Shown here in pieces: positions 1 to 64,000 of a stretch of DNA of 64,000 bases (position 1 is its first letter; each line of letters begins with the position of its first letter). Below the pieces are notes generated by a model, which ran no database searches, was not told where the DNA came from, and saw only the letters and a program-made list of their open reading frames with translations. Position numbers and translations under genes: made by a program. Origin of the DNA: Oceanobacter sp. (GTDB lineage: Bacteria; Pseudomonadota; Gammaproteobacteria; Pseudomonadales; Oceanobacteraceae); NCBI GenBank assembly GCA_002733645.1, contig NVWL01000020.1:1-64000 (forward strand), written 5' to 3'.

Positions 1-23
1 TTACTGACGCTGGAGTATAAAGC

Positions 24-136
24 TTCTCAAATTCGGACAGTCAAGCTTACCTTGGTTAGTTTCTCAAATTCTCTCAAATTCGGACAGTCAAGCCTTCTTA
101 AATTCGGACCATCTTCTTCTTAAATTCGGACAGTCA
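24..136. repeat. Four short degenerate direct repeats upstream of the Y1 transposase
   Basis: Four copies of a roughly 20 bp unit with core AAATTCGGACAGTC start at about 24, 71, 95 and 117. The first, second and fourth share the CGGACAGTCA core, and the third diverges to CGGACCATC. A partial TTCTCAAATT copy lies at 61-70. All point the same way and end about 110 bp before the transposase start. REP-associated Y1 transposases are normally flanked by short repeats that they recognise, so these may be its substrate sites. That link is inference. Confidence 0.7.
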
Positions 137-246
137 GTTTACCTTGAGAGCCTAGTCAGCTTAATAGCCTAATGATAATGCCTGATTTTCTAGTGAAGTT
201 AATTCCTGTACGGTTCTAATAAGAACCAAAATCAGGAGGCAAGTTT

Positions 247-1254
247 ATGCCCAAACCAAGGAAGGAACTGATCTCGCTTGAAGCGACACCTTACTACCAC
301 TGCGTGTCTCGCTGTGTTCGTAAGGCATTTCTGTGCGGTACTGATTCAAGTGGCCGTAGCTTTGAGCACCGCAGAGGCTGGATAGAACAACTACTCATTG
401 AGCAAGCCAAGGTCTTTTGCATCGACATTGCCGCCTATGCCGTAATGTCTAATCACTTTCATATCGTGCTTCATGTCGATCAAGTTAAAGCGAGGGCATT
501 AAATGATTTAGAAGTCGTACAACGCTGGCATCAGCTCTATAAAGGCAATCTTATTACTCAGAAATTTGAGCGTGGAGATGAGGTTTCAGAAGCTCAAATG
601 GCAACACTAGAAGACATGATTAAAGAACTCCGCGAACGCCTCATGAGCATTAGCTGGTACATGAGACGCCTCAACGAAACGGTTGCACGACTCGCCAACG
701 AAGAAGACAACTGCACTGGGCACTTCTGGGAAGGACGCTTCAAATCACAAGCCCTACTTGACGAAAAAGCCCTCACCGCCTGTATGGCTTATGTTGATTT
801 AAATCCCGTTCGAGCAAAGATGGCGAAAACGCCAGAAGACTCCGTACATACCTCAATTCAAAAGCGTGCTAAAAAAGCCAAAGCGGCGCAATCGCCGAAC
901 CACCCTCAACAGCAAGTGCCTGAGCTACTCAACTTCGCTGGTAATCCAAAACAAGATATGCAAGATGGCATTCCTATGCGGCTAACAGACTATCTCGACC
1001 TCGTAGACTGGACTGGCAGAAAGATACGCGAAAACAAACGCGGTGCGATTTCAGAACGCGAACCAGCAATTATGGATCGCTTAGGTATTGATGCAGAAAA
1101 CTGGCTCTACATCACACAAAACTTCGAATCAGAGTTCAAAGGCATCATCGGCACCGTTGATGAAGTGAAATCTAAAATATCTCTCTTCTGGGATGAGCAA
1201 CGAGAACGAAGGCGAACCGCTGGAATTCAGGCCTGTAAGTTAAGGCTTTCTTAG
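247..1254 (+). CDS. REP-associated Y1-type (HUH) transposase
   Basis: This 335-residue protein matches the Y1/IS200-like transposase family of the REP-associated (RAYT) type. The HUH metal-binding motif is seen as H70-F-H72 in the context SNHFHIVLH. A later stretch, FWEGRFKSQ followed by YVDLNPVRA, aligns with the region carrying the catalytic tyrosine, and Tyr182 is the likely nucleophile. Family members cut and rejoin single-stranded DNA at short repeats or hairpins. The start is well supported by an AGGAGG-type site about 8 bp upstream. No passenger gene or paired partner is present, and four direct repeats precede the gene. It is longer than the E. coli RAYT (about 165 residues) because of a helical insertion around residues 80-140 and a C-terminal extension of about 140 residues, features common in marine gammaproteobacterial members. 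Confidence 0.9.
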   Translation: MPKPRKELISLEATPYYHCVSRCVRKAFLCGTDSSGRSFEHRRGWIEQLLIEQAKVFCIDIAAYAVMSNHFHIVLHVDQVKARALNDLEVVQRWHQLYKGNLITQKFERGDEVSEAQMATLEDMIKELRERLMSISWYMRRLNETVARLANEEDNCTGHFWEGRFKSQALLDEKALTACMAYVDLNPVRAKMAKTPEDSVHTSIQKRAKKAKAAQSPNHPQQQVPELLNFAGNPKQDMQDGIPMRLTDYLDLVDWTGRKIRENKRGAISEREPAIMDRLGIDAENWLYITQNFESEFKGIIGTVDEVKSKISLFWDEQRERRRTAGIQACKLRLS

Positions 1255-1611
1255 ACCTACAAACCAAATATCAAAGCACCAATCAATATCAGAAAACTCT
1301 GAGGTTCAGCCTTGTCTAAAAACAGCTAAATCTTAAGCAATTCGGCTACTTTCCTCACCCAAAGATTAACACCAGCAAGAAAAAATTAGCAGGGTAATTC
1401 GACGCTACAATTCGAAGATTTTTTTCTTTAATTGACTGTCTTGTTTATTGTTCTTGTTTATTGTTGATTCGTTTGAGGTTTACGTTACTACCCTGTGGCA
1501 AAACGAACAAGCACGAATGTAAAACGTGCCTTATTTTCTTGAAATACGAAATTCATACTGTATTAATAAATAGTACTGATTTACAAACAGAATACCGAAA
1601 GCTAAGCCCCA
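1255..1611. other. Intergenic region, no recognised feature
   Basis: This 357 bp AT-rich stretch lies between the transposase and the convergent DUF3147 gene. A TTGACTGTC at about 1434-1442 is an inverted match to part of the upstream transposase-associated repeat, and a tandem CTTGTTTATTGTT lies at about 1440-1464. Nothing else, including a strong terminator, tRNA or small gene, was seen. Confidence 0.5.
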
Positions 1612-1971
1612 CTACATCAACTCAATCCCAAACCGTTTAACCACCTGCGCAAACACCACAAAACAGATCACTGTTATTAATGCGCTCGCACCCAACGTGG
1701 GCCAAAAGCCAATTCGAGGAAGTAAGGTAGGAAAGATAAGAAACATAGGTAACGTCGGCACGACATACCAGAAGGTGTACCACGCGTGGTTGGCAATCTT
1801 GGCGTCTGGTTGTTTTTCAACATACAGCCAGATCATGGCTAATATCGTCACCATAGGTAGGGCCGCGATCAAGGCACCGAGTTTGTCACTGCGCTTAGCA
1901 ACTTCAGAAATAAGGACAATCAACCCTGCTGTCACTGCGTACTTAAAGACGATCCAAGACATACCTTTCAC
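1612..1971 (-). CDS. DUF3147 family inner-membrane protein
   Basis: This 119-residue protein is almost entirely hydrophobic. Four membrane segments can be drawn at about residues 5-22, 30-49, 66-85 and 92-112. The pattern of charged residues between helices 1 and 2 (EVAKRSDKLGALIAALP) and the WYTFWYVVPTLPMF segment fit the DUF3147 family, whose function is unknown. It lies downstream of the kinase-phosphatase gene on the same strand, about 33 bp from its stop codon, so co-transcription is possible. No direct link to nitrate metabolism can be shown. Confidence 0.75.
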   Translation of the reverse strand: MKGMSWIVFKYAVTAGLIVLISEVAKRSDKLGALIAALPMVTILAMIWLYVEKQPDAKIANHAWYTFWYVVPTLPMFLIFPTLLPRIGFWPTLGASALITVICFVVFAQVVKRFGIELM

Positions 1972-2004
1972 CGATATTTCATAGAAAAGCGGATGATAAC
2001 CGAT

Positions 2005-3762
2005 TCAGCGAAATAACAGCCAGCTTTCAATGATAACTATTATCAATAATATGCCACTCAATGTTTGCCAGACCTTGTCCGCATGACGCTGCAATAACGG
2101 GCGATGCTGGTATTGGGATATAAGCGCTGTATTGGGCTTGGTGAAGTCACTCCAAAATTCAGAATAGGCGTCTTGGCGCTTACGGATATCTGGGTGACAA
2201 GCTTTTTCTATCGCTAAATCTAACCATCGAGGCATGTCAGGACGATGATCTTTTAAGCTTTGATATTTCCATTCGGAGGTTGACTTTGCGCCGGAGCGAT
2301 GCACTTTTTCCATTTTAAATGGCTGCGCTCCTGCTAGCATTTCGTACACCATAACGCCTAACGAAAACAAATCACTTTGCATGGTGGCGACACCATCAAT
2401 CACATATTCAGGTGCGATGTAATTTACCGAACCCACCGGGCAGTCTTCTTCCACCGCCAAACCAACTTCCGCTAAGCCACGTACCATGACAGTTCCAAAG
2501 TCGATCAGCTTGACCTGCCCTTGGCGTGTGATCATAACGTTCTCGGGTTTAATATCGCGGTGAACCATGCCCATGCGTTGAAACGCGCGTAACCCATGAA
2601 TCACTTGTTCAATAACAGTACGAACTTCACCTAAAGCAGGTTTTGGGTGGTCATGTATCCACTGACGCAATGACTCACCTTCAATCAATTCACAGACGTG
2701 ATATAAAAAACGTCCGTGGGGTTCTGGGGCGAGTATTTTCATCACGTTTGGGTGATCTACCCGGCTCCCCACCCACTGCTCTCTAATAAAGCCTTCTAGG
2801 TACACTAGGTCTTCTTCAAAATTGAGAGATGGGGCCTTTAGTACATAGCGTTTTTTGTCTTTACGGTTTAGCACCCGATATAAGTGACTGCGCGTCCCTG
2901 CGTATAAAACTTGCTCAACTTCAAGGTGATCAATGCAATCACCAATACTTAATACGGGGGGAATGGCACGCTCGGTGAGTGAACGATGTGCTTCATCAAT
3001 ATCTTGTTGAGGCACTTGGTCAACACGAATAACCATGGCGGTGAGGTTATCGTCGCTGCCATTCTCTAGCGCTTTATCCACCAATGTGCGAGCACATCGC
3101 TCAAAACTGGTTTGATTACGCTCGCCTTCAATCAATTTCGCGAGCATGTCTCGCATACGTTTATCAGTGATGTGGCCATGTACACCGTCGGTGGTTAATA
3201 ATAATACATCCCCGACTTCAAGTTCATGGCTTGAATAATCTACTTCTAAGCGTGTATCCATGCCCATCGCTCGGCTTAGGTATTCTTTTCCATTGCCATG
3301 CCGGTGTGTGTGATCACGGGTTAAACACTCTAACGTCTCGCCACGTAAACGATAAATTCGACTATCGCCAACATGAAATACGTGCAATGTATTTGATTTA
3401 AGCACTGCCGAAGATAAGGTGGTTACTAATGAATTATGGCGAGCACTGGCTTGCTGCCCATGGTGAAATAACCATGAATTTAATGAACTCAGCACCTTAC
3501 CAGCGGCTGTTTTAACATCCCAGCTATCTGGCGTACTGTAATAGTCATTTAAAAAATGAGTCACGCTTGTGACGCTGGCCTGCTGCGCATTTTCACTGCA
3601 GCTCACACCGTCAGCGATACAACATGCAATGCCTTTGTATTTGGCGATACTTGTGGTCGGCTGCCAAGCTGCAAAGGCATCTTGGTTTTCTGGCTTTTTG
3701 CCTGCATCACTGTAACCACCAAAGGTAATTGCTAGCGCTTTATCATTTGAGTCGCTGGTCAT
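2005..3762 (-). CDS. Bifunctional PP2C-type phosphatase / Ser-Thr protein kinase, membrane-anchored
   Basis: This 585-residue fusion has a PP2C-family phosphatase at about residues 10-250 and a eukaryotic-type kinase at about 280-540. Phosphatase motifs are IADGVS around Asp51, HVGDSRIY around 130-137, LTTDGVHG around 189-196 and GSDDNLT around 235-241. Kinase motifs are the ATP-binding lysine in VLKA (Lys309), HRDIKPEN (401-408) and DFG (421-423). A single hydrophobic helix at the extreme C terminus (about 566-583) should anchor it in the inner membrane facing the cytoplasm. The same fusion sits beside nirB, nirD and the nitrate transporter in Pseudomonas, so a role in tuning nitrate assimilation is plausible but unproven. 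Its start codon lies only 13 bp past the U-run of a strong terminator that separates it from narK. Confidence 0.9.
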   Translation of the reverse strand: MTSDSNDKALAITFGGYSDAGKKPENQDAFAAWQPTTSIAKYKGIACCIADGVSCSENAQQASVTSVTHFLNDYYSTPDSWDVKTAAGKVLSSLNSWLFHHGQQASARHNSLVTTLSSAVLKSNTLHVFHVGDSRIYRLRGETLECLTRDHTHRHGNGKEYLSRAMGMDTRLEVDYSSHELEVGDVLLLTTDGVHGHITDKRMRDMLAKLIEGERNQTSFERCARTLVDKALENGSDDNLTAMVIRVDQVPQQDIDEAHRSLTERAIPPVLSIGDCIDHLEVEQVLYAGTRSHLYRVLNRKDKKRYVLKAPSLNFEEDLVYLEGFIREQWVGSRVDHPNVMKILAPEPHGRFLYHVCELIEGESLRQWIHDHPKPALGEVRTVIEQVIHGLRAFQRMGMVHRDIKPENVMITRQGQVKLIDFGTVMVRGLAEVGLAVEEDCPVGSVNYIAPEYVIDGVATMQSDLFSLGVMVYEMLAGAQPFKMEKVHRSGAKSTSEWKYQSLKDHRPDMPRWLDLAIEKACHPDIRKRQDAYSEFWSDFTKPNTALISQYQHRPLLQRHADKVWQTLSGILLIIVIIESWLLFR

Positions 3763-3774
3763 TTCTTACACCTA

Positions 3775-3800
3775 TAAAAAAAGTGGCCATAGCCACTTTT
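3775..3800 (-). terminator. Rho-independent terminator between narK and the kinase-phosphatase gene
   Basis: Read on the minus strand, AAAAGTGGC and GCCACTTTT form a perfect 9 bp stem with a 4-base loop, followed by an uninterrupted U-run at 3782-3775. The next start codon is at 3762, and its ribosome-binding site (AGGTG) lies immediately past the U-run. Transcription from nirB-nirD-narK should therefore mostly stop here, with only read-through reaching the kinase gene. Confidence 0.88.
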
Positions 3801-3865
3801 AGTTTTACACCAGTTCTCTTCATTGACCAAGGCCAAGAAGAAAACTGGGCGCTTTATTAAAACGA

Positions 3866-5332
3866 TTAACCAACGTTAATCATTTCAACAGAGCCATCTT
3901 CACGTACTTCTGCAATATGACCTTTAGGCTCTTCCATGAAGAGTAAGGTGATAAAGCCGACGATTGCTGTGGCAGCAATAACCAGGAAGAACACTGAGTA
4001 ATCTACAAAGGACAGTACCGTTAGGTAGGTAACTGCCCCTACGTTTCCGTAGGCGCCTGTCATACCGGCAATCTGGCCAGTCAAACGACGTTTGATCAAA
4101 GGGACAACAGCGAATACAGCACCCTCACCTGATTGTACGAAGAACGAACATGCCATCGCTGCAACAACCGCCAACCATAGAGGCCATGAGCTATCGACCA
4201 TCGACATGACTAAGTAACCAATGGCTAGGCCAGCGGTTAGGATTAATAACGTTGGTTTACGACCGAACTTATCAGAAATCCAACCACCGCCAGGACGAGA
4301 CATCAAGTTCATAAAGGCGTAGGCCGAAGCTACCATGCCTGCCATCACTGGGGTCAGTTCAAATGTTTCCGCAAAGAAGAGTGGTAACATTGAAATTACC
4401 GCCAACTCAGAACCAAAAGTTGCAAAATACAAAATATTTAAGACAGCGACCTGCTTGAATTTGTATTGATGCATCTCTGGTACTGGGGTAGTGAAGATAT
4501 TTTTGTTCACTTTCCAGACGTGCGACACTTCATAAATGAACAGTAACGCTAAACCGATGTAACACAGTATGGAGGTCAGCTCATTCAGTAAGCTCACGCC
4601 TTCTGGTGACAACTTCCAAGTAAGTAAGGCAAGCGCTGCATACATTGGTAGCTTCATAATCAGCAAGAAATAAAAGTCGCCTTTACTGGTCACTTCCATC
4701 GCGCCAATATTTTTTGGCTTAAAGTAGGTTGAGCCTTTCGGTGTATCAGTTACGTTGAAGTAATATACGAAGCTAAATAATAAGCTCAGGATACCGGTAA
4801 TACCTACCGTATAACGCCAGCCGTCATCACCACCAAACCAAAGTGCAATCACAGGTAATGTGAATGCTGCCGCTGCGGAGCCGAAGTTACCCCAACCGCC
4901 ATAAATACCTTCTGCTGTTCCTAGCTCGTTCGCCGGGAACCATTCGCTCACCATGCGAATACCGATCACGAAACCGGCACCGATAAAACCTAATAAGAAA
5001 CGCGCAATAGCGGCTTGTACAAAGGTATCTGCAAGCGCAAACATAAAACAGGGAATAGAACAGATAGCCAATAAGGAAGAATAAACAATCTTCGGACCAA
5101 AGCGATCCGTCAACATTCCTATCACGACTCGCGCAGGTATCGTTAAAGCAACGTTAAGAATTAACAACGTTTTAATTTCTGATGGCGTTAACCCAAGGCT
5201 TGACGCAATGGCCATCAAAAGCGGCGCATGGTTAAACCACACAACGAATGTGATAAAGAATGCGATCCAGCTTAAATGCAGAATCTTCATCTTCCCTGTA
5301 AAAGCGAAGAGGTTAAATTTTTCGGAAGTCAT
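3866..5332 (-). CDS. NarK/NasA-type nitrate/nitrite MFS transporter
   Basis: This 488-residue major facilitator family protein has about 12 predicted membrane helices. Family-typical features include the loop 2-3 motif [10 protein letters not shown] after helix 2, the [11 protein letters not shown] nitrate-signature glycine-rich segment in helix 5, and SDKFGRKP between helices 8 and 9. NarK proteins carry nitrate in or exchange it for nitrite across the inner membrane. A hydrophobic insertion with two helices in the middle (about residues 215-265) separates the two six-helix halves, giving a protein longer than the usual 400-460 residues. It follows nirD by 46 bp on the same strand, so uptake and nitrite reduction are probably co-transcribed. 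Whether it prefers nitrate uptake or nitrite exchange cannot be told from sequence. Confidence 0.92.
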
Positions 5333-5378
5333 AAACAGCCTTAATAAATTAAATCAATATAACGAGGTGCATCAGCAA

Positions 5379-5711
5379 TTACGCTGATGCTGAAACCTGA
5401 ACAACACCATTGTCGATACGAACAGGAAAGTGCTCGACCGACACGTCTGCATCTTCCAGACATTCACCTGTGCTCAAATCAAAGTGCTGTTTATAAAGGG
5501 GGGATGCTACTACTGGGCGTTCACCGATTGAACCGGTAATCCCACGTGAAAGCACATTTGCTTTACCAAAAGGATCAAAGTTGCTGATGGCGTAAATAGT
5601 TTCACCCGTGCCAAATCGGAACACAGCCACTTGTTTGCCTTCTACGAGGGCACATACTCCAGTATCAGGAACAAGATCAGTTAGCGGGCAGACATTAGTC
5701 CAAGTAGTCAT
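5379..5711 (-). CDS. nirD: Nitrite reductase (NADH) small subunit
   Basis: This 110-residue protein has the Rieske-like beta fold of NirD and works with NirB in cytoplasmic NADH-dependent reduction of nitrite to ammonium. In true Rieske proteins two Cys-x-His pairs hold the iron-sulfur cluster. Here the equivalent loops (SNFDPFG and SPLYKQHFDL) lack the cysteines, as is normal for NirD, so it should not bind a cluster. The TGE motif and the end of the fold (CLEDADVSVEHFPVRI) match family members of the usual length. It lies between nirB and narK on the minus strand. Confidence 0.93.
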   Translation of the reverse strand: MTTWTNVCPLTDLVPDTGVCALVEGKQVAVFRFGTGETIYAISNFDPFGKANVLSRGITGSIGERPVVASPLYKQHFDLSTGECLEDADVSVEHFPVRIDNGVVQVSASA

Positions 5712-5824
5712 AAGTTTTCTCCTGCTCTATCACGTATCGCGAGCGTAAATAATATTAAAAGAATAAAATTTAAAAAATAGCGTTCAAAGTGGGAGGATCA
5801 TTCCTGACCCTCTCGTTTTTCCCG

Positions 5825-8389
5825 TTATTTTTGACCTTCAGTCACGTTCACCAAGGTGATACGTTCTTCTTCGGTCGCTGGGCGACGCTGCCCACGCTCA
5901 CGGACATACAGCAGGTTGCTGTCTTCCTGATCAGCATTAATATAATGTGCAAAGCGCTTGAGTTTTTCAGGGCTTTCCACGGTTGTTTTCCATTCACACT
6001 GATACGTGCCAACCACTTTCGTCATCTGATCTTCTAACTCATCACAGATGCCTAGTTTATTCTCAATAACAACTTCACGCAGGTAATCAAGACCACCTTC
6101 GAGGTTTTCCATCCATACCGAGGTACGCTGTAAACGCTCACCGGTACGTACGTAGAACATTAATACGCGGTCGATGTATTTAACCAGTGTTTCATCATCA
6201 AGTTCGGTGGCGAACAAATCCGCATGACGTGGGCGCATACCGCCGTTACCGCAGACGTATAAATTCCAGCCCTTCTCTGTCGCAATGACACCAATATCTT
6301 TCGATTGGGCCTCTGCACATTCACGGGTACAACCTGACACACCAAATTTAATTTTATGTGGGGCGCGTAATCCTTTGTAGCGATGCTCAAGTGCAACCGC
6401 CATTGATACTGAATCAAGTACACCGTAACGACACCAAGTACTTCCAACACACGACTTAACTGTACGCAATGATTTACCGTAGGCGTGGCCAGTCTCAAAA
6501 CCAGCGTCGATTAATTTTTTCCAAATTTCTGGTAATTCATGAAGCTGAGCACCGAATAAATCGATACGCTGGCCACCAGTTATTTTGGTGTACAGGTCAT
6601 ATTCTTTACCGATGACACCCAAAGCGATTAAGCCGTCTGGTGTAATTTCACCACCGGCAACGCGTGGCACGATGGAGTAAGTACCGTCTTTTTGCATGTT
6701 GCCAAGGAAGATATCGTTTGTATCCTGAAGCGGCATTAACTCATCTTTTAATACGTATTCGTTTTCAAATGACGCGAGTATAGAACCAATCGTAGGCTTA
6801 CAGATTTCACAACCGTGGCCTTTACCGTGCCCCTCAACAACGTCTTTGAAGCTGGTGTAGCCTTTAATACGAACGATGTCAGCTAATTCAGCACGCGTGT
6901 AAGCAAAGTGTTCACATAGGTCGTTATTGACTTCTACACCCATAGATTCAAGCTCGGCATCCATCACCTGCTTAACTAATGCAGTACAGCCACCACAACC
7001 GGTTGATGCTTTGGTTGCGTCTTTCAAGTCACCCATAGTACAGCAGCCACCTTGTACGGCACCGCTAATATCACCTTTAGTCACATCAAAACATGAACAT
7101 ATTTGTGCTGTGTCTGGCAGTGAGCTCACGCCTAAACCTACCGGCTCGGCTCCATCCATTGCAGGAAGAATTAAGCTCGCTGGATTACCAGGAATATCCA
7201 TATCGTTAAGCATCAATTGCAACAAAGTTCCGTAGGCTTCTGCTTCGCCAACTAACACCGCACCCAATAGTTTTTTGCCATCAGCAGAAACTACTAAGCG
7301 CTTATAAACTTCGGCAACGTCATCATTGAATATATAGCTCTGAGCACCTGCTGTGTGAGCGTGTGCATCACCAATCGAGGCAACGTCGACACCCAATAAT
7401 TTAAGCTTGGTGCTCATGTCTGCGCCTTGGAACGCTAACTTAGGCGTATCCAAAGTAATTAAGGTACTGGTGATGTGATCCGCAGCCACTTTGGCCATTT
7501 GATAACCCGGGGCTACCAAACCGTAAATTTTGTTATCCCACAATGCACACTCGCCAATGGCGTAGATGTTTTCATCAGAGGTTTGCAGGTAATCATTAAC
7601 AACGATGCCACCTCGAGGCCCCATATCAATGCCGAACTCACGAGCCAGTTCGTCTTGTGGACGAATACCCGCAGAGAAAAGTATCATGTCGGTTTCAAGG
7701 TGCGAGCCGTCCGCAAAGTTCATACGGTAGCGGCACTCTTCACCAGCGACAATTTCTTTTGTGTTTTTCTCGGTATGAACCGACACACCTAAGCCTTCAA
7801 TTTTGCTACGCAGTAATTTACCACCGCCCTCATCCAGCTGCACCGCCATCAGGCGTGGCGCAAATTCTACAACGTGCGTATCTAGCCCCGCTTCTCTTAA
7901 GGCGTTAGCCGCTTCAAGACCCAACAAACCGCCGCCAACAACCACACCGGTTTTAGAGACTTTGGCAGAAGCAGAAATATCTTCTAGATCTTCAATCGTG
8001 CGGTAAACAAGGCAATGCTCTTGGTCTTTACCCGGAATCGGTGGAACAAATGGGTAAGAACCTGTTGCAAGAATCAGCTTATCGTAGCCCTCGACTCGGC
8101 CACTGGCTGTTTTAATCGTTTTGTTATCCGCATCAATATCAACAACTTTATCGCTGACAATATAAGTGACGCCCAGTTCGTCATATTCGTCAGGAGTGGT
8201 CATCGCTAGATCAGCAGCTGTTGCGCCGGAGAAATACTTACTGAGCTGTACACGGTCGTAAGCGAGACGAGGTTCTTCAGAGAAGGTAATAATTTCAAAT
8301 TCAGAGGCGTGATCTGAAGTCGCGAGGGTATTAATGAAGTTGTGGCCAACCATGCCGTTGCCGACAACAATAATGCGTTTCTTACTCAT
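5825..8389 (-). CDS. nirB: Assimilatory nitrite reductase (NADH) large subunit
   Basis: This 854-residue enzyme reduces nitrite to ammonium with NADH, using FAD, siroheme and iron-sulfur clusters. An N-terminal pyridine-nucleotide oxidoreductase domain (about 1-400) begins with GNGMVGHNF and contains a second nucleotide-binding GGGLLGLEAA motif. A BFD-like [2Fe-2S] domain follows, with CSCFDVTKGD and STGCGGC near 430-475. The C-terminal nitrite/sulfite reductase half carries the siroheme/[4Fe-4S] ligands as Cys-x5-Cys in SCVGSTWC and Cys-x3-Cys in GCTRECAEAQ. Length equals that of typical NirB. It is the first gene of the minus unit, preceded by a consensus sigma-54 promoter and a two-hairpin leader, which suggests control by nitrogen status and nitrate. 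The siroheme comes from the pathway served by cobA in the divergent unit. Confidence 0.96.
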   Translation of the reverse strand: MSKKRIIVVGNGMVGHNFINTLATSDHASEFEIITFSEEPRLAYDRVQLSKYFSGATAADLAMTTPDEYDELGVTYIVSDKVVDIDADNKTIKTASGRVEGYDKLILATGSYPFVPPIPGKDQEHCLVYRTIEDLEDISASAKVSKTGVVVGGGLLGLEAANALREAGLDTHVVEFAPRLMAVQLDEGGGKLLRSKIEGLGVSVHTEKNTKEIVAGEECRYRMNFADGSHLETDMILFSAGIRPQDELAREFGIDMGPRGGIVVNDYLQTSDENIYAIGECALWDNKIYGLVAPGYQMAKVAADHITSTLITLDTPKLAFQGADMSTKLKLLGVDVASIGDAHAHTAGAQSYIFNDDVAEVYKRLVVSADGKKLLGAVLVGEAEAYGTLLQLMLNDMDIPGNPASLILPAMDGAEPVGLGVSSLPDTAQICSCFDVTKGDISGAVQGGCCTMGDLKDATKASTGCGGCTALVKQVMDAELESMGVEVNNDLCEHFAYTRAELADIVRIKGYTSFKDVVEGHGKGHGCEICKPTIGSILASFENEYVLKDELMPLQDTNDIFLGNMQKDGTYSIVPRVAGGEITPDGLIALGVIGKEYDLYTKITGGQRIDLFGAQLHELPEIWKKLIDAGFETGHAYGKSLRTVKSCVGSTWCRYGVLDSVSMAVALEHRYKGLRAPHKIKFGVSGCTRECAEAQSKDIGVIATEKGWNLYVCGNGGMRPRHADLFATELDDETLVKYIDRVLMFYVRTGERLQRTSVWMENLEGGLDYLREVVIENKLGICDELEDQMTKVVGTYQCEWKTTVESPEKLKRFAHYINADQEDSNLLYVRERGQRRPATEEERITLVNVTEGQK

Positions 8390-8452
8390 GGCGTAATCTC
8401 TCTGTATTTACTGACTCTTAGGGTCAGATCATAAAACTGGGGACTTAATTAT

Positions 8453-8495
8453 GCGGATGCTACATTGCTCCGCCTTTTACTTACGCCGTTGTAAG
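8453..8495 (-). promoter_or_regulatory. ANTAR-type dual-hairpin leader upstream of nirB
   Basis: The RNA read from the minus strand has two adjacent hairpins, each with a six-base loop. P1 (8495-8480) pairs CTTAC with GTAAG around loop AACGGC. P2 (8473-8453) pairs GCGGA-GC with GC-A-UCCGC around loop AAUGUA, with one bulged A. They are six bases apart. ANTAR antiterminators such as NasR and NasT bind pairs of hairpins whose hexaloops have A at position 1 and G at position 4, and both loops meet this rule. P1 begins about nine bases after the predicted start site. A clear terminator with a U-run was not seen after P2, so the downstream switch is unresolved. The nasT/nasS genes are not in the window. 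Confidence 0.8.
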
Positions 8496-8515
8496 AAAAG
8501 GTTATTAGCTTCAAA

Positions 8516-8531
8516 GCAAGGGTAGTGCCAA
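8516..8531 (-). promoter_or_regulatory. Sigma-54 promoter for the nirB-nirD-narK unit
   Basis: On the minus strand the sequence TTGGCACTACCCTTGC contains TTGGCAC and TTGC with exactly the sigma-54 spacing, putting GG and GC at -24 and -12. This predicts a transcription start near 8504, about 115 bases before the nirB start codon. Sigma-54 control of assimilatory nitrate genes, usually through NtrC, is established in Pseudomonas and relatives. No perfect NtrC palindrome was found nearby. A dyad CAGAC-G-GTCTG lies upstream at 8583-8593. Confidence 0.85.
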
Positions 8532-8800
8532 CATAAAGAGAGGGTTCGTATTTATTACAGGTTCCAGTGTTTTCGGTCGATTCAGACGGTCTGTAATTTT
8601 AAAAATTCACCTAAAGCGAGCAACAACAAACGATTCCGCACCAAATATGAACAAAGGTCGCCATGTTCGCCCCAGAATCGAACATTCTCTTTAAAAACAA
8701 GGATTTAACTAATGATATATATTCTCATTTAGGTATTTCAGTCTTTACTAAGTGCCCTATTTTCGCGGCTTTGCAACTTTTTTCATCTCTATATTTCGGA

Positions 8801-8816
8801 TTGGCACCCTTCTTGT
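8801..8816 (+). promoter_or_regulatory. Probable sigma-54 promoter for nasA-cobA
   Basis: TTGGCACCCTTCTTGT has a perfect -24 element (TTGGCAC) and correct spacing to a -12 element reading TTGT instead of TTGC. The predicted start site is near 8828, giving a leader of about 165 bases ahead of nasA. The mismatch at the usually invariant -12 C lowers confidence. The matching perfect promoter for the divergent unit supports the call. Confidence 0.6.
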
Positions 8817-8866
8817 TAGTACTACGTAAGACGTTGTGCATTGGCAGGATGCCTCATACGCTCTTA

Positions 8867-8884
8867 AGTACCAGTGCTGGTACT
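8867..8884 (+). promoter_or_regulatory. ANTAR-like hexaloop hairpin in the nasA leader
   Basis: AGTACC and GGTACT form a perfect 6 bp stem around the hexaloop AGUGCU, which has A at position 1 and G at position 4 as in ANTAR target hairpins. A weaker upstream hairpin (8838-8852) has a seven-base loop and does not fit the A1/G4 rule, so the first hairpin of the pair is uncertain. The hairpin lies about 33 bases before a strong terminator that precedes nasA. Confidence 0.65.
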
Positions 8885-8916
8885 ACTATTTTTATGTTGT
8901 GTGTTTATGAGCATTG

Positions 8917-8950
8917 GCGCTCGCGGTAAAACCGCGAGCGCTTTTTTTTT
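8917..8950 (+). terminator. Leader (attenuator) terminator in front of nasA
   Basis: An 11 bp perfect GC-rich stem (8917-8927 with 8931-8941) around an AAA loop is followed by nine T residues, 42 bp before the nasA start codon. No gene ends here, so it can only act on transcripts entering nasA. That is the arrangement expected for nitrate-responsive antitermination. Confidence 0.93.
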
Positions 8951-8992
8951 GTTTTTTTCTTGTGTTGTACTTATTTATTAAAGGCGAGACCA

Positions 8993-11698
8993 ATGATCGA
9001 ATCTAACCCAGTCACCCATACAACCTGCCCTTATTGCGGTGTCGGTTGCGGTGTTGAGGTAAGTGCTGAGGTAAGTGCTGAGGTGAATGTTGTGAAACCT
9101 GTTGAAGGGCTCAAAACACACCCCGCAAATTTTGGTCGTCTCTGCGTTAAAGGCTCATCTCTACACGAGACTATCAGCCACACGGATCGCCTTTTAACAC
9201 CGATGCTCAATCGCAAACAAACCAGCTGGGACAGCGCCTTAAATTTAATCGCCGATAAAATTCAGCAAGTGATCTCAACACACGGGCCGGAAGCCGTTGC
9301 TTTTTATGGCTCAGGGCAATTACTGACTGAAGACTACTACGTTGCTAACAAGCTAATGAAAGGCTTTATTGGCAGTGCCAACATGGATACTAATTCACGC
9401 TTGTGTATGGCTTCGGCTGTTGCGTCTTATAAACGATCGTTAGGTTCTGACACCGTACCGGGCTGTTACGAAGATTTAGAGCAAACAGACTTACTGGTGA
9501 TTACGGGCAGTAACGCCGCGTGGGCACACCCTATTCTGTTTCAACGTATGACGGCGGCAAAAAAAGCCAACCCGAATATGAAAGTCGTGGTCATTGATCC
9601 ACGTAAAACCGCCACCTGTGATATTGCGGATCTGCACTTGCAAATTCGTCCGGGGTCGGACACGACCTTATTCAATGCGCTACTTACCTACCTCAATGGT
9701 GAAAACGCCATTGATAGTGACTTTGTTGCAAAACACTGCGAAGGCTTTGATGAAACTCTAGCTGAAGCAGCGTTAGCCGCCTCTGACTTCCAAGACCTTG
9801 AACGTAAAACGGATGTGAGTATTGATGCACTTTCAACCTTTTTTGAGTGGTTTCGCGATACAGATAAAACCGTCACCTTTTATTCTCAAGGCGTTAATCA
9901 AAGCAACGATGGCACGGATAAAGCCAACAGTATTATTAACCTGCACTTAGCTACTGGCCGAATCGGAAAACCCGGCGCCTGCCCTTTTTCGATTACCGGC
10001 CAACCCAACGCAATGGGTGGGCGTGAAGTGGGAGGTCTAGCCAATCAATTAGCCGCCCACATGGATTTTAATGCGAGTGACCGTGATCGGGTGCGTCGCT
10101 TCTGGAATTCTCCGCACGTTGCCGACCGCCCAGGGTTAAAAGCCGTTGATCTCTTTGATGCAGTTAAAGAAGGAAAAATTAAATTCCTCTGGATCATGTC
10201 AACCAATCCAGTGGTCAGCATGCCTGATGCGGACGACGTGAAAGCCGCCTTAAAAAATTGTGAACTTGTGGTCGTTTCAGACTGTATGGAAAATACCGAT
10301 ACCACTGCCGCAGCGCATGTATTATTGCCCGCAGCAAGCTGGGGCGAAAAGAACGGTACTGTCACAAATTCTGAGCGTCGAATTTCTCGCCAACGTGGCT
10401 TTATGCCTCCCCCAGGTGAGGCACGCCCTGATTGGTGGATCATCACACAAGTGGCACGCCGCTTGGGCTTTTCAGAACAATTTCCTTACGAGCACCCAAG
10501 TGAAATCTTTGATGAACATGCACGCCTATCTGGCTTTGAAAACAACCTTAAGGGGGCAGGCAAACGCGATTTTGATATTAGCGGGTTAGCAGGTATGGAC
10601 CGAGAGCAGTACGATGCACTTGCCCCTATCCAATGGCCTGTCAACGAGACTTATCAAGAAGGTCGAGCACGTTTTTATAACGATGGCCATTTCTATACGC
10701 CAAACAATAAAGCGCGCATGATTCCAATTGCAGCCAAGCTTGAAGAAACCGGATCAGTGTCATCGTTAATTATGAATACTGGCCGAGTACGTGATCACTG
10801 GCACACCATGACGCGTACTGCAAAGTCTGCGCGTTTGGCCCGTCATATATCTGAGCCTTACGCGGATTTTAATCAACAAGACGCTGATCAATTAAATATT
10901 ATTAACGGCAAACTCGTTGAACTGTATAACGAGCGTGGCCGCATTATTGTTCGCGCTCAAGTTCACGCTGATAACCGACAGCGTTCTGGTGAAGTATTTG
11001 TTCCTATGCATTGGACGGGCCGCTACGCAAGCCAAGCCCGCATGGGTACTCTGATTAATAAAGATAACGACCCTATCTCAGGGCAACCGGCGTTAAAAAT
11101 AACTCGCGTACAAGCCAAATCATTTACCAGCGCATGGCACGGGTTTTTAGTCACGGATACCGACCTTGGCGCACTGCATACAGACTATTGGGCATATAAT
11201 TTAACTGACACCGGCCACATGTATGAAATAGCCGATGAAAGTGCCCCTGACACCTTTATTTCCAGTGTTAAAGCGCAACTGGCCGCGAGTGATAGTGACG
11301 GCCAATGGATCACATTTAGTGACAGTAAAAATACTCACTATCGCATGGCGTTTATTTGTAAAGGTAAATTAAAAGCCGTGCTCTTTATTCATGCCGATTA
11401 CGATTTTGGCAGTCGCCAGTGGTTAATTGATCGGTTTGCAGAAAATGAATTAAATCACGACGATCGCAAAGCACTGCTTGCAGGTCGCCCTCTTGGCCCA
11501 CAGGAAGATAAAGGCGCGATTGTATGTTCGTGCTTCCAAGTGGGTGAAAACACCATCAAGGAAGCAATCGCAGCAGGATGCTGTACTGCAGACGCCCTGG
11601 GTGACGCACTTAAGTGTGGCACCAACTGTGGCTCCTGTATTCCTGAGTTGAAATCCATTATTGATCGGGTTGGCGGCACGATCGCCAAAGCAGGCTAA
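8993..11698 (+). CDS. nasA: Assimilatory nitrate reductase catalytic subunit
   Basis: This 901-residue cytoplasmic molybdoenzyme reduces nitrate to nitrite. An N-terminal [4Fe-4S] domain has CPYCGVGC and a later cysteine in GRLCVKGS. The molybdopterin-binding oxidoreductase core follows, then a molybdopterin-dinucleotide-binding domain near 620-720. A C-terminal BFD-like [2Fe-2S] domain has CSCFQVG and CGTNCGSC, the usual NasA extension. The ATG at 8993 is chosen over an in-frame TTG at 8960 because AAGGCGAG lies just upstream and homologues begin close to TTCPYCGVGCG. An in-frame triplicated 12 bp unit inserts AEVSAEVSAEV near residues 19-33. It heads a unit with cobA, three bases downstream, and is controlled by the terminator in its leader. 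Confidence 0.96.
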   Translation: MIESNPVTHTTCPYCGVGCGVEVSAEVSAEVNVVKPVEGLKTHPANFGRLCVKGSSLHETISHTDRLLTPMLNRKQTSWDSALNLIADKIQQVISTHGPEAVAFYGSGQLLTEDYYVANKLMKGFIGSANMDTNSRLCMASAVASYKRSLGSDTVPGCYEDLEQTDLLVITGSNAAWAHPILFQRMTAAKKANPNMKVVVIDPRKTATCDIADLHLQIRPGSDTTLFNALLTYLNGENAIDSDFVAKHCEGFDETLAEAALAASDFQDLERKTDVSIDALSTFFEWFRDTDKTVTFYSQGVNQSNDGTDKANSIINLHLATGRIGKPGACPFSITGQPNAMGGREVGGLANQLAAHMDFNASDRDRVRRFWNSPHVADRPGLKAVDLFDAVKEGKIKFLWIMSTNPVVSMPDADDVKAALKNCELVVVSDCMENTDTTAAAHVLLPAASWGEKNGTVTNSERRISRQRGFMPPPGEARPDWWIITQVARRLGFSEQFPYEHPSEIFDEHARLSGFENNLKGAGKRDFDISGLAGMDREQYDALAPIQWPVNETYQEGRARFYNDGHFYTPNNKARMIPIAAKLEETGSVSSLIMNTGRVRDHWHTMTRTAKSARLARHISEPYADFNQQDADQLNIINGKLVELYNERGRIIVRAQVHADNRQRSGEVFVPMHWTGRYASQARMGTLINKDNDPISGQPALKITRVQAKSFTSAWHGFLVTDTDLGALHTDYWAYNLTDTGHMYEIADESAPDTFISSVKAQLAASDSDGQWITFSDSKNTHYRMAFICKGKLKAVLFIHADYDFGSRQWLIDRFAENELNHDDRKALLAGRPLGPQEDKGAIVCSCFQVGENTIKEAIAAGCCTADALGDALKCGTNCGSCIPELKSIIDRVGGTIAKAG
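9056..9091 (+). repeat. Tandem 12 bp in-frame repeat inside nasA
   Basis: GAGGTAAGTGCT is repeated exactly twice (9056-9067 and 9068-9079) and followed by a degenerate third copy. It adds Glu-Val-Ser-Ala units between the first cysteine cluster and the fourth cysteine of the [4Fe-4S] domain. Copy-number change would not shift the frame. Confidence 0.9.
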
Positions 11699-11701
11699 AT
11701 T

Positions 11702-12490
11702 ATGAAAAAGATCACAAATAAAGAATATAAAATGGGAAAAGTATGGCTCGTCGGCGGCGGTCCGGGGGACCCTGAACTGCTCACCATTAAAGCCATGCGC
11801 ATACTCAATCAAGCGGATGTTGTGTTATATGACAGCCTGATTTCTGATGAAATTTTAGAGATGCTGCCCAAAAAATGCACCCGCATTCATGTAGGAAAAC
11901 GTTGTGGTGCGCACAAAATGACACAAGTCGATATCCAAAAGGCCTTACTCACTAGCGCTCGTAAATACGAACGTGTTGTGCGCTTAAAAGGCGGCGATCC
12001 ATTTATCTTTGGTCGTGGTGGTGAAGAGCTTGAATATTTACAAGCGCACGGTGTTGAGGTTGATATCGTACCGGGCATTACCGCGGCTGGAGGGTGTGCA
12101 GCAGCAGCAAAAATACCGCTAACGCATCGTCAATATGGTAATGCGCTAATGCTTGATAGCGGTCACAGCCAACATGGCGAATACCAGCCAAGCCAAAGGC
12201 CTACTCGAGTATTTTACATGGGGGTAAAACAAGCGAGCCAAATCACAGCCAGCTTAATTGATGACGGACTTTGTTACTCCACGCCTGTTGCCATGATTGC
12301 AAATGGCACACTGCCAAACCAAGAAGTATTTACGGGACGATTAATTGATCTTCCTGCATTAGCTGAGCGTTATTCAGGTCTTGGGCCTGCACTCATTATT
12401 GTGGGTGAAGTGGCTGCGTTTGCCGCAAAAAATACCACCAGCAACCAAATTCAGGATATCGCCTCTCAACTAGGAGAAGCGGTGGCCTGA
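11702..12490 (+). CDS. cobA: Uroporphyrinogen-III C-methyltransferase
   Basis: This 262-residue SUMT transfers two methyl groups from S-adenosylmethionine to uroporphyrinogen III, giving precorrin-2 on the path to siroheme. Typical tetrapyrrole methylase motifs are VGGGPGDPELLT near the N terminus, VRLKGGDPFIFGRGGEE, and GITAAGGCAAAAKIPLTHR. It contains only the methyltransferase part of CysG, so the dehydrogenase/ferrochelatase must be encoded elsewhere. It starts three bases after nasA and is clearly co-transcribed, linking cofactor supply to the siroheme enzyme NirB. A second possible start is the internal ATG at 11732, just before the conserved GKVWLVGGGPG. Neither has a strong ribosome-binding site. 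Confidence 0.94.
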   Translation: MKKITNKEYKMGKVWLVGGGPGDPELLTIKAMRILNQADVVLYDSLISDEILEMLPKKCTRIHVGKRCGAHKMTQVDIQKALLTSARKYERVVRLKGGDPFIFGRGGEELEYLQAHGVEVDIVPGITAAGGCAAAAKIPLTHRQYGNALMLDSGHSQHGEYQPSQRPTRVFYMGVKQASQITASLIDDGLCYSTPVAMIANGTLPNQEVFTGRLIDLPALAERYSGLGPALIIVGEVAAFAAKNTTSNQIQDIASQLGEAVA

Positions 12491-12496
12491 AGACCT

Positions 12497-12548
12497 TCAG
12501 TATTTACTGGCTTCCCTAACCGGAAACTCGAGATCTGGTAAATACTGA
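12497..12548. repeat. Long inverted repeat just downstream of cobA
   Basis: TCAGTATTTAC (12497-12507) is perfectly inverted at 12538-12548, enclosing a 30-base segment with a smaller TTCC/GGAA pairing. It starts seven bases after the cobA stop codon. There is no U-run, so it is not a classical intrinsic terminator. It could be an RNA-stabilising 3' hairpin or a remnant of a mobile repeat. About 190 bp of sequence with no recognised gene follows. Confidence 0.6.
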
Positions 12549-12737
12549 TGCTTTATCCCAAGTAAGCTGTTGGTCCTTTCTCTGTATTACGATTGTTGAC
12601 CGTGCATCGATGCTTTCCAATGTCTTATGACTCTGGCTGGCTCGGTGCTTTTTTTTTGCTTTTAGAAGGGGGGCGCGTTGGCGTAAAGAAGCTGTTCCGG
12701 TGTAAAAACTTAACAAAGATATAAAAAAGAATTAAAC

Positions 12738-12765
12738 GGCTCTTACACTATTATTTGTAAGAGCC
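12738..12765. terminator. Terminator for the aldehyde dehydrogenase gene (possibly bidirectional)
   Basis: A 10 bp perfect stem (GGCTCTTACA with its complement) has an 8-base loop. On the minus strand it is followed by GTTTAATTCTTTTTT, a reasonable U-rich tail for the gene ending at 12794. On the plus strand the tail is only AT-rich, so termination of the nasA unit there would be weaker. Confidence 0.7.
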
Positions 12766-12793
12766 ATTATTAATCAGAGGTGCCCAAGGAAAA

Positions 12794-14392
12794 TCAACCT
12801 TTATCAACTTTCCAAGCCGAAAGCATACGCACCAGCACCTTAGGTAGAGTGATGATGTTCAAACTGACCCACTGACCGACCGATTTAGGTTTTATATAGC
12901 CCGTTAACTTCAACATGTTGTTGTAGATACCTGCATCAAACGGGAACCAGAATGCATTTCTTTTGCTAAGGCCTGGTAATAAATCCCAGTTGATGATTTT
13001 GGGTTCAGCAACTTCTTGCAAGCCTAAAGCACCGTGCGTTCGGCCAATACCCGATTCCTTAGGACCACCCCACTCAGTATTCGACATACCGTGCGTGTAA
13101 AGGTGATCATTTACAGTCACGGCACCGGCGTGCAATTGCATCGCCACGCGCTTACCGCGTGAGTTGCTATTCGTCCACACAGATGCCGTTAACGCGTATT
13201 GTGACTTATTCGCCAGTTCGATCGCTTCTGCTTCAGATTTAACCTTCACTATAGGCATAAACGGGCCGAAGATTTCTTCTTGAATAAATTCCATATCCGC
13301 GGTCACGTCAGTCAACAATGTCGCTGGGAAGAAGTAACCTTTTTGCTCCCCTACCGCACAAGATTGAGCTGCAATCTTAGCGCCGTTATCCAGTGCTAAT
13401 TGCAGCTCTTTTTCGAGGGTATTGAACTGCTTCTCAGTGGTAATTGAGCCTAGGTCGGTATCGTAGCCATTCACGCCATGACGCAGTGCTTTTGTTTTCG
13501 CAATCGCCATCTCGACAAATTCGTCGTATACCTTTTCATGTACATAAACACGCTTCACACCACCACATGACTGGCCAGCGTTCTGGAAGGCTGCCCACAT
13601 GCCGCCGTTGACTGCCCGTTCAATTGGGGCGTCTTCAAGAACGACCATAGCATCATTACCGCCCAGTTCTAGGCTGCACGGTACTAAGTATTCCGCGCAC
13701 GACTTCATTACTTGCTTACCGGCAAAGGTAGAACCCGTAAAGAAAATTTTATTCGCGCCATTTGACAGCATCGACTCGATGACTTTAGAGCCAGAACCCA
13801 CTACGTGAGTAAACAAACCATCCGGTAAACCTGATGCCTTAACGACTCGATCAATAGCATCACCAACCATCGGCGTTTGTGCCGCCACTTTAAGCACCAC
13901 GGCGTTACCCGCCATCAGCGCCATAACCAATTCACCAAACGGAATGCTGAATGGGTAGTTCCAAGGGCTGATAATGCCCAGCGTACCAATTGGCTGATAC
14001 ACGCGCTTTGACCACTTATTAAAAAACAGCATTGAGGATGGAGGTAACAACGAGCTTTTCAACACTTTAGGGGCGTTTTTAGCGTACCAAGTACAGCTCA
14101 TGATGGATGGAATAATCTCAGTATTCAGCGCATCAATCTTTAATTTGCCATTGTCTTGGCTAATGATGTCAGCCAGTTCATCTGCGTTATCACGTAGATA
14201 ATCGGCCATTTTTAGAATGTATTTAGCACGTTCTTTAAACGATACCTGCGCCCAGAGGTTCTGCGCTGTACGAGCCTTCTCAAAGATCTCTTCAAACTCG
14301 GCCTGAGTGGTTAAAGGTAAACGACCAATTTCTTCAAGCGTGGCTGGGTTATAACTCACTTCGTAAGCGACTTCTGGATTTGCTACATTCAT
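12794..14392 (-). CDS. NAD(P)-dependent aldehyde dehydrogenase family protein
   Basis: This 532-residue enzyme of the aldehyde dehydrogenase superfamily oxidises an aldehyde to the acid. The family hallmarks are ELGGNDAMVVLEDA (catalytic Glu), FQNAGQSCGGVKRVYVHE (nucleophilic Cys), the nucleotide-binding FFTGSTFAGKQV, and EEIFGPFMPIVKV. The C-terminal tail of about 50 residues after KIINWD is longer than in soluble family members and has basic and hydrophobic patches, as in membrane-associated fatty-aldehyde-type enzymes. The substrate cannot be assigned. The gene stands alone, with a terminator-like hairpin downstream. Confidence 0.9.
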   Translation of the reverse strand: MNVANPEVAYEVSYNPATLEEIGRLPLTTQAEFEEIFEKARTAQNLWAQVSFKERAKYILKMADYLRDNADELADIISQDNGKLKIDALNTEIIPSIMSCTWYAKNAPKVLKSSLLPPSSMLFFNKWSKRVYQPIGTLGIISPWNYPFSIPFGELVMALMAGNAVVLKVAAQTPMVGDAIDRVVKASGLPDGLFTHVVGSGSKVIESMLSNGANKIFFTGSTFAGKQVMKSCAEYLVPCSLELGGNDAMVVLEDAPIERAVNGGMWAAFQNAGQSCGGVKRVYVHEKVYDEFVEMAIAKTKALRHGVNGYDTDLGSITTEKQFNTLEKELQLALDNGAKIAAQSCAVGEQKGYFFPATLLTDVTADMEFIQEEIFGPFMPIVKVKSEAEAIELANKSQYALTASVWTNSNSRGKRVAMQLHAGAVTVNDHLYTHGMSNTEWGGPKESGIGRTHGALGLQEVAEPKIINWDLLPGLSKRNAFWFPFDAGIYNNMLKLTGYIKPKSVGQWVSLNIITLPKVLVRMLSAWKVDKG

Positions 14393-14568
14393 GCTGAAAT
14401 ACCTATTCTTTTAATTACGTCCTGTGTACGAACCTTATTCTAAGCATAAGGACGGCACTGGATTGGTCAACTGAGCAGTAAAGTGCTTGGATACTATCAC
14501 AGCGGCGTACCTAACCAGAAGGTGCCGATAAGCCGCGGTTTATAGGTTAGGGGAAAGAGGATTAGGTA

Positions 14569-14976
14569 TCACACCTGAGCAGGTGAGCGCCCTGACTTCA
14601 AAAACACCAATATAAAGAAGACCATAAACAAGAAGTCGTTTGGCCCATAAATCGTGTAAAAAAGTCCCGCATAGAGGTCTTGTGAGTACACGTCGCTGAT
14701 GCTGTTGTTGAACATCCACTGGCACCAAACAATCACATACACTAGCTTCTCTATCGCGAAAGCAGCCGCCAGCCATCGTACACTGCTTGAAATTGCGGCA
14801 GCGCCCAAATAAGCCAATCCCCAGACCATGATCATCACAAGACCAAAGGTCGACATCACGACAGGATCAGACGCAGAAATAACCTCATTAGAAAATAATC
14901 GCGAGAATAGCAATACACCACCAATGTTGGCGATAGCTGCCGACACAAAACCCAGTTTAACGATTGTTTTATTCAT
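14569..14976 (-). CDS. Hypothetical membrane protein with four helices
   Basis: This 135-residue protein is not recognised. Four hydrophobic segments at about residues 7-25, 40-62, 67-88 and 106-127 suggest a small polytopic inner-membrane protein, with a short charged tail (KSGRSPAQV). There is no signal peptidase site or catalytic motif. It is a single gene on the minus strand between the aldehyde dehydrogenase and tag. The length and regular helix pattern support a real gene. Confidence 0.7.
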   Translation of the reverse strand: MNKTIVKLGFVSAAIANIGGVLLFSRLFSNEVISASDPVVMSTFGLVMIMVWGLAYLGAAAISSSVRWLAAAFAIEKLVYVIVWCQWMFNNSISDVYSQDLYAGLFYTIYGPNDFLFMVFFILVFLKSGRSPAQV

Positions 14977-15094
14977 AACACCACCGAGATTAATTAACGA
15001 TATCTATGATAGCGGGCAAAGAGTTTCACCCACAAGCTGCAAGAACGCCAAGCGTTAGAAGCTTGAAAGCTGTTAAGTTCAAAAACATGGCATT

Positions 15095-15676
15095 CTATTG
15101 ATTGCTGGGATGAAGCGGACAGGAAGTGAGGTGGTCATTAACCATCCCCATACTTTGCATAAATGCGTAGCAAGTAGTTGGGCCAACAAATCCGAAGCCC
15201 ATTTTTTTAAGTGCTTTACTCATGGCTTTAGACTCGTCTGTTTGCGCCGGGATCTCGCTCAAAACAGCAAAATGATTGATCTGAGGTTGCCCATCAACAA
15301 ACGACCACAACCATTCAACCCAGTTATGGCCTTTCTCTTCTGCCGTATTCCAAGCAATAGCATTTTTACGAATGGCTTCCAACTTGCCACGATGGCGAAT
15401 AAGTCCGGTGTCTTGCAGGCAGTCTTCAATATCGGCATCTGTCATAGCGGCTATTTGCTTAGGGTCAAACTCATGAAAGCACTGACGATAAACCGGGCGC
15501 TTTTTTAAGACGGTAATCCAACTTAGTCCGGCCTGTTGCCCTTCGAGACAAATTTTCTCAAACAAGCGATGGGGTTCATAACAAGGCTTCCCCCACTCGT
15601 TATCATGATATGCAAGGTAGAGCGCTTCAGAGGAACCACCGACCGCCCATGAGCAAGGTTCAAGTTGTTGACTCAT
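15095..15676 (-). CDS. tag: DNA-3-methyladenine glycosylase I
   Basis: This 193-residue protein matches Tag, which removes 3-methyladenine from alkylated DNA in base excision repair. Conserved features are the N-terminal zinc-ligand region CSWA, YHDNEWGKP, LFEKICLEGQQAGLSWITVLKKR (the substrate-pocket glutamate), and the C-terminal FGFVGPTTCYAFMQSMGMVNDH with CPLH at the end. Length is as in E. coli (187). It is 17 bp downstream of the DUF938 methyltransferase gene on the same strand, so the two probably share a transcript. Confidence 0.95.
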   Translation of the reverse strand: MSQQLEPCSWAVGGSSEALYLAYHDNEWGKPCYEPHRLFEKICLEGQQAGLSWITVLKKRPVYRQCFHEFDPKQIAAMTDADIEDCLQDTGLIRHRGKLEAIRKNAIAWNTAEEKGHNWVEWLWSFVDGQPQINHFAVLSEIPAQTDESKAMSKALKKMGFGFVGPTTCYAFMQSMGMVNDHLTSCPLHPSNQ

Positions 15677-15693
15677 AAGTAACGGATCCCTTG

Positions 15694-16320
15694 TTATTCA
15701 GTGTCTGCTTTTTGAAAAACTAACGTGCGATTATTGGATGGCATTTCTTCATCGGCGCGTAAGTGCAAATGATGCTTTCGTGCCAGTAGCAATACTTGCT
15801 CAAAGTCTTTAATGCCGCTTTCCGGGTTACGCTCTCGTAGCCAGCCGTCTAACGCAATATTACCTTCACTCGTGAACTGACCGTCGTAATTATATGGGCC
15901 ATACAACATCAACAAACCACCAGCATTTAAACACCGAGCCACGCCGACAAAAAGGCGCTCTACTTCAGGCCAACTAACAAAATGAACAACATTGGCGCTA
16001 AACACCGCATCAAAATCACGTGCAGGCCAAATATCTTGGCACACATCCAGTTCTAACGGCGGAAGAAACCCCGCACGATTACAATGTTGCTGCCAGAGCG
16101 TAATCTCATCAAGACGCTCGCTCATTTCTGTTGGTTGCCAGCAAATACCCGGCAAGTGCTCAGTCATGTAAGCCGCATGTTGCCCAGTACCACTACCAAT
16201 CTCGAGTACACGCGCATTTTTTGGTAAAAATTGCCCCAAAACATCCAATATTGGGCGCTGATTTCTTAAGCAAGAATCGACAACAGGCAGATCCTCTGCG
16301 GTTCCCAGTTCATTGTTCAC
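15694..16320 (-). CDS. DUF938 family SAM-dependent methyltransferase
   Basis: This 208-residue protein belongs to the DUF938 family of class I methyltransferases. The SAM-binding glycine motif is LEIGSGTGQHAAYM, followed by the acidic end of strand 2 (QPTEMSERLDEI) and FDAVFSANVVHFVSWPEVERLF. The family's substrate is unknown. It precedes tag in the same direction. A MITE-like element begins 21 bp upstream of its start codon, so the element may separate the gene from, or contribute to, its promoter. Confidence 0.88.
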   Translation of the reverse strand: MNNELGTAEDLPVVDSCLRNQRPILDVLGQFLPKNARVLEIGSGTGQHAAYMTEHLPGICWQPTEMSERLDEITLWQQHCNRAGFLPPLELDVCQDIWPARDFDAVFSANVVHFVSWPEVERLFVGVARCLNAGGLLMLYGPYNYDGQFTSEGNIALDGWLRERNPESGIKDFEQVLLLARKHHLHLRADEEMPSNNRTLVFQKADTE

Positions 16321-16341
16321 GGAAGTTGCTCCACTTTATTA

Positions 16342-16612
16342 TTAAGGCACCTCTGAATAATTCAGTAGTGCTGCGCGTGAATCCTGTAACGCTTTAGATT
16401 GAGGCGTTGATCGAAGTTAATGGCAGGTCCTTAATAAGATCAACAACAAAGATATAAAGTGTTTACAGGCCACGCCCTTTGGGGGTTTCAAGAAAATGAC
16501 ATTTCTGCGTTGCTACTTTTTGACGTGACCCGCCATGCCTGCAAAGTAGCGCCTTAAACTGTCATTTTCCTGAAATCCGCAGCCTCCACTGCATTATTCA
16601 GAGCTGCCTTAA
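16342..16612. mobile_element. MITE-like element with 24 bp terminal inverted repeats
   Basis: The 271 bp segment begins TTAAGGCACCTCTGAATAAT and ends with the inverted form (ATTATTCAGAGCTGCCTTAA). The two 24 bp ends match at 22 positions. TTAA at both edges may be the target duplication, which would fit the YTAR preference of some IS5-family transposases. Inside, GAAAATGACA near 16493 is inverted near 16559, giving a nested hairpin. No open reading frame for a transposase is present, so it would be non-autonomous. Fragments of the same end occur at 47846 and 54093. It lies between the DUF938 gene and proS. Confidence 0.8.
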
Positions 16613-16813
16613 GTGCTTCTCAGTATCATTCACAGCTTTGAGCACTCTTGTTATATACATCCTGTATCGGCAAGTATCTCATAGTCATTAAGCATGACAA
16701 CGCCGAAATGCTCTCCATACACCATGAACCTTAGGTTTTCATGATGTTGCTCACAATTCAACCAATAGATAAACGCCAAATTTTTATTAAAAATAACTTA
16801 TTCCACGACAAAA

Positions 16814-16842
16814 TTGCTGGTGAGGTGCGTAGGCTTTAGAAT
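16814..16842 (+). promoter_or_regulatory. Predicted sigma-70 promoter of proS
   Basis: TTGCTG (-35) and TAGAAT (-10) are separated by 17 bp. The -10 matches the consensus at five of six positions and the -35 at four. The start site would be near 16849, about 30 bases ahead of the proS start codon. The region from 16613 to 16813 otherwise shows no recognised feature. Confidence 0.5.
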
Positions 16843-16880
16843 AGGGGCAACTCAAATGACCACATGGCCAAACCGTTACT

Positions 16881-18623
16881 ATGCGCGCTACTCAATTCCT
16901 TATTGCTACTGAAAAAGAAACCCCGGCAGATGCCGTTGTCATCAGCCATCAATTGATGCTGCGCTCAGGCATGATCCGTAAGCTGGCCGCCGGCCTGTAC
17001 ACATGGATGCCACTGGGGTTACGTACTTTGCGCAAAGTAGAAAATATTGTGCGCGAAGAAATGAACCGCGTGGGCGCTCAAGAAGTGCTTATGCCAATGG
17101 TTCAGCCTGCTGAATTATGGGAAGAAACCGGCCGTTGGTTCCAATACGGCGGCGAGTTAATGCGTATTAAAGATCGCCACAACCGTGAATTCTGTATTGG
17201 CCCCACCGCTGAAGAGGTCATCACAGATTTAGCCCGTAACAACCTAAGCAGCTACAAGCAGTTGCCAATGAACCTGTATCAGGTGCAAACCAAATTCCGT
17301 GACGAAACACGCCCACGCTTTGGTGTGATGCGTGCCCGTGAATTCATTATGAAAGACGCCTACTCATTCCATGCGAACGAAGAGTGTTTGCAAAAAACCT
17401 ACGAGCAAATGCACGCCGCTTACTGCAATATTTTTAATCGCCTTGGTTTAGATTTCCGCCCTGTCTTGGCCGACACCGGCTCCATTGGTGGCGCGTCATC
17501 TCACGAATTCCACGTTCTAGCCGAATCTGGCGAAGACGACATCGCTTTTTCAAGCGCTAGCGATTACGCCGCTAACGTCGAATTAGCAGAAGCCATCGCC
17601 CCTGCTGGTGAACGCCCTACCGCCACACAAACACTCGAAAAAGTAGCGACTCCAAATACCAGCTCAATTGAAGACGTAGCTCAGCTACTCAATGTAGCAA
17701 CCTCACAAGTGTTAAAAGCCATTGTCGTACGTGGTATCAGCGAAGCAGAAGACGCCGAAGAAGGTGATGCAGGCGAACCCGTGGTTCTGTTTATCCGTGG
17801 TGATCACGAGCTAAACGAAATCAAAGCGGAAAAACTGCCCGGCGTTCTTAGCCCTGTTCAGTTTGCCAGTGAAGAAGAAATCCAAAGCATTGGCGGCGTC
17901 ACCGGCTATGTTGGTCCACAAAACTTATCCGCGCGGTGTTACGTCGATCGCAGTGCTGCACACCTAGCGGACTTTGTTTGTGGTGCTAACGAAAAAGACA
18001 TGCACATGACCGGCTCTAATTGGGAGCGCGACGTTGCTCTGCCAGAAGTCGCTGATCTGCGTAATGTCGTCGCTGGCGACCCTAGTCCATGTGGGCAAGG
18101 CACCATCGATATTAAACGCGGTATTGAAGTGGGTCATATCTTCCAGTTAGGTACCAAATACTCTGAAGCACTTAACGCTAAAGTCCTTGATGAGAACGGT
18201 AAAGACCGAGTCATGACTATGGGTTGTTACGGTATTGGCGTAAGCCGTGTGGTCGCTGCTGCCATTGAGCAAAACAACGACGAAAACGGCATCCTTTGGC
18301 CAGACGCCATCGCGCCATTCCATGTCGGTATTGTGCCTATGAACATGCATAAGTCGGAAGAAGTTCGTGAAGTGGCTGAAAAGCTCTACGCCGACCTGAC
18401 CGCTGCAGGTATTGAAGTCTACATGGACGACCGCGATAAAAAGACCAGCCCAGGGGTTAAATTTGCTGACATGGAGTTGATGGGTATTCCACACCGCGTC
18501 GTTATCAGTGATCGTGGTTTAAAAGAAGGCAAAGTTGAGTACAAAGCTCGCCGTGCTGAAGATAAAGAAGAGATTGCTGCAGAAGATATTCTGGCGCTAC
18601 TGCAAGAACGGATCAGCCTATAA
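16881..18623 (+). CDS. proS: Prolyl-tRNA synthetase (bacterial type)
   Basis: This 580-residue class II aminoacyl-tRNA synthetase charges tRNA-Pro. Motif 1 lies in the first 90 residues ([29 protein letters not shown]). Motif 2 is [27 protein letters not shown], and motif 3 is in [19 protein letters not shown] YbaK-like editing domain is inserted at about 230-400, as in bacterial-type enzymes, and the anticodon-binding domain is at the C terminus. It has the usual length. The stop codon overlaps the start of the lytic transglycosylase gene by one base, implying coupled translation. Confidence 0.97.
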
Positions 18624-19261
18624 TGATCCTGTGCCAACGCTCCTTAACCTCGGCTTTGCGCCACAGGCTAAAAGCGTTGGCGTTGCGAACTGCGTTATGT
18701 ACCACATTGTGTGCGGCCTTAATTGCGCCGCCTGCAATAGCTATGTCATCAGACCAGCCTGACCCCGAGCTACGCCAAGCCCTGCTCTCTGCCGTATCTG
18801 AATCAGAATCGTTTAACGATAAGTTTCACGCCGAAGTTTGGCTCATGGATATGTCAAACCGCCTACAGCGCTATCGTAAAATGAAAGACAACGAGGTTCG
18901 TTTAGACCTACTGCGCATGGTGCATCAAGAAGCGACTAAGGCAGGTTTACAGCCCGAACTCGTGCTCTCAGTTATCCAAGTAGAAAGCGCCTTTGATCGC
19001 TTTGCCTTAAGTTATGTTGGTGCCCAAGGCTATATGCAAGTGATGCCATTTTGGAAAAACGAAATTGGCCGTTCAGAAGACAACCTCATGGATACCCGCA
19101 CGAACTTGCGCTATGGCTGCACGATATTAAAACACTACCTAGACCGTGAAAAAGGCAACCTGATTCGCGCTCTGGCCCGCTACAACGGCAGCTTAGGAAA
19201 AACTAAATACCCAGAAAAGGTATTCAAGGCGTGGGATAAATATTGGTTTGTGGGGAATTGA
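18623..19261 (+). CDS. Lytic transglycosylase, SLT family, periplasmic
   Basis: This 212-residue protein has an N-terminal signal sequence ending near PPAIA-MSS (about residue 40) and an SLT-type lysozyme-like domain from about 90. The catalytic glutamate is in VIQVESAFDRFALS. GAQGYMQVMPFW and the later RYNGSLGKTKYPEKV are family motifs. Such enzymes cleave peptidoglycan between MurNAc and GlcNAc to form anhydro sugars. It overlaps proS by one base (TAATG), a gene pairing also seen in Pseudomonas-like genomes. Cleavage by signal peptidase I would release it into the periplasm. Confidence 0.88.
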   Translation: MILCQRSLTSALRHRLKALALRTALCTTLCAALIAPPAIAMSSDQPDPELRQALLSAVSESESFNDKFHAEVWLMDMSNRLQRYRKMKDNEVRLDLLRMVHQEATKAGLQPELVLSVIQVESAFDRFALSYVGAQGYMQVMPFWKNEIGRSEDNLMDTRTNLRYGCTILKHYLDREKGNLIRALARYNGSLGKTKYPEKVFKAWDKYWFVGN

Positions 19262-19306
19262 TGCTAAATATCATAACCAGCAAAGAATTCTTTACTTGAT
19301 AAACTA

Positions 19307-19672
19307 TTACACATTTTGACCGATTCGCCACAGCACACCACTTGGATCCAATACAGTAAAGTCTCTCATCCCCCAAGCTTGAGTCACCACCTCAGAGACT
19401 TTAACAAGATACGTTTCAGCGACACCAGATTTACATACGTGCTGATGCCAGCTATCGACATCTTCAACAAGAAGATGCATTACAAAATTCTCAGCTAACG
19501 CTTTATCGTAAAAGTCTTGGAGTAAAAAACTGCATTGCCCATGATGAAAGTACGCAACACCACCCTCATCCGAGGCTTTTATAAAGCCAATATCGCAATA
19601 GAAATTCTTTGATACCTCAAAGTCTTTTGCCGGAAGAAAGGCTTTTATTTCTACAGTATTCAGAGTACTCAT
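19307..19672 (-). CDS. VOC-superfamily (glyoxalase/bleomycin-resistance-like) protein
   Basis: This roughly 121-residue protein has the beta-alpha-beta-beta-beta VOC fold: VEIKAFLPAKDFEVSKNFYCDIGF at the start, VAYFHHGQCSFLLQDF, then MHLLVEDVDSWHQHV and DFTVLDPSGVLWRIGQ at the end. Members include glyoxalases, dioxygenases and antibiotic-binding proteins, so the substrate cannot be assigned. The ATG at 19672 is preferred to the upstream in-frame GTG because AAGGTG lies seven bases before it. It is a single gene next to a GNAT gene. Confidence 0.85.
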   Translation of the reverse strand: MSTLNTVEIKAFLPAKDFEVSKNFYCDIGFIKASDEGGVAYFHHGQCSFLLQDFYDKALAENFVMHLLVEDVDSWHQHVCKSGVAETYLVKVSEVVTQAWGMRDFTVLDPSGVLWRIGQNV

Positions 19673-19725
19673 AGATCTCACCTTATATCTAATCTATTAA
19701 TTTACGCGAAACGGCCCCACTGATA

Positions 19726-20169
19726 TTACACGCTAAAACTATAAGCGAAGTACTCAGTGTCTTTTTCAAAACCTAACTGTTCATACAGCGCTTGTGCATT
19801 GCTATTCGTTTTGGCAGTGCCAAGATCGACTCTGACTGAACCCGTTTCTTTCGCTAAGTTAACTGAACACTCAATCAATGCCTTAGCTACTCCCTTCTGA
19901 CGTGCCGCTGGTACAACAAACAAGTCGTTCAATACGACGACCCGACCAAGTAATACTGAAGAAAATGTTTGGTAATTCAGTACAAAGCCGACGCTTTCTA
20001 ATTTTTCATTAAAAGCAAGATAAACGGTTGCTTCATTATTTTTCAGTCTTTCAATCAAATACACTTTGTAGCGTTCAGGATCGGAGGGCTGGCCATAAAA
20101 AACCATATATTGATCAAATAATGGAGCCAGCTTATCTATATCAGACAGTGCCATTAGCTCGGCATTCAT
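19726..20169 (-). CDS. GNAT family N-acetyltransferase
   Basis: This 147-residue protein matches the GNAT acetyl-CoA-dependent acetyltransferase fold. The acetyl-CoA-binding motif A is LFVVPAARQKGVAKALIECSVNLAKETG, followed by motif B in NSNAQALYEQLGFEKDTEYFAYSF. The acceptor substrate is unknown. It lies between the VOC gene and a run of small hypothetical genes, all on the minus strand. Confidence 0.88.
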   Translation of the reverse strand: MNAELMALSDIDKLAPLFDQYMVFYGQPSDPERYKVYLIERLKNNEATVYLAFNEKLESVGFVLNYQTFSSVLLGRVVVLNDLFVVPAARQKGVAKALIECSVNLAKETGSVRVDLGTAKTNSNAQALYEQLGFEKDTEYFAYSFSV

Positions 20170-20199
20170 GACGACATTCCTTTGTATTTATTGTCTAAT

Positions 20200-20526
20200 T
20201 TAAACAATCACGCCCATGGCTTTATCAACAATCAGATCAATCAAGCCTACACTGATTTTTTCCATTCGTGCTTTGGCAGCGATCTCTTGAGTATTTAGAA
20301 ACTGCTGCACGGTGGCTTTTCTACTATTAAGTAGTTCTTTCAGTTCATCGGCATCGATGTCGCCTTCGACTTTCATTTTTACCCATTTCTCTATTTTTTC
20401 GCCAGTTTCTTTGATTACGTCAGCGGATTCTGATTTTGCGCCTTGAATAAGATCTAGCAATTCAGTTTTAAGCTGTTGTTTAACGTCGCTGCCTGTCGCA
20501 TCTATAATTTCACTGAGTACGGTCAT
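20200..20526 (-). CDS. Hypothetical small helical protein
   Basis: This 108-residue protein is not recognised. It is predicted almost wholly alpha-helical and rich in Lys, Glu and Asp, with a more hydrophobic C terminus (ISVGLIDLIVDKAMGVIV). It has no signal peptide, cysteine or catalytic motif. It starts 19 bp downstream of the lipoprotein gene on the same strand, so the two are likely co-transcribed. It could associate with that lipoprotein or with a membrane, but nothing shows this directly. Confidence 0.65.
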   Translation of the reverse strand: MTVLSEIIDATGSDVKQQLKTELLDLIQGAKSESADVIKETGEKIEKWVKMKVEGDIDADELKELLNSRKATVQQFLNTQEIAAKARMEKISVGLIDLIVDKAMGVIV

Positions 20527-20545
20527 GCTATTACCTATCGTTAAA

Positions 20546-20983
20546 TTATTTTTTAGTGACTCGGGCTAACTCACCCGCGATGGCGTAGTTATAGTTTTGT
20601 TCTATTTCAGGTCGTAGTTCTTGGATGAATACTTTACTGAAGAGTTTTTTCTTCTTTAGTGATAATGCACAGTTAGAAGTGAACGACTTCCACAGAATTT
20701 TCACCGCTCGCTCACCCGTGCTGTCAGATTTATCTGTAGATTTTGCGTATTCAAACGCTTCACGATATTGAAGATCACCATTATCGCAGTAACTTGTAAC
20801 AGACTCTAAGTTCCATGTTTTATCTGTGCCTACAGTCCAGTCGTCAAAGAACTTCATATGCACGGCTTTCAGCTTGGTGAAGTTTTCATGACGCGTCACA
20901 TCGTATGGTGATGTAAATAGTGCACAGCCACTTAGGGCTAGCGATACGATAATCAACAGGAAAGTGCTAGTGATGCTATTCAT
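20546..20983 (-). CDS. Small predicted lipoprotein
   Basis: This 145-residue protein begins with a hydrophobic segment and a lipobox LALSGC with the lipidated cysteine at residue 20, so it should be a membrane-anchored lipoprotein. The mature part is basic, contains two further cysteines and has no recognised domain. It precedes the small helical protein gene. The family is not recognised. Confidence 0.75.
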   Translation of the reverse strand: MNSITSTFLLIIVSLALSGCALFTSPYDVTRHENFTKLKAVHMKFFDDWTVGTDKTWNLESVTSYCDNGDLQYREAFEYAKSTDKSDSTGERAVKILWKSFTSNCALSLKKKKLFSKVFIQELRPEIEQNYNYAIAGELARVTKK

Positions 20984-21024
20984 GAATATTCCATTCTTAA
21001 ATTCAGGGGTAATTAAAAATTTAC

Positions 21025-21324
21025 TTATTTTTCATGCAACGAAATGATGGTTCGAGCATTGACGGAGTGATCAAGGTGTTTTGCTTTGGCATCTAGATAA
21101 CCCGGATCGTTGAAAAAAGCATTCATGGTCGCTTCATCAGGAAAGTCGATGGTGAACACACGGTTGATAGGGTCGTCTGTTTTGGATTTAAGTACTTCGG
21201 ATACTTTGAAATCAAACCCAAAGGCACCACCGTAAGTCGTCAAAATTGGAATCATTGCATCCCGATATTTCTGATATTCAGTATCGTCTATCACGTTAAG
21301 TCCCATTATGCGCTCATATCCCAT
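21025..21324 (-). CDS. DUF1330 family protein
   Basis: This 99-residue protein matches the DUF1330 ferredoxin-like fold. The typical pattern is YERIMGLNVIDDTEYQKYRD, then TYGGAFGFDFKVSEV, RVFTIDFPDEATMNAFFNDPGYLDAK and a final RTIISLHE. Its function is unknown. The ATG at 21324 is preferred to an in-frame start 96 bp upstream because AAGGA lies at the right distance, and because family proteins of about 95-100 residues start here. Confidence 0.82.
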   Translation of the reverse strand: MGYERIMGLNVIDDTEYQKYRDAMIPILTTYGGAFGFDFKVSEVLKSKTDDPINRVFTIDFPDEATMNAFFNDPGYLDAKAKHLDHSVNARTIISLHEK

Positions 21325-21579
21325 ACCGTATTCCTTTTCTCTTCCATTGGTTACATGCACCCTATCAGTCTCTTGTTTTTGCAGCAAGCTGCCACATAAC
21401 AATACGGATGACTGTTTCATGGCGCATAACGCCTGCCTCTAATTGATATTGATCATCTATACGTGCCTTTGATTAACACTGGCTTACAGTGGCATATCTT
21501 GCGTTGGTGTTTTATTGCTATCAATTCCTGAGGTACTGATTCATCAGTACTTCTTCAACCCCACGGAAGAGGTCTTATC

Positions 21580-23007
21580 ATGAAAACAATACTGCTTACT
21601 GCTTCGTTGGCATCGGCTGCGGCTGCGGCTTCGGCTTCGGCTTCGGCTTCCGCACAAGCACTGGCAACGCCTTCAATTCCTGACTGCCAAATACAATACC
21701 CGATTGTGTTATCACATCACTTCGGGTTGCGGTCCATATGCCCTGACAGCTGGAACCCAGATGAGTGTATGACACGCGAAAGCGATAATATTGCTAAATA
21801 TTGTGCGGACTGGAACGATGATGAAGGTTGTCTTGAGTGGGTGCTGCCTGCGAATGAGGCTCACCTCCCCCCTCGGGTTGAAAACTTATTCGATGACCGC
21901 CTCAAACGCACCAGCAATATCGCGCAATACAACCGTTATTTCAGTAAGGGCGTTGTTGATCGTTTAGAGGCCTGCGGTAACGATGTATTTATCGCCGACA
22001 AACCCACCTATGCCTCATATCAAATCCGATCGGCGTCATTACGACTAACGGTATTGCAAGCACTCGAAGCAACCGGTGCTGATAAGGTGGTCATTATGGG
22101 CGCTTCACAAGGTGTGCAAGACGCACGCTTTATGTCGGTCTACCAACCTGCGGATTTAGACAACCCAGCAGCAGGCACTATGAAAAAACATGTTGCCGCC
22201 GTTGTCTCATTATCTGGTGAGCATTTAGGTGCTGAAATCGCCACCATAGGGATCTCAGGTATGACCCTCACCAATTACACCTTTGGTGATGGTTGGATTG
22301 ACCCTGAAGCCGGGGCGTATTTTTGGGATTTTGAAGAGGGCGAAAAACTTAACACGGATATTATGTGGCGCGAGATTGGCGACACCACCACCGATGCCGA
22401 ACTGTTTAACCAACCCTTGGTGTTGACCGAAAACTACGATGCCAATAATCCGATGGAATACGACTTAGATTTAAACATGCAGTTCCGTGCTTTTTTGAAT
22501 GGTTTAGCCATTTTAAGTAGCCAATATATGCAGCGTGATTTTTATAAAGATGAGCAAGTTTGGGAAGCGTTAAGAACGGCATTAGGTATGGAAGAGTATG
22601 TTTGGGACGATTTAGTCAATGAAGGCAACGAAGCCTGTAACGGCGTCGGATACTACAGTTATTCCGCACGTATTCGCTCTTGGGATTATACCTACTGGGG
22701 CGACGCCACCTTTTATCTTGGCGTGACAGCGCTCTACGGCCCAAATGACGGCTACACCACAATGGATTCACAAAACTTTGATAAAATTGGATACGCCAAA
22801 TGTGACGACGGCAAAAGTAATTTTGAGCATATAAAAACATTAGACGGCAATATCTTCAGTCACGGGTATTATCACAACTACTTTACTGGACGAAATAAAC
22901 ACTACGGACCTGAAACCACTTGGTTACAAGAGTCTGCGCCATACAAAGGTGGCGTTGAGGATTTTTATGAACAGGTTATGAAAGACCTGATAGAGCGCGG
23001 CTATTAA
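21580..23007 (+). CDS. Putative secreted lipase / alpha-beta hydrolase
   Basis: This 475-residue exported protein has a signal peptide with an unusual Ala-Ser run (about residues 12-27). The mature part resembles extracellular triacylglycerol lipases. The oxyanion-loop region is YPIVLSHHFGL (about 40-50) and the nucleophile elbow is GASQG with Ser176. Candidate acid and base residues lie in GPNDGYTTMDSQ and FSHGYYHNYFTG near the C terminus. Several cysteines suggest disulfides. Lipase activity is likely but not certain, because other secreted hydrolases share this fold. The start follows a GGAAGAGG ribosome-binding site. The gene is monocistronic, with neighbours on the opposite strand. Confidence 0.75.
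   Translation: MKTILLTASLASAAAAASASASASAQALATPSIPDCQIQYPIVLSHHFGLRSICPDSWNPDECMTRESDNIAKYCADWNDDEGCLEWVLPANEAHLPPRVENLFDDRLKRTSNIAQYNRYFSKGVVDRLEACGNDVFIADKPTYASYQIRSASLRLTVLQALEATGADKVVIMGASQGVQDARFMSVYQPADLDNPAAGTMKKHVAAVVSLSGEHLGAEIATIGISGMTLTNYTFGDGWIDPEAGAYFWDFEEGEKLNTDIMWREIGDTTTDAELFNQPLVLTENYDANNPMEYDLDLNMQFRAFLNGLAILSSQYMQRDFYKDEQVWEALRTALGMEEYVWDDLVNEGNEACNGVGYYSYSARIRSWDYTYWGDATFYLGVTALYGPNDGYTTMDSQNFDKIGYAKCDDGKSNFEHIKTLDGNIFSHGYYHNYFTGRNKHYGPETTWLQESAPYKGGVEDFYEQVMKDLIERGY
21615..21650 (+). repeat. Hexanucleotide microsatellite in the lipase signal peptide
   Basis: Two GGCTGC units are followed by four GGCTTC units without interruption. They encode the Ala/Ser run of the signal sequence. 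Because the unit is six bases, slippage would change signal length by two residues at a time and keep the frame. Confidence 0.9.
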
Positions 23008-23031
23008 GTAAGACGCTGACTTAGGATTTGG

Positions 23032-23058
23032 GTGTCAGAAACCATCGGTTTCTGACAC
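23032..23058. repeat. Perfect 12 bp hairpin overlapping the 3' end of a coding region
   Basis: GTGTCAGAAACC and its complement are separated by three bases. The hairpin spans the last codons and stop codon (23035-23037) of the minus-strand gene and lies about 25 bp past the stop codon of the lipase gene. It could serve both convergent genes as a 3' hairpin, although neither side has a proper U-run. Confidence 0.75.
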
Positions 23059-23460
23059 TAAATTCTGGAGACAACGCTGAATAGGACGGCGACAAACATC
23101 TCGCTCGGAAGCCGGTGTTCTTACCCACTTCATCAAGCCTTGTTGGTAGGCTTCAATTTCAGGTACACCCATTTCGACGGGCTGCCCAATGCTGTTCAGC
23201 AGTGCATTTCGTTCTATCGCGATGTGGTCGGCCAAGCGTAGCGCCAGCTCCTTTACATCGCCATTCTCACGCACATAAACATCGACATGAAAAATCTCTT
23301 CATTGCCCACCCGAGAGAATTCACGAATCTGAACCCAACGCGTTTCGCTTGGATCACTTTTAATGTTCCACAACGCATGATCATTGATGGTTTCAGCAGA
23401 GACTCTAGGCAATATGCCTATTATCAAGCCTGCAAATAAAAATGTCCGGTGTAGATTCAT
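23035..23460 (-). CDS. Hypothetical exported protein
   Basis: This 141-residue protein has a signal peptide (about residues 1-22, cleaved after RVSA). The mature part contains no recognised domain. A pair of cysteines near the C terminus (RDVCRRPIQRCLQN) could form a disulfide in the periplasm. It sits alone between the lipase gene (convergent) and the globin gene. Its last codons are part of a 12 bp perfect hairpin. Confidence 0.65.
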   Translation of the reverse strand: MNLHRTFLFAGLIIGILPRVSAETINDHALWNIKSDPSETRWVQIREFSRVGNEEIFHVDVYVRENGDVKELALRLADHIAIERNALLNSIGQPVEMGVPEIEAYQQGLMKWVRTPASERDVCRRPIQRCLQNLVSETDGF

Positions 23461-23555
23461 AACAAGCTCTTTTTATTATTCTAAGTGATGATTAACATTT
23501 GATCATTGCTACGTTAAACAGGCTTGCACAGAAACGCAACGGGTTTGCCAAGCCA

Positions 23556-23990
23556 TCAAGTATTTGACTTGGCCGCCGCTTGTGACGCCATGCGACATCG
23601 CTCCGCTGGCACAGCTAACTGCACCAACATATATTGCTTAAAATCATCAGCGTAGGGCTGTGACTTTAACGCGTCTTCCATACAAGCAAGCCAAGCATCG
23701 CGTTCTGCTTCAGCAATCGGCATATGACTGTGCGCAGATGGTATAGCAATGGGCCCGTATTTTTCGCGAAATAAACGCGGACCGCCTAACCAACCACACA
23801 GAAAACGCGTGAGTTTATCGCGTGTCATTTCTAAGTCTGCTGGATGCATTGCACGAATGGTTTTGGCCACAGGTAAAACATCCATCGCATCGTAGAAAGC
23901 ATCGACGAGGGTTTTTATACCCTCGTATTCTCCGGCCGCTTTAAACGACGCATCGCCTACACCATAAGCTACGGTATTTTCTTGCGTCAT
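23556..23990 (-). CDS. Group II truncated haemoglobin, last gene of the condensin operon
   Basis: This 144-residue protein matches group II (TrHbO-type) truncated globins. Phe32-Tyr33 (B9/B10 region, AFYDAMD), FLCGWLGGPRLFREKYG, the proximal histidine at about His87 and Trp100 in ERDAWLACM (the G8 tryptophan of the group) align with TrHbO. Such globins bind O2, NO or CO and often protect against oxidative or nitrosative stress. The ATG at 23990 overlaps the mksB stop codon by one base (TGATG), so translation is probably coupled. A longer in-frame start inside mksB adds 31 residues absent from the family and is rejected. Its place in a condensin operon, where a nuclease gene might sit, is unusual. 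Confidence 0.9.
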   Translation of the reverse strand: MTQENTVAYGVGDASFKAAGEYEGIKTLVDAFYDAMDVLPVAKTIRAMHPADLEMTRDKLTRFLCGWLGGPRLFREKYGPIAIPSAHSHMPIAEAERDAWLACMEDALKSQPYADDFKQYMLVQLAVPAERCRMASQAAAKSNT

Positions 23991-26900
23991 CAGGCAAACT
24001 CTTCCATAAAGTCGAGTGACGCTTGATGGCGAATCGTCCGGCGATGGTTGGCCCACAACTCTTGCACTTTTTCTTGGTTGCATTGCTGACGATCAATCAA
24101 TACCCGCGTTTGCAACTCACCTTTTGTTTGGCCTCCCGCTAATGGCACTTTCGAGAACACAAACTGGTTAGACACAAGATCCATAAACGGCCCCGACTTG
24201 CTCGTCGGCATGATGAACAATAACTGCAAACCTAAGCTTTCCGTCAGGTAGTTGATCACTTCTTTTGAGCGAGTTTCATCCATTTTCGAGAAAGCCTCAT
24301 CCACCAGCACGACACGTAGGTGCGTATCACCTTCGTTAAAGCGGAAAGCGGAGGTAATCGCTGCCGAACGAATAATGTACGCGGGTGTTTCTAACTGACC
24401 ACCCGACCCAGTACCGTATTGGCTGAGTGCAATGGGCTCTTTGTTCGCAGGCTGCTTATAAATTTCGTACGCGCGGTAATTACGGTAATCAGAAATACGC
24501 TCTAGCTCGCGCATGGCTTTCTGTTCGTCGTCTTCCAGCAACATACTCATTAAGTGATCGCGCACTTTGATTGAACTGGCGGATAACTCGGCAGTGAACA
24601 AGGTGGCGCCATCACCAAGGGCTGGGTTTTTAATCACTTCGTCGAAGAACTGCCAGTATTCTTTATACTCTGGCACCCACTCCCAATCGAACCAATAAGT
24701 TTCGCGGTCAGCTCCGAAGCGATGATGAGCGAGTTCTTTATTGAGGTCTTCCAGAATGCGTTTACCGTCATTAATCGACTGGTAAATCGAGTGACACAAG
24801 TTAGTAACGAATACGTTGTTAAAGCTTTCGCGTAGCTGGTGCAACTTGTCTTGTTTTTCAACCAGAATATTATTCTTAAGACGATTGTGAATACGCTCTA
24901 TCTCACGCTGCAAGCCACACACATCGGTAAAGAACTTCGCGCCGTGCTCATCACGGTAATCCGGCGTATAAACAATGGAGTCTGCCGTTTGGCAACGCTG
25001 ATTATGTTCTGTGATATTGCGTTCAATTTCATAAGCGGTGGCGTTTAATTCTTGCGCCACCGATTTACGCAGATTTTCAATCGCCTCGACCGGGCTTTCT
25101 TCCGCTTCTTTGTCCGACTGCTCAAGGCGTTTTTCTAAATTAAAGTCTGGCCAAATACTCACGATAGAACGCAGAGCGTCTTCCTTAGCATCCGCCACAT
25201 CGGACGTTTGTTCTTGATGCTCACTCAAAGCCTTACAGGCTTTTTCAGCGTCGTTCAGCTGCTGCTGCAAGCGCCCTAACTCGCCGTCCAGCTCTTTAAT
25301 TTGTGCGTCTAAGTCGTCAGCTTTGCCTTTCAGTGCGGTAAATTCGTGCTCAATATCACCAAAGCTGCTGGTGTCTACACCGCCTAAAGAATCTTCCGCT
25401 TGCTGCATTTGATACTGGGTGTCCAGCATGGCCTGCATTTGATCAGCAAACGAAACATGACGCAGTAAATTCACGGCATCCAATAATTGCTGTGCTTGGC
25501 GCAATTGAAAATTTGCTTCGTTAGCCACATCTTCCAACGTATGTAGCTCGCTGCGTTTTGCTGCCAAGGCGCGTTCTCGTGCCCCCATGCCAAAGACCAG
25601 CTCGGTGTCGTCTACATCACAACGATAGATCGAGTATGAACCAGAACCCAGACCTTCCTTCGTAACGCCACGGCGCGTCATTCGCAGTGCCTGCAAATCT
25701 GCAACTTGTTCAACACTGCCGTAACTGGCTTCAAGGTAATAACGTGCGGTGGCGTGATCAAAGTCCATTAAATCGATAATCGACTTGGAGGAAATTTTCA
25801 TGCGCTCGCTGTCTTTCTTGGCTTTTTCCCCTTGAATAACACGAGCACGACTGCCACCTGGGATCTGACGTAAAATATGCGCAGCTTCGGCTTCGAAGGC
25901 GGTCTCCACGATGATGCTGAAACGTGCACCGCCGATGTAACCCTCAATAGCGCTCTGCCATTCTGGGTCAGTGACTTCTACGTAGTCGGCTAATACACGC
26001 GGTTCCGCTTGTGGGCATTCACGCATGATGGCTTCAAGGGCTATACGTACAAAGCCCGGATAGTTCAACTGGCGCGATTCAAGGCTGGCAATGTCATTTT
26101 GCTTTTGCACCATGCGGTGCTGAGCTTGCTGCAGCTTTTGCTCTCGGCGATCAGCCACGCGAGCGATTTGATCTCGTAATGAAATGCCGCTGCTTTCAAG
26201 TTCGGTATCATGAAAACGATCACGCCATTGATTCACTAACGCTTGCTGTTCACGTGCATCATCTAAGTGAGCTTCAAGCGGTGCTAGATCAACCCAATCT
26301 TTACCGAGTAGCTTACGGAAATCGACCGCACCCTGATCTTTAATGGCTAAGACTTTGCGCGCTTGCTCGGCAATTTTTTTACTGCCCAGCGTTGGGATTT
26401 CTGCTGCCACATTCGTCTTTTGCAAAGCCCCATACAAAAGCTCGGTGGCACGTAATGAGGCTTGCAACATTTGATCTTGTTCAAGCAATGGAATCGCTTG
26501 CGCTTGCAACTTGGCCTTGCCGTCGGCAATGGCTTGCTCGGCGGCGTCTTTATCTTGCAGGGCGTCAATGCCACGACGACGCGCTTCCATCGTAATCAAT
26601 TGCTCGCGCACTTGCTTACGGCGGTCTTGTGAAACATCACGTTCTTTTTGCGTTTTGTTTAATAACTCACGTACTTGCTGCTGTACTTCTTTGGCGTGCA
26701 GGTAGTTCTTTTGATCATTTAAGTAACGACTACGAGCGGCGGTGTATTCCAGTACGTTGTAATCGATCCATTGATCAATATAGCGCCCAGAGGCTTCGCG
26801 AGTACCGTTTAATATTTCAATCGTTTCAGCCAAGGTGTTGGCGTCGGACTCCATCGCGTAGATGGTTTTCATCAGATCAGACACGCTGCGAATCGCATCG

Positions 26901-27631
26901 CCCATGTCTTTGGCTTCGAGGATTTCGTTGGCCACAAACCCATTGATACTTTTTACAGGCTTGTAGGCCATAAAACGCGAGAAGGTTCGCGCCGCATTCA
27001 TAGCTTCACGCTCTGGCACCGCATCAGTACGGCCACGCAGCGCACCGTATAAACGACGCAGGTACTGCTTTTTGGTATCGTATTTTTCGACGTGATTCGG
27101 GTCCATACGCTGAGCCAAATTTTTGGTCAGTTTATTCAGCGGAATCACTTCTTGCTGACTGTCGTTCACAGTCACTAGAAAATCGTTTTGCGTCAGCTCT
27201 TGGCCCGCAACAATATAAAACTGCAAATCGTTTTGGCGCGCCACAGGCTGGCTGCCAGCGCGATCTACCGAAGCACTCACCCCGATGATCGCCGTAAATG
27301 GCTCGCCACTTTCACCTGTGGTCGGATGAAAGACCGCTGCTAAATAGCCGACAGCACCGTTTGGACGTGCGTAACTGCCGTCATCACAACCCAATACATA
27401 CGACGCCAACGTACGGACGTTTTTACCACGACCACGCTGGGTGGCTTCGTCTTGGCCTGGGTTGTAATGGAATAAGGTATCGTGCGCTGCCGTCATGATG
27501 GTCTGCACAGCATCCGCAGCGGTAGTTTTACCCGAACCATTGCCGCCCGAAAGCAGGTTGATTGGGCCGAATTCAAATTCAGTCGCTGGGATATTACCCC
27601 AGTTGATGTATACAAATTTCTTTAAAAACAC
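23990..27631 (-). CDS. mksB: SMC-like condensin ATPase MksB (JetC-like)
   Basis: This 1213-residue protein is the SMC-type motor of an Mks condensin. Walker A is GGNGSGKT (29-36) and the ABC signature is GTGSGGQLETP (about 1073). Walker B is VVLVDEAFSKMDE (about 1107). Between the two ATPase halves lie long coiled coils with a hinge near the middle (around 530-640, with YVEVTDPEWQSAIEGYIGGARFSIIVE). Partners are the kleisin-like MksF and MksE, encoded just upstream. The complex compacts DNA. In Wadjet a fourth protein (JetD/MksG) adds nuclease activity against plasmids. It starts two bases after mksE and overlaps the globin gene by one base. Length fits known MksB/JetC proteins. Confidence 0.88.
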   Translation of the reverse strand: MFLKKFVYINWGNIPATEFEFGPINLLSGGNGSGKTTAADAVQTIMTAAHDTLFHYNPGQDEATQRGRGKNVRTLASYVLGCDDGSYARPNGAVGYLAAVFHPTTGESGEPFTAIIGVSASVDRAGSQPVARQNDLQFYIVAGQELTQNDFLVTVNDSQQEVIPLNKLTKNLAQRMDPNHVEKYDTKKQYLRRLYGALRGRTDAVPEREAMNAARTFSRFMAYKPVKSINGFVANEILEAKDMGDAIRSVSDLMKTIYAMESDANTLAETIEILNGTREASGRYIDQWIDYNVLEYTAARSRYLNDQKNYLHAKEVQQQVRELLNKTQKERDVSQDRRKQVREQLITMEARRRGIDALQDKDAAEQAIADGKAKLQAQAIPLLEQDQMLQASLRATELLYGALQKTNVAAEIPTLGSKKIAEQARKVLAIKDQGAVDFRKLLGKDWVDLAPLEAHLDDAREQQALVNQWRDRFHDTELESSGISLRDQIARVADRREQKLQQAQHRMVQKQNDIASLESRQLNYPGFVRIALEAIMRECPQAEPRVLADYVEVTDPEWQSAIEGYIGGARFSIIVETAFEAEAAHILRQIPGGSRARVIQGEKAKKDSERMKISSKSIIDLMDFDHATARYYLEASYGSVEQVADLQALRMTRRGVTKEGLGSGSYSIYRCDVDDTELVFGMGARERALAAKRSELHTLEDVANEANFQLRQAQQLLDAVNLLRHVSFADQMQAMLDTQYQMQQAEDSLGGVDTSSFGDIEHEFTALKGKADDLDAQIKELDGELGRLQQQLNDAEKACKALSEHQEQTSDVADAKEDALRSIVSIWPDFNLEKRLEQSDKEAEESPVEAIENLRKSVAQELNATAYEIERNITEHNQRCQTADSIVYTPDYRDEHGAKFFTDVCGLQREIERIHNRLKNNILVEKQDKLHQLRESFNNVFVTNLCHSIYQSINDGKRILEDLNKELAHHRFGADRETYWFDWEWVPEYKEYWQFFDEVIKNPALGDGATLFTAELSASSIKVRDHLMSMLLEDDEQKAMRELERISDYRNYRAYEIYKQPANKEPIALSQYGTGSGGQLETPAYIIRSAAITSAFRFNEGDTHLRVVLVDEAFSKMDETRSKEVINYLTESLGLQLLFIMPTSKSGPFMDLVSNQFVFSKVPLAGGQTKGELQTRVLIDRQQCNQEKVQELWANHRRTIRHQASLDFMEEFA

Positions 27632-27633
27632 GA

Positions 27634-28569
27634 TTATTCTCCGAACAGACTGACGGGCTGTTTCTTTTCAGGCTCGCCGGATTCATCTCCGGAAACATCC
27701 TGTTCGCTTACTGTTGCTTCACGCTCTGTGTCTTCAGGCTCTGTAGCTTCAATATCTGCTTTCGACGACTCTGTAGCCTCAGCGGTTGCTGAGTCTGATT
27801 CAGGAACGTCTTCTGATGCCTCTTCGCTAGATTCATCCGCTACATCATCCTTTGCAGGTTCAGCTTCTACTGCGGTTTCAGACAAAGACTCTTGTGCTGT
27901 TTCAGGCAAAGACTCGGGAGCGGCTCCTTCATCACTCGCTTCGTCTTCATCACCCATAAGTTCGGTGAGTACTTGATCACTGACGTAACTCATGATCATT
28001 GGGCGGATTCGTAACCAAACATCGCCATCTTCTACTGAGTCTTCATTCTGAAGTTGGATCAAACGCATCTGACGCAGTTTACGGAACATTATTTTACGGT
28101 CGGTAACGTTCTCAGGCAGGCTGCGTTTTAATAGATTTTTCATCGCGATGCTTAGGCCTTCAAACGAGACCATGACACACCCTTGCTCATCCACCGCACC
28201 TTCGCGCAAGGCTTTATCGTACTGCGCACGTAACACCAAAATCAGCGCTACTTCGTTTTGATTCAAGCGCTGGCGAAACGACGGACTACCAGAGAATTCT
28301 TGATCTTCTTCCATGCCCGGCACTTGTGAACCCGGCGGGTACAAACGGACAAATTGAAAACGACGATCGTGCTGAATACGAATCCCCAGTATTGAAAGAT
28401 ACTCTCCAATCAATTCTTCGATACGAACATAACGGTCGTATAAGGTTTGCTCAATTTGGGATTCATCACGGCATATCACGCCGTAATCAAGCAGGCGAAC
28501 CAACAACTCAGAATATTCTTTCTGGTTCAGGCCTTCTTTATCTAATGCTCTTTCTATTTCATGCAACAT
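27634..28569 (-). CDS. mksE: Condensin accessory subunit MksE (JetB-like, DUF4194) with long acidic tail
   Basis: This 311-residue protein has a winged-helix DUF4194-type body at about residues 1-205 that matches MksE/JetB (for example [20 protein letters not shown] and [14 protein letters not shown]). MksE is thought to bind the kleisin and DNA. The last 105 residues are a low-complexity acidic tail, mainly Glu, Asp, Ser, Ala and Thr, ending in [10 protein letters not shown]. The core family is about 200-230 residues, so the tail is an extension. It could shield DNA-binding surfaces or recruit partners, but this is inference. It is 28 bp from mksF and two bases from mksB. Confidence 0.85.
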
Positions 28570-28597
28570 AATCAGAATTCTTTTTAGTTAGCCCGGC

Positions 28598-30058
28598 TCA
28601 AGACTGCTTCTGAACCAATTCAAAGGTGAAGTGATCTTTCTTAATAAAGTATCCGTCACCACCTTCCTGACGAGGGTTTTCATCATAATCAATGAGGAAT
28701 TCAAACTCAGAGGACAAGCCATCTGCCGCCCCTAAGCTAATGGCATGCGCCACTGCAATAAAATCCTGTGCGGTATCGATGGGGATATCGCGGGTTGAGA
28801 CTTTTTTACCCGAACTTAACTTGCTGCTCATAAAGCTACGCATTGCTTGCTGATTCACCAAGAAAGCCTGATCCAGAACTTGCTGCACATAAATTTCACG
28901 GCGTGCATCAACATCAAAGTCACCTTTACCATCGTCGAGTGAGGCTTCAATAACCTGACGTGTTCTTGGGGCATGCATACGTACCTGAGCGGGATCAACC
29001 AAGCGAATCTGCGGCACTTCCATTAATAACCCGGCTCGCTCTAGCGCCTCGGTTTGAGCGTCTTCAGACATTTCTGTTAGCTTACGGCATACCGATAGTA
29101 CGTCATTGTGTTGCTGCGACGCTAAGTAGCTCATTTGACGAATGATGATGTCAGCACGTTTGGTAAAGCTCTGAAGCGCACGACGCAACGCCGGTAGCAT
29201 GATGTCGCTGGCGTTACGGAGGCGCACTTCGATGCCATCAAGCAGCGTCCACAGTACCGACTGGCCTTCATGGGTAAGATCTGGCAAGAGCGCACGCAAG
29301 CGCTTCTCGGCTTCTGCTTTGAAAGCAACGTCTCGTTTACGAATACCGTTAATCAGCCCCTGAATTTGATCTCGGTGCTTTTCTACGTTATCGGCAGATA
29401 GGCGTACGGATAAATCAGGCTGAAAGCGATTCTCCATAAAATCAAAGAAGGCTTCACTGGCGCGCTGCACAAGCAGTTGATCACCCATTTCACGGACGAG
29501 GTCTCGTTTGCGCTCTTCAAGCTCTGCGATCACATCGGTAAAATCACTGATAATTTGCTCAGAGTACTCATATGCATCTAGAAGATCGTAGATGTCTCCA
29601 CGCTCAAGAAACGATTCCAGTGAATTACGTGTGTTTCGAGTGTTTCGGTGGCGAGTATGCGCCATCGCCCGACTTTGGGCGTTGAAGGGTTCCGTAAACT
29701 GGCGACCATAGCGCGTGAATGCAAAGGTGCTTTGCATATTGGCTTCGTCGACTTGCTTCTCAATCCAGCCATAATCCAGCAATTGATTCAGCACCCAGCT
29801 TGCCTGCTCACGACTGTTACGAAAGCGCCCTTCTGGTGCGTCTTCTTCGCTGTCATAGCCGTCAGCCAGTACAGGGGCTCGGACTAATGCTTCTTGGAAG
29901 ATTTCTACGACGGTATCTCGCTGGATCGCCTGACCGTAGTCGGCGCTGCTAGAGCTATAGAGCCTCTGATAAAGCTCCCGCAGGCACTCCATTACCTGCG
30001 CCCGGTACTTCCCGGTAAGTGGGCGGAAAAACTGCCCTCGTTCCTGCTCAAAAAACAT
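28598..30058 (-). CDS. mksF: Condensin kleisin-like subunit MksF (JetA-like)
   Basis: This 486-residue protein matches the kleisin-like MksF/JetA subunit that bridges the two heads of an SMC dimer. An N-terminal winged-helix region (about 1-120, with FRPLTGKYRAQVMECLRELYQRLY) is followed by a helical middle and a C-terminal segment (about 400-486). It is the first gene of the operon, with mksE next. Recognition rests on sequence pattern and the characteristic F-E-B gene order. No promoter was identified with confidence in the 240 bp shared with the divergent kinase gene. Confidence 0.85.
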   Translation of the reverse strand: MFFEQERGQFFRPLTGKYRAQVMECLRELYQRLYSSSSADYGQAIQRDTVVEIFQEALVRAPVLADGYDSEEDAPEGRFRNSREQASWVLNQLLDYGWIEKQVDEANMQSTFAFTRYGRQFTEPFNAQSRAMAHTRHRNTRNTRNSLESFLERGDIYDLLDAYEYSEQIISDFTDVIAELEERKRDLVREMGDQLLVQRASEAFFDFMENRFQPDLSVRLSADNVEKHRDQIQGLINGIRKRDVAFKAEAEKRLRALLPDLTHEGQSVLWTLLDGIEVRLRNASDIMLPALRRALQSFTKRADIIIRQMSYLASQQHNDVLSVCRKLTEMSEDAQTEALERAGLLMEVPQIRLVDPAQVRMHAPRTRQVIEASLDDGKGDFDVDARREIYVQQVLDQAFLVNQQAMRSFMSSKLSSGKKVSTRDIPIDTAQDFIAVAHAISLGAADGLSSEFEFLIDYDENPRQEGGDGYFIKKDHFTFELVQKQS

Positions 30059-30297
30059 ACAATCTCTTAATTCACAGCGCGATTCAAACGCAGTAGATTA
30101 CTGAAACCAGCGGCCCTTTGCCAGCCTCATGAGACAACGATCACAACCTTGTCTCTACAAACTGCATAGACGCTCGATTTATGACTATACTGGCCTAATC
30201 AGAATATTAACAAAACGCCGCTTTCAGAGTTCATATAGTCCGCAAAAGTTGAGTTCCAAGTGGTGGCTACGAGCGAGTAATAGCAAAAGGATTCGTG

Positions 30298-32706
30298 ATG
30301 CCCATACACAAGGACACACTTACTCAAAAACTGGTTCTTTTAACCTCTTGTCGGTCACTAGTCAGGCTGCTTATCGCGGCCATATTGCTGATATCGGTCA
30401 CTATCCAAGCAGAAACACTGCCCCTAACCAAGGCAGGGCACCACCCAACAGGCACTCACTGGCAATATCAGGAATCTCCAGCCATAGCGCCTATTTATAT
30501 ATCCACTAAGTTTACCAACATCATCAGCTCAACTGATTGGACAGTGAATACCCACGACTATATTAACTTTGGATTTAGGCGGAATGCTTATTGGTTAAAA
30601 ATGGAGCTGAACAACCTGACGGATGATGAGTGGTTTCTTTGGAATCATTATTCTTTACTCGACACCGTTGCCTTGTATATTTGCCCTAGCCGAACTGAAA
30701 ACTCAGAGCTATGTAGCGTCCAATATGGCGGTGATCTACACCCTTATCATCCGCGTGCAGTGGATCATCCAAATTTGATTTTCCCTCTTAATTTAGAAAA
30801 AAATACGTCTTACGACTTGTACTTGTATGTGGCGACCGAAGGCACTTACCAACTGCCCCTAGAAATTATCGATTCAAAATCACTCAACCAGAACTTACTA
30901 AATAACAACCTACTTCGCGGCGGCTATTACGCAGTTATGCTGGCAATGGGGTTATATAATCTCATGCTATTTTTTGCTATTCGTGATCGCACGTACTTTT
31001 TGTATTCTACCTTTGTCTTAAGTTTTTTATTCTTCCATATGAATTTCGAAGGCTCAGCTTTTGGCTATTTTTGGCCTGAACAACCTCACTGGAATAAGGT
31101 GATGATGCCTTTATCGTTCGCGATAACCCAGTTCTTCTTTAGTCTATTTTTACCTCGAATATTGGAACTTAAAAAATACGCGCCATCTAGTTGGCTCCTC
31201 TACCGAATTTATACGCCCGTCACCGTACTGTTTATGGTTCTCGCTTTTGTTGCACCCTATTACTTCTCCGTTTCATTACAAAATCTTGTTAACTCTGTAG
31301 TTGCGGTTTACACACTCATCGTCGCCATACGCGTTTGGCGGCTGGGTCACAAACCGGCTCGTTTGTTCACGCTTGCATGGATTACTTTTATTATTGGTAC
31401 AATCTTAGGAAACATTAGTTCGTTAGGTATTGTTCCCCGCAATGCCCTTGTTCTTTATGGCTACCAAATTGGCTCTATACTTGATGTTATTTTGCTGTCC
31501 TTGGCACTTGGTGCACAGATAAATCAGTTGCGATCCGATAGAGAGAAAGACCAACAACGATTAAATAAAAGCCAAGTAGAAGCGATCAATAATCTAAAGA
31601 AATATGAAGACCTCTATCAAAATGCAATTGCTGGGCGCTTCCAGTTAAATGGTCAGGGAGTTGTTACCGGCTGCAACCCTGCGTTTGCTAAAAACCTTGG
31701 CTATAAAAATGCCGACGACGTAATTGCCGCCCAACCTCACATAGATCAGTTTATTCGCGCTCCGGAAGCAGCGGTTGAGCTATGGCAAACACTTCAGAAA
31801 AAAGAACAAATACAAGGGTATCAAATATCAATGATGCCGCGCAGAGGTAAAGCTGTAGAGGGTATTTTAACCATGCGCCGAGAGCCAAACTCTGCAACGC
31901 AATATTGGGTTGGATCATTGATTGATATTACAGAAAGCTATGAGCGTGAACTGGAACTAGAACGCTTGGAAGAGACTCGTGACCTCTCCGTTCGGCAGCT
32001 TGTGATGGGGATATCCCACGAGATGAATACACCTATTGGTAATATTCGCTTAGCCAGCAGCCACCTAAGCGAACAACTGGGCCTCGTAGCTCCGCCTCAA
32101 TTAAAAGGCGAACTTGATGAAGGTGTTCAACATATATCCCATAGCATTGATCGGCTGGTTGAATTAAATGATGTAATTCAATCCTCTCTGGCAGAGTCAA
32201 CAGAATACAAACCAGAAAGTACGCATCTACATACATGGTTAAGATCATGGAAAGAACGTACACACAACCGCTTTGATTTTTTGGATATTGAAGTTATTTG
32301 CACACCTGAAAATAGCTTATGGCATGGCCATGTTGAAATTTTCGATGATATCTTACTGCAACTTATCGATAACAGCGTCACTCACAATCCAGACTTGTAT
32401 GCAGACAATAAATTATATGTTCGAGTGTCTGCTGCACTTTATCAAGGTACTTTGAATTTACAGTATCAAGATAACGGCAAAGGGGTTAGGAAAGAAGATC
32501 AGGATAAAGTTATGTTACCTTTTTATACAACGCAAAGAACCCGTGCAAAAAAGAAAGGGCTCGGGATGTTCGAGGTACATAATTTAATAACACGTATAAT
32601 GAAAGGCTATATTGAATGGCCAACCACAAGTACAGGGTTTGCAATAATCCTTATTTTACCCGATTTCAATCAACATGAAGAAACAAACGATGGCATCTCT
32701 GTATGA
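30298..32706 (+). CDS. 7TMR-DISM sensor histidine kinase with PAS domain
   Basis: This 802-residue sensor has a signal peptide, a periplasmic 7TMR-DISM extracellular domain (about residues 45-180), seven membrane helices (about 190-400), a PAS domain (about 430-550) and a histidine kinase module. The phosphorylated histidine is in ISHEMNTPIGN. The ATP-binding N box is LIDNSVTHNP, with glycine boxes DNGKGV and KGLGMFEV. There is no receiver domain. The ligand may be a carbohydrate or other small molecule, as the DISM fold suggests. The ATG at 30298 is preferred to the GTG three bases earlier, given AAAAGG upstream. No response regulator gene is adjacent, so its partner is encoded elsewhere. 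Confidence 0.9.
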   Translation: MPIHKDTLTQKLVLLTSCRSLVRLLIAAILLISVTIQAETLPLTKAGHHPTGTHWQYQESPAIAPIYISTKFTNIISSTDWTVNTHDYINFGFRRNAYWLKMELNNLTDDEWFLWNHYSLLDTVALYICPSRTENSELCSVQYGGDLHPYHPRAVDHPNLIFPLNLEKNTSYDLYLYVATEGTYQLPLEIIDSKSLNQNLLNNNLLRGGYYAVMLAMGLYNLMLFFAIRDRTYFLYSTFVLSFLFFHMNFEGSAFGYFWPEQPHWNKVMMPLSFAITQFFFSLFLPRILELKKYAPSSWLLYRIYTPVTVLFMVLAFVAPYYFSVSLQNLVNSVVAVYTLIVAIRVWRLGHKPARLFTLAWITFIIGTILGNISSLGIVPRNALVLYGYQIGSILDVILLSLALGAQINQLRSDREKDQQRLNKSQVEAINNLKKYEDLYQNAIAGRFQLNGQGVVTGCNPAFAKNLGYKNADDVIAAQPHIDQFIRAPEAAVELWQTLQKKEQIQGYQISMMPRRGKAVEGILTMRREPNSATQYWVGSLIDITESYERELELERLEETRDLSVRQLVMGISHEMNTPIGNIRLASSHLSEQLGLVAPPQLKGELDEGVQHISHSIDRLVELNDVIQSSLAESTEYKPESTHLHTWLRSWKERTHNRFDFLDIEVICTPENSLWHGHVEIFDDILLQLIDNSVTHNPDLYADNKLYVRVSAALYQGTLNLQYQDNGKGVRKEDQDKVMLPFYTTQRTRAKKKGLGMFEVHNLITRIMKGYIEWPTTSTGFAIILILPDFNQHEETNDGISV

Positions 32707-32751
32707 TCCAGAGATGCCAAACATGTAATGGCCATTAAAAGAGAGGCGAAA

Positions 32752-34844
<2,093 letters not shown>

Positions 34845-35064
34845 TAGCGGTAAGACCGGCTACACAGCGACAATTCATCTTCTTTATACATGAACTCCAG
34901 TGTAGCTGGCCACCGATCAAATTAAATGATCATAGATAACATACGAAATACCTTAGAGGACAATGATATCTATTCGAATATATTTTAAATATATCCAGAC
35001 CAAAAATTGTAAGTTTGAAACCTCCAGCTAAAGTTAATAAAGTGAACTCCGACTGGTACCCGAC

Positions 35065-36381
35065 ATGTTTTTTTCCCGAAAACCAACAAAGCAAGATATT
35101 AACCATCTGACTGCGGATAGCGACAATCCAGTGCTAGATTCAATTTATAAGAATTTAGCCGTTGCCGAGTTCAGCCCAGAGGGCAATGTTCTATTCGCGA
35201 ATCAAGCCTATTTAGACATGGTTGGCTACTCAGAAAATGATCTGATCGGTAAACCTCACAAAAGTTTATGCCTATCCAAGGACGTTTCTTCAGAAGCCTA
35301 CGGGGAGTTTTGGCGGCAATTACGAAATGGGCAAAGCTCTAACGGTCAGTTCCGTCGTAAACATAAGGACGGGTCAACTATTTGGCTGGATGCATCTTAC
35401 GCACCTGTGATGCTCGCCTCTGGTGGCGTTGACAAAATCGTAAAAATTGCTCACGACATTACTGCAATTATGGCTGAAAACAAACGTAATGAAGATACCC
35501 GACGCGCCATTGACCTTTCGATGGCGGTGATTGAATTTGATACAAACATCATCGTAAAAACGGCCAACCAACACTTTTTAAACGCTACGGGCTACAGTAA
35601 CGTTGACGAAATAAAGGGGAAGCATCACCGTATTTTCTGCGAAGAAGAGTACGCACAAAGCCCGGAATATGAGCGTTTCTGGGCAGACCTTGCGCAAGGA
35701 AAGTCTATTAGCGGTCGTTTTAAGCGCAAGAAGAAAGATGGCAGCACCGTATGGTTAGAAGCATCATATGCACCGCTAAAATCGTCTGATGGCGAAATAC
35801 ACGGCTTTATTAAGTTTGCGGCTGATATTACTGAAAACATTGAAAAGAATTTACGTGAATCTGAAAGCGCACAGAGCGCTTATCACATCACCACGAAAAC
35901 CGAGCAAACTGCTGCCGAAGGGACTGAAGTCGTACAGGAAGCAGCACGAGAGATGGCAAAAATCACCGAAGCTGTCGCCGTAACCGCCGCGCAGATTTCT
36001 GAGCTTGGTCAGCAATCAGAGGAGATCACCTCAATTGTAAACACCATTCGAGGCATCGCTGATCAAACAAACTTACTTGCCCTAAATGCAGCGATCGAAG
36101 CAGCACGTGCAGGTGAGCAAGGCCGTGGCTTTGCCGTTGTTGCTGACGAAGTTCGTCAGCTTGCTGCCCGTACCAGTACATCAACCGAAGAAATTTCCAG
36201 CATGATCAACAAAATGCAAAGCGGCACGGCCAATGCGATTACCAGTATGAACACCTGCCAAAGCCAGGCTGAGCATGGGATGGATTTAGCGAATAAAGCA
36301 GGAGAAGTTATTCTTGAAATCCGTGCAGGAACAAAAGATGCTGTGAATTCCGTCAGCATATTTGCCGACGGACTTCGTTAA
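35065..36381 (+). CDS. Soluble double-PAS methyl-accepting chemotaxis protein (BdlA-like)
   Basis: This 438-residue protein has two PAS domains (about residues 20-140 and 150-270) and an MCP signalling domain at the C terminus. The hairpin tip is in [38 protein letters not shown]. It has no membrane helix and no signal peptide, so it is cytoplasmic. The two PAS domains share near-identical motifs (GKPH/GKHH with FWRQL/FWADL and [28 protein letters not shown]). This arrangement resembles BdlA, which controls biofilm dispersal in Pseudomonas, and Aer-2-like sensors. Cofactor and ligand cannot be read from sequence. It stands alone on the plus strand. Confidence 0.9.
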
Positions 36382-36434
36382 GAACTGCAATCGCAGAATC
36401 GAGCCTGTTTGAAGATATCCAGACACGATAGAAA

Positions 36435-37526
36435 TTAGTCCTCGCTGATTTCTATCGTAGGTACCGCCGTCCCCTCTTCCCTTAATGCCAACGTCACTGC
36501 CATTCGCCTTGCAGCATGACGATAAAGCATTGACACCTCAGAGCAATCATCCGCAGCAACCACTGGCGTGCCTTCATCGCTTTGTTCACGAATGTACTTA
36601 GATAACGGCAATGACCCAAGTACCTTAGTTTCATAACGTTCAGCTAACTCGTCTGCGCCATCTTGCCCAAAAATATGCTCTGCGTGACCACAGTTGGAGC
36701 AAATGTGCATGCTCATGTTTTCGATCAACCCCAGCACCGGAATATTCACCTTATTGAACATTTCGATGCCTTTTTTAGCATCAGCTAAAGCAATGTCTTG
36801 CGGTGTTGTAACGACGACAGAGCCACTGACAGGAAACTTTTGGCTCAATGTTAATTGAATATCACCCGTGCCCGGCGGCATATCAATAATAAGATAATCC
36901 AGCTGACCCCATTGCGTTTGAGTCAGTATCTGCATTAAAGCACCCGACACCATAGGGCCACGCCACACCATCGGCGTACTTTCTGTGGTTAGATACGCCA
37001 TCGACATGGTTTTAAGACCATGCGCTTCAATCGGCATAAACCATTTATTATCAATTGTTGTAGGGCGAGTACCGTCTTTAACCCCAAGCATGATGCCTTG
37101 GCTAGGGCCATAAATATCTGCATCTAACAAACCGACTTTGGCACCATCCTTCGCTAAAGCAATGGCTAGGTTTACCGCTGTTGTCGACTTTCCAACGCCT
37201 CCTTTTCCCGATGCAATCGCTACAATATTCTTAACATTGGCAATAGCCTCAACGGTATTTTGAGACTTATGTTCTGCCACAGACCAGTCTATGTATACTC
37301 TTGCCGAGCGACAGCCATCGATATTTTCAAGTGCTACTTGAAGCATCTGAGCAACACCGTCTTTTAAGTAATCAGAAGGATAACTGAGGTGAATATCCAC
37401 CTCGACAGCATCGCCACCAACACGGATATCACGCACGCAGCCTGCGCTGACAAGGTCTGAATCAAGATAAGGATCGGTGTAAGTTGCCAGTGCTGCTTCA
37501 ATATGAGCTTGGGTTAACGCGGACAC
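36435..37526 (-). CDS. apbC: Iron-sulfur carrier protein ApbC/Mrp
   Basis: This 363-residue P-loop ATPase carries [4Fe-4S] clusters to target proteins. An N-terminal DUF59 domain (about 1-90) precedes the Walker A/deviant P-loop GKGGVGKST. The cluster-ligand motif is CSNCGH, a Cys-x2-Cys near residue 245, and MIDMPPGTGDIQLTLSQ is conserved in the family. The start used is the GTG at 37526, just after a CAGGAG ribosome-binding site. An upstream in-frame ATG at 37628 would add 34 residues that do not fit the family. An insertion sequence begins about 240 bp upstream of this start. Confidence 0.93.
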   Translation of the reverse strand: MSALTQAHIEAALATYTDPYLDSDLVSAGCVRDIRVGGDAVEVDIHLSYPSDYLKDGVAQMLQVALENIDGCRSARVYIDWSVAEHKSQNTVEAIANVKNIVAIASGKGGVGKSTTAVNLAIALAKDGAKVGLLDADIYGPSQGIMLGVKDGTRPTTIDNKWFMPIEAHGLKTMSMAYLTTESTPMVWRGPMVSGALMQILTQTQWGQLDYLIIDMPPGTGDIQLTLSQKFPVSGSVVVTTPQDIALADAKKGIEMFNKVNIPVLGLIENMSMHICSNCGHAEHIFGQDGADELAERYETKVLGSLPLSKYIREQSDEGTPVVAADDCSEVSMLYRHAARRMAVTLALREEGTAVPTIEISED

Positions 37527-37790
37527 ATTCTGCTCCTGTGAAAGGATAAAACATAGATAAAAATCGCGACAAGTGTACGCCGAAACTGAGGCAAAGTCAG
37601 CGACAGAAAGCTGACGAATAAAAGCCAACGTGGGTAAATCAGCAAGTGCGATACTTGCCTTGAAGAAACATATAGACGCAGACCAAAATTACTTCGGAGA
37701 CACTAATGATTGGTTCAACGCCGTCCCATATGAGTACTGTAACGTTTCATTCTGTCACGTGGTGTTCCCCATAAAAAGTAGACACTCTAA

Positions 37791-38657
37791 CTATGCAGCT
37801 ATTGCTGCCTTCTCCTCAAACGCGATGGGACTCATATCGTCGTTTGCTGAATGCCTTCTTTTACGGTTATAAAATATTTCAATATAAGCAAAGATACCGG
37901 ATTTTGCTTCCTCTATCGAACTATAATTTTTCGCGTATATTAGCTCTACTTTTAATCGACTGAAGAATGATTCCATAGGTGCATTATCCCAACAATTTCC
38001 TTTGCGGCTCATACTCAATCGGCAACCATTTGATCGTAAATAATCAACGTAACCTTGCGCGCGATATTGCGTCCCTCGATCTGAATGGACTATTAAGCCA
38101 GGAGTCGCTTGTCTTCGGCTAAACGCCATTTGCATTGCGTCCTTCACCAGCGCCTCTGTCATAGATTCATCCAAAGACCAGCCAACAATACGACGCGAAA
38201 AGAGATCCATCACCGTTGCCAGATAAAGCCACTTACTCTTTACCCAAATGTATGTGATGTCGGTCGTCCATTTCTCATCTGGCTTACTTGCTGAAAAGTC
38301 ACGCCAAAGAAGGTTCTCGGAAACGTTTAACATCGTGAGACTGTTCTTTGAGTATTTGAAGCCTTTACCATTCCTAGCTCTTATCCCTTGCTCAGCCATT
38401 ATTTGAGCGACGTAATTCAAGGAACAAGGGTAACCTAGCTCATTGAGTTCTTTAGTGATGCGCGGAGCACCATAGGCAGCTTCAAATTCCTCATAGGTAT
38501 CTTTGATCAATGATTCCATTTCATTTCGACGTTTCTTTTGATCACTTGCACCTCTATCTAACCAACAATAAAAGCCACTTCTGGATACACCCAAAACTCG
38601 ACACATCAGAGCGATAGAAAACGAACCAATATACTCAGCAATTAACGCGTACTTCAC
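37791..38657 (-). CDS. IS3-family transposase OrfB (DDE integrase)
   Basis: This 288-residue protein has the retroviral-type integrase catalytic core. The first Asp is in WTTDITYIW, the second in VHSDRGTQY and the Glu in NAPMESFFSRLKVE, making a complete DDE triad. An N-terminal helix-turn-helix-like region (LMCRVLGVSRSGFYCWL) precedes it. The frame opens with a GTG overlapping the orfA stop codon (GTGA). In this family the active enzyme is usually made as an OrfAB fusion by frameshifting at the A6G site in orfA. Confidence 0.93.
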   Translation of the reverse strand: MKYALIAEYIGSFSIALMCRVLGVSRSGFYCWLDRGASDQKKRRNEMESLIKDTYEEFEAAYGAPRITKELNELGYPCSLNYVAQIMAEQGIRARNGKGFKYSKNSLTMLNVSENLLWRDFSASKPDEKWTTDITYIWVKSKWLYLATVMDLFSRRIVGWSLDESMTEALVKDAMQMAFSRRQATPGLIVHSDRGTQYRAQGYVDYLRSNGCRLSMSRKGNCWDNAPMESFFSRLKVELIYAKNYSSIEEAKSGIFAYIEIFYNRKRRHSANDDMSPIAFEEKAAIAA

Positions 38658-38962
38658 TCCGACTGATTCGCGAAGTACGCAGCTGCCTTTTTTAAAAAAG
38701 CGAGTTCCTCTTGTAAGCGTTTATTTTCACGCTTAAGTTTGCGAACCTCTTCGCTTTCTTCTTTTGAGTAATCTACACCAGCGACCGAGTTAAACTGTTT
38801 ATCGGAAAGGCGATTAAACTGGCGACGCCAGTTATAAATTTGTTGAGCGCTAACACCTAATTCCTTGGCAACCGATGCGGTTGTATTGCCTTCCTTCTCT
38901 GCGCGTTTGACCGCCTCGCGGCGAAATTCTTCTGTGTAAGCTTGGGTCTTTTTACGTGCCAT
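38654..38962 (-). CDS. IS3-family transposase OrfA (helix-turn-helix)
   Basis: This 102-residue protein has a helix-turn-helix (TTASVAKELGVSAQQIYNWRRQF) and a C-terminal leucine-zipper-like coiled coil (VRKLKRENKRLQEELAFLKKAAAYF). It recognises the element's ends. The ATG at 38962 has GGAGG at the right distance, while the upstream in-frame GTG at 38971 is less likely. A slippery AAAAAAG at 38693-38687 in the LKK codons would allow -1 shifting into orfB. Confidence 0.92.
   Translation of the reverse strand: MARKKTQAYTEEFRREAVKRAEKEGNTTASVAKELGVSAQQIYNWRRQFNRLSDKQFNSVAGVDYSKEESEEVRKLKRENKRLQEELAFLKKAAAYFANQSE
38687..38693 (-). promoter_or_regulatory. Probable programmed -1 frameshift site of the IS
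   Basis: The minus-strand sequence A-AAA-AAG lies in orfA about 30 bases before its stop codon, with orfB in the -1 frame. This is the standard IS3 arrangement for producing the OrfAB transposase. Confidence 0.75.
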
Positions 38963-39175
38963 CTCAAGCACCTCCGTAGTAGTAAATATAACTATACAGG
39001 GTGTCTACTAATTATGGGTAACACGGCACGCTTACGCCGGGTTTAGGCCACATATTAGACAGAGGCCTTGATTGACGCCCCTTACCATCGCTCAAACATA
39101 AGAACCGACAGACCACCGCCCTTACTGCAAATAAACAAAGACCTACATCGAGTCAAATTTCAACGAACACCGAGC

Positions 39176-40144
39176 CTACCGTCCATCCATCGACTCAAGG
39201 TACAAACTCGGCACATCGGTAATGATGCCATCGAAATGATAATCTCGATATTTTTTCCATGCACTTTGATCATTCAACGTCCAAGGGATCACCTTAAAGG
39301 CAAGACTTTTTCCTTTTATATGACGCTTGTAGCCCCATCGAAATAAGATATTATTTAACTGAGCGAAGTTCGGTATAAAGTATTCAATGTCATTCGTTTC
39401 AAGCCATTTCTTAACTTCGCTGTAATCTGGCGCCCAGCAGGCGTCATAACACTCAAGTGGCGAAAAGAAAGCAATCAACCCGAGCTTCCACGGAGAGTAC
39501 TCACCTTTATATAACAACCCATATTCAAATTTTTCATCAGGCTGCTGAAGCGCTTTTAACTCAAGTAACAGCTCACGACTAAAAGTATTAAAAACAATAT
39601 TATTTTTTAAATCGTATAATCTGAGCTGTTCATAAACCAAGCGAGCGACTTGCTTGTGAGGGTAATGCATAGCCTCCGTATCAAGATCTTTATGCAGGGG
39701 ATTATTCTCAATCAACTCATCCCAGACCTTTACCTCAACCAATAATAATTTTGATTGATCTGATTCAGCGTAAGCATCTAACACATCAGAAAATTTAGAT
39801 AACCGATACGCTGCATCAACTTTATGGTTAAAGCATTTCAAGGCCAATAAGTCAGAAACCGGGGTTTGAGCAATAACAACGCGCTGCTGACTAGTTTTTC
39901 CAAAACAATTGTAGCTCGATAAGACTGGGTCGTGATGTAACACTAGCTGCTTATCCTTAGTCACATGCAGGTCAATTTCAATAGCGTCAACCGGCATGGT
40001 CAAGGAGGCCAAAAAACCTTCGTAAGTATTCTCCGGGTACTCTAACCCAGCAGTCTTATGACTAACGACCATTTCAGCCTGAGCGCATAGGCTAGACGCT
40101 ACTATAAATAATGATAAAAATATGGAGTGCAGACCTAGTCGCAT
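39176..40144 (-). CDS. Periplasmic glycerophosphodiester phosphodiesterase
   Basis: This 322-residue exported protein has a signal peptide (about residues 1-23, ending CAQA) and a GDPD domain. The catalytic region reads VVSHKTAGLEYPENT, then EIDLHVTKDKQLVLHHDPVL, giving the conserved His, Glu, Asp and His. Such enzymes release glycerol-3-phosphate from glycerophosphodiesters and help scavenge phospholipid breakdown products. The first conserved position reads HKT instead of the more usual HRG. It stands alone, with an IS3 element about 150 bp downstream. Confidence 0.85.
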   Translation of the reverse strand: MRLGLHSIFLSLFIVASSLCAQAEMVVSHKTAGLEYPENTYEGFLASLTMPVDAIEIDLHVTKDKQLVLHHDPVLSSYNCFGKTSQQRVVIAQTPVSDLLALKCFNHKVDAAYRLSKFSDVLDAYAESDQSKLLLVEVKVWDELIENNPLHKDLDTEAMHYPHKQVARLVYEQLRLYDLKNNIVFNTFSRELLLELKALQQPDEKFEYGLLYKGEYSPWKLGLIAFFSPLECYDACWAPDYSEVKKWLETNDIEYFIPNFAQLNNILFRWGYKRHIKGKSLAFKVIPWTLNDQSAWKKYRDYHFDGIITDVPSLYLESMDGR

Positions 40145-40460
40145 AGTGGTGCCTTAATCTCTCAGATTGATAACGGTGAACATCCTATAGCAGAGGTGCC
40201 CTAGAACAAACCCATTAATCGAGCCTATTACCCATTCAGCGTAAGACTGAGCCTGAATCAATGCTTATTTCAGCGTCACTAATAATATTTTAAACCAGTC
40301 ACCCCAACAGGTGATTTCGACCAAATACCACTGGGATATTCTCACTCACGACGTTAAGTAGCTGGGATATCTCTGATTTGATTTTAGAGAAGACTTTGCT
40401 TCTTAACAGACAATTAAAAAACACACTGAATATCAATAGTAAATTCTCAGGGAGAGTTTT
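40145..40460. other. Intergenic region, no recognised feature
   Basis: This 316 bp AT-rich spacer lies between two divergent genes. It must hold promoters for both, but no convincing -35/-10 pair was found. A GGGAGAG ribosome-binding site at 40450-40456 serves the next gene. Confidence 0.5.
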
Positions 40461-40736
40461 ATGAAACTACTCATCACACTATTTTTTATTATGAGCGCTA
40501 CCCAATCAATGGCAGGAACACGCTACGGAGAAGACGGTGGCTGTGAAGAAACCGGTGGCCAAGGTGGAATTGGCTCGGTAACAATTACTTGCACGTCAGG
40601 GTCAACGACCACTGTTGTTAATAACTGTTCAAGGTCACGCGGTTCTTGGGTCTGCGGCAGTGTTATTTATAACCCTGACGGTTCGAAGAAAATGATACCT
40701 AAGCAAGAAAAAACAAAGCAAATGGCGCCCGAATAA
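40461..40736 (+). CDS. Small exported cysteine-containing protein
   Basis: This 91-residue protein has a clear signal peptide (cleaved after QSMA near residue 18). The mature part is rich in Gly, Ser and Thr and has four cysteines that could form two disulfides. A basic C-terminal tail (KKMIPKQEKTKQMAPE) follows. No family is recognised. It has a good ribosome-binding site (GGGAGAG), which supports it being expressed. Confidence 0.6.
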   Translation: MKLLITLFFIMSATQSMAGTRYGEDGGCEETGGQGGIGSVTITCTSGSTTTVVNNCSRSRGSWVCGSVIYNPDGSKKMIPKQEKTKQMAPE

Positions 40737-40821
40737 GCAGTACTACAGAAAATTCACACAAGGCTGCTAGCAATAGCTACCAGCTGGCTGTAACAGAAAA
40801 ATAAGCATGAGACTTAACGAC

Positions 40822-41397
40822 TTATTTCCAACTGAACTCAGCAGTAAAGGTGGTGCAATTTTCTACAGCATTCGCAGCATCTTGAATATAAACCTGCTGA
40901 GATTCAGACACAGGGTAAGTCAGATAAGCTGAACAGAATGCGCTCTGACCATTACCAATCACTACTTTAGTGTTTGGTTTCAACGTGCAACGCACCATTT
41001 TATCCAGTGGTGACCACTGGTAGCAGATTTCATAATCTTCGCGATAATCTGCAACCGCGCCTGTTGGTTCATAAAGCGCCCACCAGCTACCCAATTTGCT
41101 GCCAGGGTTGGTACTATTCCAGGCACGATAAATAACCACCTCAGCATCTGCGTTACTTTCATACACCTTACCTTGGCAAAGCTTGCCTTTTGTCGGCTCC
41201 CCTAATGAATCCGCTAACAATGCGGTATCAGTCACGGCATCAAAATCCTCTGCGAATGCCGCTGGAATATCTGTCGAGCCAACACATTCAGGCACCGCCG
41301 CAATCTCTGCAGGAGCGGTGGGCATGTCAGTATTTGCCTGTTGCAACGCACAACCGGACAAGGCTAACAATATAACCGGCAAGGTAAGAGTTTTCAT
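40822..41397 (-). CDS. Predicted lipoprotein, function unknown
   Basis: This 191-residue protein starts with a hydrophobic segment and the lipobox LALSGC (Cys16). The mature protein is acidic and has six further cysteines, suggesting an envelope protein with disulfides. No domain is recognised. It stands alone, convergent with the small exported protein gene. The ATG is followed by a typical lipoprotein signal, which supports the start. Confidence 0.72.
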   Translation of the reverse strand: MKTLTLPVILLALSGCALQQANTDMPTAPAEIAAVPECVGSTDIPAAFAEDFDAVTDTALLADSLGEPTKGKLCQGKVYESNADAEVVIYRAWNSTNPGSKLGSWWALYEPTGAVADYREDYEICYQWSPLDKMVRCTLKPNTKVVIGNGQSAFCSAYLTYPVSESQQVYIQDAANAVENCTTFTAEFSWK

Positions 41398-41511
41398 AAA
41401 TTCTCCAGAAAGCTATCTGTTATTTAGTAAATAGAAAGCCGTGATCCGCACAGCTTGAAGCTGTAAAGATATATGTTTAAGAACAGTATCAATAGAGGTT
41501 TTTACATGAAA

Positions 41512-41549
41512 ACGCCGTACATTGCTTTGTTGGAAAAAATGTACGGCGT
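41512..41549 (-). terminator. Hairpin downstream of the ABC transporter operon
   Basis: A 12 bp perfect stem (ACGCCGTACATT with its complement) has a 14-base loop. It lies just past the end of the minus-strand importer operon and is followed on that strand by only four T residues. It is a probable terminator, or a 3' stabilising hairpin. Confidence 0.65.
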
Positions 41550-41562
41550 CGAGTTATATATT

Positions 41563-43149
41563 TTAAATATGCTCCGGAATACGCGGCACTGCAGCCAGTA
41601 ACTGCTGTGTGTACTCATTCTCTGGCGTGGTCATTAACGTTTGAGTGTCTCCCTGCTCTACAATTATACCATTTCGCATAACTGCGACTCGATGCGCCAG
41701 ATGCGGGATAATGGATAAGTCATGTGTAATAAAGAGATAAGACAAGCCCATTTCGTCTTGCAGTTCTTGTAACAATTTCAGCACCTGACCGCGAATAGAG
41801 ACGTCTAAGGCACTGGTTGGTTCATCACAAATAATCAACTCAGGTTCAACCGCAATCGCACGTGCAATCGCAATACGTTGACGCTGCCCACCTGAAAATT
41901 CATGCGGAAAGCGATCAAGGTGACTGACTTCAAGCCCAACTCTTAACACTAATTTTTTGATTTTTTCTTCACGCTCTTTGGCGTTATCAACCAGCCCCAA
42001 ACTGATCATGCCTTCTTCAATAATTTCACGCACGGTCATGCGCGGATTCATTGAAGAGAATGGGTCTTGGAAAATCACCTGCACACGTTTGCGATATTGA
42101 TTAAACGCGCGCTGTGTCATCACATCAATACGCTGACCATCAAACCAAATCTCTCCTTCACTTAGATCTTCAAGTCGAAGTATTGCGCGCCCTGCCGTAC
42201 TTTTTCCCGAGCCAGACTCCCCAACTAAAGCCAAGGTCTCCCCCCGACCAATGCTTAAGCTAATACCATCTACTGCTTTAGTGTACCCAGAAATTCGTTG
42301 CAGTACGCCTTTGCGATGAGCGAACCACACTTTAATATTTTCAAGTTTCAGTAACTGAGCATGTTCATTTCGGGTTAAGTAATCGTCAGGCTGAGGTAAT
42401 GCATGAATTAACTGGCGGCTGTATTCATGTTGAGGATTAGTAAAAAACTCAGCACGCTTCGCTTGTTCTAATATTTTACCGTGGCGCATTACCGCAATAC
42501 GGTCAGCCATTTCTGCAACGACACCCATATCGTGGGTAATCAATAAGATACCTAAGTCGCGTGTACGACGAAGCTCATTCATCAGTTCTAGAATTTGCTT
42601 TTGTATCGTCACATCCAACGCCGTTGTTGGCTCATCCGCAATCAATAGATCAGGTTCACACGCCAATGCCATGGCAATCATGACTCGCTGCTTTTGCCCA
42701 CCGGATAGCTGGTGAGGGTACCAAGCAATTCGCTGCTCTGGCTCAGGAATACCCACCTCAGCTAAGAGTTCAATAATATCGCTATTGGCAGCCTTACCAC
42801 GGTGCAATTTAAGAACCTCACCGATTTGATCGCCAATACTGTGCACCGGATTTAATGAGCTTTGTGGCTCTTGAAACACCATAGCAATACGACTTCCACG
42901 AATACCATTCATCTGGGTTTCTGTTAGTGCAAACAACGAATCATTACCCAGCCAAATATCACCGCCAGTAATCGTTAGAGCATCGTCCAGTAGACGCATA
43001 ATGGCCAAACTGGAAAGTGATTTTCCTGAACCACTCTCCCCCACAAGAGCGAACACTTCACCGGCAGATATTTCAAAACTAATGCCGTCAACTAAGTGTG
43101 TACTGCCAGCCTGAATGCGGAGATTATCGACCTTTAATAACGTGCTCAT
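41563..43149 (-). CDS. Oligopeptide/microcin-C-type ABC importer, double ATPase (YejF-like)
   Basis: This 528-residue protein carries two complete ABC ATPase domains in one chain. Each has Walker A GESGSGKS. The signatures are LSGGQKQRVMIAMA and FSGGQRQRIAIARA, and Walker B is LLIADEPTTALDV and LIICDEPTSALDV. It energises uptake through the two permeases encoded upstream in the same operon. The double-ATPase layout is typical of YejF-type peptide importers, which also take in microcin C. The start overlaps the stop codon of the preceding permease gene by four bases. Substrate is inferred only from family. Confidence 0.92.
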   Translation of the reverse strand: MSTLLKVDNLRIQAGSTHLVDGISFEISAGEVFALVGESGSGKSLSSLAIMRLLDDALTITGGDIWLGNDSLFALTETQMNGIRGSRIAMVFQEPQSSLNPVHSIGDQIGEVLKLHRGKAANSDIIELLAEVGIPEPEQRIAWYPHQLSGGQKQRVMIAMALACEPDLLIADEPTTALDVTIQKQILELMNELRRTRDLGILLITHDMGVVAEMADRIAVMRHGKILEQAKRAEFFTNPQHEYSRQLIHALPQPDDYLTRNEHAQLLKLENIKVWFAHRKGVLQRISGYTKAVDGISLSIGRGETLALVGESGSGKSTAGRAILRLEDLSEGEIWFDGQRIDVMTQRAFNQYRKRVQVIFQDPFSSMNPRMTVREIIEEGMISLGLVDNAKEREEKIKKLVLRVGLEVSHLDRFPHEFSGGQRQRIAIARAIAVEPELIICDEPTSALDVSIRGQVLKLLQELQDEMGLSYLFITHDLSIIPHLAHRVAVMRNGIIVEQGDTQTLMTTPENEYTQQLLAAVPRIPEHI

Positions 43150-44591
43150 TTCACCTTCCCGCCGTCGCTTTTTCCACTGCCACTGGTACGTGGATCAAAA
43201 GCATCACGAACTCGATCTGAAAATAAGTTGGCCGCCAACACCAATACAAACATAAGAATAAATGCCGCCGTCACCGACCACCAGACCACCGGTTCTCTGG
43301 CCAACTCGGCTCGCGCCTCATTAATCATGTTGCCCCAGCTCTTCATAGAAGGATCAACACCCACACCAATATAGCTAAGTACGGCTTCTGCCAGAACAAA
43401 ACCACTAAAGTCGAGCACTAGAGCAATCAAAATAAGATGCGTTGTGTTGGGTAAAATATGACGTGTAATCACGCGCCAGCGGCTCACACCAAACGCATGG
43501 GCCGCTTGTACGTATTCAAGCTGGCTTAGCTTTAAGGTTTCTGCACGCAGTAAACGGCATAGCCCGGTCCAGCTCGTCATGCCTAAAATAAAACATAGGG
43601 CGATAAATTTAAAATCCGCACGATCAGACAAAAGCTTAAATTGCTCCGGGTGCGTTTCGATATACACATCAATCAAAAGCACAGACGCCGCAATTAATAA
43701 AATGCCCGGAATCGAGTTCAGTGTGGTGTAGATATACTGCACCACATCATCTACCCAACCTTTAAAGTAACCGGCCGATATACCTAAAAGTACCGCCAAT
43801 GGTAACGTCACTAACGTGGCTAAGGTGCCGATCAGCACGCCTGTGCGTATGGCTTTTAACGCTCCACAAAGCACATCTTGGCCTACTTTATCAGTGCCTA
43901 ACACATGGTAATACTCGCTCATTTGCAAGGCCCATGTGGCAATCAAAAAGATAATCGCCGAGGTGGTATATATCACCGGCCAAGGTAAACCAGACGCTGA
44001 TTTACGAAGAAATGCATGATGCAAAGCGATTAAAATCAAACAAGGAATCAACGCCCAACCTATAATGGTTAAGCTCTTCACCATCACATCCACAAGATGT
44101 TCATCTTCGTTTTCTAGATGTGAACCGCCGTGTAATAATCTTGGAAACTCTCGAGCCACCCCACCATCAGGCAATTCAACCGTTGCTTTTGCAAACGAAT
44201 GTATAGCAAAAGGCGCTGAATATGTTTTTTCATCTTTGCCTTGCATTGGTGCTAATACAACATCGAGCAAACTCTTCGCTTCGGGTGCGTAATGCACTTC
44301 GCTTGATTCACTGGTTTGCTCTAGCTGAATTTGAAAATGAACAGAATCAACCAAAGCCACAACGACGTAAAACAAAATGACCATAAAGGCGGCCACGCCA
44401 ATTTTAGACTCAAACACTTGTGCCCAGCGCGCACGCGATAAGGGGCTTCGATATAACGTGATCGCAAAGCCGATCAGTGATGCGGCCAGTAGGAATATTA
44501 AAATATCACTCCATAGGAAGTGCAGCCGAAAACCCAGTTCATTCATTGTTGAAACGTCCACGGAAGACACATCCATCGCTGAGGTACTCAT
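43146..44591 (-). CDS. ABC importer permease with large periplasmic insertion (YejE-like)
   Basis: This 481-residue permease has an N-terminal helix (about 28-46), a second at about 65-88, and a soluble region up to about 170. A typical six-helix permease core follows. The cytoplasmic coupling loop (EAA motif) is EYVQAAHAFGVSRWRVITRHILPN. Ordinary YejE/OppC proteins are about 300-340 residues, so the extra N-terminal loop is notable and could contact the binding protein. It lies between the other permease and the ATPase with 4 bp overlaps, showing one operon. Confidence 0.87.
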   Translation of the reverse strand: MSTSAMDVSSVDVSTMNELGFRLHFLWSDILIFLLAASLIGFAITLYRSPLSRARWAQVFESKIGVAAFMVILFYVVVALVDSVHFQIQLEQTSESSEVHYAPEAKSLLDVVLAPMQGKDEKTYSAPFAIHSFAKATVELPDGGVAREFPRLLHGGSHLENEDEHLVDVMVKSLTIIGWALIPCLILIALHHAFLRKSASGLPWPVIYTTSAIIFLIATWALQMSEYYHVLGTDKVGQDVLCGALKAIRTGVLIGTLATLVTLPLAVLLGISAGYFKGWVDDVVQYIYTTLNSIPGILLIAASVLLIDVYIETHPEQFKLLSDRADFKFIALCFILGMTSWTGLCRLLRAETLKLSQLEYVQAAHAFGVSRWRVITRHILPNTTHLILIALVLDFSGFVLAEAVLSYIGVGVDPSMKSWGNMINEARAELAREPVVWWSVTAAFILMFVLVLAANLFSDRVRDAFDPRTSGSGKSDGGKVK

Positions 44592-45565
44592 GACAACCTC
44601 ACTCGTGGATCAACCAAGGTATAAGAAATATCAGTCAATAACAGACCAATGATATAAAGCACCGACCCAAGAAACACCATGCTGCGCACAATGGCAAAGT
44701 CTTGCGACTGAATCGCATCTAAGGTGTAACTACCAAGACCCGGAATACCAAAGAAGGATTCAACCAAGAGACTCCCCATAAACAAGGAAGGAATCACGAC
44801 AACCACGCTGGTTAAAATAGGAATCAAACCATTCGGCAATATATGTCGAAATAACACCGTCAGCTCAGGCACCCCTTTCGCACGAGCGGTTCTAACATAA
44901 TCTTTATTAGCTTCTTCCAAAAACAAAGTGCGGTATAAACGCGTGCCGCCGCCAATGCCTGAAATAACACCAATAATGACGGGCAGGATTAAAAACCGCC
45001 ACGCGTCCGCCCCGGAAAGATAGCCAGAAATAGGCACTAAGTTCCATTCTTTTGCAAAAAAGAATTGACCCGCTATGACGTAAAAAACGCCCGAGATGGA
45101 CATCAGAGCCACACATAAAATCATGGCGCTGGTGTCAAAAATACTCGCTCTAAACATCACAATAAATAACGCGAAGGCGATATTTACACTTATGCCAATG
45201 ACAAATGTGGGTAAGGCAACCGCAAGGCTTGGCCACATTCGTTGCTCAATATCTGCTGCGATACTTCGCCCGGCATCTGACTTACCAAAATCTAAAGCAA
45301 ATAAGCGCAATGATTTTTCGTAAAATATGGTATCAGTAACCGAGCTCAGACCTGACTTGTCTGGGTTAAACAATAGCGGTTTATCGTACCCACGTTGAGC
45401 CTTCCATTCTTGAACGGCTTCTGGGGTAATGTGCTTATCACCCAGTTGCACTTGAGCCATTTGATCGGGCGTATTCACCACAAAAAAGAGCGCAAAGGTA
45501 AGCAGGTTTACACCGATTAAAATAGGAATGGCATACCCTAAACGACGGATAATATAGGCAAGCAT
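44588..45565 (-). CDS. ABC importer permease (YejB/OppB-like)
   Basis: This 325-residue permease matches the OppB/YejB family. The N terminus, MLAYIIRRLGYAIPILIGVNLLTFALFF, is characteristic. The coupling loop is DYVRTARAKGVPELTVLFRHILPN, and about six helices are predicted. It pairs with the larger permease to form the channel. It begins two bases after the binding protein's stop codon and overlaps the next gene by four bases. Confidence 0.92.
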   Translation of the reverse strand: MLAYIIRRLGYAIPILIGVNLLTFALFFVVNTPDQMAQVQLGDKHITPEAVQEWKAQRGYDKPLLFNPDKSGLSSVTDTIFYEKSLRLFALDFGKSDAGRSIAADIEQRMWPSLAVALPTFVIGISVNIAFALFIVMFRASIFDTSAMILCVALMSISGVFYVIAGQFFFAKEWNLVPISGYLSGADAWRFLILPVIIGVISGIGGGTRLYRTLFLEEANKDYVRTARAKGVPELTVLFRHILPNGLIPILTSVVVVIPSLFMGSLLVESFFGIPGLGSYTLDAIQSQDFAIVRSMVFLGSVLYIIGLLLTDISYTLVDPRVRLS

Positions 45566-45566
45566 G

Positions 45567-47783
45567 TTATTGGCCTCCGTCTTGATGAGTACTTGGATTT
45601 AGCGTCGACGACACACGATGTTGTAAACGACGGCGATACGCCATATAGCCAGGTAAGGCAACGACGAACAAAAGTGCGGCCACTAATATCAAGGGCCAAA
45701 TCACAGGCGAGTTCCACTGCGCTTGGAGTTCAGTACGGCGTTCAGGATCAATTTTTAAGTACTTAATCACCGCCTTCGAAATGCCATGCGGCTTACTATT
45801 AGAAACCCATTCATTGTTTAACACGTAACTGTGAGGGTGAAAGGAGGAGGCCCAAGGCACGTCGTTGTGAACAATAAGTAACATGTCACGAATGATGGCC
45901 ATCCGCTCTGGCGTATTTTCCATGAGTTTCATTTTCTCAAAAAGCTCGTTGTAGCGTGGATTATCATAATTACTAGAATTCACGCCTGCCCCTTTGGTCG
46001 TCACTAAGCCATTGGGCCCATACAGTAAAAACAAGAAGTTTTCGGCATCAGGATAATCCGCCATCCAGCCCCACTGAAACATCTGAGCATTACCGGCTTT
46101 CATCTTGTCTTTAAAGCGGTTGTAGTCGGTTGCACGGAAATTAAGCTGTATATCCAATTTTTTGAATTGTTTAATCAACCAATTTTGTGTTGCACTCGCG
46201 CCTGCTCCCACCGTATCAAGGTTTAGTACTAGCGGTTCGCCCGTGTTCGCATTGCGGCCTCCTGGGTACCCAGCTTGCGCCAGCAATTCTTTTGCGTGCC
46301 CAATAGAACGACGAACGGGTTTGCCATCAACCCATTTAAAGACGTTTGGGTTAATACCTTCTTCACCTTCTTGATAGCCGAAAATACCTGGCGGCAATGG
46401 GCTCATTCCTGTTTCACCGCGACCATTCATAAAGATAGAAATGTACTCGGCTTGGTCATACACAATAGCAATCGCTTGGCGTAGTTTACGTTTACGCGTT
46501 CGCTCTTCTGTGGTCCCAACATCGCCCACCACTGGGTCGAGCATATTAAAGCCAAAGTAATAGGTTCCCGGCAGAACATCGACTTCTAAACTGATGCCGC
46601 GCTCCAACATCTCTTCAGACAAACCAATACCCGAGGCACCAATTTTCACCGCTTGATCAAAGCTGTCACTGGATATCCCAGAGCGATCGTAATAGCCCTG
46701 TAAGAATTTACTCCATAACGGAATCGACTCTTTCTCTAAGCGGTAAACGAACTTATCGATGAAAGGTAGCTTTTGCCCAGCATCATCTAACAAGCCAGCA
46801 TCGCCATCACTCGATTCACCTTCTGAAGGATAAAAGTCATCGCGGTAATTAGGGTTACGTTCAAGAATGATGACTTTATTGGGGTCGTTCTCAGTCATCA
46901 TGTAAGGACCGGTACCTATCGGGTACCAATCTAGTGTGAGATTACGATCACTCATCCCCGGCATGTTATAGAAACGATCGGCTTCAACCGGCACTGGCGC
47001 GAAAAAATGGAAGGCTAACCAATAATTAAATTGTGGGTACTTACCATTGAGGCGTACTCGATAGCGGTGATCATCGATCACCTCGACTCCAGAGAACTCA
47101 ATACTTCGAAGATCTAACCATTCGCCATCTTGCAGCTCCGCACGAATGTCTTTGGCCTTATCACCAAACTCGTTCATGCCAACAATATATTCAGACAATA
47201 ATCCGCGAATCGGTGATAACGATGTTGGATCTGCCAAACGCCGGATTTGGTAAACGTAGTCTTCCGCCTTTAACTCGCGCGTGCCGGTTTCGGTAAAATC
47301 GGACAAGGTAGAAAACGCTGCCGCGTCATTGGAGTCAGTGAACTGATAAAATGCACCACCCTCATCATTAAGGGCCAGAGCTGGATGAGGCTGATACAAA
47401 ATCCCCGGCTGCAGTTCAAAATAGTAATCACTGAACGCTAAGTCTGCCGCGTCCGCGGCGACTTCTTGCCCCTCTGCATTGCGATAAACAATGGTTGGCA
47501 TGGCCGTCAGAGTATTTGGCTCAAGCTGAAAAGGACGTTTTAGATAATGGTATTGCAGCGGCGGATCGTAAATTTGGTCGATAAAACGACCTTCATCCGA
47601 ACTGTATGAAATTACGGGATCAAGATGTTTAGGACGACCCGAAAAACTGGAATATAAAATATTCTTTCCCGCTTCATCCGCCGCGTGAGGGTTATTCCAA
47701 GCCTGATCTTTACACGCACTTAAACTCAAGACTAATGGCAACGATATTAACGCTGCGAGTAGAGATTTGCCTGTGATCCCCAT
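45567..47783 (-). CDS. Solute-binding lipoprotein of the peptide-type ABC importer
   Basis: This 738-residue protein belongs to the family 5 (peptide/nickel-type) solute-binding proteins. A lipobox LSLSAC (Cys23) predicts lipid anchoring. The long mature part contains family features such as YPIGTGPYMM, the EEGINPNVFKWVDG region and QMFQWGWMADYPDAENFLFLLYG. Unusually, a hydrophobic helix near the C terminus (about 698-717, WPLILVAALLFVVALPGYMA) followed by a basic segment would anchor the protein at both ends. Normal members are 500-600 residues and lack this. It is the first gene of the operon. Confidence 0.88.
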   Translation of the reverse strand: MGITGKSLLAALISLPLVLSLSACKDQAWNNPHAADEAGKNILYSSFSGRPKHLDPVISYSSDEGRFIDQIYDPPLQYHYLKRPFQLEPNTLTAMPTIVYRNAEGQEVAADAADLAFSDYYFELQPGILYQPHPALALNDEGGAFYQFTDSNDAAAFSTLSDFTETGTRELKAEDYVYQIRRLADPTSLSPIRGLLSEYIVGMNEFGDKAKDIRAELQDGEWLDLRSIEFSGVEVIDDHRYRVRLNGKYPQFNYWLAFHFFAPVPVEADRFYNMPGMSDRNLTLDWYPIGTGPYMMTENDPNKVIILERNPNYRDDFYPSEGESSDGDAGLLDDAGQKLPFIDKFVYRLEKESIPLWSKFLQGYYDRSGISSDSFDQAVKIGASGIGLSEEMLERGISLEVDVLPGTYYFGFNMLDPVVGDVGTTEERTRKRKLRQAIAIVYDQAEYISIFMNGRGETGMSPLPPGIFGYQEGEEGINPNVFKWVDGKPVRRSIGHAKELLAQAGYPGGRNANTGEPLVLNLDTVGAGASATQNWLIKQFKKLDIQLNFRATDYNRFKDKMKAGNAQMFQWGWMADYPDAENFLFLLYGPNGLVTTKGAGVNSSNYDNPRYNELFEKMKLMENTPERMAIIRDMLLIVHNDVPWASSFHPHSYVLNNEWVSNSKPHGISKAVIKYLKIDPERRTELQAQWNSPVIWPLILVAALLFVVALPGYMAYRRRLQHRVSSTLNPSTHQDGGQ

Positions 47784-47845
47784 TTCTTCCCCTGTGCTCT
47801 CCGTGTCGGAGTATTTTTATTTCGTCAGCATGGCTGAATCCAAAG

Positions 47846-47864
47846 TTAAGGCACCTCTGAATAC
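47846..47864. repeat. Fragment of the TTAAGGCACCTCTG repeat family
   Basis: TTAAGGCACCTCTGAATA is identical to the first 18 bases of the MITE-like element at 16342. No matching right end was found nearby. It lies upstream of the importer operon, in the 346 bp gap before rsxA. Confidence 0.7.
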
Positions 47865-48027
47865 ACAGCTTTCGCCTAGTTTTCGCGGCAACAATTACCT
47901 TAATAATCACTGCAATACCCCTGAGTCTGCCAGCTTTTTGTCCTGAAGCAAGCCCGCGTTACTGCTAAGAGTGGTAACAATCCCATCTCTTATTCCAAAT
48001 GGCTATCAATACTAGTGATTTATGTTC

Positions 48028-48057
48028 TTGTACGACATAACGGTCTTTTGGGATAAT
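48028..48057 (+). promoter_or_regulatory. Predicted sigma-70 promoter of the rsx operon
   Basis: TTGTAC (-35) and GATAAT (-10) are separated by 18 bp. The start would be near 48064, about 66 bases before rsxA. The rest of the 47784-48129 gap holds a repeat fragment and no gene. Confidence 0.5.
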
Positions 48058-48129
48058 GCGCCCCCGAATTTCATACCTTACTGAATTGTCTTATTAATCA
48101 GAAGGTTATTACTCATTGCGGAGCCACCA

Positions 48130-48711
48130 ATGACAGAGTACCTGTTGATACTGGTCAGCACTATCTTAGTGAACAACTTCGTTCTTGTTCAGTTTCTAGG
48201 ATTGTGTCCATTCATGGGAGTTTCAAACAAGCTAGAAACCGCCATTGGCATGGGTGCAGCCACGACCTTTGTCCTTACACTGGCATCTGTTTGTAGCTAC
48301 CTTGTGTACAACTACTTGCTGGTTCCGTTTGATCTGACTTACTTAAAAACCATCAGTTTCATCATGGTGATTGCGGTAGTCGTTGGCTTTACAGAACTCG
48401 CGATTCGTAAGACTAGCCCACTCCTCTATCGAGTGCTGGGGATTTTCTTACCGCTTATCACAACCAACTGTGCTGTGCTTGGTGTTGCGTTGCTTAACAT
48501 CAAGCGTGAAAACAGTTTTGTTGAATCTATCCTTTACGGCTTTGGTGCTGCGGTTGGTTTCTCGCTGGTAATGGTGCTATTTGCCGCCATGCGTGAGCGT
48601 ATTGCTGTGGCTGACGTGCCAAATCCATTTAAAGGATCGGCTATTGCGATGGTCACCGCTGGGCTGATGTCGTTAGCCTTTTTGGGCTTTACTGGGCTGG
48701 TGAGTATCTAA
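48130..48711 (+). CDS. rsxA: Electron transport complex subunit RsxA (RnfA)
   Basis: This 193-residue six-helix membrane protein matches RsxA/RnfA. The start [32 protein letters not shown] and [14 protein letters not shown] are family signatures. With RsxE it forms the inner-membrane core of a complex that moves electrons between ferredoxin or NADH and the quinone/SoxR side, coupled to ion movement. It is the first gene of rsxABCDGE. GGAG lies before the start. Confidence 0.97.
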
Positions 48712-48713
48712 TC

Positions 48714-49322
48714 ATGAGCACAATTATTATCGCCGTTGTTGTTCTTTCTGTCCTTGCTTTGGTGTTTGGTGCGCTGCTTGGTTTTGCCTCGGTTCGCTTC
48801 AAAGTTGAAGGCAATCCCATCGTCGACCAGATCAATGATGTTTTACCACAAACCCAGTGCGGCCAATGTGGTTATCCGGGTTGTAAGCCCTACGCTGAAG
48901 CCATTGCCGGCGGGGAGAAAATCAACAAATGCCCACCAGGTGGCGAAGGCACAATTCAATCCTTGGCCGATTTATTAGGCGTAGAGCCAGAGCCTCTAGA
49001 CGCTGAGCACGGCGCAGAAAAAGCCGTGCCTACCGTAGCTTACATCCGCGAAGATGAGTGCATTGGTTGCACTAAATGCATTCAGGCCTGCCCCGTTGAC
49101 GCCATCTTAGGCGCTGCCAAGCAGATGCACACTGTGATTGTCGATGAATGTACCGGCTGTGATCTTTGTGTTGAACCTTGCCCGGTTGATTGTATTGATA
49201 TGATCCCCGTCGGTGTCGATCGCAACAATTGGTACTGGCAAGCACCTAAAACAGGGGCCGCATTGATTGCTACTGATCGCCAGCCTTCCGCATCCACGTT
49301 AGTGGCGGAGGAGCACGTATGA
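48714..49322 (+). CDS. rsxB: Electron transport complex subunit RsxB (RnfB)
   Basis: This 202-residue iron-sulfur protein has an N-terminal helix anchor and a four-cysteine [4Fe-4S] domain (CGQCGYPGC and later CPPGG). Two ferredoxin-like clusters follow, [12 protein letters not shown] and [12 protein letters not shown]. It passes electrons within the complex. It begins two bases after rsxA and overlaps rsxC by four bases. Confidence 0.97.
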
Positions 49323-51577
49323 CCCACCTAATTCAACTACATGAGTTTGATGGCGGCATTCATCCTCCAGAAAACAAGCTGCAATCCACCGGTCGTGGTA
49401 TCAAAAAGCCACCAATGCCCAACGAATTGGTGCTTCCTATACACCAACACATTGGCGCACCTGCGGACCCAGTGGTTGCGGTGGGTGACACGGTATTAAA
49501 AGGCCAAACCATTGCCCAGCCTCATGGTTATGTGTCGGCTCCGCTTCACGCTCCAACATCAGGAACGGTCATCGCCATTGAAGATCGCGTTGTCCCTCAC
49601 GCTTCAGGCTTGACTGAATTATCCATTGTGATCAAGCCTGATCGCCAAGACTCATGGATTGAACATCAGAGCTTGTGCGCTGAACTGGGTTTAGACGATT
49701 GCGATGATATTCCTGCCGACGCTCTGATTGCTCGCATTCGTGATTGTGGCATTGCCGGCATGGGTGGCGCGGGATTCCCAACAGCAGTCAAGCTGAACAC
49801 AGGCAAGTACACCATCGACACCTTAATTTTAAACGGTGCCGAATGTGAACCATACATCACCGCCGATGACATGCTGATGCGCGAACGCGCCGTGGGCATA
49901 ATTCGTGGCGCACAAATTTTGCTGCAAATTCTGAAGGCCGAACGTTGCTTAATTGGTGTTGAAGATAATAAGCCCGAAGCCATCGCAGCACTGGAAGCGG
50001 CCTTACTTGAACTGCACGAAGAGCATCACATTGATGTCGTCACCATTCCGACTAAATACCCGTCTGGTGGTGAAAAGCAGCTCATCCAAATTTTAACAGG
50101 CAAAGAGGTCCCCTCTGGCGGTATTCCGGCCCAAGTGGGGATTGTGTGTCAAAACGTTGGGACGGCGCTGGCGATTGCCGAAGCCGTTGATGAAGGCAAG
50201 CCACTGATTAGCCGCATCACAACGGTCACGGGTGACACCATTGTTGATAAAGGTAATTGGGATGTACTGCTCGGCACACCGGTGAGCCACTTGTTAAAAG
50301 CCAGTGGGTACCAAGCACCGGGCAAACGCAAAATATTCAGCAACAAAAAGCCAACTCGCATCATTATGGGTGGCCCAATGATGGGGTTTGCATTGCCCAC
50401 CACTGAGCTACCAGTCGTCAAAACCACCAACTGCATTTTAGCGCCCACCAATAAGGAACTACCGGCCAACGATATTGCAATGGCCTGTATTCGCTGTGGC
50501 ATGTGTGCCGACGCCTGCCCGGCAGATTTATTACCTCAGCAACTTTACTGGTTCAGTAAAGCTGAAGAATTGGACAAAGCTGAGCAGCATAATCTCTTCG
50601 ACTGTATTGAATGCGGTGCATGTTCTTACGTGTGCCCGAGTGAAATACCTCTGGTGCAATACTATCGTCACTCGAAAGGTGCCATTCGCGAAGAGCGCGC
50701 CACGTACCAAAAAGCAGAGCAAGCTCGTGAGCGTTTCGAAGCACGTATTGCGCGCCAAGAACGAGAGCAAGCAGAGAAAGACGCCAAACGTAAAGCTCGT
50801 GCGGAAGCAGCGGCAAAAGCACAAGAAGCCAAGAAATCGGCCGCGCCTACAAACTCGGCAGCTGACAAGGCTTCAATCTCCACGAGTACGGTACAAGCAG
50901 CGACGAATAGCGCTGACCTAGAGAAGCTGCAAAAACAATTAACCGGTGCTCAAGCGGCCTTGGTGAAAACCAAAGAAAAGCTCGAAGCCGCTCAAAATGA
51001 TCCTGATCAAGCCGATAAAGTCGCATTATTCGAAGGTGCTTTAGCAAAAACGCAGGACAAGATTAAAAAGATTGCCATTGATATGGCAGCCGCCAAAAAA
51101 GCAGCGAAGACAAGCACGACAGAGGCTGGCGTCTCAGATAAAGGCGATCCAAACAGCCCAGAACGCCTAAAGAAAAAATGGGACACCGCTCACGCACGAC
51201 TAGAAACAGCCAGCAAACGTTTAACCGAAGCTCAAGAGCAAGGGTTAGATACCGTTGAGCTACTGACTCAAGGGCTCGAAAAACAAAAAGCACGTGTTGA
51301 GGAAGCCAAAGCCGCGTACGAAGCTGTTAGCTCAAGCACCAAAAATTCTTCCGTCGCTGAAGTCTCAACAGACGATTTAAACAAAGAAAATGCAAACGAC
51401 GAACTCAACCGCAAAATTCGTGCGCAACAAGATCGTGTCGCCAAAGCCAATGAGCGTTTAGAGATGGCAAAGGCAGAAGGTCTTGATACCGTCGACGCAC
51501 TGACTAAAGCGCACACCAAACAACTTGAAAAGCTGGCAGGGCTTGAAGCTCAGCTGACCCCAGCAGGAGAAGCATAA
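49319..51577 (+). CDS. rsxC: Electron transport complex subunit RsxC (RnfC) with extended coiled-coil tail
   Basis: This 752-residue subunit binds NADH/FMN and two [4Fe-4S] clusters. The glycine-rich [16 protein letters not shown] and [18 protein letters not shown] mark the nucleotide/flavin domain. The clusters are in [12 protein letters not shown] and [12 protein letters not shown]. After about residue 455 a charged Lys/Glu/Ala-rich tail of about 300 residues contains three related coiled-coil units about 80 residues apart. The tail of RnfC is known to vary in length among gammaproteobacteria. Its role is unclear. Confidence 0.95.
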
Positions 51578-51580
51578 CCC

Positions 51581-52636
51581 ATGGCGCTTCTAACGCTTTC
51601 ATCACCACACACCCACGGTTCCAATCGCACCAGCCGCATTATGTTGACCGTCGCTCTGGCCACCCTTCCCGGCTTATTTGCACTGTCTTGGTTCTTTGGG
51701 TACGGCACACTCATTAACGTCATCCTCGCCATCGCCACGGCCTTAGCATCAGAAGCCTTGGTGCTTAAAGCCCGGAAATATCCGGTGAGTTTTTTCTTAA
51801 AAGACAACACGGCACTGGTGACGGGTTTATTGTTAGGCTTGGCCTTACCCCCACTCGCCCCATGGTGGATTACCGTGTTAGCCACCTCATTTGCGGTAGT
51901 CTTTGCCAAACAGCTGTATGGCGGCATGGGAAACAATCCCTTCAACCCAGCAATGGTGGGTTATGCACTGGTACTTATTTCATTCCCAGTGCAAATGACC
52001 ACCAACTGGGCAATGTCATTTCAGGTGTCCGGCACTGAACTGATCAGTATTACCGATACCCTCAAGGTCATATTCACAGGTGCGAAGGAACTCACCGATG
52101 CCTACACCGGTGCCACGCCGCTGGATGAGTACAAACATTTGATCAGCAAAGAGACGTCAGATCAGTTACTGCAACGGGATACCTTTTCTGGTTGGCTAAA
52201 TGGCGGCTGGGAATGGGTGAACTTAGCGTTTTTGGCTGGCGGCTTATTCTTAATGATTAAGCGCATCATCACTTGGCATATTCCAGTATCTATGCTGCTT
52301 GCCCTCGCCCTCTGTTCGCTGGTATTTGGTTGGGACGAAGACCTTTACACACCGCTGTCCTTGCATCTGCTCAGTGGCGCAACCATGCTCGGAGCCTTCT
52401 TTATTGCTACCGACCCGGTATCCGCATCAACCACACCACGCGGCAAGCTAATCTATGGCGCAGGCATTGGCATCTTCTTATATATTATTCGTACTTGGGG
52501 AGCCTATCCAGATGCGATCGCCTTTGCCGTATTACTGATGAATTTCGCGGCACCTTTTATTGATGCTTACACCCAGCCACGTACCTATGGCCATGACAAA
52601 CCTCGCCGTGGCCTAAAGCCGGGAGATAAGTCATGA
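51581..52636 (+). CDS. rsxD: Electron transport complex subunit RsxD (RnfD)
   Basis: This 351-residue membrane protein matches RsxD, with about nine helices. FMN is linked covalently to a threonine in the motif [28 protein letters not shown] is also typical. It lies three bases after rsxC and overlaps rsxG by four bases. Confidence 0.96.
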
Positions 52637-53316
52637 AAGAACTCTTTGCCTCTATTCGTCGTAACGCTATTGGTCTCGCCATTTTTGCCGTGGTCACTGC
52701 CGGTGCCATCGCGGTGACTCAAGTCATGACAGCCGACCGTATTGCCTATAACATTAAAGCCGCTGAAGCGCGTGCGTTGAATCAAATATTGCCTGCCAGT
52801 AGCTATGACAACGACCTACTCAACGACACAATGGATGTTGATTCACGCTTTAACCAACAATTACTTGGCCCTTTAGCGGATAACGCACTTATCTATCGTG
52901 CTCGTAACAACGGCTCAGTAAGCGCGGTGATCTTACCGGCGATTGCTCCTGATGGTTACACCACCAACATCGACTTAATTGTCGGCATTAATCGTGATGG
53001 CTCATTGGCTGGCGTTCGGGTTGTTGCACACCGAGAAACGCCCGGCTTAGGCGACAAAATTGATACTCGTAAATCTGATTGGATTTTAAGCTTTGCAAAT
53101 AAATCGCTTAACAATCCAATGTCTGAACAATGGGCGGTGAAAAAAGACGGCGGCGACTTTGATCAGTTTACCGGCGCAACCATTACACCTCGTGCTGTCG
53201 TTCGCGCGGTTAAACGTGCTTTGATGTTCTTTGATATGCATAAAGATCTATTACTCGACAACCAAGTTCGCTCTAGCGCACCCCATGTTGACGGAGGCAA
53301 ACCCCATGGCCACTAA
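52633..53316 (+). CDS. rsxG: Electron transport complex subunit RsxG (RnfG)
   Basis: This 227-residue protein has one N-terminal helix and a periplasmic FMN-binding domain. The flavinylation motif is [11 protein letters not shown], with the second threonine as the attachment site, and [11 protein letters not shown] is conserved. It receives electrons from RsxD. It overlaps rsxE by 11 bases. Confidence 0.96.
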
Positions 53317-54028
53317 ATCCTTACGTGACATCAGCCTCGATGGCTTATGGAAAAACAATCCGGCTCTTGTTCAGCTACTGGGGCTTTGCCCTCTATTGGC
53401 GGTCACTGGCTCCGTCGTGAATGCCTTAGGTTTGGGGTTAGCTACCATGATGGTGTTGGTCGGCTCTAATTTATCCGTTTCGCTGATTCGTAATCACGTT
53501 GCTGACGCCGTTAGACTGCCTGCCTTTGTAATGATCATTGCTTCGTTTACCACCGTTGCAGAGCTGGTAATGCAAGCGTTCACCTATGAGCTTTACGAGG
53601 TATTGGGAATATTTATTCCGCTGATCGTGACTAACTGCGCGATTTTAGGCCGTGCTGATGCTTTTGCCTCTAAGAACCCTATTCTACCTTCGGTGGTTGA
53701 TGGCGTTATGATGGCGCTAGGATTTACCGTGGTATTGGTATTGTTAGGCGCAATGCGTGAGCTACTGGGTCAAGGCGAAATTTTTGGTAATATGGACTTG
53801 TTGTTCGGTGCTTCGGCTGCTGATTGGAAAATCAGTTTATTTGATGAGTACCCTGACTTCTTATTCGCCATTCTTCCGCCCGGTGCGTTTGTATGCATGG
53901 GCTTAATTATTGCCGTTAAGAATTTGATCGATGATCGATTAGATAAAGCATCTAAAGCAGCCAAGGCCAAAGAAGCACCCGCAGCTGCGGGCAGTAAACG
54001 AGTTCGCGTCACAGGAAAGATCAGCTGA
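53306..54028 (+). CDS. rsxE: Electron transport complex subunit RsxE (RnfE)
   Basis: This 240-residue six-helix protein is paralogous to Rsx[23 protein letters not shown] and [18 protein letters not shown] are signatures. The ATG at 53306 is chosen because homologues start there and it overlaps the rsxG stop region. It is the last gene of the operon. The nth gene that often follows is absent, and a repeat fragment lies downstream instead. Confidence 0.95.
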
Positions 54029-54092
54029 TTTTTTTCTTATCAATGTTCGCCCTCTTCATAACCAATATTGGCTATGAAGAGTCGATTGAGAA

Positions 54093-54106
54093 TTAAGGCA
54101 CCTCTG
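54093..54106. repeat. Fragment of the TTAAGGCACCTCTG repeat family
   Basis: TTAAGGCACCTCTG matches the first 14 bases of the MITE at 16342 and abuts the stop codon of the next minus-strand gene (54107). No right end was seen. Confidence 0.6.
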
Positions 54107-55009
54107 TTAACCTTCATACACAACCGCAGCAGAGCTATCGAATGTGGTTTCTGTTTTCACCATTTCAATGCCTGGTTCAATAGCGCGCTCTGCGTAAATT
54201 GTGGCAAACATTCCCAGCATTCCCACAAAGAAAAGCTCTGCGAATGCCTTATGATTTTTAAAATTGTAATGCATCAATCGAATTGTCAGCACCGCTAATG
54301 CCACTGCTGTCACTGAACCGAACACAATTGACTGCAAGAACAACCCAGTTTCAATCAGCGGAGCACCTTCGGCATACCACCCCATCACACCTTTCGTAAA
54401 AAAGCCTGAAGCCAATAATAAACAAGCGACTGCTGGCACGGCAAAACGATCTGCACGCTGCTCATTTAATGGGCCTTCAAAACGACGCAATGCATCAGTA
54501 AACATATCCATGGCAGGAAGCGCAACATCTGCAAAATGTGCCATTTGATCAGCGTCTTGTACTTTATCTTCGACTAAGGCCCATAGCCGGCCACGGCGGC
54601 ACACGAGTTTTTCCACACGTGCTGTTTCACCATCACCAAGCTCAAACACGGCATTAATTTGATCGCTAAGCCCCGGCACTCCAGCTAATGCTTGAGACGT
54701 AATAAAATCATCAGAGAGAATAATAAGAGAGTCATCGAAATCAGGGTGGCAAATCTTCTTATCGCTATCAAAGCCAGCGCTCTGCATTAAACGATCAAGG
54801 ATACCCTGACGGCGTATCACGAAGTCGTACCGTTTTGAGGTTTCCATCCCTACTTTAATTTGACGACAACTTGTCCCTTTATACGCACGATACTCGTATT
54901 CTAAGTCACCATGCTTAGCCGTTACGCCCCGCCATTCAGCGGTAAAGCGATAACAAATCATCAGCGCTGCAAAAAACACCAAACATAAGAACCCGATTGC
55001 TAGCCACAT
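54107..55009 (-). CDS. Hypothetical inner-membrane protein
   Basis: This 300-residue protein is not recognised. It has an N-terminal helix (about 3-20), a soluble middle part of about 180 residues, and then about three helices (about 208-225, 238-262 and 274-292). The soluble part has a regular alpha/beta look and acidic patches (DDSLIILSDDF). It may be a cytoplasmic or periplasmic domain tethered to the membrane. It is a single gene convergent with rsxE. A repeat fragment touches its stop codon. Confidence 0.7.
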   Translation of the reverse strand: MWLAIGFLCLVFFAALMICYRFTAEWRGVTAKHGDLEYEYRAYKGTSCRQIKVGMETSKRYDFVIRRQGILDRLMQSAGFDSDKKICHPDFDDSLIILSDDFITSQALAGVPGLSDQINAVFELGDGETARVEKLVCRRGRLWALVEDKVQDADQMAHFADVALPAMDMFTDALRRFEGPLNEQRADRFAVPAVACLLLASGFFTKGVMGWYAEGAPLIETGLFLQSIVFGSVTAVALAVLTIRLMHYNFKNHKAFAELFFVGMLGMFATIYAERAIEPGIEMVKTETTFDSSAAVVYEG

Positions 55010-55235
55010 ACAGAACGTCCTTTTTGTCGTAGTAATTCAACTTCGTCACATTTAAGTGTAGCTCATCAGATAAAACTGTGAATGAAATCACAAGCATATG
55101 GACCGAAAAGCTACGTTTTTATTCAGTTAGGGTGCCATTTATGTATAATCCCGCCGCTGGCGCAGAATGGCTTAGCCGTTCATTGCCTTACATTAACGCT
55201 CCGGATTTACGCTCCGGCCCGCGAGGAAACGATAA

Positions 55236-56234
55236 ATGAACACTCCAACTCCGTACGTTGTTTGTGCAATGTACAAATTTGTGACGCTTAACGATTACGA
55301 AGCAAAACGTGAGCCATTACTAAACACCATGCTTGAGCTTGGCGTGAAAGGCACACTCCTTCTTGCTGCCGAGGGAATCAACGGGACCGTTGCTGGTACT
55401 CGTGAAGGCATAGACAAATTGCTCGACTGGCTACGCCTTGATCCTCGACTGTCCGATATTGGTTTTAAAGAATCCTACGAAATGGAGCTTCCTTTCTATA
55501 GGACTAAAGTCAAACTAAAGAAAGAGATTGTAACCATGGGTGTCGAAGGTATCGACCCTAAGCGAGTCGTGGGTACCTATGTAAAACCAAAAGACTGGAA
55601 TGCGCTTATCTCCGATCCAGACGTTTTGCTTGTTGATACGCGAAATGACTACGAAGTTGGTATTGGTACCTTTCAAGGCGCTGTCGACCCGAAGACCAAA
55701 ACATTTCGTGAATTTCCTGAATACGTCAAAGACCACCTAGATCCAGAAAAGCATAAAAAAGTAGCCATGTTCTGCACTGGCGGTATTCGCTGCGAAAAAT
55801 CGACCGCCTATTTAAAAGAACAGGGCTTTGATGAGGTTTATCATCTGGAAGGCGGTATTCTCAAATACCTAGAAGACGTCCCAAAAGAAGAAACCATGTG
55901 GGAAGGCGAATGTTATGTCTTCGATAACCGTGTAACGGTTGACCACGATCTACAGCGCGGCCATTTTGACCAATGTCACGCCTGCCGCCGTCCGATCACA
56001 GAAGCCGAAAAACAACACAGCGACTACGTACCCGGCGTCAGCTGCCATCAGTGCATAGATGAGTACTCGGAAGAACAGCGTGAGCGTTTCCGCCAGCGCG
56101 AACTTCAGATTCAACTAGCCAACCAGCGTGGCCAAGATCACTTAGGTGCCAGCCTTGAAGAGATCAAAGAGCGTCGCCGCCAAGAAAAGATAGCCGCGAA
56201 AGAACAGCAGCGTGCGGAATCCTCAAACCCGTAA
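55236..56234 (+). CDS. trhO: tRNA uridine(34) hydroxylase (YceA-like)
   Basis: This 332-residue protein matches TrhO/YceA, which hydroxylates uridine 34 of certain tRNAs on the way to 5-carboxymethoxyuridine. An N-terminal acylphosphatase-like domain (about 1-90) precedes a rhodanese domain with the active-site loop [11 protein letters not shown] (Cys179 region). A zinc-type CxxC-x20-CxxC follows, in CHACRRP and CHQCIDEY. The start has GAGGAAA upstream. It stands alone, with a hairpin terminator downstream. Confidence 0.95.
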
Positions 56235-56252
56235 ATCAACTTGCACCCACAA

Positions 56253-56321
56253 CGTAAGCATTGCTCCAATTACGCCATATAGACACAACTTTGGCGACAT
56301 AGTAATGCTTACGTGCTTTTC
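56253..56321 (+). terminator. Compound hairpin terminator downstream of trhO
   Basis: ACGTAAGCATT (56253-56263) is inverted at 56305-56315, enclosing a second stem (CGCCA/TGGCG), and is followed by GCTTTTC. It lies 19 bp past the trhO stop codon. Confidence 0.65.
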
Positions 56322-56414
56322 TCAGCCATATTCTGCATTAGGTGATTTCACCTTCACGCTGCAGTGATATTTTTTAGCTCCCACAAATCCTTACGGAAAA
56401 GCAAGGAGCTAACT

Positions 56415-58697
56415 ATGTCTATACGCCATTGGCTAACCGCCTTTATGTTGACCTCTATTACCTTACTCACCGGCTGTTTAAAGGTCGAAGTAAGCGTTCC
56501 TGAGACAATAACCCAACACGAAGCATTTGAGTTTACCTCTGAAGTCACGCCTGCTAGCGCTGAAGGCCTCGTCTATAGCTGGACACTTGATGGCCAAGTG
56601 ATCAGCAGCCTAGATCAAGGTTATGCCCTGCTAGCCGAACCCGGTATGCATACACTCACAGTGGACGTGACCGACGATCGAGATCGTGAAGCCACCCAGA
56701 CCATTGAATTTGATGTCGCCCCCGCCATGGTGCTCAATCAAGATTTTGAGTTCACTATTTTGGTATCTGACTTAACCGGTTATGCTGTTGAAGGCGTTAA
56801 CGTGACCGTTAATGGTGCACAATTAACAACCGACGCTACCGGCACCGCGAATTTCACTGGCATCCCCCTAAACCCTGTGATGGTCGTCACCGCAGAAAAA
56901 GCCGGCTACCTAGATCAGAGCTATCGCTATGAATTTACAGGTGACCGCGATGACGCCAGCGTTGTACTGACGATGTCGGCGAAAGCAGCCCCTATCGCTT
57001 TCAATAACAGCACACCATCGACCGTTGAAACCGACGCACTTAATACACAAATTTCACTACCAGCGAATGCCTTTATTGATGCAGAAGGCAATCCGGTGAC
57101 TGGCGATATTGATCTTGCCATGACACCTATCGATATTCGTCAAATTGGTGCAGCTTTCCCTGGTGGTGGCCAAGCATTAACGACGGATGGCGAAGTTGTT
57201 GCTCTAGTGACCACAGGGATGATTGATTTCGACTTTAGTCAAAACGGACAACCTCTGCAGCTTGCTCCCGGTACAACCGCCGATATTGAAATGGATTTAG
57301 TCTCTAATATCGGAGCTGATGGTCGCATTCTGGTTGAAGGCGATACCATTGAAATGTGGTGGTTCAACACAAGTTCTGGCTTATGGGTTGAAGAAGGTAG
57401 CGGCAGTATCGTCGCCTCAGCAACCTCACCAACTGGCTTAAAATTGATTGCCACAGTAAACCACTTCACGACATGGAACTGGGATTACTACAAGCAAGAT
57501 GATCGAGCGTCGTTTGTACTCAACTGTACTCGCGAAGGCCAGATACTAACCGCCGCAGAAAACTGTTTCGTTCGCGTTGTCGGTGGGACTCTTAATCGCA
57601 GCTTCACCTTGGATAGCGCAGGCGTAACAGCGATTAATTTACCGCCTAATGTTACTTTCAATGTTTACGCTGACCTCGTGCCAGCAGGCAACCCGATCTT
57701 CCGCGGAACCACCAGCTTTACGACCATTCCTGGTACGGTAAACGCGACCGTTGACCTACAGCCTTACCCGACCGATATCGGGACGGTCACCTGCTTTATC
57801 ACAGACGGTGCCAACACCGCACAAGTCTCTTGTTCTGGTACGGCGAATGGCACAACGGGCACTTACGAGTACTTCTCAACAGACCCAATAACGAACATCG
57901 CTGAATTCAGCTATGTGACCGATGAAACAGTGACCGTCACAGCGAGCATCCAAGGATTCACCGAAAGTGCTGTAATTGATACCAGCCTTCTAGCAGGTGC
58001 TCTAAATGTGCAGCTAACGGCAGTTGTTGAATTTGGGCAAGTGACTTGTTTTGCAACGTTGGATGGCGCGACCGGCGAATACTTCCCATGTGAAGGTGTT
58101 GTAACTGACGACCTTATAGACCAAACGGTATTTACTGCCGCCGACTTCTCAGGCAATCCACTGACTGGCGTGTTTGCATACAATGACGCCGCCTCAGTAC
58201 TGACCGTACAAGTGGCTAATGCGATCAATGGCGCCAGTGTTGAAGTTTATAACAATGGGGATATTGGTGAAGGCCAAGGGTTCATCTTTATCAATGGTGT
58301 TACCGATGACTTTATTATTGATCTTAATATCGCGCCTGCGGTCGTTAATGCAACGTACGATATTGACTCTGCGGATCTATATACCGTCAGCTGCCTTGCT
58401 GAGGGCGTTGCCCTTGAGCCTTGTAATGTGAATATCTACACGCAATCTGAAGAACAAATCTATCGAGGTACCGTGGGTGAAACTAACCCGCTTGCTCCTA
58501 GCTGGTTAGGCTCTCAAATCGTGATTACGGATATTCAAGCGGTACTTGATGGTTTTGCTTACGCCGATGCCGGTGATCGCAATCAAGACGGCGGCGAACT
58601 CGGTGAGTTTTACTACAGCACCGGCTACACCGTTGACCCGGTTGCGCAGACCATAGTATTCACGATGGAAAGCTACGGTGTGATTGGCGTTAATTAA
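56415..58697 (+). CDS. Large secreted repeat lipoprotein with PKD-like domain
   Basis: This 760-residue protein is a predicted lipoprotein (lipobox LLTGC, Cys22). A PKD-like beta-sandwich follows (about 25-110, with YSWTLDGQ). A carboxypeptidase-regulatory-like segment (LTTDATGTANFTGIPL) and a central domain around 200-350 come next. The C-terminal half has four similar segments, each with two cysteines, beginning near residues 365, 455, 540 and 655. The ATG at 56415 is preferred because AAGGAG lies seven bases upstream. It is probably displayed on the cell envelope and may bind carbohydrate or protein. It converges on the MBL lipoprotein gene, with a terminator between. Confidence 0.85.
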   Translation: MSIRHWLTAFMLTSITLLTGCLKVEVSVPETITQHEAFEFTSEVTPASAEGLVYSWTLDGQVISSLDQGYALLAEPGMHTLTVDVTDDRDREATQTIEFDVAPAMVLNQDFEFTILVSDLTGYAVEGVNVTVNGAQLTTDATGTANFTGIPLNPVMVVTAEKAGYLDQSYRYEFTGDRDDASVVLTMSAKAAPIAFNNSTPSTVETDALNTQISLPANAFIDAEGNPVTGDIDLAMTPIDIRQIGAAFPGGGQALTTDGEVVALVTTGMIDFDFSQNGQPLQLAPGTTADIEMDLVSNIGADGRILVEGDTIEMWWFNTSSGLWVEEGSGSIVASATSPTGLKLIATVNHFTTWNWDYYKQDDRASFVLNCTREGQILTAAENCFVRVVGGTLNRSFTLDSAGVTAINLPPNVTFNVYADLVPAGNPIFRGTTSFTTIPGTVNATVDLQPYPTDIGTVTCFITDGANTAQVSCSGTANGTTGTYEYFSTDPITNIAEFSYVTDETVTVTASIQGFTESAVIDTSLLAGALNVQLTAVVEFGQVTCFATLDGATGEYFPCEGVVTDDLIDQTVFTAADFSGNPLTGVFAYNDAASVLTVQVANAINGASVEVYNNGDIGEGQGFIFINGVTDDFIIDLNIAPAVVNATYDIDSADLYTVSCLAEGVALEPCNVNIYTQSEEQIYRGTVGETNPLAPSWLGSQIVITDIQAVLDGFAYADAGDRNQDGGELGEFYYSTGYTVDPVAQTIVFTMESYGVIGVN

Positions 58698-58706
58698 TAA
58701 TCACAC

Positions 58707-59783
58707 TTAGTGAACACACAAGCTGCCTTTCTCTTTAATAGAGACTGGCAGCTTTTTTATTTGTCCATGCTGCATTGCTGAAAAATCATCACCGTTCAAA
58801 TTATTTTTAACCAACGCTTCATGCAATAACCTAAGCGGCTCAGTCATTTCTTCATCCGTTAAAATAAAGGTGCCCCAGTGCATCCCTACCGCTTGTGTTG
58901 CATTTAAATCTTCAAATACTTGCACGGCTTCGGCTGGGTCCATATGCGCATCTTTCATAAACCAACGCGGATCATAAGCCCCAATCGGGATCGCGGCTAA
59001 ATCGATATTAGGAAAACATTCACCAATTTTTTTAAAGTCATCGGAGTAGCCACTGTCACCCACATGGAAAAAACGAAACGTCGGTGAGTCGATCATCCAG
59101 CCAGCCCATAATGTTTCGTTGCGATCAAACAGTCCGCGTTGCGACCAATGCTTTACTGGTAACGCGGTAAAGGTCAAACCACTCATTTGCGCTTGTTTCC
59201 ACCAATCTAACTCAATGGCGGTGCTGATCCCTATTGATTCAAATTCATGTTTTAAACCTAAAGGAACAAAAAATTGGGGTGGGCTTTGCGGCTGTCGCTC
59301 AAATAAATCGACCAACGACTCTTCATCCATATGGTCGTAGTGATTATGCGAAATAATCACGGCATCAATCTTCGGCAAGTCGGCAATATTCATAGCAGGC
59401 GGTACGATACGCTTAGGACCAAAGTAATTACTCGGTGAAGCACGTTCGGTAAAATGAGGGTCTGTCAGTATATTTTTACCATCCAGCTGTAGCAAAAAAG
59501 TACTGTGCCCGATCCATGTGATTTGGTTTTGTTGTGGATGTTGAATAGATGCTAAGTCTGGGACTAGCACATCAAACTCGTAAGCCTCTGGCTTTGTTCG
59601 ACTCCAACGCCAGCGTATAAAATCCGTAAACGACTTTGAGATAGCTTCACCATCGGTATTTACAAAAGTACCGTCACTTTGATGATGCGCGGGAAGATGT
59701 GTTGTTTTATTGGCTGAGCCACATGCAACCAAAATCACACTAACAGATGCACATAGACATACAGATAAAAGGGCTTTAAACAT
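58707..59783 (-). CDS. MBL-fold metallohydrolase lipoprotein (NAPE-PLD-like)
   Basis: This 358-residue protein has a lipobox LVAC (Cys21) and a metallo-beta-lactamase fold domain. The metal site is HNHYDHMDEES, with FHVGDSGYSDDF and a later MHWGTFILTDEEM. The sequence resembles NAPE-hydrolysing phospholipase D relatives (ITWIGHSTFLLQLDGKNILTDPHF). It probably hydrolyses a phosphodiester in the envelope, but the substrate is unknown. The last coding bases overlap the terminator of the convergent gene. Confidence 0.88.
   Translation of the reverse strand: MFKALLSVCLCASVSVILVACGSANKTTHLPAHHQSDGTFVNTDGEAISKSFTDFIRWRWSRTKPEAYEFDVLVPDLASIQHPQQNQITWIGHSTFLLQLDGKNILTDPHFTERASPSNYFGPKRIVPPAMNIADLPKIDAVIISHNHYDHMDEESLVDLFERQPQSPPQFFVPLGLKHEFESIGISTAIELDWWKQAQMSGLTFTALPVKHWSQRGLFDRNETLWAGWMIDSPTFRFFHVGDSGYSDDFKKIGECFPNIDLAAIPIGAYDPRWFMKDAHMDPAEAVQVFEDLNATQAVGMHWGTFILTDEEMTEPLRLLHEALVKNNLNGDDFSAMQHGQIKKLPVSIKEKGSLCVH
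58720..58758 (+). terminator. Terminator of the large lipoprotein gene, inside the convergent gene
   Basis: AAGCTGCC (58720-58727) pairs with GGCAGCTT (58747-58754) around a 19-base loop, followed by a run of T. It lies within the 3' coding end of the minus-strand MBL gene. Confidence 0.75.
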
Positions 59784-59846
59784 TACTGACTCTGACGACC
59801 ACTAGTAAATAACAGAGCGACAGAGTCAGGCATTTACTCAAAAATA

Positions 59847-62147
59847 TCAATCCACGTTAACGGACTCCACGGAAGTATCCGCCTCAGACCTCAGTTTTGT
59901 TGCGACTCCGACCATCGCTTTTAAAGCGGGAATGACTTCTTCCCAGCGGCGTGTTTTAAGGCCGCAGTCAGGATTAACCCATAGGTCTTTATCCTTCACT
60001 GATACCCGTGCACCGGTCAAGATCGATTCCATTTGATTCGCTTCTGGAATATTCGGGCTGTGTATATCGTACACACCAGGGCCAATACCATTGGTATACG
60101 GTTTTTGCTCTAGGGTTGTAAGTAGAGCCGCAGCCGAACGCGCTGTCTCCAACGTAATGACATCAGCATCCATGGCTTGAATAGCTTCAAGAATGTCATC
60201 AAAATCGGCATAACACATGTGCGTATGCACCTGTGTTGACGCTTTGGCATCCGCGTAACAGTAACGGAAGCTATTCACTGCCCACGCTAAATATGTCTTG
60301 TGGTCGGCTTTGCGCAACGGCAAAGCTTCACGCAATGCAGGCTCGTCTATTTGAATAATAGAAATACCGGCATCTTCAAGATCTTGAACCTCATCGTGAA
60401 GCACCGCAGCTAGCTGATAAGCTGTATCCGACCAAGGCTGATCATTACGTACAAAGGCCCATTTCAACATGGTCACAGGCCCTGTCAGCATGGCTTTAAC
60501 CGGCTTATTCGTTTGCGACTGTGCGTACTCAGTCCAGCGAACCGTCATTGGTCTTGGTCTTTCTATATCACCGTAAATGATCGGCGGCTTAACACAGCGC
60601 GACCCATAACTTTGAACCCAACCGCCAGCGCTTACCGCGATACCATCAAGTAATTCACCAAAGTACTCGACCATGTCATTACGTTCAGCTTCACCGTGAA
60701 CCAGTACATCCAAGCCGATATCTTCTTGAATTCGAATACAGTGTTGTATCTCATCACGTAAACCTACATCGTAAGCGCTTTCATCAATTTTACCGTCACG
60801 CCAGTCTCGACGTAATTGGCGAATACCTTTAGTTTGCGGAAATGAGCCAATGGTGGTCGTCGGAAATAACGGTAAATTGAGCAAGGCTTGTTGCAATGCC
60901 TGTCGTTCATCATAACCTTCAGGTCTGTGCCAAGCCGTTGGAATAATCGTTTCTATGCGTTGCTTAACAGCGTCTTTGTGTACTCGCTTTGAAATCTGAC
61001 GTGCCACAGAACGCTGCACTTGATCAAGCCACTGCGAGCCTCGCTTCACGCTCTCGTCTTTTAGTGCATTAGCGAGCAGCACGCCTTCTTGCAGCTTCTC
61101 TTCTGCAAACGACAACCACTGCTCGCATCCGTCCGCTAAGTTTTGTTCCGCAGATGCACGATATGGCACGTGCAACAGAGAACAACTGGTGCCAATCCAT
61201 AAACGATCTTTCAAACGTTTTTGAATGGGTTTTAGACTTTGAAAAAGAAGCTCAATATCGCTGCGCCAAATATTACGGCCATCAATCACACCCAAGGATA
61301 ATACCTTGTATGGTCCGATCTGATCGACCGCTGCAGACAACTGCTCAGGCGCAGAGACCAAATCTAAATGAATACCCTGCACCGGTAATTGAAATACTCG
61401 GCTTAAATGCTCACCCACACCACCAAAATAGGTCGCTAATAGAATATCAATCCCTGCACCGCGAAGACGGTGATACGCTCGCTCATAAGCATTCACCCAC
61501 TCCAATGGTAGGTCTGTCACTAAAATGGGTTCATCAAGCTGAACCCAACTAACGCCTTCCTCTTTTAGCAAACACAGTAAGTCCGAATACACCTCAAGCA
61601 CTGCATCCAAATGGTCTAGGCGATCACTGCCATCTTTGCTTTGCCCTAGCCTTAGATACGTTAACGGCCCCGGTAATGCGACTTTGATCTTATCGCTCAG
61701 TTGTTTGGCTGCCCTGACTTCCTCCAACAAAAAATCGGCATGTAAGCTGAAAGAATCTTCAGCGTAAAACTCAGGAATTAAGTAGTGGTAATTAGTATCA
61801 AACCATTTAGTCATTTCACAAGCGTGAACGGGAGTACCGCTCGGAGCACGACCACGTGCAGCAAGAAAGATACGATCAAGGGTGTTATCTGTAGTGTTTA
61901 CTCGACGGGGTAAATGACCCAATAAAAAGCTGGTATTAAGTACATGATCGTATAAGCAAAAGTCCCCAACCGTCAGAAAATCGCAACCCGCGTCTAATTG
62001 CGCTTGCCAATTATTGCCTCTAACAGATCGTGCAATATCCAAAAGGCTATCTTGGGTAATGTCGTTACGCCAATAGCTCTCTAGTGCCCATTTTAACTCT
62101 CGCTCTGCACCCACCCGAGGATACCCTAGTGCATGAAACTTACTCAT
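59847..62147 (-). CDS. metE: Cobalamin-independent methionine synthase
   Basis: This 766-residue enzyme transfers a methyl group from 5-methyltetrahydropteroyltri-glutamate to homocysteine. The N terminus HALGYPRVGAERELKWALE is typical. The zinc site is HTHMCYAD (His and Cys), the glutamate in DADVITLETARS and the cysteine in NPDCGLKTR. The length fits family members (753 in E. coli). The ATG at 62147 is chosen because GGAG lies eight bases upstream. The 230 bp upstream is AT-rich and shows no recognised riboswitch or MetJ box. Its presence means methionine can be made without B12. Confidence 0.97.
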   Translation of the reverse strand: MSKFHALGYPRVGAERELKWALESYWRNDITQDSLLDIARSVRGNNWQAQLDAGCDFLTVGDFCLYDHVLNTSFLLGHLPRRVNTTDNTLDRIFLAARGRAPSGTPVHACEMTKWFDTNYHYLIPEFYAEDSFSLHADFLLEEVRAAKQLSDKIKVALPGPLTYLRLGQSKDGSDRLDHLDAVLEVYSDLLCLLKEEGVSWVQLDEPILVTDLPLEWVNAYERAYHRLRGAGIDILLATYFGGVGEHLSRVFQLPVQGIHLDLVSAPEQLSAAVDQIGPYKVLSLGVIDGRNIWRSDIELLFQSLKPIQKRLKDRLWIGTSCSLLHVPYRASAEQNLADGCEQWLSFAEEKLQEGVLLANALKDESVKRGSQWLDQVQRSVARQISKRVHKDAVKQRIETIIPTAWHRPEGYDERQALQQALLNLPLFPTTTIGSFPQTKGIRQLRRDWRDGKIDESAYDVGLRDEIQHCIRIQEDIGLDVLVHGEAERNDMVEYFGELLDGIAVSAGGWVQSYGSRCVKPPIIYGDIERPRPMTVRWTEYAQSQTNKPVKAMLTGPVTMLKWAFVRNDQPWSDTAYQLAAVLHDEVQDLEDAGISIIQIDEPALREALPLRKADHKTYLAWAVNSFRYCYADAKASTQVHTHMCYADFDDILEAIQAMDADVITLETARSAAALLTTLEQKPYTNGIGPGVYDIHSPNIPEANQMESILTGARVSVKDKDLWVNPDCGLKTRRWEEVIPALKAMVGVATKLRSEADTSVESVNVD

Positions 62148-62377
62148 GTTAATTCTCCAATTCATTTAATAATTTAAAGTTGGAGCGATCTTGCCAGAGA
62201 ATAAGAATGAACAAAAACGATGAAAATTAATAAAAACATGAAATTAATTAATACTAATCCCCCTTGATACATTAACAACATAGGCCAAAGGCCATCATTA
62301 ACGACTTAGCAGGTCAACAGCCCAACAAAATCAGATACACTGTTTTTTAATAATAAAAATACAAAAGTGGATCAACC

Positions 62378-63781
62378 ATGAAACATTCTCTCTTACGTTC
62401 CATATCCATGACGGCGACCGTCTTAAGCGCAACCACACTTCTTAGTGGCTGTATTCTTGACGACATTCCACTAGGTACCGGCTATGCGGCTAAGTATATG
62501 TGCTCAGGCTTGTGGATCAGCGGTTTAGATGAAGACAAACTGAAGGACGAGTTTATTGCGCCTCAAGTAAAGCCCTTGCCATCGGTGTGGAAGTTTGAGA
62601 TCGACGAGAATCAAAAAACAGTCTCTGTTAGAGATATTTTCTTCGGTAAAACGTATCAAAAAACGGCTTACTACCGTGAAGGGCTGGGCTGTACCTTAAC
62701 TCAAGATGCTCCGCTGGCCGATCTTGATGATCAACTACCGGGGAACATGACGGCACCCAATACCGATTACTTCAGTGCATGGCCACACGGTGAAGCTGAC
62801 ATTACCGCATACAGTAACGACATATCGTACAACATACTCGATGATGCTATTGATAATGCGTTTTTAGAGAATAACGAATTAGTCAAAAATACCTTGTCCG
62901 TTGCCGTTGTTCATAATGGCCAATTGGTCGCTGAGCGTTACGCCGAAGGAGTTGATAAAAGCACGCGATTATTGAGTTGGTCGATGGCAAAAACTATTTC
63001 AGCCACCGTCACGGGCATGTTAGATGATCGTGGATTGTTAGATGCTGAGCTACCCGCTCCCGTTACACAATGGCAAGGGACCGACAAAGCACCGATCACA
63101 CTACACAACATGCTACAAATGGCTTCCGGCATTAGCTGGAATGAAGCTCCTCAAGGAGATGATCCCGACCAGGGTTATGGTTTATTCCAAGTGGAAGACA
63201 TGGCGGGATATTACACTGAACAGGACGTTGAAGACGCGCCAAATACCGTATTCAATTACTCGACGGGGCAAAGTAACTTGATTGCTCAAATTTCACAAAA
63301 TGCTTTGGGCGGCGATTTAGAAAATTACTACCGTTTCGTCAATGACGAACTATTTTACCCACTAAACATAAACTCAGCCGTCGTGGAATTTGATACCGTT
63401 GGCCAGCCAGTTGGCGGCGCATTTCATTACTTAACCACGCGAGATTGGGCACGTTTAGGCTTATTACTTAAAAATGACGGCAACTGGTTTGGGCAGCAAA
63501 TTGTGTCTGCAGATTGGGTGAGAAAAATGCTAACACCGTCGGATCCAAACCCTAGTTATGGCTATCAAACTTGGTTAAATACCAACCAAACCTTCTGGCC
63601 AGAACTTCCAGAATCCAGCTATGCCTTTAGAGGCTTTCAAGGGCAAGTCGTCATGATCATTCCAGATTATGATTTGGTTATTGTCCGTACTGGCGTCACA
63701 TTCGGTGGTTCACTGAATCAAGAAAGCTCTGGGATCTCCGCTCTAGCACTGGGTGCTATAGAGGCACTTCAACCTCTATAA
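62378..63781 (+). CDS. Lipid-anchored serine hydrolase (beta-lactamase/EstB family)
   Basis: This 467-residue lipoprotein (lipobox LLSGC, Cys25) has a serine beta-lactamase/penicillin-binding protein-like fold from about residue 150. The SxxK motif is S202-M-A-K205 and the second motif is Y-S-T in FNYSTGQSN. A third region, RGFQGQVVMI, stands in for the usual HTG/KTG. Family members include esterases and D-amino-acid peptidases, so the reaction is unknown. A preceding domain of about 120 residues with no recognised family is attached after the lipobox. Confidence 0.88.
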   Translation: MKHSLLRSISMTATVLSATTLLSGCILDDIPLGTGYAAKYMCSGLWISGLDEDKLKDEFIAPQVKPLPSVWKFEIDENQKTVSVRDIFFGKTYQKTAYYREGLGCTLTQDAPLADLDDQLPGNMTAPNTDYFSAWPHGEADITAYSNDISYNILDDAIDNAFLENNELVKNTLSVAVVHNGQLVAERYAEGVDKSTRLLSWSMAKTISATVTGMLDDRGLLDAELPAPVTQWQGTDKAPITLHNMLQMASGISWNEAPQGDDPDQGYGLFQVEDMAGYYTEQDVEDAPNTVFNYSTGQSNLIAQISQNALGGDLENYYRFVNDELFYPLNINSAVVEFDTVGQPVGGAFHYLTTRDWARLGLLLKNDGNWFGQQIVSADWVRKMLTPSDPNPSYGYQTWLNTNQTFWPELPESSYAFRGFQGQVVMIIPDYDLVIVRTGVTFGGSLNQESSGISALALGAIEALQPL

Positions 63782-63789
63782 GTCGTAGG

Positions 63790-64000
63790 TTATTCAGCGG
63801 CCTTGATATTGGATTCATTGATAATATCAGGGCGTTGATTTCCGAACATTATTCGCAGCTGCGCTGCTTGTGCTTGTCGACCTCGTTGCACAAGGAAATC
63901 GTTCCCTCTGGGCAATCTGCGTACTGTATTTTGTACGAGAAAATTCAATGGTGAGAAAATCAGCGGATACCAAGGCAACGTCCATATTGGTAATCCCAAT
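63790..64000 (-). CDS. Partial gene running off the window (C-terminal fragment)
   Basis: A minus-strand reading frame ends with a stop codon at 63790-63792 and continues past the end of the window. About 70 residues are visible, with a patch WTLPWYPLIFSPLNFLVQNTV and then a polar tail. No family is recognised from this fragment. It converges on the serine hydrolase gene with an 8 bp gap. Confidence 0.45.
   Translation of the reverse strand, partial: LGLPIWTLPWYPLIFSPLNFLVQNTVRRLPRGNDFLVQRGRQAQAAQLRIMFGNQRPDIINESNIKAAE

What the first reader, a model, noticed from the sequence alone, without database searches (positions are those of the whole stretch)
23556..30058. Condensin operon (mksF-mksE-mksB) with a truncated haemoglobin in place of the nuclease JetD/MksG
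The sequence shows three genes with the order and features of the JetABC/MksFEB core, with 2-28 bp spacing. A group II globin then starts by a one-base overlap with the mksB stop codon. In Wadjet systems this core is followed by the nuclease JetD (MksG), and no nuclease or Toprim gene is present here. A gas/redox-sensing or detoxifying globin translated with an SMC motor would tie DNA compaction to oxygen, NO or redox state, or the globin may have simply replaced a lost gene. Either is unusual enough to be the best candidate for a new system in this window.
Basis: partly seen in the sequence, partly recalled or inferred. Interest (0 to 1): 0.85.

Follow-up and report, generated by a model that had tools for sequence, protein, structure and literature searches.

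The report
JetD-less condensin operon with hitch-hiking globin
A marine bacterium's DNA-folding motor genes are followed by a small haemoglobin gene, but comparison with relatives suggests an ordinary globin that landed there once, in a spot where other relatives keep a DNA-cutting enzyme or unrelated genes.

Summary
In detail: mksF-mksE-mksB (JetA1/B1/C1), then a group II truncated globin whose ATG overlaps the mksB stop by one base (TGATG), and no jetD in the genome by two searches. The host is a Thalassolituus relative. The functional reading is not supported. mksB is core (43 of 44 family genomes). The globin follows mksB in 21 of 22 genomes of five genera, with one origin on the MksB tree, and in none of the others examined: 0 of 21 mksB-bearing genomes of the other three genera, 0 of 65 order loci, 0 of 13 class genomes. 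Similar globins in sister genera sit behind other genes: der (once with the same one-base overlap), or ppiC/pqiA downstream of minCD. Behind other mksB genes lie a complete JetD1 nuclease (17 of 79 in the order sample), upp, a pseudouridine synthase or an enoyl-CoA hydratase. So JetD was probably lost repeatedly, leaving a JetD-less condensin, and the position behind mksB is a variable slot. The globin is most likely a hitch-hiker, perhaps helped by a Shine-Dalgarno-like stretch in the last mksB codons. JetD-less Mks condensins are already described; the pairing itself turned up in none of three paper searches.

The parts
28598..30058 (-). mksF / JetA1 (kleisin), 486 aa
   Evidence: Pfam JetA 1.1e-28; PADLOC PDLC00445 754 bits
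27634..28569 (-). mksE / JetB1 (KITE subunit), 311 aa with a ~106-aa acidic tail
   Evidence: Pfam DUF4194 4.2e-34; PADLOC PDLC00482 389 bits; tail
23990..27631 (-). mksB / JetC1 (SMC-like ATPase), 1213 aa
   Evidence: PADLOC PDLC00515 2025 bits over residues 1-1212; ATPase motifs invariant in A1
23999..24005 (-). GGAAGAG, Shine-Dalgarno-like, inside the last codons of mksB (M-E-E-F-A), 8 nt before the globin ATG
   Evidence: read from the sequence; frequency in relatives; function inferred
23988..23992 (-). TGATG: mksB stop and globin start overlap by one base
23556..23990 (-). group II truncated haemoglobin (trHb2), 144 aa
   Evidence: Pfam Bac_globin 3.6e-23; best solved relative 2XYK 5.3e-18; Tyr B10, His CD1, His F8, Trp G8 (position names recalled)

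Best explanation
This is a chromosomal, JetD-less MksBEF condensin (a Wadjet type I core, JetA1-B1-C1, without its nuclease), followed by an ordinary group II truncated globin that came to lie behind mksB once, in the ancestor of five genera of this family. MksFEB probably works as an ATP-driven DNA-loop motor on the chromosome beside SMC-ScpAB (inferred from families and from its core status). The globin is probably an O2/NO-handling haem protein (inferred from family) and is probably expressed from the mks transcript: a ribosome finishing mksB can re-initiate at the overlapping ATG, helped by the GGAAGAG in the last mksB codons (sequence shown, function inferred). The slot became free when JetD was lost (inferred); in other lineages it holds JetD1, upp, a pseudouridine synthase or an enoyl-CoA hydratase. 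No step of condensin action is expected to depend on the globin.
For: mksB in 43 of 44 family genomes; ScpA in 17 of 18 genomes searched, the own one included. Globin behind mksB in 21 of 22 genomes of genera g1, g2, g3, g5, g8 and in 0 of 21 mksB-bearing genomes of g4, g6, g7 (whole-locus recheck); one change on the MksB tree, SH-aLRT 97. Of 23 unlinked group II copies fetched from g4, g6 and g7, 16 (eight g4, six g7, two g6) fall among the linked ones in the globin tree and are 54-65% identical to the window globin, against 48-77% for linked ones. der lies directly upstream of 7 of the 8 g4 copies (one-base overlap in L159; the eighth is at a contig end), and ppiC or pqiA, downstream of minD where the locus reaches it, lies upstream of the g7 copies. 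JetD1 directly behind mksB in 17 of 79 order genomes and downstream of it in 7 of 13 class genomes, a 132-aa remnant in G227, convergent copies in G011 and G012; at least 11 changes of the adjacent-jetD label. Other slot genes.
Against: The pair has persisted in 21 of 22 genomes across five genera, with an overlap in 18 of 21, so shared expression may be selected. The exact ATGGA(A/G)GAG tail is commoner in linked family loci (19 of 21) than in unlinked ones (8 of 19), which could reflect selection for coupling or simply ancestry. I did not measure how long an average neutral neighbour pair survives in this clade. G033, the one exception, is a fragmentary MAG. Seven unlinked group II copies of g6 fall outside the main globin group (37-53% identity). 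The globin tree is weakly resolved inside the main group. No expression or interaction data were available.
Confidence: 0.8

Rival explanations
1. Redox- or gas-gated condensin: the globin binds MksBEF and couples DNA compaction to O2, NO or redox state.
For: Overlapping genes, TGATG or TAATG in 16 and ATGA in 2 of 21 linked genomes; persistence in five genera; Tyr B10, His F8 and Trp G8 kept in 21 of 21 linked globins, CD1 His in 17 and Tyr in 4.
Against: Single origin; similar unlinked globins in sister genera that have the same condensin; the same type of globin overlaps der by one base in L159; 3 of 21 without overlap; the slot accepts unrelated genes; in all 21 linked loci a stop codon separates the two genes, so none is a fusion.
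Confidence: 0.05
2. Expression-only linkage: the globin gains from the mks promoter, and the order is kept by selection for dose, without physical contact.
For: 18 of 21 junctions overlap; the Shine-Dalgarno-like tail is exact in 19 of 21 linked loci against 8 of 19 unlinked family loci.
Against: Three genomes have about 140-170 bp before the globin ORF; sister genera do without the linkage. The promoter scan of the region is at shuffle level (10 found, mean 9.5) and decides nothing.
Confidence: 0.1
3. Still a defence system: MksFEB restricts plasmids with a JetD supplied in trans or with another nuclease.
For: PADLOC scores it as JetA1/B1/C1; ATPase motifs intact.
Against: No JetD in the own genome by two searches; a PF09983 match in only 3 of the 21 linked genomes, each on a contig other than that of mksB, in G035 with its own complete JetABCD; near-universal presence in the family is unlike a patchy defence system.
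Confidence: 0.05

Closest known systems
Wadjet type I (JetABCD / MksBEFG)
   Same: JetA1, JetB1 and JetC1 in the same order with tight spacing; relatives of this very MksB subfamily carry JetD1 right behind
   Different: JetD absent from operon and genome; core in the family
MksBEF of Pseudomonas aeruginosa
   Same: JetD-less Mks condensin coexisting with SMC (PMC7485682, start of abstract); [quoted passage not shown]
   Different: Sequence relation to the P. aeruginosa protein was not tested directly; a globin gene follows here. PMC10123090 (passages) also reports four-gene mksFEBG operons in Pseudomonas, e.g. strain PA14
Group II truncated haemoglobins (trHb2/HbO; 2XYK, 1UX8, 1NGK)
   Same: 2XYK 5.3e-18, 1UX8 8.3e-16, 1NGK 1e-8; Tyr B10, His CD1, His F8, Trp G8 (position names and the group II label recalled)
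   Different: Only the genomic position behind mksB is unusual

Membership tests
Wadjet type I (JetABCD) | JetA-JetB-JetC core | tested here: met
   PADLOC JetA1, JetB1, JetC1 matches
Wadjet type I (JetABCD) | JetD Toprim nuclease in the operon | tested here: not met
   no PF09983 match and no JetD1-type match in the own genome
Wadjet type I (JetABCD) | plasmid restriction | not testable with these tools
   needs transformation assays
JetD-less MksBEF condensin | MksF, MksE, MksB without MksG/JetD | tested here: met
JetD-less MksBEF condensin | coexists with SMC-ScpAB | tested here: met
   ScpA in the own genome, 6.3e-36; SMC and ScpB were not searched
JetD-less MksBEF condensin | acts in chromosome organisation | not testable with these tools
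   only core presence (43 of 44) speaks for it
MukBEF | MukB N-terminal family | tested here: inconclusive
   PF04310 23 bits, at its cut-off of 23, over residues 4-70 only
Group II truncated haemoglobin | 2/2 globin with proximal His F8 and Trp G8 | tested here: met
   (position names recalled)
Group II truncated haemoglobin | binds haem and O2/NO | not testable with these tools
   needs spectroscopy

The most novel reading that the evidence does not exclude
After it landed behind mksB, the globin was recruited as an oxygen- or NO-responsive regulator of the JetD-less condensin in five genera of this family, so that nucleoid compaction follows gas or redox state.
Probability: 0.05. Interest if true: 0.75.

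Novelty: new member of a known kind. Interest (0 to 1): 0.22.

Why it matters
As a functional pair it probably matters little: the globin looks like a passenger. The useful by-product is evolutionary. One MksB subfamily shows operons with an intact JetD1 directly behind mksB, an apparent truncated JetD remnant, relocated JetD, and operons with none, and in this family the JetD-less form is core. That would make the proposed step from plasmid-defence Wadjet to housekeeping condensin testable in closely related bacteria.

Tried and rejected
Rejected: chance ORF (the globin scores 3.6e-23 and recurs in 20 further genomes). Rejected: JetD elsewhere in the own genome. Not found: the pairing outside the family. 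No globin in 65 loci from the 66 order genomes with MksB outside the family (G181, split over two contigs, was not fetched; L090 has only 430 bp downstream) nor in the loci of 13 class genomes, which have at most 1.5 kb of flank. A whole-locus tblastn recheck with 11 globin queries found none in 104 loci without a listed linked globin.

Led nowhere: MksE N-termini showed no obvious jetD-linked difference by eye (two of its rows, L091 and L096, were wrong ORFs and L080 is missing). The promoter and terminator scan was at shuffle level (10 against 9.5, 6 against 8.7). phmmer of MksB (E up to 1e-5) and MksF (up to 0.001) against solved chains found nothing. Paper searches: 'truncated hemoglobin' with 'condensin' gave 2 papers, unrelated by title and start of abstract, with 'Wadjet' 0, 'MksB' with 'globin' 0. 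A search for Pseudoalteromonas group II globins gave 1 paper, not read. No structure prediction was run: contact between two proteins cannot be tested with single-chain folding.

Caveats: the MksB tree is a quick one with several long branches (among them L126, L125, L154); L154 (G042) is a frameshifted mksB read in one frame. Slot labels were set by me. The globin order search listed only its stronger matches, so adjacency outside the family was judged on the fetched loci. The globin of G005 (g4), of the other type by its match, was not fetched.

Full report
Observation. Four genes run on the minus strand: mksF 30058-28598, mksE 28569-27634, mksB 27631-23990 and a globin 23990-23556. Gaps are 28 bp and 2 bp, and the mksB stop overlaps the globin start by one base, TGATG. 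Pfam and PADLOC identify JetA1, JetB1, JetC1 and Bac_globin. The globin's best solved relative is 2XYK (5.3e-18), and it aligns with other HbO-type chains. Tyr B10, His CD1, His F8 and Trp G8 are present (position names and the group II label recalled).

Host. MksB is present in 43 of 44 genomes of the family at E up to 1e-50, and ScpA in 17 of 18 genomes searched, the own genome included. This looks like a core chromosomal condensin beside SMC-ScpAB, not a patchy defence island.

JetD. PF09983 finds no JetD in the own genome and finds one in 8 of 44 family genomes. An alignment of the JetD1 type that belongs to this MksB subfamily finds only G011 and G012 in the family, where it lies next to mksB in convergent orientation. 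Of the 21 globin-linked genomes, 3 (G027, G035, G043) have a PF09983 match, each on a contig other than that of mksB. In G035 it belongs to a separate complete JetA1-B1-C1-D1 operon; in G027 the matched stretch scores as JetD1 of another type; G043 was not looked at further.

In the order sample 79 of 341 genomes have this MksB. A complete JetD1 lies directly behind mksB in 17 of the 79 (JetD1 families of representatives). One more genome, G099, has it far from mksB, and G227 keeps a 132-aa remnant. In the class sample 14 of 303 genomes have MksB, the own one included, and 7 of the other 13 have JetD1 downstream of mksB. On the MksB tree the adjacent-jetD label needs at least 11 changes. That jetD behind mksB is the old state, lost repeatedly, is my inference from its spread over families and orders; repeated gain is not excluded. 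A review proposes loss of JetD for P. aeruginosa MksBEF (PMC10586767, passages).

Globin linkage. The globin follows mksB in 21 of 22 genomes of genera g1, g2, g3, g5 and g8, and in none of the 21 mksB-bearing genomes of g4, g6 and g7 (recheck). The exception, G033, is a fragmentary MAG: its mksB contig has about 4 kb downstream without a globin, and its globin lies at the start of another contig. Of the 21 junctions 16 read TGATG or TAATG, 2 are ATGA overlaps, and 3 have no overlap. On the MksB tree the linked genomes form one clade, SH-aLRT 97. Outside the family no globin was found in 65 fetched order loci or in the loci of 13 class genomes.

Unlinked relatives. In g4 the globin follows bamB-der (7 of 8 fetched copies; the eighth is at a contig end), and in L159 der and the globin share one base, like mksB and the globin here. 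In g7 it follows ppiC or pqiA, downstream of minCD where the fetched locus reaches that far. In the globin tree the eight g4, six g7 and two g6 copies fall among the linked ones, though inner support is weak. Identity to the window globin is 56-65% for the g4 and g7 copies and 54 and 57% for those two g6 copies; the other seven group II copies of g6 are 37-53%, and linked copies are 48-77%. A second, distinct globin in G027, G028 and G035 is only 19-24% identical.

The slot. Behind mksB other lineages carry uracil phosphoribosyltransferase, a pseudouridine synthase or an enoyl-CoA hydratase, several of the first two starting within five bases of the mksB stop. The end of mksB reads ATGGA(A/G)GAG in 19 of 21 linked loci (and a related purine-rich stretch in the other 2), in 8 of 19 unlinked family loci, and in 13 of 65 order loci; looser Shine-Dalgarno-like stretches occur in 4 more unlinked family loci and 30 more order loci, and 7 and 22 have neither. 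It may help a gene that lands there to be translated, but it is not universal, and its excess in linked loci may be ancestry or selection.

Verdict. A JetD-less MksBEF condensin with a hitch-hiking trHb2. Shown: gene content, JetD absence by two searches, single origin and clade restriction of the pairing in what was examined, variable slot. Inferred: chromosomal condensin function, O2/NO role of the globin, translational coupling, JetD loss as direction of change. Not tested: interaction, transcription, and the neutral lifetime of neighbouring gene pairs.

Noticed in passing
27634-28569: MksE carries an acidic C-terminal tail of about 106 residues (38 D/E, 5 K/R). By ORF length MksE is 254-330 aa in the 21 linked loci and 221-263 aa in the 14 usable jetD-linked rows of 17 (start codons not refined).
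   Followed up: partly
L088 (G227), behind mksB: A 132-aa JetD1 remnant lies behind mksB: possibly nuclease loss in progress.
   Followed up: partly
L150 and L151 (G011, G012): JetD1 next to mksB but convergent to it, with the invariant E..D and GDLD residues kept.
   Followed up: partly
L189 (G035): A complete second JetA1-B1-C1-D1 operon in a genome that also has mksFEB-globin.
   Followed up: yes
30295-32706: A 7TMR-DISM histidine kinase divergent from mksF; its homologue keeps this place in g1, g2, g5, g7 and g8 loci but not in the g3 locus examined.
   Followed up: no
L154 (G042): mksB appears in two overlapping pieces in different frames: frameshift or sequencing error.
   Followed up: no
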